Shown here: positions 1 through 24,839 of the stretch, piece by piece
Layout: every line of letters starts with the position of its first letter
Position numbering within the stretch: position 1 is the stretch's first letter
IMG/VR virus record: IMGVR_UViG_3300009376_000075
Location: 1 to 24,839 of that record
Strand: one strand, 5' to 3'
DNA length: 24,839 nt
From: a virus
The notes under the pieces: model-generated
The model's input: the letters and a program-made list of their open reading frames with translations, nothing else
Told to the model about the DNA's origin: nothing
The model's database searches: none
Program-made: the position numbers and the translations under genes

Positions 1-129
1 GTTCAAGATGTTAATGCGATGGGCGGACACATAGTGCAAGCCTTTGACGATTATCCCAATGCAGATACTTTAGCCAATCGCTTAAATCACGAAACGCGTG
101 GTTCTGCTGGTTTTTATTACGCTGTTTAG
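1..129 (+). CDS. C-terminal end of a small phage protein (5' partial)
   Basis: The frame is open from the first base and stops with TAG at 127-129, giving 42 residues. I do not recognise a named family. The last 30 residues (a LANRL stretch followed by AGFYYAV) resemble the end of the 52-residue protein at 12948-13106 (LADKL followed by AGFYLF), with one gap between the two blocks, so the two genes look like members of one small family. The stop lies just upstream of the AGGAG that serves the next gene, so it belongs to the same early operon. The upstream part is outside the window. Confidence 0.6.
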   Translation, partial: VQDVNAMGGHIVQAFDDYPNADTLANRLNHETRGSAGFYYAV

Positions 130-138
130 GAGAAAAAA

Positions 139-435
139 ATGGAATACATAGATAGAGTATTAATGGACGAAATTGAGCATGACAGGATGGAGCATGCTCA
201 CAATGCCAAATATGAGGATGAGTTGTACAGGTTCTCTATCGAAGTTTGGGCAACGATGGCTGTTGTTGAGCATCATTTAGATAAAGACTTCAATGTCAAG
301 TTTAAGATGGAATCAATAGAGGCGCTGAGAGAGGCTTTGGATGAAATTTCATCGGTTCAAATGCACTACGACACCTTGCATAGTTTGGAGCAAGATGATA
401 TTTGGAAAATCATATGGGAGAATCCAGCATGGTAA
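139..435 (+). CDS. Hypothetical early phage protein, 98 aa
   Basis: ATG at 139 is preceded by AGGAG at 128-132. The protein is acidic and mostly helical in appearance, with no signal peptide, membrane segment or cysteine motif. It is rich in Glu, His and Met in the first 25 residues. It sits first in a run of six or seven tiny overlapping genes, the layout usual for early phage genes that act on the host or modulate replication. No function can be given. The stop overlaps the start of the next gene. Confidence 0.75.
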   Translation: MEYIDRVLMDEIEHDRMEHAHNAKYEDELYRFSIEVWATMAVVEHHLDKDFNVKFKMESIEALREALDEISSVQMHYDTLHSLEQDDIWKIIWENPAW

Positions 436-614
436 ATAATATCAGAAGAGCAACCAATCACTGGCTATGGACTAAAGGTCTAGCCACTTTGAAACAATAC
501 CCAATGACAGTTGAAAGATACAAAGTGTCACGGCTATTCAAGCGCGGATTTGTAGTTGGATTTATGTGCGGACTCGTGCCATACATTGTACACATGGGAG
601 GGTGGTTGAGATGA
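429..614 (+). CDS. Small single-pass membrane protein, 61 aa
   Basis: I chose ATG 429, which overlaps the preceding stop (ATGGTAA) and has GGGAG at 416-420, over a non-ATG or upstream in-frame start at 402. The N-terminal half is basic (several Arg, Lys and Trp); the C-terminal 20 residues (from about residue 41, GFVVGFMCGLVPYIVHMGG) form one hydrophobic segment that could span the inner membrane, leaving a very short tail. Function unknown. The stop TGA overlaps the next ATG (ATGA at 611-614), so translation is coupled. Confidence 0.65.
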   Translation: MVNNIRRATNHWLWTKGLATLKQYPMTVERYKVSRLFKRGFVVGFMCGLVPYIVHMGGWLR

Positions 615-784
615 AGATTCAAAAGCTAAAGAGTAAGCTGGCAAATCTACCAGTTCCGCCTGTTGTTCAAGACCAAGAGCCAGACTTCATGTCATACGCT
701 CATGAGCAAATGATGACTGAGGAACACAAGCGGGAATCAGACAAGCTAACAGAGGCAATGCTTCGGGATATAGGTGCTTTATGA
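611..784 (+). CDS. Hypothetical phage protein, 57 aa
   Basis: The start is ATG 611, which overlaps the previous stop and is preceded by GGGAGGG at 596-602; a longer version from 566 would overlap the membrane-protein gene by 49 bases and has no better ribosome site. The protein is charged and Pro/Gln-containing in the middle, with no membrane segment or recognisable motif. It ends in another ATGA overlap at 781-784. Function unknown. Confidence 0.65.
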   Translation: MKIQKLKSKLANLPVPPVVQDQEPDFMSYAHEQMMTEEHKRESDKLTEAMLRDIGAL

Positions 785-1002
785 AATCAGGACGATTAGA
801 TATAGACTTGGTTGATTTGGAGTCTGTAAAGATTGACGGGATTGACTATAAGGATTATCCAGATTTCTGCGATGCTTTTATAGCAAGCGCAAAGTACAAT
901 AACGGCGAGCCATTATCTAGCGATGATTGTGATGCCTTTATGAATGAGCATACTACTGTGTTCTATGAATTAGTATGGGAGAAGGCACATCATGAATGTT
1001 AA
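781..1002 (+). CDS. Hypothetical acidic phage protein, 73 aa
   Basis: Starts at an ATGA overlap. The protein is strongly acidic (runs of Asp in the first 30 residues and again around SSDDCD), with two cysteines and a C-terminal HHEC. Small acidic phage proteins are sometimes DNA mimics or inhibitors of host DNA-binding proteins, but nothing specific supports that here. Its 3' end overlaps the next gene by 11 bases. Confidence 0.65.
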   Translation: MKSGRLDIDLVDLESVKIDGIDYKDYPDFCDAFIASAKYNNGEPLSSDDCDAFMNEHTTVFYELVWEKAHHEC

Positions 1003-1195
1003 TTTATATCAATTGGCAGTTTTGGAAAAGGCTTTAGAATTAGAGCTAAAAGGTCTTAAATCCAGAGGGCGTACAGCCTATTCAATTATTAAATCGGAAT
1101 TCGGGTTCAAAGGCGGTAGAGAATCCGTGTTAAGTCAATTTAAAGATTATCGCCAAAACTTAATGAAGGAGGTTCTACATGAGCCAGAAGGGTAA
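992..1195 (+). CDS. Hypothetical basic phage protein, 67 aa
   Basis: ATG 992 has GGGAG at 977-981. The protein is basic and helical, with a region around GLKSRGRTAYSIIKSEFG that recalls small phage proteins often found beside replication genes, but I cannot name a family. The gene overlaps its neighbours on both sides (11 and 17 bases), which supports it as a real member of the early operon. Confidence 0.65.
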   Translation: MNVNLYQLAVLEKALELELKGLKSRGRTAYSIIKSEFGFKGGRESVLSQFKDYRQNLMKEVLHEPEG

Positions 1196-1445
1196 AGTTA
1201 TAGAGTTCGCACCTAAAGATGAAAGGTGGGATAAATTTAAGGGCGCTATAGATAAAATGATTGCGCGCGCAACAAGTCAAGATGAGCGTGATGATATTCT
1301 AGCAGTAATAGAAGTTTATCATGGACTCAAAACGGAAATGTTGGATATGTTAACAGAAGAGCAAGCTCGTAATCTGTGTTCAAGTGTTTGTATGAGCGTC
1401 ATCACCGAACTTGAAGAGGAGGAGCATTATGACCCAGAAGGATAG
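1179..1445 (+). CDS. Hypothetical early phage protein, 88 aa
   Basis: ATG 1179 has a strong AAGGAGG at 1166-1172. Acidic helical protein whose C-terminus ends in a run of Glu (ELEEEEHYDPEG). No membrane segment. The Glu-rich tail is partly explained by the DNA: the GAGGAGGAG that encodes it also serves as the ribosome site of the next gene. Function unknown. Confidence 0.7.
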   Translation: MSQKGKVIEFAPKDERWDKFKGAIDKMIARATSQDERDDILAVIEVYHGLKTEMLDMLTEEQARNLCSSVCMSVITELEEEEHYDPEG

Positions 1446-1650
1446 ACTTAGACGTTATCTAGTCAATAACCAATCAATAGACCCGTTACGTGCTTGGACA
1501 GATTTAGGTATATACAGGCTTTCAGCCGTAATTTATATACTAAGGCGCGAGGGTGTTGGTATAACTACAGAGAATAAAACTATACACAATAGATATGGTG
1601 AAAAATGTGTAGTTGCTAACTATATGCTTGATGATTATGTTCCATACTGA
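1429..1650 (+). CDS. Small helix-turn-helix DNA-binding protein, 73 aa
   Basis: The start is ATG 1429, just after GAGGAGGAG; a TTG at 1411 is in frame but less likely. The N-terminal 45 residues (TQKDRLRRYL, a short linker with SIDPLRAWTDLGIYRLSA, then IYILRREG) match the small phage helix-turn-helix type in which a pattern of 'run a query, dose by locus, recognise with GIxRLSARI, LRxxG' is typical (the HTH_39-like family, by memory). The rest is a short beta wing. It probably binds DNA as a phage regulator; the target is unknown. It is the only evident transcription-factor-like protein in the early cluster. Confidence 0.7.
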   Translation: MTQKDRLRRYLVNNQSIDPLRAWTDLGIYRLSAVIYILRREGVGITTENKTIHNRYGEKCVVANYMLDDYVPY

Positions 1651-1909
1651 TAGTGTGGTTGAGTTATACGATGAGTGGATGTGTGATTTTAGTAGGATAG
1701 ACCAATCGCATCGACTGATAAAAATCTCAATCCTTAAATGTAGAACGGTTGACAAAATCGATACTATTGTCAAGAAGTTGACAGGCTCTAAAGATTACAC
1801 GCTTGTCGATAAGCGAGAGAAACATGTTAATAAAAAACTAGGAGATATAAATGACTACTTCAAACAGAAACATTATGGAAGCTTTTGCCGAATTCAGGGG
1901 CAAGATTGA
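1631..1909 (+). CDS. Hypothetical phage protein, about 92 aa (start uncertain)
   Basis: This frame fills the otherwise empty 200 bases between the helix-turn-helix gene and the ERF gene. I prefer ATG 1631 or 1637; neither has a clear ribosome site, so translation may be coupled to the preceding gene. The product is basic, with a Lys-rich second half (KLTGSKDYTLVDKREKHVNKK), and no recognised domain. The last 59 bases overlap the ERF gene in another frame, more overlap than is usual in this genome, which lowers confidence. Confidence 0.5.
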   Translation: MIMFHTDSVVELYDEWMCDFSRIDQSHRLIKISILKCRTVDKIDTIVKKLTGSKDYTLVDKREKHVNKKLGDINDYFKQKHYGSFCRIQGQD

Positions 1910-2456
1910 CACGATAAAGAAAACGTCAAAAAACCCTTTTTTCGGCAGTAATTATGCTGATATTAACACAGTGATTGGCGCAATCAATCCAGTGCTAGAT
2001 GAGGTTGGGTTGGTATATGTACAATCACCAACTGTATTAGATGGTTTTGATTATCTAAAAACCACGGTATATATGCAGGATAACCCAGACCAAAGCGTTG
2101 AATCAATGGTTAGGTTGATACTAACCAAGAATGACATGCAACAGTTAGGCTCTGCTATAACCTACGCGAGACGATATGCGTTAATTTCAATGTTCGGGCT
2201 TGAAACAGAAGATGATGATGGCAATATGGTTTCTGGCAAAGTTTCAAAAAAAGCGCCTAAAACAGAAAAAAAGCTGTATAATACAACACCTACACAACAA
2301 CAAAATGCAAGAATTAACAAGGCATTTGAGTTGTTGGATAATGCTAAAGAAAGGGGAGATATTAACAAAGCAAAGACTATTTATTTTCAAGCAGAATCAG
2401 AAGGCATCACACAAATATGTGATAAAGCCATTAGCCTGTTCGGAGATGAATTATAA
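1851..2456 (+). CDS. erf: ERF-family single-strand DNA annealing protein
   Basis: 201 residues. ERF-type recombinases bind single-stranded DNA and anneal complementary strands in phage recombination and genome circularisation. The ERF core is seen in residues 8-125: a YADINTVI segment (residues 35-42), and the signature QQLGSAITYARRYALISMFG (97-116), followed by ETEDDDG. After about residue 130 comes a Lys/Gln-rich linker and a helical tail, as in other ERF proteins where the C-terminus varies. GGAG precedes ATG 1851. It lies upstream of an SSB-like gene, the usual partnership. The length is normal for the family. Confidence 0.9.
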   Translation: MTTSNRNIMEAFAEFRGKIDTIKKTSKNPFFGSNYADINTVIGAINPVLDEVGLVYVQSPTVLDGFDYLKTTVYMQDNPDQSVESMVRLILTKNDMQQLGSAITYARRYALISMFGLETEDDDGNMVSGKVSKKAPKTEKKLYNTTPTQQQNARINKAFELLDNAKERGDINKAKTIYFQAESEGITQICDKAISLFGDEL

Positions 2457-2472
2457 ATTAACCTATCGCAAT

Positions 2473-2553
2473 GGTTAGTCGGGGTGAACTTCTTTCATTT
2501 GAATCTCCGCACCTCGTTAGGTCTTATGCGGGATTGACTACCCTAAGTAGTCA
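2473..2553 (+). promoter_or_regulatory. Possible structured leader RNA with alternative hairpins
   Basis: The 122-base gap before the next gene can fold in two exclusive ways. GGTTAGTC (2473-2480) can pair with GACTACC (2536-2542) with one bulge, closing an inner GGGGTG/CACCTC helix (2481-2486 with 2510-2515). Alternatively TGACTAC (2535-2541) pairs perfectly with GTAGTCA (2547-2553) over a CCTAA loop, followed by CTTTTAA. A CCGCA/TGCGG helix (2507-2511 with 2527-2531) is a further option. This looks like an attenuator or switch but matches no riboswitch class that I can name. Confidence 0.35.
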
Positions 2554-2578
2554 CTTTTAACTAAACAAAGGAGTTATT

Positions 2579-2977
2579 ATGGTAGTAGAAGATTTTGAAG
2601 ATGCTCTAAGGATTTTAAGCACGAAAGATATGAGGGGTAAATTTAGATTTTTTAATGAAGACTTTATTCTTAGGCTTTCGAACAAATTAGGTTGGACTGT
2701 AGCACACGCTCAAGCCAAGAGGGGCTGGACAACACAAGATGAAAGCATTGTGAGAATGGCAACAACCAAAGGCTATACAGTTGCACACGCTATGGCTTTC
2801 AGAGGTTATGTCTTTCGTTTTGAAAGAATTAACAAATTAGCTACTCTAGCTGGTTGGCTAGGTGTTAATGACAAGAGCGGGTTTCCGCCACCAATCACGG
2901 TGGAGAATATAGGAAGCCTCGTAACCAAGAACTATTTAGGAATTAAAAAACAAAGGAGAACAGATGTCGGATTATGA
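2579..2977 (+). CDS. TVAHA-repeat phage protein, 132 aa
   Basis: ATG 2579 is preceded by AAAGGAG (2567-2573). Residues 37-80 hold two copies of a repeat: LGWTVAHAQAKRGW and KGYTVAHAMAFRGY, each preceded by a helix and spaced by about 27 residues. Such TVAHxxAxxG repeats, ankyrin-like in rhythm (a TVAH in place of TPLH), occur in uncharacterised bacterial and phage proteins and suggest a protein-binding scaffold. The C-terminus is basic (KKQRR). It stands between the ERF and SSB-like genes and its stop overlaps the latter's start, so a role in DNA metabolism is possible but unproven. Confidence 0.7.
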   Translation: MVVEDFEDALRILSTKDMRGKFRFFNEDFILRLSNKLGWTVAHAQAKRGWTTQDESIVRMATTKGYTVAHAMAFRGYVFRFERINKLATLAGWLGVNDKSGFPPPITVENIGSLVTKNYLGIKKQRRTDVGL

Positions 2978-3263
2978 TAATACAAATACAGCAATAGCTT
3001 TCGTTGATAACGGACTATTCAACAAAGCTGGCGTAGAAGCTAAAGGTAGTAAACCAATTCTAACTGTAAAGGTTAATTTTGACGGTGTTGATAAGGAAAT
3101 CGGTTTATGGTTTTCAACTGATAAACAAACTGGTCAGTACAAAGTTACTCAGAACGGCAGTAAGATGCTAACTGGTCAAGTTAAAGACCCCTATGTTGCC
3201 CAAGCTGTTCAAGCGGTAAGCGCAACAGTTAATGACGAATTTGAAGATGACATCCCGTTTTAG
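2964..3263 (+). CDS. SSB-like protein with acidic C-terminal tip, 99 aa
   Basis: AAAGGAG precedes ATG 2964. The protein is small and beta-rich (KPILTVKVNF, EIGLWFSTD, GQYKVTQNGSKML), compatible with an OB-type barrel, and ends in FEDDIPF. An acidic tail closing in DDIPF is the hallmark of bacterial and phage single-stranded DNA-binding proteins, where it recruits partner proteins. It is shorter than cellular SSB (about 170 residues) and lacks the usual Gly/Gln-rich linker. The position after ERF supports the role. The assignment rests on the tip and the context, not on a recognised full domain. Confidence 0.6.
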   Translation: MSDYDNTNTAIAFVDNGLFNKAGVEAKGSKPILTVKVNFDGVDKEIGLWFSTDKQTGQYKVTQNGSKMLTGQVKDPYVAQAVQAVSATVNDEFEDDIPF

Positions 3264-3266
3264 AAT

Positions 3267-3800
3267 ATGAAAGCAACCCTCACAAGTTTAGAGAAAATAA
3301 AGCGCAACCCAAACAATCCGCGCGTCTTGAAAGATGAGAACTTAGATAAGCTAGTATCCTCTATTAAAGAGTTTCCACAAATGCTTGATATTAGACCAAT
3401 CGTTGTTAATGACGATATGGTGGTATTAGGTGGCAATATGCGCCTAGTGGCTTGCAAAGAAGCAGGGTTAAAGAAAGTACCAGTAATCAAAGCTAGTAGT
3501 TTGACCGAAGAGCAACAAAGAGAATTCATTATCAAAGATAACGTAGGATTTGGTGAGTGGGATTGGGATTTATTATCTACCGAATGGGATACAGAAGCTC
3601 TTGACAAATGGGGGCTTAAAACTTGGGGTACATCTGAAATCGATTTAGATGATTTTTTTGAAGATGATACGACAGAGAAGCAAAATGCCAACAAGATTGT
3701 TTTAGAATACAACGATGAAGATTACACTCAAATCATTGAATTGTTTGCTAATCACGAAGGAACTAAAGAATCTATTGTTTTGAATCTGTTACAAACATGA
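3267..3800 (+). CDS. ParB/Srx-fold protein, probable DNA-modification partner
   Basis: 177 residues. The ParB-like domain covers residues 5-80: NPNNPRV (14-20), a helix LDKLVSSIKEF, IRPIVV, then the ParB box VLGGNMRLVACKEAG (53-67). Next comes the segment FIIKDNVGFGEWDWDLLSTEW (87-107) with DKWGL (113-117), which is typical of ParB-type domains sitting in front of phage and bacterial DNA methyltransferases. Here the following gene, overlapping by 4 bases, is instead a DNA guanine transglycosylase. In the bacterial Dpd cluster, DpdA works with DpdB, also described as ParB-like, so this protein may target or assist DpdA. That role is inference. Confidence 0.75.
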   Translation: MKATLTSLEKIKRNPNNPRVLKDENLDKLVSSIKEFPQMLDIRPIVVNDDMVVLGGNMRLVACKEAGLKKVPVIKASSLTEEQQREFIIKDNVGFGEWDWDLLSTEWDTEALDKWGLKTWGTSEIDLDDFFEDDTTEKQNANKIVLEYNDEDYTQIIELFANHEGTKESIVLNLLQT

Positions 3801-4537
3801 AGATTTATCTAGCTATTAATAATCTTATTATGTTTACTCATGCTGAACCTAAAGAAATATACTGTCTATCTTCCTACCATTACTCACAGAAAGACAAAAC
3901 CTTGACTTCTTATTTTCCTAAATGGAAAGACTTTATTCTTGATTCTGGGATATTTACTTATCTGAATGGCAAAGACGCTCGCGGGGTAGATTGGGAGAAA
4001 TATGTAGACAACTATGCTGTTTATGTAAAAAAACACAACATTAAAAACTATGTTGAAGTGGACATTGATAAGATTGTTGGTTTAAAAGAAGTGGAGCGGT
4101 TGAGAGAGCGACTAGAAAAAAAAGTAGGCTGGCAATCAATGCCAGTTTGGCACTTAAATAGAGGATATGACAAGTGGCTAGAGATATGTCACGATTATAG
4201 CTATATCTGTTTTGGTGCATTTATAACCGATGGACTGAAAGAGAGTAAATATCATAAAATCCCTAAATTTATTGCTGATGCTAGAGCAAAAAAGTGTAAT
4301 GTACACGGATTAGGCATGACTCACTTCAAATGGCTTAAATCGTTGAGGTTTCATTCGGTAGATAGTAGTTCATGGATTGGTGGAGTTAGATATGGAGCTG
4401 TATCTGTGTTTGATAAAGATAGAGTTAGAACTATCAAGAAACCAGAGAACAAGAAATTCACAAATTACAAACAAGTAGGTGAGCATAACTTAAGAGAGTG
4501 GACAAAATTCATAAACTATGCAGAACACAGATTATAA
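3797..4537 (+). CDS. dpdA: DpdA-type DNA guanine transglycosylase (short phage form)
   Basis: 246 residues. DpdA enzymes are DNA relatives of tRNA-guanine transglycosylase: they cut out guanine from DNA and insert a 7-deazaguanine base. TGT-fold landmarks are in order: FILDSGIFTY (46-55, the DSG with the presumed proton-transfer Asp49), VEVDID (86-91), MPVWHLNRG (115-123), ICFGAF (137-142), VHGLGMT (169-175) and FHSVDSSSW (185-193), where Asp189 is in the place of the nucleophile. The CxCxxC zinc site of bacterial TGT is absent, as in short phage DpdA forms. It starts at an ATGA overlap with the ParB-like gene and is followed by five genes for making the base. Confidence 0.88.
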   Translation: MKIYLAINNLIMFTHAEPKEIYCLSSYHYSQKDKTLTSYFPKWKDFILDSGIFTYLNGKDARGVDWEKYVDNYAVYVKKHNIKNYVEVDIDKIVGLKEVERLRERLEKKVGWQSMPVWHLNRGYDKWLEICHDYSYICFGAFITDGLKESKYHKIPKFIADARAKKCNVHGLGMTHFKWLKSLRFHSVDSSSWIGGVRYGAVSVFDKDRVRTIKKPENKKFTNYKQVGEHNLREWTKFINYAEHRL

Positions 4538-4553
4538 TAACAAGGAGCGTCTT

Positions 4554-4952
4554 ATGAGTAAAAGAATACCGATACACGGAAATATGAGTCGACCAGCAGA
4601 CCCAGCTGATGCGATTCAAGAAGTTGAAAAAGGAAAGGTAGAGTGGACAGGAGGCGATTTAATAGTTTCTGTTTCGACTCAAGAGTTCACCTCTGTATGC
4701 CCAACAACAGGACAGCCAGACTTTAACACTATAACGATAATCTATAAGCCTGATAGGTTTTATGTAGAATCCAAAACTATGAAATTCTACCTATGGTCTT
4801 ATCGTGAATATGGGGCGCATTGTGAAACTCTAGCTAAAAAGATAGCTGAAGACATATACTTAGCTATTGAGCCTTTAAGTATTGAAGTAATAGTGAATCA
4901 GTTTCCTAGAGGCGGACTAAAGATTATTTCAAACTTTAAAAAAGAGAGGTAA
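4554..4952 (+). CDS. queF: QueF-like 7-cyano-7-deazaguanine reductase
   Basis: Start ATG 4554 with AAGGAG at 4542-4547; an upstream in-frame ATG (4518) lies inside dpdA. 132 residues, the size of the short (type I) QueF, which reduces preQ0 to preQ1 with NADPH. Seen: EFTSVCPTTGQPDF (44-57) with the thioimide-forming Cys49 and Asp56; the NADPH motif ESKTMK (72-77); PRGG (118-121). Odd: where QueF has FHE, this protein reads AHCE (88-91), so the position of the conserved His carries Cys, with His one residue earlier. The NADPH motif argues for a reductase rather than the amidine-forming QueF-L, but altered chemistry is possible. Confidence 0.85.
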   Translation: MSKRIPIHGNMSRPADPADAIQEVEKGKVEWTGGDLIVSVSTQEFTSVCPTTGQPDFNTITIIYKPDRFYVESKTMKFYLWSYREYGAHCETLAKKIAEDIYLAIEPLSIEVIVNQFPRGGLKIISNFKKER

Positions 4953-4954
4953 TT

Positions 4955-5620
4955 ATGAAAAAAGCACTAGTATTACTAAGCGGTGGTCAAGATAGTACAA
5001 CGTGTTTGTATTGGGCGCTGAAGAATTTTGACCAAGTGCAAGCTATTGGCTTCGATTATGGTCAAATGCACTCTCAAGAACTAAAGCAAGCAAGAAAGAT
5101 TGCTGATTTTGTTAATGTTGAGTATAAGATATTTAATATCAAAGGCTTGCTTGCTAGAAGCAGTTTAACTGAACACACTAATCACAACGATAAAAGCTAC
5201 GTTGATAAAGATTTACCAGCCTCGTTTACCAGTGGGAGAAACATTTTGTTTCTAACTATAGCTGGTAGTTATTGTGCCGAGAAAGGAATAAACGATATTG
5301 TGACAGGGGTTTGTCAAACAGATTATTCTGGATACCCAGATTGCCGTAGAACCACCATCGACTCAATGCAGAACACTTTAAGTCTAGGTCTAGGAAACGG
5401 TGATTACAGAATACATACACCTTTGATGTATTTGGATAAAGCAGAAACTTGGGGATTGGCGTGTGACCTTAATTGTTTAGGTGTAATCGTCCATGATACT
5501 TTAACAGATTATGACGGTGATATGACACTCAACGAATGGGGTAGAGGTAAAGCCGACAACCCAGCAAGCAAGCTAAGAATGAAAGGTTATTATGAAGCCA
5601 AGGAGAGAGGATGGATTTAG
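4955..5620 (+). CDS. queC: QueC-like 7-deazaguanine synthase lacking the zinc cysteines
   Basis: 221 residues. QueC turns 7-carboxy-7-deazaguanine into preQ0 through an amide, using ATP and ammonia. The N-type pyrophosphatase loop SGGQDSTTCL is at 9-18, FDYGQMHSQE at 33-42, SGRNILFL at 93-100 and TGVCQTDYSGYPDCR at 117-131, all as in E. coli QueC. The C-terminal zinc site is not: E. coli has TLTCYNG then CGHCAAC, while this protein has TLTDYDG (182-188) and WGRGKADNPAS (195-205) before KLRMKG. All four zinc cysteines are replaced. The fold may hold without zinc, or the product may differ (for instance stopping at the amide). GAGAGG precedes ATG 4955. Confidence 0.88.
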   Translation: MKKALVLLSGGQDSTTCLYWALKNFDQVQAIGFDYGQMHSQELKQARKIADFVNVEYKIFNIKGLLARSSLTEHTNHNDKSYVDKDLPASFTSGRNILFLTIAGSYCAEKGINDIVTGVCQTDYSGYPDCRRTTIDSMQNTLSLGLGNGDYRIHTPLMYLDKAETWGLACDLNCLGVIVHDTLTDYDGDMTLNEWGRGKADNPASKLRMKGYYEAKERGWI

Positions 5621-6042
5621 TAACCGCATCTCGTTATCACGACATAAGCACAGGACACAGAGTATCCGGTCACGAAAACAAATGCGCCCATATTCACGGA
5701 CATAACTATAGATTTCATTTTACTGTAGCTACCGATGAATTAGACTCTATAGGTAGAGTAATAGACTTCTCTGTGATTAAAGTAAAACTGTGTCAATGGC
5801 TTGAAGACAACTATGACCACAAGTTTCTAATGTGGGAGAACGACCCGTTGTTGGAAAAAATGATAGATATAGTACCTAAAGATATTGTTGTTACACCTTT
5901 CAATCCAACAGCCGAGAATATCGCTCAACATTTGGTTGAAGTTGTAGCACCTAAACAGCTAGATAAAACAGGCTGTAAACTAATTAAATGTGTAATAGAC
6001 GAAACAAGGAAATGTTCAGCATCTTATGAAATTAAATATTAG
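5611..6042 (+). CDS. queD: QueD, 6-carboxytetrahydropterin synthase
   Basis: 143 residues; makes 6-carboxy-5,6,7,8-tetrahydropterin from dihydroneopterin triphosphate, the FolE product. The zinc and catalytic residues are in place: STGHRVSGH (13-21, zinc His16), then CAHIHGHNY (25-33), the CxxxHGH motif with catalytic Cys25 and zinc His29 and His31. VIDFSVIK (50-57) and NPTAENIA match the family. Length is normal (about 120-145). AAGGAG at 5600-5605 serves ATG 5611; the gene overlaps the end of queC by 10 bases. Confidence 0.93.
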   Translation: MDLVTASRYHDISTGHRVSGHENKCAHIHGHNYRFHFTVATDELDSIGRVIDFSVIKVKLCQWLEDNYDHKFLMWENDPLLEKMIDIVPKDIVVTPFNPTAENIAQHLVEVVAPKQLDKTGCKLIKCVIDETRKCSASYEIKY

Positions 6043-6625
6043 TGAAATTTTTTACTCCTTACAAGGAGAAGGGTTAAGAATTGGTACGCCAACAGTATTC
6101 ATCCGCTTACAAGGATGTAAAGCGAAACATGCTTGCTTTAAAAAAGGGATAGTTTGTGATACGGAGTTTGAATCTGGCAAAGAGTATCAACTTGAGCAAC
6201 TGGTAGATTGGATTAAGCAAAACGCTCATGGTTGTAAAGAGATAACTTGGACAGGCGGAGAGCCAACCGACCAGCTAACAGATGAAATGATTAAGTTCTT
6301 CAAAGATAAAGGGTACTATCAAGCGATAGAAACAAGTGGCTTGAACCCAGTTCCTGATGGATTAGATTATGTAGCCCTATCTCCTAAAGTTGGAGAACAC
6401 GTTATCAAGAAGAATTTTAAAAAGGTTGACGAACTTAAATATGTTAGACACTCAGGGCAAGAAATACCTCAACCAAGCATTGAGGCTGACCATTATTGGG
6501 TAAGCCCTCATTCTGATGGATTTCAAATCAATCGCGAAAATCTCAGACATTGTATAGACCTGTGTAAAGCCAATCCTAAATGGAAGCTATCTTTACAATC
6601 GCACAAAGTGTGGAGAGTGTTGTGA
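6026..6625 (+). CDS. queE: QueE, 7-carboxy-7-deazaguanine synthase (unusual Cys spacing)
   Basis: 199 residues; radical-SAM enzyme that contracts 6-carboxytetrahydropterin to 7-carboxy-7-deazaguanine. Seen: IFYSLQGEG (8-16), FIRLQGC (25-31), TGGEP (76-80), IETSG (101-105), LSPK (118-121) and SLQSHK (189-194), all QueE landmarks. The iron-sulfur cysteines are Cys31, Cys37 and Cys44, that is C-x5-C-x6-C before DTEF, not C-x3-C-x2-C nor the C-x14-C-x2-C form known in some QueE. All three cysteines needed for a cluster are present. The gene overlaps queD by 17 bases with no strong ribosome site, so it is probably coupled. Confidence 0.9.
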   Translation: MKLNISEIFYSLQGEGLRIGTPTVFIRLQGCKAKHACFKKGIVCDTEFESGKEYQLEQLVDWIKQNAHGCKEITWTGGEPTDQLTDEMIKFFKDKGYYQAIETSGLNPVPDGLDYVALSPKVGEHVIKKNFKKVDELKYVRHSGQEIPQPSIEADHYWVSPHSDGFQINRENLRHCIDLCKANPKWKLSLQSHKVWRVL

Positions 6626-7446
6626 ATCAGCGAATCATAACTTGGAAAGATATTAAAAGTCGAGTAAAAGAGTTAGGCTTAGATGATAATTCGAAGTACT
6701 ACGGAGTTCCAAGAGGCGGTCAAGCCATAGCATCTTATTTGAACCCAGTAGACACCCCAGAAGAGGCAGATTTTATCATTGATGACCTAATCGACTCAGG
6801 AGCAACAAAAAACGCCTATATGAGCAAATATAACAAGCCATTCATTGGACTATATGATAAACAAGCAGAAGGTATTACAGATTGGTTGGAATTTCCATGG
6901 GAAAAAGATGGCGATAAAGAAGTTGAAGAAAACATGGCTCGTGTTATACAATACTTTGACGATGGAAATAGAGAGGGGCTAAAAGAAACTCCTAAAAGGT
7001 ATGTTAAGTTTTTAAAAGAATTCTTATCCCCTGATGATTTTAACTTTACCACATTTGACGGTGAAGGCACAGATGAAATGATTGTGCAATGTAACATTCC
7101 TTTTTACTCTTTGTGTGAACATCACTTAGCACCTTTTTTTGGTGTAGCACACATTGCTTATATCCCAAGTGGTAGAATAGTAGGTTTATCAAAACTAGCA
7201 AGAACGGTTGAAAAGTACACAAGAAGACTTCAGAACCAAGAAAGAATAACAACTCAAGTTGCTGAAAGAATACAAAAAGAGTTAAACCCATTAGGGGTTG
7301 GTGTTGTTTTAAAGGCGCAACACCTATGTATGGCAATGAGAGGGGTAAAGAAACACGATGTATATACTACAACATCTAAGATGATTGGTGCATTTAAAGA
7401 GGATATGAATACTAGGCACGAATTCTTAAAACTTATCAAAACTTAA
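6622..7446 (+). CDS. folE: Fusion of Gpt-like guanine phosphoribosyltransferase and FolE (GTP cyclohydrolase I)
   Basis: I start at GTG 6622 (GTGA overlap with queE; GGAG at 6612-6615), giving 274 residues; ATG 6580 would add 14 residues inside queE. Residues 4-98 parallel E. coli Gpt in order: IITW (5-8), GVPRGG (28-33), the PRPP loop FIIDDLIDSGAT (51-62), LYDKQ (77-81) and DWLEFPW (87-93), matching VTW, SRGG, VIDDLVDTGGT, AKP and TWIEQPW, including the purine-contacting Lys and Trp. The flexible loop of Gpt is shortened. Residues 100-274 are FolE: zinc ligands Cys165 and His168 in CEHHLAPFFG, Cys236 in HLCM, then TTTS and TRHEFL. FolE supplies dihydroneopterin triphosphate to QueD. Confidence 0.9.
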   Translation: MNQRIITWKDIKSRVKELGLDDNSKYYGVPRGGQAIASYLNPVDTPEEADFIIDDLIDSGATKNAYMSKYNKPFIGLYDKQAEGITDWLEFPWEKDGDKEVEENMARVIQYFDDGNREGLKETPKRYVKFLKEFLSPDDFNFTTFDGEGTDEMIVQCNIPFYSLCEHHLAPFFGVAHIAYIPSGRIVGLSKLARTVEKYTRRLQNQERITTQVAERIQKELNPLGVGVVLKAQHLCMAMRGVKKHDVYTTTSKMIGAFKEDMNTRHEFLKLIKT

Positions 7447-7451
7447 CAAAA

Positions 7452-7802
7452 ATGAAATTAACTGATAACGAATTTTGGAAAGTATTAAGAGAGAGCGCAG
7501 GTATCTATGCTAGAGCAGTTCGTTTGGCAAAAAAGGAATACAATGTAGACATTTCACGCATTGCTATCAGAGAAAGAGCATTAAAAGACCCTCACCAATT
7601 GAAAGACATTAGAGAAGAAAACATTGATATAGCAGAAGAAGGGATACATTCATTGATGCGCTCTAAAAACGAGTCTGTGCGATTTAAAGCTGTTCAACTA
7701 TACTTAAAGACCATTGGTAAAGAAAGGGGTTATGTTGAAAGACAAGAGTTCGATGTTGATAGTGATATGAATTTCACTGTTGAGTTTATCATGCCTGAAT
7801 GA
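7452..7802 (+). CDS. terS: Terminase small subunit
   Basis: 116 residues. The N-terminal half is helical with DNA-binding character (YARAVRLAKKEY, ISRIAIRERAL), then a central helical segment (EGIHSLMRSKNESVRFKAVQLYLKTIGKERGY) seen in terminase small subunits of siphophages, then an acidic tail that ends at the TerL start. It recognises the packaging site and forms the ring that hands DNA to TerL. The start follows the modification operon by 5 bases without an evident ribosome site. The stop TGA overlaps the TerL ATG (ATGA). The assignment relies on pattern plus position. Confidence 0.85.
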   Translation: MKLTDNEFWKVLRESAGIYARAVRLAKKEYNVDISRIAIRERALKDPHQLKDIREENIDIAEEGIHSLMRSKNESVRFKAVQLYLKTIGKERGYVERQEFDVDSDMNFTVEFIMPE

Positions 7803-8989
7803 ATGTCAAAGTTCCTTTTGCTTTTAATTCCCTGTTTGAACCGAAACGATATAAGGTTTATTATGGTGGCAGGGGTGGTGGTAAGTCATGGGGGTTTGCT
7901 CTAGCTTTATTGGTTATTGGTGGTAACTCCAAGAAGAGAATTCTCTGCACCCGTGAGGTTCAAGGCTCAATAAGGGACTCTGTTCACAAACTTCTTTGCA
8001 CTTGTATAGAGAACCATAATATTGGTAATTTTTATCGAATTACGAGAGATGCTATATACGGCAAAAATGGAACAGAGTTTATCTTTCATGGATTGAAGCA
8101 CGACCCGATGCAAATTAAATCTCTTGAAGGAGTTGATATTTGCTGGGTTGAAGAGGCGCAGAAGATTAGCAACGATAGCTGGGATGTTCTTATCCCAACA
8201 ATAAGAGCAGAAAACTCTGAAATATGGATTTCGTTCAATCCAAATATAGCTACTGACCCAACATATCAAAGGTTTATTGTCAACCAAAGACCAGACCAGA
8301 TAACAACTAAGATTAATTATAATGAAAACCCTTTCTTTAGCTCTGAATTACGCTCTGAAATGGAATATCAGAAAGAGATTGATTATGATGATTACTTACA
8401 TATCTGGGAAGGTGAATGTAAAGAGTCTACTGATGCGCAGATATTTAAGCATAAGTATATAGTTGAGGATTTCGAGTCACCAACAGATGCCACTTATTAT
8501 TACGGTCTTGATTGGGGTTTCTCGCAAGACCCCACAGCGATACTAAGATGCTTTATAATTGGGAATGATTTATACATTGATTATGAGGCTGGCGGTACTC
8601 AGGTTGAGCTTGATAATACCTACACCCTAATTGACCAAATACCTAATTCAAAAAGATGTGTAATAAGAGCAGATTCAGCGCGACCAGAGTCTGTCAGTTA
8701 TGTGAGGCGACAAGGCTATATGATTGAGTCTGTACATAAGTGGTCTGGAAGTGTAGAAGATGGTATTGAGCATATCAGGAGTTTTAAGCAGGTACATATA
8801 CACAGCAGGTGCATGGAAACAGCTAGTGAGTTCGTCAGATATAGTTATAAGGTTGATAGAGTTACTGGTGACATACTGCCTGTCATTGTTGATGCTCATA
8901 ACCACTACATAGACGCACTCAGATACGCTTTACAACCAATGATAAAAAAGAAAGGCAAACCAAAGTTAGCAACAATCAAAGGATTTTAA
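7799..8989 (+). CDS. terL: Terminase large subunit (ATPase and nuclease)
   Basis: 396 residues; motor that cuts and packages the genome. Walker A GGRGGGKS (23-30), a TREVQGSIRDS segment (51-61), Walker B ICWVEEAQ (114-121) and SFNPN (145-149) define the ATPase. The RNase H-like nuclease has GLDWGFSQDPTA (236-247, Asp238), RADSARPESV (290-299, Asp292) and DAHNHYIDALRY (365-376, Asp372). This order and the length of about 400 fit the PBSX-type (Terminase_3) family. The DNA packaged is probably modified by the genes just upstream. Confidence 0.95.
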   Translation: MNVKVPFAFNSLFEPKRYKVYYGGRGGGKSWGFALALLVIGGNSKKRILCTREVQGSIRDSVHKLLCTCIENHNIGNFYRITRDAIYGKNGTEFIFHGLKHDPMQIKSLEGVDICWVEEAQKISNDSWDVLIPTIRAENSEIWISFNPNIATDPTYQRFIVNQRPDQITTKINYNENPFFSSELRSEMEYQKEIDYDDYLHIWEGECKESTDAQIFKHKYIVEDFESPTDATYYYGLDWGFSQDPTAILRCFIIGNDLYIDYEAGGTQVELDNTYTLIDQIPNSKRCVIRADSARPESVSYVRRQGYMIESVHKWSGSVEDGIEHIRSFKQVHIHSRCMETASEFVRYSYKVDRVTGDILPVIVDAHNHYIDALRYALQPMIKKKGKPKLATIKGF

Positions 8990-8990
8990 A

Positions 8991-10283
8991 ATGGGAATTG
9001 AATCAACACATCCGCTTTACGATGATAAAGCAGAACAATGGGAAAGAGTCAGAGATTCTTATACAGGTAGTGATGCGGTTAAGAGCAAGGGTGAATTATA
9101 CTTGCCAAAATTAAGCGGACAGGAGAAAAAAGACTATGACGCTTATAAGTTACGCGCTTTATATGTAAACGCTCTAAAATCAACGGTTAGCGGGCTTGTG
9201 GGTGCTGTTATGAGGGTAGAACCAGTTGTTGATGCGCCAGATAGAGTTCTGGAACTAACAAAAGATATTACTGGTACTGGTGTTTCATTAAACGATTTCA
9301 TATCCAACATGCTTACCGAACAGCTTTTAACTGGGAGGCAAGGTGTTTTGGTTGATAGGAATTTCGACAGGTCGTATCTTTCAGGATACACAACAGAGCA
9401 GATTACCAATTGGGCTAATAACAGAATTATCCTTAGAGAGTCTTACATCAAGAAAGACCCTAAAGACGAATACAAGTGTGAGTATGCAACTCAATACAGA
9501 GAGCTACTTGTTGAAGAGGGCGAATACATCGTAAGGATTTGGAGAGAAAACAAAGGCTGGAAAATATGGCAAGAGGTGTATCCTACCAATGTTGGCAACG
9601 CTTTGGTAAATATTCCTTTCGTTGGAATCAGTGGTAATGAATTGAACTTATCACCATCCGCTCCACCATTGTTGGCTTTAACAGATGTTGGCTTATCAAT
9701 GTATAGAACAAGTGCAGATTTAGAACATGGTAGGCACTTTACCGCACTTCCTACACCTTACGTTACTGGTATTGATGTTGATAGTGAGTTATCTATTGGC
9801 TCTGGCTCTGCTTGGATTTTGCCAGACTCATCTAGTAGGGCTGGTTATTTGGAATTCAGTGGTCAAGGTTTAACCGCGTTAGAAAAAGCAGTTGAAGAAA
9901 AACGCTCAATCATGGCTGGTCTGGGCGCTCAATTATTACAATCTCAAAAAGCTGGTGTTGAATCAGCAGACTCTATAAGATTACGGCAAAATGCAGAAGC
10001 CTCAACCTTAGTAGGTATTGTTATGACAGTTGAAGAAGGGATTACTCGGGCTTTGCAACATATGGCTGAATGGGAGGGTGTTTCTGAGGAAGTAACCGTT
10101 ACTCTAAATACTGACTTTGTTGATACCAAGATTTCAGCGCAAGACTTAACCGCTTTGATGGGTGCTTGGCAATCTGGTGCTATTAGTCATGACACATTCT
10201 TGCACAACATGAAGAGAGGCGAGATACTACCTAAAGGCATTAGTGTTGAGGATGAGAAGCAACTAATCGACCTAGATGTCTAG
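8991..10283 (+). CDS. Portal protein (DUF4055-like)
   Basis: 430 residues. The N-terminus (HPLYDDKAEQWERVRDSYTG, then GELYLPKLSGQ) is the start of portal proteins of the DUF4055 type, and the middle KLRALYVNALKSTVSGLVGAV fits the same family. The protein forms the dodecamer at one vertex of the head through which DNA passes and to which the connector attaches. Its place between TerL and the MuF gene supports the call. Start ATG 8991 follows the terL stop by one base. The 3' end overlaps the MuF gene by 8 bases. Confidence 0.88.
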   Translation: MGIESTHPLYDDKAEQWERVRDSYTGSDAVKSKGELYLPKLSGQEKKDYDAYKLRALYVNALKSTVSGLVGAVMRVEPVVDAPDRVLELTKDITGTGVSLNDFISNMLTEQLLTGRQGVLVDRNFDRSYLSGYTTEQITNWANNRIILRESYIKKDPKDEYKCEYATQYRELLVEEGEYIVRIWRENKGWKIWQEVYPTNVGNALVNIPFVGISGNELNLSPSAPPLLALTDVGLSMYRTSADLEHGRHFTALPTPYVTGIDVDSELSIGSGSAWILPDSSSRAGYLEFSGQGLTALEKAVEEKRSIMAGLGAQLLQSQKAGVESADSIRLRQNAEASTLVGIVMTVEEGITRALQHMAEWEGVSEEVTVTLNTDFVDTKISAQDLTALMGAWQSGAISHDTFLHNMKRGEILPKGISVEDEKQLIDLDV

Positions 10284-12234
10284 TGTCAACAGCGACCTCA
10301 AGGATGAAATAACGGGGCATGCCGTCAGCTTAAATCGGCTTGAAGCTGGCATGAGGAAAGATGTCGTAAAAGAGTTGAAAGTATTAGAGCGCAAGCTAAC
10401 TAAGCAGTTAGATAATTCTAATGTTTTGAACGGCAAGCCCATGACAAAGTTTCGCCAGAAGCGCTTACGAGAACTACTGAAGCAAACCAAAGAAACTATC
10501 AATCAGCACTACAAAGAGATTGAGAACCGCCTTGATAATGATTTGGCTTCTGTCGCTGGCGTTGTTGAGGCTCAAACTGTTAAAGCTGTAAACACCTCTA
10601 TCAAAGCATCTGTATTATCAACAGGGATGAGCAAACAGGCTCTCAGGGCAATAGCCTCAAACACTCTTATTGAGGGTGCGCCCTCTAAGGAATGGTGGGC
10701 AAGGAGAGGAACTGCTTTTGTTGATAAATTCTCAGATACCGTAAGACAGGGTATGCTTTCAGGTGAAACAACACCACAGATAGTAAGAAAGCTGAGAGGC
10801 TCAAGAGATTTGCAATATAAAGATGGATTGTTGCAAGGAAATTATAGGAGCGCAGAGGCTCTAGTTAGGACATCCGTACAATCTGTTGCGAACTCGGCAA
10901 GGGTTGAAACATACCGAGAAAACGATGATATTGTTAAGGGTATAGAGTGGTCAGCAACATTCGATAACAGGACTAGCCAAATATGTGCCAATCTTGACGG
11001 CAAACAATGGGATTTAGATTACAATCCTATAGGACACGGTACACCATATCCTGGGGACACTGCCCATTGGAATTGTCGTTCTACCACAGTTAGTGTTCTA
11101 AAGAGTTGGAAAGAATTAGGCGCAAAAGGAAAGTTTAAAGAAATACCAGAATCAACAAAGGCAAGTATGGATGGTCAAGTATCAGGCAAGCAGAACTATG
11201 AAACTTGGCTCGGAAAGCAAAGCAAAGCCACCCAAGAAGATGTGCTGGGAAAAGGCAAGCGCAAACTCTGGAAAGAGGGCAAAGTTGGCTTCTCTGATTT
11301 AGTTGACCAAAGTGCTAACCCTTTGACGTTAGGACAGATTAAGAACAAATTAAGCATGGTTGATGATGTTGTGTTTGATGTGCCGTATGTTAATTTAGAG
11401 AAGAGTTATGATGTTGCTCGGTCACATATACAAGAAGTAAATGGAGAGCGATTCATAGGAAAGGCAACTGAATTAGCCCAGCCTGTTACCGCAAGTAAGA
11501 ATATGTTAATAAACCTTCAGGTTACAGGCTTTGTTTCAGAAGATTTAGCGAAACAAGCAACCAAGGCTTTAGGTTCTGATAAAGTTAAGGTTCACATGGC
11601 TTTCAAAACAACTAGCCTTAAAAAAGCAATACGAGATAAAGAAATTAAAAACAGCCTACAATCTGGTAAAGGCTCATACAAGACACACGGTAAAGAAAGG
11701 ATAAGTTTAGAAAAGAGAGTTTTAGGTCTTGATGATTTTGATGCAGAAAATGTAAGCCACTACCCTAAATATGGGTTTATGGCATCAAAAGATAAGTTTG
11801 ATTTTGACAAGATATTTGATTACGATTATGGTGATAATGTAGTTGTTTTTAAAGATACAATCAGAAAAAGAACAACAGTAACAATGGGTGATTCTTTTAA
11901 TGGCAACGATTTAAGTCTAGGTGGTGCTACACCTCCATCTCCGCTTAATAAAATCAATGAAGAAAGTTTTTACCGAACTTTTAGATACACAGAAGGTAAG
12001 GATTATCAGCCTTTTACTTACATGTTTGATGATGCTGACAAATTCATGAAGTCTGGTCATTACAAAGATTTAGTTAAAACAACTAGAGCAGAATATATTG
12101 AGGCGCAAATATATGGCGAATTAGATTTAGAAGATATAGATTATATTATGACTAAGACTGAAGGTGCAAAAAAAGCAATAGAATCAGAATTAAGAAAAGC
12201 AGGTGTAGATATAAAGGTGAAACTGTATGAGTGA
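10276..12234 (+). CDS. MuF-type minor head protein with 300-residue C-terminal effector-like extension
   Basis: 652 residues. The MuF/SPP1 gp7 domain spans about 130-280, with VRTSVQSVANSAR (197-209), WSATFDNRTSQICANLDG (225-242), GHGTPYPGDTAHWNCRST (253-270). Residues 308-352 (YETWLGKQ, DVLGKGKRKLW, LTLGQIKN) are the usual end of this head protein. The following 300 residues are extra. They contain YPKYGFMAS (496-504), DYGDNVVVFKDTIRKRTTVT (517-536) then GDS, and a terminal YIEAQIYGELDLEDI (607-621). MuF proteins of many phages carry such C-terminal toxin domains (e.g. ADP-ribosyltransferase-like), injected with DNA or made in lysogens; I cannot assign which fold this is. The 3' part is more AT-rich. 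Confidence 0.85.
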   Translation: MSSVNSDLKDEITGHAVSLNRLEAGMRKDVVKELKVLERKLTKQLDNSNVLNGKPMTKFRQKRLRELLKQTKETINQHYKEIENRLDNDLASVAGVVEAQTVKAVNTSIKASVLSTGMSKQALRAIASNTLIEGAPSKEWWARRGTAFVDKFSDTVRQGMLSGETTPQIVRKLRGSRDLQYKDGLLQGNYRSAEALVRTSVQSVANSARVETYRENDDIVKGIEWSATFDNRTSQICANLDGKQWDLDYNPIGHGTPYPGDTAHWNCRSTTVSVLKSWKELGAKGKFKEIPESTKASMDGQVSGKQNYETWLGKQSKATQEDVLGKGKRKLWKEGKVGFSDLVDQSANPLTLGQIKNKLSMVDDVVFDVPYVNLEKSYDVARSHIQEVNGERFIGKATELAQPVTASKNMLINLQVTGFVSEDLAKQATKALGSDKVKVHMAFKTTSLKKAIRDKEIKNSLQSGKGSYKTHGKERISLEKRVLGLDDFDAENVSHYPKYGFMASKDKFDFDKIFDYDYGDNVVVFKDTIRKRTTVTMGDSFNGNDLSLGGATPPSPLNKINEESFYRTFRYTEGKDYQPFTYMFDDADKFMKSGHYKDLVKTTRAEYIEAQIYGELDLEDIDYIMTKTEGAKKAIESELRKAGVDIKVKLYE

Positions 12235-12406
12235 TTTAGTAATAATTAATGATGATGAAAAACTCTATGTTTTTGATTATAAAGAAGATGAAAAGATGGC
12301 AAGTGTGTATAAAATAAAAGGGAAAAAACGCATAAAGTCCCTAGCAACCTTCCCTGCGTGTTTACGGTTTATGCCCTATGCTGTTGTAAAAGAAATAAAC
12401 AAATAA
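12227..12406 (+). CDS. Small protein coupled to the MuF gene, 59 aa (immunity candidate)
   Basis: ATG 12227 overlaps the MuF stop by 8 bases and has AAGGTG at 12215-12220. The product begins MSDLVIINDDEKLYVFDYKE, is acidic in the first half and basic (KGKKRIK) in the second, with no membrane segment. I recognise no family. Being coupled to a gene whose C-terminal domain looks like an effector, it is placed where an immunity protein or a chaperone would be, but that is inference. It is followed by the strong promoter at 12440, so it ends the upstream operon. Confidence 0.6.
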   Translation: MSDLVIINDDEKLYVFDYKEDEKMASVYKIKGKKRIKSLATFPACLRFMPYAVVKEINK

Positions 12407-12439
12407 CTTTCAATTATCTTAACTTTATGTAAATTAAAG

Positions 12440-12468
12440 TTGACAAACACGAAAAAAGGGCGTATAAT
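12440..12468 (+). promoter_or_regulatory. Consensus sigma70 promoter
   Basis: TTGACA (12440-12445) and TATAAT (12463-12468) are both perfect and are separated by exactly 17 bases. The start of transcription should lie near 12475. It is the best promoter in the window and drives the boxA leader and the two small cassette genes, and possibly the scaffold by readthrough. Because it does not depend on a phage sigma factor, it is expected to be active as soon as DNA enters or throughout infection. Confidence 0.85.
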
Positions 12469-12504
12469 AGGAACTATAAAATCAAGAATGTGACAGGTTC
12501 TAGA

Positions 12505-12516
12505 TGCTCTTTAAAA
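12505..12516 (+). promoter_or_regulatory. rrn-type boxA antitermination site
   Basis: TGCTCTTTAAAA differs from the E. coli rrn boxA (TGCTCTTTAACA) at one base and lies about 30 bases after the predicted transcription start. In bacteria boxA RNA binds NusB-S10 and lets RNA polymerase resist Rho. There is no obvious boxB. It suggests that this transcript recruits host antitermination factors. Confidence 0.6.
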
Positions 12517-12551
12517 ACAAGTAGGCGAATAAAGATAAAGCCAAACGACCA

Positions 12552-12582
12552 TTACTTTTAATTTATTTGGAGATTCAAAATG
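12552..12582 (+). repeat. Cassette leader repeat, copy 1
   Basis: A 31-base stretch ending in the ATG of the 97-residue gene. It is identical to 12920-12950 except for one C/T change, and holds the ribosome site TTTGGAG. It forms the 5' side of a duplicated gene cassette. Confidence 0.9.
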
Positions 12583-12873
12583 AAAACAAATGAACTTGAA
12601 AAGTTCTTGTCTGACACTCTTAACAGATTAGCAGATGAAGAAGAGAAGAAGGCAAGCCTAGTTGGAAAAGTCTTTTCTTTAGAAGATGTGGAATATGAAA
12701 TTCACGTTGACGGTAGAAAAGATGCAGGGTCTATAGGACATGGAGTTGTAATGTTCTGGTACAAAGGAAAGCCAGAACCAGACTCTGGATTGTATAGCGA
12801 AAGCGGTTGCTACTTTTGGGATGAGCCACCATACTTCAATGAGAAGCAGTGGAAAAAAGATAGATACGGTTAG
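12580..12873 (+). CDS. Hypothetical cassette protein, 97 aa
   Basis: ATG 12580 has TTTGGAG 9 bases upstream. The N-terminal 30 residues form an acidic helix; the rest has a beta-rich, aromatic stretch (VVMFWYKGKPEPDSGLYSES, then CYFWDEPPYFNEKQW). No membrane segment, no family recognised. Its leader and its terminator are near copies of those of the next gene, so it is one of two paired cassettes rather than part of the head operon. Function unknown; a moron-like accessory gene is the best description. Confidence 0.7.
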   Translation: MKTNELEKFLSDTLNRLADEEEKKASLVGKVFSLEDVEYEIHVDGRKDAGSIGHGVVMFWYKGKPEPDSGLYSESGCYFWDEPPYFNEKQWKKDRYG

Positions 12874-12892
12874 AAAGTAACAATCAAAACTA

Positions 12893-12921
12893 AAAGGGAT
12901 AGCCTAACAAGTTATCCCTTT
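12893..12921 (+). terminator. Intrinsic terminator, cassette copy 1
   Basis: AAAGGGATA (12893-12901) pairs perfectly with TATCCCTTT (12913-12921) around the loop GCCTAACAAGT. A T-rich run (TTTACTTTTAATTT) follows. The stem is a near copy of that at 13141-13169, with one compensated base-pair change. The A-run before it means it could also work on the other strand. Confidence 0.8.
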
Positions 12922-12950
12922 ACTTTTAATTTATTTGGAGATTTAAAATG
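12920..12950 (+). repeat. Cassette leader repeat, copy 2
   Basis: Second copy of the 31-base leader (one mismatch to 12552-12582), running directly out of the first terminator and ending in the ATG of the 52-residue gene. Confidence 0.9.
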
Positions 12951-13106
12951 GATAATAAAAAAGACTATTATGTCAGAGTTAATGGAAAAATACTTAGAGA
13001 TAAAAACAACAAAGTGATATGGCATACAGAAACAGAGGCATTTAAACTTGCTGATAAACTCACTTCCATGGGTAAAAAAGCAAATGCTGGTTTTTATTTG
13101 TTTTGA
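12948..13106 (+). CDS. Hypothetical cassette protein, 52 aa
   Basis: ATG 12948 with TTTGGAG upstream, inside the repeated leader. The product is basic in the first half (MDNKKDYYVRVNGKILR) and ends LADKLTSMGKKANAGFYLF. This end resembles that of the gene cut by the left edge of the window (LANRL then AGFYYAV), so both may belong to one family of small phage proteins that read as a beta strand, helix and a final AGFY strand. A terminator follows at 13141. Function unknown. Confidence 0.7.
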   Translation: MDNKKDYYVRVNGKILRDKNNKVIWHTETEAFKLADKLTSMGKKANAGFYLF

Positions 13107-13140
13107 TATCAAAAAGTTAAACTCTATTTTCATATAACCA

Positions 13141-13173
13141 AAAGGGACAGCCTAACAAGTTGTCCCTTTTTTT
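13141..13173 (+). terminator. Intrinsic terminator, cassette copy 2
   Basis: AAAGGGACA (13141-13149) pairs perfectly with TGTCCCTTT (13161-13169) around the same 11-base loop as copy 1 (GCCTAACAAGT). Seven T follow or overlap (13167-13173), a canonical intrinsic terminator. It separates the cassette genes from the scaffold gene. Confidence 0.92.
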
Positions 13174-13177
13174 ATGT

Positions 13178-13208
13178 TTAACGCAAAAAACACAAACTAA
13201 TGTATAAT
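13178..13208 (+). promoter_or_regulatory. Possible promoter for the scaffold gene
   Basis: TATAAT at 13203-13208, just after the terminator, is a perfect -10 box. The only -35 candidate is TTAACG (13178-13183), weak and at a long 19-base spacing. A promoter is expected here because a strong terminator lies immediately upstream of the scaffold gene. Confidence 0.5.
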
Positions 13209-13251
13209 ACTTCCTTCACAGAGTGACAATTTTAATTATTCAGGGAATAAA

Positions 13252-13914
13252 ATGAGCGAACCAAAAACATACACAGAAGAAGAATTCAACGAACTTCAAA
13301 CCAAAGCAGACGAATCTAAAACAAAGTTAGATGAGTTTCGCACCAACAATGTTAAACTAATGAAAGACATGGATGCCTTAAATGCAAAGTTTGAGGGTAT
13401 AGACTTAGATGTTTATAATGACATGGTTGAGAAACAGCAAAAGTTAAACGATAAAAAGCTAATAGATGAAGGAAAAATAGATGAGTTACTTGAAGAGAAA
13501 ACTAGAGCAATGCGTGATGTGCATAACAAAGAAATTGAGAAATCTGAAAAAGTGAATCAAACTTTGCAGACACAGTTAGCCTCTTTGGTTATAGATAACG
13601 CTGTTAGGGATACAGCAGTTAAAGCTGGGATTGTTGAAACAGCTATGGATGATATTCTGTTAAGGTCGAAATCCGTGTTTTCATTGAAAGACGGAAAAGC
13701 CGTTCCAAGTGATGCCACAGGTAATGTTATATTCGGGCATGGCACTAGCGAACCAATGTCAGTTGAGGAATGGGTAAAGGGTCAGATGGAAATAGCACCT
13801 CATTTATTCAAGCCATCAAATGGTTCAGGTTCTCAACACAAATCCAATACAGCAGGTTCTAATTCGAGTAATATGTCGGCTCTTGAGAAGTTACAAACAG
13901 GCTTTGCCAAATAG
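13252..13914 (+). CDS. Head scaffolding protein
   Basis: 220 residues. Highly charged, coiled-coil helices over residues 8-115 (many Lys, Glu, Asp and Asn), then a compact segment (IVETAMDDILLRSKSVFSLKDGKAVP, in two parts) and a Ser/Gly/Asn-rich linker before a helical C-terminus (MSALEKLQTGFAK). This layout and the position immediately before the major capsid gene are those of phage scaffolds that guide capsid assembly and leave before packaging. A weak AGGGAA site precedes ATG 13252. The stop is followed in one base by the -35 box of the capsid promoter. Confidence 0.85.
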   Translation: MSEPKTYTEEEFNELQTKADESKTKLDEFRTNNVKLMKDMDALNAKFEGIDLDVYNDMVEKQQKLNDKKLIDEGKIDELLEEKTRAMRDVHNKEIEKSEKVNQTLQTQLASLVIDNAVRDTAVKAGIVETAMDDILLRSKSVFSLKDGKAVPSDATGNVIFGHGTSEPMSVEEWVKGQMEIAPHLFKPSNGSGSQHKSNTAGSNSSNMSALEKLQTGFAK

Positions 13915-13915
13915 T

Positions 13916-13946
13916 TTGACATTCATGCCGTAATTCGGTATATAAT
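13916..13946 (+). promoter_or_regulatory. Sigma70-type promoter of the major capsid gene
   Basis: TTGACA (13916-13921) is a perfect -35 box. The -10 can be TATATA (13939-13944) at 17 bases or TATAAT (13941-13946) at 19 bases. The -35 starts within a base of the scaffold stop. The promoter gives the capsid gene a separate, presumably abundant transcript. Confidence 0.8.
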
Positions 13947-13983
13947 ATAACAAACCTTCAGTGAAGCGTTTAACCCTACGTTC

Positions 13984-14042
13984 TGCCAGTGGTGAAACAG
14001 TAGTAGATTTATTTTTTAATCTGCCCCTGTTTTACTCGGGCA
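13984..14042 (+). promoter_or_regulatory. Folded 5' leader of the capsid mRNA
   Basis: GTGAAACAG (13992-14000) can pair with CTGTTTTAC (14027-14035) with one G-U, and TGCC (13984-13987) with GGCA (14039-14042) beyond a small internal loop; AGATT (14005-14009) and AATCT (14018-14022) form the apical hairpin. The ribosome site AGGAG (14049-14053) is left free just downstream. A short CTTC/GAAG hairpin lies close to the 5' end of the transcript. Likely roles are mRNA stability or keeping the ribosome site open. Confidence 0.5.
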
Positions 14043-14061
14043 AAATTTAGGAGAATGCAAT

Positions 14062-14982
14062 ATGGCATCTGTAACTCTAGCTGAATCAGCTAAACTCTCA
14101 CAGGATATGCTTGTCGCTGGCGTTATTGAAAACGTCATCACAGTAAATCCTTTCTATGATGTATTACCGTTTCAAAACATCGATGGTAATTCACTTGCTT
14201 ATAATCGTGAAAACGCTCTTGGCGCTTCAGAATGGACGGGCGTAGGCTCAACCATTTCTGCTGGTAAAGCCGCGGCAACTTTCTCACAAGTAACTACAAG
14301 CCTAACTACTCTAGTTGGCGATGCTGAAGTGAACGGCTTAATTCAAGCTACACGCTCAAACATCACTGACCAGAAGGCGGCTCAAGTTGCATCAAAAGCT
14401 AAGTCAATTGGTCGTGCTTATCAGGACAAAATGATTAACGGCACAGGTTCTTCAAATGAACTAGACGGCTTGTTAAATCTTGCTGTATCTGGACAGAAAG
14501 TAAGTGCTGGCACAAACGGTGCGGCTCTATCTTACGACTTACTAGACCAAACTATTGATTTAGTAACAGATAAAGACGGTCAGGTTGACTATATGTTAAT
14601 GAATGCTCGTACTATTCGCTCATACTACGCTTTGCTTCGCGCTCTAGGTGGTGCTGGTATCGGTGAAACAATGGAGCTTCCATCTGGCAAAACAGTTCCT
14701 ACTTACCGTGGTATTCCTATCTTCCGTAATGACTATGTACCAATTGACCAAACTCAAGGCACAGAAAGTGCGGCAACTTCGGTTATTGTAGGTACTTTGG
14801 ATGATGGCTCTATGTCACACGGTATTGCTGGTCTTACTGCTTCTGGTAATGCTGGTGTATCAGTTGAAGAGGTTGGTGCTAGTGAAACTAAAGACGAGTC
14901 TATTACTCGTGTTAAGTTCTACAATGGTTTAGCTAATTTCTCTGAAAAGGGATTGGCTGTACTACACGGTATCAATAACTAA
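14062..14982 (+). CDS. Major capsid protein (HK97 fold)
   Basis: 306 residues. The pattern is that of HK97-fold capsids without a protease-cleaved delta domain: short N-arm (VTLAESAKLSQDMLVAGVIE), E-loop region (GASEWTGVGSTISAGKAAATF), spine helix (QVASKAKSIGRAYQDKMING), P-domain and a C-terminal beta stretch (YNGLANFSEKGLAVL). FYDVLPFQNI and RGIPIFRNDYVP are typical of this family. The codon choice is more GC-rich and regular than in its neighbours, as expected of a very highly expressed gene. AGGAG at 14049-14053 serves ATG 14062. Own promoter and own terminator. Confidence 0.93.
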   Translation: MASVTLAESAKLSQDMLVAGVIENVITVNPFYDVLPFQNIDGNSLAYNRENALGASEWTGVGSTISAGKAAATFSQVTTSLTTLVGDAEVNGLIQATRSNITDQKAAQVASKAKSIGRAYQDKMINGTGSSNELDGLLNLAVSGQKVSAGTNGAALSYDLLDQTIDLVTDKDGQVDYMLMNARTIRSYYALLRALGGAGIGETMELPSGKTVPTYRGIPIFRNDYVPIDQTQGTESAATSVIVGTLDDGSMSHGIAGLTASGNAGVSVEEVGASETKDESITRVKFYNGLANFSEKGLAVLHGINN

Positions 14983-14996
14983 AAGGTCTGTCCTTC

Positions 14997-15022
14997 CCCC
15001 CTTCTTAATGGAGGGGGTTTTT
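14997..15022 (+). terminator. Intrinsic terminator after the capsid gene
   Basis: CCCCCTTC (14997-15004) pairs with GGAGGGGG (15010-15017; one G-U) over the loop TTAAT, followed by TTTTT (15018-15022). It ends the capsid transcript; the connector and tail genes need readthrough or another promoter, and I see none in the 20 bases that follow. Confidence 0.92.
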
Positions 15023-15035
15023 ATTAAGGTGAATT

Positions 15036-15539
15036 ATGGCATTAGATGCAACGGTAAATGGTAGTTCTGCGGACAGTTATGTTTCTGTGGCTGATGCTGA
15101 CGCATACCACGATAATCATCTTTATGCTTCCACTTGGACTAGCGCATCAACTGCTAACAAGGAGAAAGCCCTTAAAATGGCTACAAGAATCCTTGACGAA
15201 AAGATTGATTGGGTAGGTACTAAAGCAACAGAACAGCAAGCATTAGGATGGGGTAGGTATGATGTAACAGATGAAGGCTATACTGTATCTTCTACTATCA
15301 TTCCCCAACCAATAAAGAACGCTACGGCTGAATTCGCAAGGCACTTAATCGGTAGTGATTTAACAGGCAATGCGGATGGAAAGGGTTTATCTTCACTAGC
15401 TGTAGGAAGCGTATCTCTAACATTTGACAAGAACGATACGGCTGGCGTAATGCCCGATATTGTTCAAGAAATGCTTAGAGGCTGGGGAGAGATACACGCT
15501 AGAGCAAAGTTCGGCACTGTAGCTGTAGTGAGGTCTTAA
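15036..15539 (+). CDS. Head-tail connector protein (DnaT-like fold annotation family)
   Basis: 167 residues. The N-terminus SSADSYVSVADADAYHDNH and the following WTSASTANKEKALKMATRIL are characteristic of the helical connector proteins commonly annotated as DnaT-like, which in siphophages sit directly after the major capsid and form the adaptor ring on the portal. The C-terminal half (PQPIKNATAEFARHLIG, IVQEMLRGWG) is also helical. AAGGTG precedes ATG 15036. The gene abuts the next one exactly (stop 15537-15539, ATG 15540). Confidence 0.8.
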   Translation: MALDATVNGSSADSYVSVADADAYHDNHLYASTWTSASTANKEKALKMATRILDEKIDWVGTKATEQQALGWGRYDVTDEGYTVSSTIIPQPIKNATAEFARHLIGSDLTGNADGKGLSSLAVGSVSLTFDKNDTAGVMPDIVQEMLRGWGEIHARAKFGTVAVVRS

Positions 15540-15914
15540 ATGAGCTTACGAGATTCAATAGCAAGGTCGGTTGAGTCGGCTTTCGTCACTGTAGGCGATA
15601 TAGCTGAAGAGATTACTTATAACTCAAGAACAGATGGTACATACAATGTAACAACTGGCGCAAGTTCTCACACTACAACTGTATATACCTTTCAAGCTAT
15701 TGTTTCTGCCTTTGGAAGCGCTCGTGTTGATAGAAACGAGATTATGGATGGCATCACTGCTGATTTATCCATATTATTTTCCAGTAATGATTTAGCTGTT
15801 ACACCAGACACCAATGACACAATAACCAGAGATTCGCAAACGTACAAGGTTAATCAAATCATTCAAGACCCTGCTGGTGCGACTTACAGGCTTATCGTTG
15901 GGAGAATAGGATGA
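15540..15914 (+). CDS. Head closure / head-tail joining protein
   Basis: 124 residues, mostly beta in appearance (ITYNSRTDGTYNVTTG, VYTFQAIVSAFG, ADLSILFSSNDL, QTYKVNQIIQD, TYRLIVGRIG), with the short N-terminal helix typical of head-closure proteins (HK97 gp7-like or SPP1 gp16-like). Position second after the capsid fits. No single diagnostic motif, so the name rests on size, composition and order. Stop overlaps the next ATG by four bases. Confidence 0.7.
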   Translation: MSLRDSIARSVESAFVTVGDIAEEITYNSRTDGTYNVTTGASSHTTTVYTFQAIVSAFGSARVDRNEIMDGITADLSILFSSNDLAVTPDTNDTITRDSQTYKVNQIIQDPAGATYRLIVGRIG

Positions 15915-16285
15915 GTGTGAAAATGAATGCAAGTTCTTTTGAGGCTGATTTGAATAAATTTGCCATAAGAACAGAGTTAGAATTAGATACGGTAGTTAGA
16001 AAAATAGCCTTATCTTTATATGATGGCATTACCAATAAAACACCTGTTGATACTGGACGGGCAAAGGGAAACTGGAATTTATCTGTCGATAGTATGGATA
16101 CCTCAGTTAACCCTAAAGCTAGAGGAAAGAAGAGAGTGTCATTAAAGAAAGGAGATGGTAATAATGTTATTTACATATCCAACTCATTGCCGTATATAGG
16201 TGTACTTGAAGATGGTCATAGCAAACAAGCACCACATGGAATGGTTGCTTTAACACTAGCTGAAGTGAGAGCGAGTTTATTATGA
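15911..16285 (+). CDS. HK97 gp10-like neck / tail completion protein
   Basis: 124 residues. The central KTPVDTGRAKGNWNLSV motif followed by VIYISNSLPYIGVLEDGHSK and a closing helix (HGMVALTLAEVRASLL) is the classical pattern of the HK97 gp10 family, which links the head connector to the tail. The start is an ATGA overlap with the preceding gene; GGGAG lies upstream at 15900-15904. Confidence 0.88.
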   Translation: MSVKMNASSFEADLNKFAIRTELELDTVVRKIALSLYDGITNKTPVDTGRAKGNWNLSVDSMDTSVNPKARGKKRVSLKKGDGNNVIYISNSLPYIGVLEDGHSKQAPHGMVALTLAEVRASLL

Positions 16286-16662
16286 GTTTTGCTAGTGAAA
16301 GAACGAATTTAGAAACTAGGTTCAATACTAATTGGACTACTACCCCGATAGCTTGGGGAAATGCTGATTTCAACCCACCAAGCAATTCAGAGTGGGTACG
16401 GTTTAATATTATTAATGGTTCTAGTGGTTATAGAGCGATTAATAATTTAAAGCGACATAACGGTTTGATAACGGTACAAATTTTTGCACCTATCAACTCT
16501 GGAACTCACACAATCAGAGGGTATGCTGATACAATATCAGCTATTTTTGATGGCGAGAGTTTCAATGATGTGGTCTGCGATGTGGCAAGCATAGCGACCA
16601 TTGGTACTGATTCCGCTTGGCATCAGATAAATGTAACAATTCCTTACTGGAGGGATGCATGA
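16282..16662 (+). CDS. Tail terminator protein (DUF4128-like)
   Basis: 126 residues. Pattern FASERTNLETRFNTNWTTTP, then WVRFNII, then LITVQIFAPINSGT, IFDGESFNDVVCDVASIA and a final strand before PYWRDA, matches the small tail terminator proteins that cap the tail tube after it reaches full length and join it to the neck (lambda gpU-like role). It follows the gp10-like gene and precedes the tube gene in the usual order. ATGA overlaps on both sides. Confidence 0.78.
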   Translation: MSFASERTNLETRFNTNWTTTPIAWGNADFNPPSNSEWVRFNIINGSSGYRAINNLKRHNGLITVQIFAPINSGTHTIRGYADTISAIFDGESFNDVVCDVASIATIGTDSAWHQINVTIPYWRDA

Positions 16663-16811
16663 AAAACGTAATTTTATATCCGCCTAACGGTGGCGAAGGT
16701 GTAATTCCTCACCCTTCTAAAATTGAGGAAATGAAGAACGCTGGATGGACAGAAAAAGCCAAGCCAGTAAATAAATCTAAGTCAAAGGAGCAATCAGATG
16801 GCAAATCATAA
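16659..16811 (+). CDS. Small hypothetical protein between tail terminator and tail tube, 50 aa
   Basis: ATG 16659 overlaps the previous stop and has GGAGGG at 16649-16654; a version from 16617 would lie inside the terminator gene. The product begins MKNVILYPPNGGEGVIPHPS, has EEMKNAGWTEK in the middle and a Lys/Ser-rich tail that overlaps the start of the tube gene. The KIEEMKNAGWTE segment recalls short 'AGW' proteins found next to tail tube genes. Role unknown. Confidence 0.7.
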   Translation: MKNVILYPPNGGEGVIPHPSKIEEMKNAGWTEKAKPVNKSKSKEQSDGKS

Positions 16812-17187
16812 AGGAAGCGAGGGTGTCGCTAAAGTCGGCACAAATACAATTGCAGAGGTGAAAGATTGGAGTTTAAGCGAAACTGCTGAAACTATCGATG
16901 ATACAACTCTTGGCGATACTGCTAGAACAAAGAAATCAAGTTTAACAACAGCAAGTGGTTCATTGACTGCTTTCTGGGATGAAACTGATACATCAGGACA
17001 AGGTGCAATGACTGTAGGTGCAGAAGTAACACTTAACCTGTATCCAGAAGGTGCAACTTCTGGAGATACATACGCCACTTTATCAGCAGTTGTTACTGAA
17101 AAAGGTGTATCAACATCATTGGATGGCATGGTAGAAACAAGTGTTAGTTTTGAGGCTAACGGTGCTGTTACTTGGGGTACTGTGTAA
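16798..17187 (+). CDS. Major tail tube protein
   Basis: 129 residues, beta-rich, with motifs of the lambda gpV/HK97-type tube family: KVGTNTIAEVKDWSLSETAE, TIDDTTLGDTARTKKSSL, then ASGSLTAFWDETDTSGQGAM and a final strand FEANGAVTWGTV. It forms the hexameric rings stacked around the tape measure. AAAGGAG at 16786-16792 serves ATG 16798. The size is at the small end for the family, with no extra Ig domain. Confidence 0.88.
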   Translation: MANHKGSEGVAKVGTNTIAEVKDWSLSETAETIDDTTLGDTARTKKSSLTTASGSLTAFWDETDTSGQGAMTVGAEVTLNLYPEGATSGDTYATLSAVVTEKGVSTSLDGMVETSVSFEANGAVTWGTV

Positions 17188-17508
17188 GTGAGCATACTGG
17201 ATAAAGCCAAAGCGCACTTCGATAAAATTGACACAAAAACAATTGAAGTGCCAGAGTGGGATACGGTTATATATGCCACGCCTTTTACTATGGGTGAAAA
17301 GAAATCACTTTGGAAGTTTGCTAAAGAGGATGACTTTGAATTCATGGTAAGAACATTGATTTTAAAAGCACTTGATAAAGACGGTAATAAACTGTTTGAT
17401 ATATCTAACAAAGTTGAGTTGATGAACAAGGTATCACCAGACGTGATTACGCGTGTGGTGGGCGAAATATCCATAACCCAAACCATTGATGAAATGGAGG
17501 GAAACTAA
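17188..17508 (+). CDS. Tail assembly chaperone G
   Basis: Starts with GTG 17188 directly after the tube stop; 106 residues. Contents: a helical N-terminus, EVPEWDTVIYATPFTMGEKK, and KFAKEDDFEFMVRTLILKAL followed by LFDISNKVELMNKVSPDVI, as in the G-type chaperones of siphophages that coat the tape measure before tube assembly. The end (EMEGN then TAA) sits on the slippery site that produces the longer GT form. Confidence 0.85.
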   Translation: MSILDKAKAHFDKIDTKTIEVPEWDTVIYATPFTMGEKKSLWKFAKEDDFEFMVRTLILKALDKDGNKLFDISNKVELMNKVSPDVITRVVGEISITQTIDEMEGN

Positions 17509-17648
17509 CAAGCGATTCCGAGTTATATACTAAGTACGCACTTGCGAATCGCTTACACAAAACTGTGTATGAGATAGATTTAATGACAGTTGAGGAGTTT
17601 TACGGGTGGATTGCGTATTTCAAATTAGAGGAAGAAAATGCCAAATAA
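17188..17648 (+). CDS. Tail assembly chaperone GT, made by -1 frameshift
   Basis: After codon AAC (17503-17505) a -1 slip on GGGAAAC (17499-17505) leads into a frame that runs from CTA 17505 to TAA 17646-17648. The extension has 47 residues, containing YTKYALANRLHKTVYEIDLM and VEEFYGWIAYFKLEEENAK, the typical T-domain (ALANRL, MTVEEFxGWxAYF) that contacts the tube protein. The fusion is 153 residues. In the -1 frame a TGA at 17490-17492 confines the slip to the last 15 bases of G. The T end overlaps the tape measure start (17638). Confidence 0.9.
17499..17554 (+). promoter_or_regulatory. Programmed -1 frameshift signal: GGGAAAC plus stem-loop
   Basis: GGGAAAC (17499-17505) reads G-GGA-AAC in the G frame and is followed at once by TAA. 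Four bases later AAGCGATTC (17510-17518) pairs perfectly with GAATCGCTT (17546-17554). The loop has an AAGT/ACTT mini-hairpin (17532-17535 with 17540-17543). Slippery heptamer, spacer and stem are as expected of a stimulated frameshift; the lambda G-T site is GGGAAAG. Confidence 0.88.
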
Positions 17649-19647
17649 TGTAGCAACTCTTGCAGTAAAGGTTGACCCAAAGGGTGCTGTATTTGGTGCA
17701 AACAAATCTAAAAAAGCCATCAAGGGTATTGGTCGTACCGCTAGGCGTGTCAAAGAACAGGTGTTTTCACTTCAAGGCGCGCTTGTCGGATTGGGTGCTG
17801 GTGCTGTATTGCGCTCTGCTCTCAAATATACTGCAACAGTTGAAAACTTAGGTGTCCGCCTTAAATTTATAACAGGAAACGCAGAAGATGCAAGCCAAGC
17901 ATTTGATACCATGCTTGAATTTGCGGCTGAAGCCCCTTTCACACTTCAAGAAATACAAAATGCCTCGCCATCATTATTAACGGTTGCTGATAATGTAGAC
18001 GAGTTAGGTGATTTGTTGAAAATGACAGGCGATATCGCGGCTGTTTCTGGCTTGTCATTTGAGGAAGTTGGTCAACAACTACAAAGGTCATTCTCTGGCG
18101 GTATAGCCGCGGCTGATTTATTCCGTGATACGGGTGTAAAAGCAATGCTTGGATTCCAAACAGGCGTTCAATACACAGCAGAGCAAACCAAAAAACACAT
18201 GGTTGATATGTGGAAAGAAGGCACATTTACTATGGTTGGCGCAACAAAGGAATTGGCTAAAACATTCGATGGTCAAGTATCAATGATGAAAGATGCTTGG
18301 GATGCTTTAAGTCTTGCCTTTATGAAAGAGGGCATATTTGACGAAACAAAAGGTTCTGTCCAAGATATAACCGATTGGTTGAAAAGTCCAGAGGTAATAC
18401 AAGGTGCTAAAGATTTAGGTGGTTTTATAGCTGACATCGCTGTTGCTGTAAAGAACACCATCGCTAACTACATGGCTTTGCCAGAGTGGGTTAGAAACAC
18501 TGGACTTATACTTGCTTTATTCGGTGGCGCGAAATTAAGAATTGCTATAACTGGGCTGGCTTTATTGGCTGGCAATATTAATAAGTTTACAGATTCTTTC
18601 GAACAAATGCCAGATGCTCAAGGAGATGTAAAAGCATACCAGCTTATTGTACAGGAACTGGCAAAATTAAGAGAACTAGAAAAGCAATTAACAAATGAAA
18701 GAGATAAAGCCTCAAAGCGTTCAATATTCGGTGGCGCGTTGAGTAGAGAAGCTCAACATTTACAAACCCTTCGTAGTGCTATTTTATCCCTTGAACGCGA
18801 CTTAGCAAAAATAACGGCTTCTATGAAGTCCAGAACCGCCTCCCCTCATGAAGGTCTGCCTGATTTAACATCTCTTGAATCCGCAAAGAAAGCGACTGAA
18901 GAAATAAAAAAATCCTATAATGACTTAAATACAACGCTCAGTGCTACCATTAATATCTACGAAAATATGAGTAACCATATGGTCAGAAATCAAGCTGAAT
19001 GGGAAGGGGCAATTAAAGTCCATAGAGACTTAAATACAACACTTAGTTCCACTATTGATATCTATGAAAATATAGGTGACCACATGGACAGAAATCAAGC
19101 CGAATGGAAAGAAACGGCGGATGCAATCAAAGAAGCCAAGTTAGACGGTATAGTTGCTGACATTGCTAGAAGTATGGAAGATAGTATTACTAATGCGGTA
19201 ATGAATATCGGACAAGGTGTTTCTAATATGAAAGATTTTTTCAAGTCTATGGTCAATATCATTCTGGAACAGTTTGTTAGAATCAAGATTGCACAACCTG
19301 CTGTGGATTGGTTAACTGGCGGTACGGGTGGCGGTACTGGTGGCGGTGGTATAATAAGCGATATTATTAAAGGTATATTCTCAGGAGATGGGGGTGGGTA
19401 CACAGGTTCAGGCGGAAGAGTTGGCGGTATTGATGGCAAGGGTGGATTTCCAGCCATACTTCACCCACAAGAAACAATTATAGACCACACCAAGAAGCAA
19501 GACGTTTCGCGGTCTGTCAATGTCAGTTTTAATATCACAGCAAACGATACTGAAGGATTTGATGATTTATTAGAGTCAAGACGAGGAATGATTGTTGGTC
19601 TTATTAATCAAGCAATGAATGACAAAGGCACTATGGGAGTCGCATAA
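17638..19647 (+). CDS. Tape measure protein
   Basis: 669 residues. N-terminal VATLAVKVDPKGAVFG and GANKSKKAIKGIGRTARRVKEQ, a hydrophobic, Gly-rich patch (GALVGLGAGAVL, about 47-58) and LRSALKYTATVENLGVRLKF with AEAPFTLQEIQNASPSL are the standard start of siphophage tape measures. A membrane-like segment lies at about 285-310. Two 35-residue repeats occupy 429-498. A Gly-rich linker (about 560-600) precedes a C-terminal LHPQETIIDHTKK block. By the usual 1.5 Angstrom per residue, the tail tube would be near 100 nm. It starts inside the T frame. Confidence 0.92.
   Translation: MPNNVATLAVKVDPKGAVFGANKSKKAIKGIGRTARRVKEQVFSLQGALVGLGAGAVLRSALKYTATVENLGVRLKFITGNAEDASQAFDTMLEFAAEAPFTLQEIQNASPSLLTVADNVDELGDLLKMTGDIAAVSGLSFEEVGQQLQRSFSGGIAAADLFRDTGVKAMLGFQTGVQYTAEQTKKHMVDMWKEGTFTMVGATKELAKTFDGQVSMMKDAWDALSLAFMKEGIFDETKGSVQDITDWLKSPEVIQGAKDLGGFIADIAVAVKNTIANYMALPEWVRNTGLILALFGGAKLRIAITGLALLAGNINKFTDSFEQMPDAQGDVKAYQLIVQELAKLRELEKQLTNERDKASKRSIFGGALSREAQHLQTLRSAILSLERDLAKITASMKSRTASPHEGLPDLTSLESAKKATEEIKKSYNDLNTTLSATINIYENMSNHMVRNQAEWEGAIKVHRDLNTTLSSTIDIYENIGDHMDRNQAEWKETADAIKEAKLDGIVADIARSMEDSITNAVMNIGQGVSNMKDFFKSMVNIILEQFVRIKIAQPAVDWLTGGTGGGTGGGGIISDIIKGIFSGDGGGYTGSGGRVGGIDGKGGFPAILHPQETIIDHTKKQDVSRSVNVSFNITANDTEGFDDLLESRRGMIVGLINQAMNDKGTMGVA
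18922..19131 (+). repeat. Tandem 35-residue repeat in the tape measure gene
   Basis: Two adjoining 105-base units (18922-19026 and 19027-19131) encode DLNTTLSATINIYEN and DLNTTLSSTIDIYEN, each followed by a block with HMxRNQAEW. 21 of 35 residues are identical. An in-frame duplication of one helical period in a length-setting protein. Confidence 0.9.
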
Positions 19648-20210
19648 TGAGTTTACCTACTTCACCAGTTTTTCAGTCCGCGAATATAAAGAGCGTAGAC
19701 CCAACATTGTTTAGCGAGTCAGTTAGTGGCAGAACACAAGCGAGAAAGGTGTCTGGGCAAAGATGGGAAGTTACGGCAACTTATCCACCTATGACTAAAG
19801 CGGATTTCATGCCTGTATATTCTTACGTTGTCAGTAAGCGAGGAACTCTAAGCACCTTTACTATGAGAATTCCCGTCTTAGAGGACAGTAGAGGTACGGC
19901 ATCTGGTACTTTTTTAGCAAATGGTGCGGTTGTTGCTGGGCAAACAGTAATAGCCATTGATGGTGGCACTGGCGATTTAGCGAGTGGTGACTTTGTTAAG
20001 TTTGGACACGACAAGGTGTATATGGTTGTATCTCATACTGCTGGTAATTTGACTGTTTCGCCAGCATTGGTTACTGCGGTTGCAGATAATGAAGCACTTG
20101 TTTACAATGATGTGCCAATAACAGTTAGGCTAAAGAATGACGTACAAGCATTCGCATTTAACAATGACGGGTTATTCAGATATGAATTAGACTTCATCGA
20201 GGCACTATGA
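19647..20210 (+). CDS. Distal tail / tail-tip protein
   Basis: 187 residues, beta-rich and free of Cys. It begins MSLPTSPVFQSANIKSVDPTLFSESVSGR, followed by RKVSGQRWEVTATYPPMTKAD and TMRIPVLEDSRGTASGT. A protein at this place after the tape measure with the RWE(V/F)xxxYPPM pattern is typical of the distal-tail (lambda gpM/Dit-like) ring at which the tube starts. The middle segment (GTFLANGAVVAGQTVIAIDGG in two parts) may be an inserted domain. Start overlaps the previous stop (TAATG). Confidence 0.72.
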   Translation: MSLPTSPVFQSANIKSVDPTLFSESVSGRTQARKVSGQRWEVTATYPPMTKADFMPVYSYVVSKRGTLSTFTMRIPVLEDSRGTASGTFLANGAVVAGQTVIAIDGGTGDLASGDFVKFGHDKVYMVVSHTAGNLTVSPALVTAVADNEALVYNDVPITVRLKNDVQAFAFNNDGLFRYELDFIEAL

Positions 20211-20761
20211 GTCGTGTAATCTCATCTGGCGTAATCACTGAAATCGCCACGAATGATTTCAGGATGTGTCACTTGTTGGAGATTAATTTAGCAACCCCGA
20301 TTTATTACACAGACTCGCCTCAAGACATAGTTTATGACTCAAACACGTTTCTTGCTAGTGGGCATATTTTACAAATAGAAGCCATTCAAGAAGCATCAGA
20401 TATCAGAGTTGGCTCTTCTAAGATTAAATTAAGCGGTGTAGAGCAAACATTTGTAAATCTAATGCTTGCAGGAGGTTATTCAGGTAGACAGGTACGAATT
20501 CTAAGAGCATTCTTAAACGACACCAACCAGATAATAGGTGACCCATTCTTACTATATGATGGGCGAATTGAAGGTCATCAGATTAAAGACAGTAATACCA
20601 CCTCTGAAGTCATATTATCCATCTCTTCTCATTGGTCTGATTTTGAGAAGAAGTCAGGAAGGAAAACAAACAGCAATTCACAAGCACTTTATTTTTCAAC
20701 TGATAAGGGATTTGATTTTTCAGCACTTGTAAATAAAGATATTAAGTGGGGTAGACCGTAA
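20207..20761 (+). CDS. Tail-tip hub protein (DUF2163-like / lambda gpL position)
   Basis: 184 residues. Pattern CHLLEINLATPIYYTDSPQDI, then TFLASGHILQIEAIQEASDI, SSKIKLSGVEQTFVNLMLAG, RQVRILRAFLND and a final block ending in DKGFDFSALVNKDIKWGRP. This LE(I/L)NL.TPIYYTD start and the KLSGV and DGRI segments are typical of small tail-tip hub proteins (DUF2163-like) that bind the J-type protein. No Cys cluster such as that of lambda gpL is present. Overlaps both neighbours (4 bases and 1 base). Confidence 0.72.
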   Translation: MSRVISSGVITEIATNDFRMCHLLEINLATPIYYTDSPQDIVYDSNTFLASGHILQIEAIQEASDIRVGSSKIKLSGVEQTFVNLMLAGGYSGRQVRILRAFLNDTNQIIGDPFLLYDGRIEGHQIKDSNTTSEVILSISSHWSDFEKKSGRKTNSNSQALYFSTDKGFDFSALVNKDIKWGRP

Positions 20762-23220
20762 TGGCATTCTGGGCTTGGTTATTCGACATAGTTGTTGGTG
20801 CGCTAATAAGTTGGGTATTAACTCCAAAACCTGAAGACTTTCAAGAAGTAGAAGGTACTCTTGTTAATAAGTCTAGCAACATTGCTGATATTCCAGTTAT
20901 ATACGGCAAGAGGAAAGTGGGCGGAACTCGCGTATTTGTTGAGAGTTCAGGAAGCGATAACGAGTATCTATACATCGCTTTGGTGCTGGCAGAGGGAGAG
21001 GTTAACAGCATTGGGAATGTATGGATTAATGATGTTTTATCGACCGATTCACGCTACTCTGGTCTTGTTACTATCAACAAGCATGTAGGAACTGATTCAC
21101 AGACAGCAGATTCAACGCTTACAAACGCTTCAAGCTGGACAACAGACCACAAGCTAAGTGGTGTTGCTTATCTGGGAATTAGACTCAAATTTGACCGCGA
21201 AGTCTTTAGTTCAATTCCAACATTTCATGCGGAAGTTGAGGGTACAAAGTGTTACGACCCAAGGGGTAACAGTGGTTCAGGCTCAACTGGATATACAACG
21301 AACCCTGTGATATGCTTGCTCGACTATATGACGAACTCACGTTACGGCAAGGGTTTACCAACGACATCGTTTGAAACGGGTGTTTTTGCTGGAAATCCCA
21401 ACCTGTCTTCTTCATGGCATGTAGCCGCAGACTTATGTGATGAACTCGTAACACCTTACACTGGTTCAGGTACGATTGAGAAATTCTCATGTAATACCGC
21501 TATTAACACAGGCAAGAAAATTATTGATAACGTCAAGATACTGCTCTCTGGCATGCGTGGAATTATGCCATACACCCAAGGCGAGTATCGTATTCTCATT
21601 GAAGATGAATTAGTTGGCTCTCCCGTTTTTGACTTCAACGAAGACCACATAATAGACGGCATCGCGATTACGTCAGAAAATAATAATGAGAGATTTAACA
21701 GGGCAATATGCACTTTCGCCAATCCTGACAACAACTGGGAAAGCGACCAAATTGAATACCCACGCGCAGGAAGTTCAACCTATACAACTTATAAGACCGA
21801 GGACAATGGATTTGAATTGACGCGAGAAGCGCACCTAAATACCGTTACAAGCATTTATCAGGCTTATAATATTGCTAAAACAATTGTCAAGAAGTCGCGC
21901 AATGGTCTTAGATGCTCATTCTTATCAACCACAGAAGCACTTCAATGCGCGGTTGGTGATATTGTAACCGTATCCCACTCAACACCTAATTGGTCAAGCA
22001 AACAGTTCCGAGTTATGGATATGTCTCTTGATTCAGATGCAACGGTAACACTCTCATTGATTGAGCATTTTGATGCCTCTTACTCATGGGAAGATACAGA
22101 CGAAATAACAATCGTCACTGATACCGACCTGCCAGACCCAACAACTGTCACAGCACCAACAGGCTTGACGGTGGCTTCTGGCGAAACTCATCAACTCACC
22201 AACTCAGACGGAACTATATCAGCAAGAATGCACGTTAGCTGGACTGACTCTGTTGATGCTTTTGTTTTGAAATACATAGTGCAATTTAGCACAACATCGA
22301 CTTATGATGGAGAGGTTGAAACTACTGGCAGTCCTATATATCTAGCTGGAGTTTCTAGCGGTGCGACTTACAATGTGCGAGTTAAAGCGGTTAGTGTTGG
22401 TGGTTTTTCATCGGATTGGGTAACAACAACTCATACTGTTGCTGATTTGGTTGGCGGTGTCGTTACATTCGCATCTTCAATTGGGGTGGGTACAACAACT
22501 CCACAACAAGAGGTTGATATATCTTCGGCTAATCCAGCAGTAAGATTAACCGACACCACCACTTCAGGATTGTTTCACGAACTAGTGTCTTACAGTAATG
22601 ATTTGAGATTTAGCGCAGACGGTGACAGTGTTCATGGTAGCACAGATATCGAATTTCTGATAGATGGCACTGAGCGTATGAAGATAACCAACGCTGGTAT
22701 GGTTCATATCAATGACGGAAATTTAGTCATATCCACAAGCGGACACGGTATTGATTTTTCAGCAACGAGTGACGGCACTGGGTCTATGACCAGCGAATTG
22801 TTAGATGATTACGAAGAAGGTACTTTTACTCCAGTTATCGCAGATGCCTATACTGGCGGTAATACAGGAAGTGCTGCAACGATAAAAGGTTTTTACACAA
22901 AAATAGGCAGATTGGTTAATGTTTCAATTTATATTATTAATATGGACACCACCGGTCTTACTAGCGGTAACGACTTATTTTTTAGAGGCTTTCCCTTCAC
23001 TTCAAATAACGCATCGCACCATTATGCTGACGGGATTTCGCGTGTTGATAATGTAAATATTGCCAACTCAAGAAATTCAGTAAGTGCGGTAATGACAAAT
23101 AATGACTCATGGTGCAGGATTAACGAATACGGTGATAATGTTGCTGATGACTTTCTTACTGTGAGCGATTATACAAGTGGCACATCTGATGTTTTTATCA
23201 ATATTACATATATGGTTTAA
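20761..23220 (+). CDS. Central tail tip / receptor-binding protein (J-like)
   Basis: 819 residues. Residues 1-20 are hydrophobic (FWAWLFDIVVGALISWVL), common in tail-tip proteins of this kind. Residues 30-450 form the hub (DIPVIYGKRKVGGTR, YLYIALVLAEGEV, GVAYLGIRLKFD, TNSRYGKGLP, FNRAICTFANPDNNWESD). Residues about 462-560 look like a fibronectin type III domain (TAPTGLTVASG, HVSWTDSVDAFVLKYIVQFS, YNVRVKAVSVGGFSS). From 573 follow fibre-type phrases (IGVGTTTPQQEVDI, NPAVRLTD, SELLDDYEEGTFTPVI) typical of environmental phage fibres, which suggests that the receptor-binding end is fused here. It sets the host range. Confidence 0.85.
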   Translation: MAFWAWLFDIVVGALISWVLTPKPEDFQEVEGTLVNKSSNIADIPVIYGKRKVGGTRVFVESSGSDNEYLYIALVLAEGEVNSIGNVWINDVLSTDSRYSGLVTINKHVGTDSQTADSTLTNASSWTTDHKLSGVAYLGIRLKFDREVFSSIPTFHAEVEGTKCYDPRGNSGSGSTGYTTNPVICLLDYMTNSRYGKGLPTTSFETGVFAGNPNLSSSWHVAADLCDELVTPYTGSGTIEKFSCNTAINTGKKIIDNVKILLSGMRGIMPYTQGEYRILIEDELVGSPVFDFNEDHIIDGIAITSENNNERFNRAICTFANPDNNWESDQIEYPRAGSSTYTTYKTEDNGFELTREAHLNTVTSIYQAYNIAKTIVKKSRNGLRCSFLSTTEALQCAVGDIVTVSHSTPNWSSKQFRVMDMSLDSDATVTLSLIEHFDASYSWEDTDEITIVTDTDLPDPTTVTAPTGLTVASGETHQLTNSDGTISARMHVSWTDSVDAFVLKYIVQFSTTSTYDGEVETTGSPIYLAGVSSGATYNVRVKAVSVGGFSSDWVTTTHTVADLVGGVVTFASSIGVGTTTPQQEVDISSANPAVRLTDTTTSGLFHELVSYSNDLRFSADGDSVHGSTDIEFLIDGTERMKITNAGMVHINDGNLVISTSGHGIDFSATSDGTGSMTSELLDDYEEGTFTPVIADAYTGGNTGSAATIKGFYTKIGRLVNVSIYIINMDTTGLTSGNDLFFRGFPFTSNNASHHYADGISRVDNVNIANSRNSVSAVMTNNDSWCRINEYGDNVADDFLTVSDYTSGTSDVFINITYMV

Positions 23221-23222
23221 TT

Positions 23223-23244
23223 ACTCCTAGTGGATTCTAGGAGT
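23223..23244 (+). other. Perfect 8-bp hairpin after the tail-tip gene
   Basis: ACTCCTAG (23223-23230) pairs with CTAGGAGT (23237-23244) over TGGATT. It lies directly after the J-like stop and before the ribosome site of the next gene, but it lacks a T-run, so it is not a standard terminator; it could be a processing or mRNA-stability element. Confidence 0.6.
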
Positions 23245-23273
23245 GGACAAATTATTAACAACAAGGAGCAAAT

Positions 23274-23519
23274 ATGGCTTTAGAAAAACAAACAGTAGTA
23301 GATAAGATTGAAGTATTAGAGATGGGTCAAGTACAAGTACGCACAGCAACAAGAGTACTTGAAGATGGCGAGGTATTATCCTCATCATTCCACAGACACG
23401 TTCTTGTACCTGCGGATGACTTAACCAATGAAGACCCAAAGGTAGTAGCAATCGCTAACGCTACTTGGACAGATGAGGTAGTTAGCGCTTATCAAATGAT
23501 GATTTCAAACAAGGAATAA
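23274..23519 (+). CDS. Hypothetical phage protein, 81 aa
   Basis: ATG 23274 with AAGGAG at 23262-23267. The sequence (KIEVLEMGQVQVRTATRVLEDGE, then SSSFHRHVLVPADD, then ATWTDEVVSAYQMMISNKE) is a type found downstream of tail-fibre genes in marine phages, and is possibly a small structural or fibre-associated protein. No membrane segment. Function not known. Confidence 0.75.
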   Translation: MALEKQTVVDKIEVLEMGQVQVRTATRVLEDGEVLSSSFHRHVLVPADDLTNEDPKVVAIANATWTDEVVSAYQMMISNKE

Positions 23520-23524
23520 AAACA

Positions 23525-23785
23525 ATGGCACAAGAGAAATGGCACGTAAGTAAGGCGATAAGTCTATCGCATATAGCAACAACAGGTGTTCTCATCTTGA
23601 GTGCTATTGTTTACATCACTGGAATTGAGAAAGACGTGGCAGTCCTTCAGGCACAGCAGGCAAATATGCAAGAACAGATTGTTCAGATGCAGAATGACAA
23701 CAAGGAAATGTTCAGGCGTATTGACGAGAAGCTGGACAAGATGATTGACATTATTCATAAGTATCAAACTTCAAGATATGAATGA
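23525..23785 (+). CDS. Small membrane protein with coiled coil, 86 aa
   Basis: Residues about 17-34 (TTGVLILSAIVYITGI) form one membrane segment; residues 35-80 form a Gln/Glu/Asp-rich coiled coil (VAVLQAQQANMQEQIVQMQNDNKEMFRRIDEKLDKM, in two parts). An N-terminal anchor followed by a helical coiled-coil ectodomain resembles holin-like or spanin-type lysis proteins. It overlaps the following tiny gene and lies next to a 3-TM protein, so a lysis role is plausible, not shown. The coiled coil lacks the C-terminal Rz features I would need to call it a spanin. Confidence 0.75.
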   Translation: MAQEKWHVSKAISLSHIATTGVLILSAIVYITGIEKDVAVLQAQQANMQEQIVQMQNDNKEMFRRIDEKLDKMIDIIHKYQTSRYE

Positions 23786-23862
23786 AGATATGGATTTTTC
23801 TAATAGCTGGTTGGCTGGTTCTTGACACTTTATTTAAACTAACATGTTTGGTTTACCATTAG
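23782..23862 (+). CDS. Possible 26-residue membrane peptide
   Basis: ATG 23782 overlaps the preceding stop (ATGA) and the frame runs to TAG 23860-23862, overlapping the next start at 23844. The product is MKIWIFLIAGWLVLDTLFKL plus a short tail: one Lys, then a hydrophobic membrane helix with a Cys near the end. No clear ribosome site of its own. The overlap on both sides fits the style of this genome, but a reading frame of this length can arise by chance. Confidence 0.35.
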   Translation: MKIWIFLIAGWLVLDTLFKLTCLVYH

Positions 23863-24257
23863 AATTAATAACAATGATTGTAAGCTATATAGCATCGGCT
23901 TACATTCGACTTCAGGCTGATAAAAGACAAGACCTTGCGGATGAGCGTTTAGCAAGAGAGGGTGCTTTAAAAGATGCTAGAGCCTTCCAAACAACAAGCG
24001 CAAACTGGGCAAGACGCTTTCTTGTTGTATCGTTTGTGGCGATGGCTGGTTTTATTTTAATTGCTCCAGCATTATGGGACACCAGCACTCAAGTACCAAT
24101 TGAATACGTTGAAGGGTTCAAATTCTGGTTCTTAGATTTTACAAAGACGGTTACACGCTATGTCGAACTAGAAGGCGTAGTTACACCAGACTATCTACCT
24201 CACGCTATTATGGCTGTGGTCGGATTTTACTTCGGAAATTCAAACGCAAAGAGGTAG
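23844..24257 (+). CDS. Three-segment membrane protein, holin-like
   Basis: 137 residues. Three hydrophobic stretches are seen: LPLELITMIVSYIASAYI (about 4-21), FLVVSFVAMAGFILIAPAL (about 59-77) and HAIMAVVGFYFGN (about 121-133). Between the first two lies a charged helix (RLQADKRQDLADERLAREG). The layout matches 3-TM holin-like proteins of marine phages and gene transfer agents. The endolysin is not in the window. The start ATG 23844 lacks a strong ribosome site; a later start is possible. Confidence 0.65.
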   Translation: MFGLPLELITMIVSYIASAYIRLQADKRQDLADERLAREGALKDARAFQTTSANWARRFLVVSFVAMAGFILIAPALWDTSTQVPIEYVEGFKFWFLDFTKTVTRYVELEGVVTPDYLPHAIMAVVGFYFGNSNAKR

Positions 24258-24261
24258 TTAA

Positions 24262-24839
24262 ATGCACCATCTTTATGAATTCTGCACGTCAGAGTCGCAG
24301 AAAGCTAAGTTAGAGTCCTACATTCGTTTACAGTCGGTTAGAGCGGTAGCTGACGAACTTGGGATTTGTCATCAGAACGTATCTCGTACTTTAAGAATGC
24401 TTAAATTGAGAGCTTCTAAAGTAGGTATCGCGCCAGAGGCGGATATGACCCACCAGACCGCAGAAGGGTTTGATGTTAAAGGGGTTTCAACTTACTACGA
24501 CCAAGATGGTCAAGTAAAGGGGCAATGGGTTAAAACGCAAAATTCTGGACACTCTTATGAGGAAGTAGCAGAAGTATTTACCGAGGCACTTGGTGATTTT
24601 CAGCCTATCGGTAACATATCAACACCAGATGTTGTTGATGATGATATTTTGGCGGTTTATCCAATGGGAGACCCTCATATAGGAATGTACGCTTGGGCAG
24701 AAGAATCGGGCGAAGATTTCGATTTAAAGATTGCTTCTGAAGATTTAAGACGAGCAACCAACGCTCTAGTCGATAGAAGTCCGCCCTCTAAAACAGGACT
24801 CATACTGAACCTCGGTGACTTTTTCCATTCGGATAATCA
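24262..24839 (+). CDS. Helix-turn-helix / calcineurin-like phosphoesterase protein (3' partial)
   Basis: ATG 24262 with GAGGTAG upstream. The first 192 residues are in the window. Residues 20-50 (YIRLQSVRAVADELGICHQ and VSRTLRMLK) form a helix-turn-helix. Residues 131-192 begin a metallophosphoesterase: VYPMGDPHIGMYAW (133-146, GDPHIG metal site) and LILNLGDFFHSDN (180-192, GDxxH metal site). Proteins of this order occur in tailed phages and probably act on phage nucleic acid or nucleotides; the substrate is unknown. The metal-binding His residues of the C-terminal half lie beyond the edge. Confidence 0.8.
   Translation, partial: MHHLYEFCTSESQKAKLESYIRLQSVRAVADELGICHQNVSRTLRMLKLRASKVGIAPEADMTHQTAEGFDVKGVSTYYDQDGQVKGQWVKTQNSGHSYEEVAEVFTEALGDFQPIGNISTPDVVDDDILAVYPMGDPHIGMYAWAEESGEDFDLKIASEDLRRATNALVDRSPPSKTGLILNLGDFFHSDN

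Follow-up and report, generated by a model that had tools for sequence, protein, structure and literature searches.

The window, by which we mean the whole 24,839-nucleotide stretch of viral DNA that was analysed, contains an open reading frame (6622-7446, + strand; 274 residues, GTG start) that joins a minimal Gpt-like phosphoribosyltransferase (PRT) domain (residues 1-96; 6622..6909, +) to GTP cyclohydrolase I (FolE; 6910..7446, +). We find that this fusion recurs in many phages together with the DNA guanine transglycosylase DpdA, and we judge it somewhat probable that the N-terminal domain salvages the guanine released by DpdA for conversion to GTP, the substrate used by FolE.

The fusion is preceded on its own strand by a series of genes that almost overlap one another: a ParB-like gene, dpdA, queF, queC, queD and queE, in that order. 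The structural module lies downstream. The dpdA-like gene (3797..4537, +) matches PHROG 887 (E 5e-45) and encodes a DSGxF motif (D49) and D189; its product has no match among the NCBIfam models or to the TGT Pfam model, and residues D49, H170 and D189 are present in 102 of 102 aligned homologues. Two of the conserved aspartates we take to be the TGT catalytic residues. The ParB-like gene (3267-3800) overlaps the start of dpdA, and a ParB-like feature is also found beneath the dpdA match of Fusobacterium phage phiFN37. The next gene is a queF of the preQ1 synthase type (4518..4952, +; TIGR03139 at 105.7 bits against a cut-off of 86.9, and PF14489), followed by queC (4955..5620, +; PF06508, E 5e-58), queD (5611..6042, +; PF01242, E 3e-26, and PHROG 2389) and a queE-like radical SAM enzyme gene (6026..6625, +; PHROG 2076, QueE-like, E 3e-24). 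The queE stop and the fusion start share a GTGA, and a GGAGAG read directly from the sequence (6612..6617, +) is the likely ribosome-binding site for the GTG at 6622. With DpdA and the preQ0 pathway genes both present, the window, judged by the genes of this uncultured contig, is predicted to encode a DpdA-type cluster for 7-deazaguanine modification of DNA.

The C-terminal half of the fusion is GTP cyclohydrolase I, as had been proposed: PF01227 covers residues 105-272 (E 4e-61), NCBIfam FolE models match it as well, and the zinc site is represented by CEHH (165-168) and HLC (234-236). Residues C165, E166, H167, H168, H234 and C236 of this CEHH and HxC site are invariant in 42 aligned fusion rows (41 of 46 rows plus the window; L057, L077, L085, L109 and L168 were left out). 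At L077:7896-9635, a 580-residue ORF carries a fused FolE whose zinc-site motif is interrupted, between the CEHH and the Cys region, by an intein-like insertion with HNH-like features.

The identity of the N-terminal domain emerges from the family and from structure prediction. Taken alone, the window domain has no Pfam match, and its weak matches are to PHROG 8995 (‘phosphoribosyl transferase’, E 0.0011) and, in the PDB, to XGPRT chains (E 0.2-0.7), which rank below an unrelated methyltransferase (0.16). A 64-row family profile, made up of the window and 63 N-domains from a non-redundant set of 76 (we omitted the rows of named phages, the copy of the window and some truncated rows), finds XGPRT among PDB sequences at E 1.7e-7, and Pribosyltran is detected in 24 of the 64 family members (best 2.5e-5). 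The AlphaFold2 model of the domain has a pLDDT of 93.9 and a pTM of 0.84 (94.4 and 0.81 for the full fusion, modelled as a monomer only). All 17 Foldseek matches of the domain model at E ≤0.001 are to E. coli or Yersinia XGPRT, and VIA-align ranks E. coli XGPRT 4jls first (Z 10.2, 98 residues, 3.2 Å), although a match by either program is evidence of fold and not of function. The original prediction, that the first 98 residues are Gpt-like and that a predicted structure would resemble Gpt, is thus borne out by the profile, the Pribosyltran matches, the model and both structure comparisons, with a domain of ∼96 residues for which only XGPRT was matched at E ≤0.001. According to these models, the domain has a class I PRT fold, to which XGPRT is nearest.

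The Gpt motifs that had been named from the single sequence are conserved across the fused family. In the window protein they are PRGG (30-33), DDLIDSGAT (54-62), DK (79-80), W88 and FPWE (91-94), which include the PPi-loop RGG, the PRPP-loop DDxxDSGxT and the purine-site Lys and Trp of a Gpt-type PRT; by alignment with Gpt, K80 and W88 are presumably the residues that hold the purine. Among 59 distinct N-domains fetched by FolE patterns or with the whole window protein, which avoids selection on the motifs, R31, G32, G33, D54, D55, D58, S59, T62, W88 and E94 are present in all 59, G60 in 58 and K80 in 57. Similarly, in a wider set of 132 N-domains, partly fetched by motif, D54, D55, D58 and T62 are found in every sequence, and K80 in 118. 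The median dN/dS is 0.20 for the N-domain compared to 0.09 for FolE, based on 305 usable pairs out of 846, which are non-independent. The N-domain is under purifying selection, and its constraint is firm although a little looser than that on FolE.

The fused domain nevertheless differs from a standard Gpt, of which it is a loop-less relative. The spacing from RGG to DD in the fused sequences is 20-33 residues (median 21; 154 of 158 rows readable), compared to 50 in an ordinary alphaproteobacterial Gpt, our sole yardstick, and ∼30 residues between PRGG and DDLIDSG are absent from all 154 sequences. The lost stretch corresponds to one Gpt strand and the flexible loop, which in a Gpt-type PRT lies between strands 2 and 3; the model has no residues for such a loop. 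The loop had been described as shortened, and the domain is indeed shorter than Gpt, but this wording understated the loss of an entire stretch. The loss characterises the family as a whole and does not reflect damage to the gene of this phage. PRT flexible loops normally shield the active site, and their loss here argues more strongly than anything else for a non-catalytic role.

A tblastn search of 50,697 phage records detects FolE in 392. The full fusion is present in 33 of these public records, corresponding to 24 phages by name, which infect Vibrio, Pseudomonas, Stenotrophomonas, Xanthomonas, Variovorax and Sphingomonas; the fused proteins, where annotated, are named GTP cyclohydrolase. 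In IMG/VR, at least 143 contigs carry the fusion (after the removal of 8 loci that duplicated a contig) and encode at least 126 distinct proteins, with two of the contigs, L090 and L091, encoding a protein identical to that of the window. These records and contigs rule out a fusion confined to the window contig or produced by its assembly. In a tree of 32 rows, the 22 fused domains form one clade (support 100/100), and a single fusion event would be the simplest reading; the 10 non-fused PRT rows, two of which are long branches, lie outside this clade, and the tree does not order them.

The fusion is closely linked to DpdA. Among the fusion contigs listed, DpdA lies within the fetched stretch in 120 of 143, in 113 of the 116 that have at least 2 kb upstream, and in all 96 that have at least 3 kb upstream. 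QueD and QueE are likewise present in 96 of these 96 listed contigs, QueC is found in 56 and a separate QueF in 5. DpdA is also present in the five fused named phages examined (5/5). The original prediction would have been undermined by a fusion that is widespread without dpdA, and we observe the opposite; the same fusion, which it suggested seeking in other dpdA phages, is indeed there in public phage records and in IMG/VR. The scarcity of QueC may indicate that some fused phages insert an earlier intermediate or use the host QueC.

Among the at least 594 pattern matches listed from cellular genomes, we found no intact fusion, which is weak evidence of its rarity there and not proof. Two relatives appear among the listed cellular matches: an ordinary Gpt from an alphaproteobacterium, and a broken fragment beside queE in a Lewinella MAG. 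At the Lewinella locus (L178:7977-8873), the mini-Gpt fragment comes after a fragment of queE and then continues as unrelated protein sequence, which probably reflects a chimera formed during assembly at a piece of phage DNA. Moreover, the N-domain has no other fusion partner among the seven families tested; the 158 multi-family ORFs are all GptN-FolE (158/158).

Stand-alone Gpt-like PRTs are found in other, unrelated phages, in four lineages beside the same pathway genes. In Flavobacterium phage immuto the PRT lies directly before folE (queD-queE-PRT-folE-...-dpdA), and in Brevundimonas phage MaInes directly after it (dNMP kinase-folE-PRT; L169:17302-19135). In the cycle considered below, phosphorylation of GMP could fall to the MaInes dNMP kinase. 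In Pseudomonas MIJ3 the PRT directly precedes queE, in Synechococcus BUCT-ZZ01 it directly follows queE, and in Cellulophaga phi19:2 and the Campylobacter phages it lies elsewhere in a genome that also carries FolE and QueE. The RGG-to-DD spacings of these PRTs are 26 (immuto), 37 (Campylobacter), 38 (MIJ3), 46 (BUCT-ZZ01), 50 (Cellulophaga) and 56 (Brevundimonas). Of the phage records, complete or long, that have a stand-alone Gpt-like PRT and whose genomes were searched, 6 of 7 have both FolE and QueE, the exception being MT835497 (55.7 kb), in which our searches of the record found neither. In a control with cellular Gpt, 11 phage records matched, 7 of them from Cellulophaga or Brevundimonas phages; one phage of each kind was searched, and both have FolE, QueE and a DpdA homologue. 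No Que context was shown for the other 4 of the 11, but 3 of these are <5 kb and uninformative; by lineage, 2 of the 3 long ones have a Que context.

DpdA homologues of the immuto type are present in immuto, phi19:2, MaInes, F379, WX1, CP220 and CPt10. An apparent absence of DpdA from the Campylobacter phages was overturned by an immuto-seeded three-sequence profile (F379, WX1) and by tblastn (CP220, CPt10); PHROG 887, the TGT Pfam model and PHROG 7068 had all missed the homologue in F379. The Campylobacter homologues are ∼44% identical to immuto DpdA, and the CP220 copy (L192:1495-2271) is annotated as a hypothetical protein. Cui et al. reportedly defined, in 2023, a DpdA3 subfamily for full replacement, and may already report the Campylobacter homologue. 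In MIJ3 and BUCT-ZZ01, which have the PRT, FolE and QueE, no DpdA was recognised with PHROG and Pfam models or the immuto-seeded profile. In CP220 and CPt10 a PRT occurs together with a DpdA homologue of the immuto type, and the available text of PMC8306585 reports that 100% of dG is replaced by dADG in these phages. Every genomic guanine would thus be released in CP220 and CPt10, and a PRT is present there.

Other phages have the pathway without a recognised PRT. The N-domain is lacking in seven FolE relatives whose identity over FolE is 72-76%; DpdA is present at six of these loci (L098-L103), and the seventh (L097) ends before dpdA. Among 18 further records or contigs that carry folE or dpdA, the 64-row profile found a PRT only in CP220; the 17 without one include 9g, VH7D, R31B, Youna2, BSTP12 and Ahp1. 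These counts rest on a profile tuned to the fused form; PF00156 is a poor detector here and missed NP1 and CP220. In Vibrio phage R31B (Queuovirinae; DpdA and FolE present), tblastn had suggested a remnant of the domain, but the annotated protein does not contain it. The PRT is presumably optional, and would be useful where host salvage is limiting or guanine replacement is heavy.

DpdA frees one guanine for each modified base. In the proposed cycle, a minimal Gpt-type 6-oxopurine PRT would salvage this guanine (guanine + PRPP → GMP + PPi), kinases of the host or the phage would convert GMP to GTP, FolE, QueD, QueE, QueC and QueF would convert GTP to the 7-deazaguanine base, and DpdA would insert that base, freeing the next guanine. 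Because one guanine leaves the DNA for each GTP used, the cycle would be stoichiometric. The fusion could not channel GMP directly, since two phosphorylations separate GMP from GTP; it would instead match production to demand and couple expression. The analysis demonstrates the gene, its fold, its conservation, the selection on it and its link to dpdA and the que genes; catalysis, guanine as the substrate and recycling itself are what we infer here. For an assumed 57 kb genome, 100 progeny, 30% replacement and a volume of 1 fL, ∼0.67 million guanines would be released, or ∼1 mM, and under these values the effect could be large. Recycling is favoured by the Gpt-like fold, by conserved motifs under purifying selection and by the constant presence of DpdA, QueD and QueE in the 96 listed contigs. 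It is also favoured by the stand-alone PRTs that adjoin folE or queE, when FolE itself occurs in 392 of 50,697 phage records, and by CP220 and CPt10, which carry a PRT together with a DpdA homologue. Of the recycling fusion originally predicted, the Gpt-like fold, the fusion and the tie to dpdA stand. The missing loop region, the absence of a PRT from 17 of the 18 records or contigs compared, and the two lineages (MIJ3, BUCT-ZZ01) with a PRT but no recognised DpdA count against recycling and keep its rivals in consideration. Hosts also normally possess their own guanine salvage, which again counts against it. Only tentatively do we put forward the complete picture, a closed guanine cycle that would run through a loop-less 96-residue PRT tethered to FolE. 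In this picture one clade has gained the PRT for the pathway by fusion and several others have done so by gene neighbourhood, and the PRT would matter most where replacement is heavy.

The main rival is a regulatory domain, in which the PRT fold would act as a binding site for PRPP, GMP, guanine or ppGpp and adjust FolE, with no turnover of its own. The loop is missing in every fused sequence measured, the domain is fused directly to the committed enzyme, and the PDB relatives of Gpt include the ppGpp-bound 5vog and PyrR, a regulator with a PRT fold, all as this reading would have it. K80, W88 and the general-base Asp58 are, however, kept as strictly as the PRPP loop, and a FolE-tethered regulator leaves unexplained the stand-alone PRTs of the same pathways, some of which have the full loop; we therefore consider regulation unlikely, though a serious competitor. 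If the domain were decaying or purely structural, its shortening, its absence from some close relatives and a dN/dS about twice that of FolE could be accommodated, but catalytic motifs that are nearly invariant over at least 126 distinct proteins of at least 143 contigs, with a dN/dS of 0.20, make this scarcely credible.

Two other readings keep the catalysis but change its purpose or substrate. The PRT could salvage xanthine or hypoxanthine, or guanine from degraded host DNA or RNA, for general GTP supply, and the nearest structures are indeed XGPRT and HGXPRT; such a role is improbable given the strict presence of DpdA in the 96 listed contigs and of FolE and QueE in all searched stand-alone-PRT phage records except MT835497. 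It is more doubtful still that the PRT makes the nucleotide of a 7-deazaguanine base (preQ0 or preQ1) for incorporation by a polymerase. A modified dGTP was once proposed for the Campylobacter phages (Hutinet 2019, in the portion available), MIJ3 and BUCT-ZZ01 have a PRT without a recognised DpdA, and some clusters include MazG-like or dNMP kinase genes, but the fused form accompanies DpdA, which uses the free base, and the Campylobacter phages do encode an immuto-type DpdA homologue.

If guanine recycling is correct, base-exchange modification would be a metabolic cycle and not a drain on GTP, the fused gene that 24 phages have under the name GTP cyclohydrolase would encode a second, unannotated activity, and an unusually small PRT would work without its flexible loop. 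If the domain is inactive, it would offer a new allosteric handle on FolE. The original prediction came with no known description of the fusion, and we found none, nor any treatment of DpdA and a phosphoribosyltransferase together, in a literature search outside which most subscription journals lay, although the sequences have been public for years as GTP cyclohydrolase. The accessible text of the Sphingomonas phage MMDA13 paper calls Gp31, one of these fusions, FolE only, and the phage phosphoribosyltransferase literature that we found, as far as available, concerns NAMPT. Hutinet 2019, in its accessible main text, describes DpdA systems and Gat-QueC and does not contain the term ‘phosphoribosyl’, and the fate of the released guanine is not treated in the available passages on DpdA systems.

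The fused domain shares with E. coli Gpt/XGPRT (1a95, 4jls; PF00156) the fold, the RGG and DDxxDSGxT motifs, the purine-site Lys and Trp and an FPWE-like end, but it is only ∼96 residues long compared to ∼152, has a loop spacing of 20-33 compared to ∼50 without the strand and flexible loop, and is, in the window, fused to FolE and without a single-sequence Pfam match. The stand-alone PHROG 8995 PRTs are Gpt-like as well and occur with FolE and QueE in 6 of 6 (immuto, MaInes, phi19:2, Campylobacter Firehammervirus, BUCT-ZZ01 and MIJ3); they differ in being separate genes outside the fused clade, of which 4 of 6 adjoin folE or queE, and only that of immuto is as short as the fused form (26), the others ranging from 37 to 56. 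The phage DpdA systems described by Hutinet 2019, in the parts available, have FolE, QueD, QueE, QueC and DpdA in one cluster, as here. Gat-QueC (PMC6884629, as available; Pseudomonas NP1) is likewise a phage-specific extra enzyme fused to an enzyme of the preQ0 pathway, but the activity added in Gat-QueC modifies the product, whereas the fused PRT would act on the substrate side.
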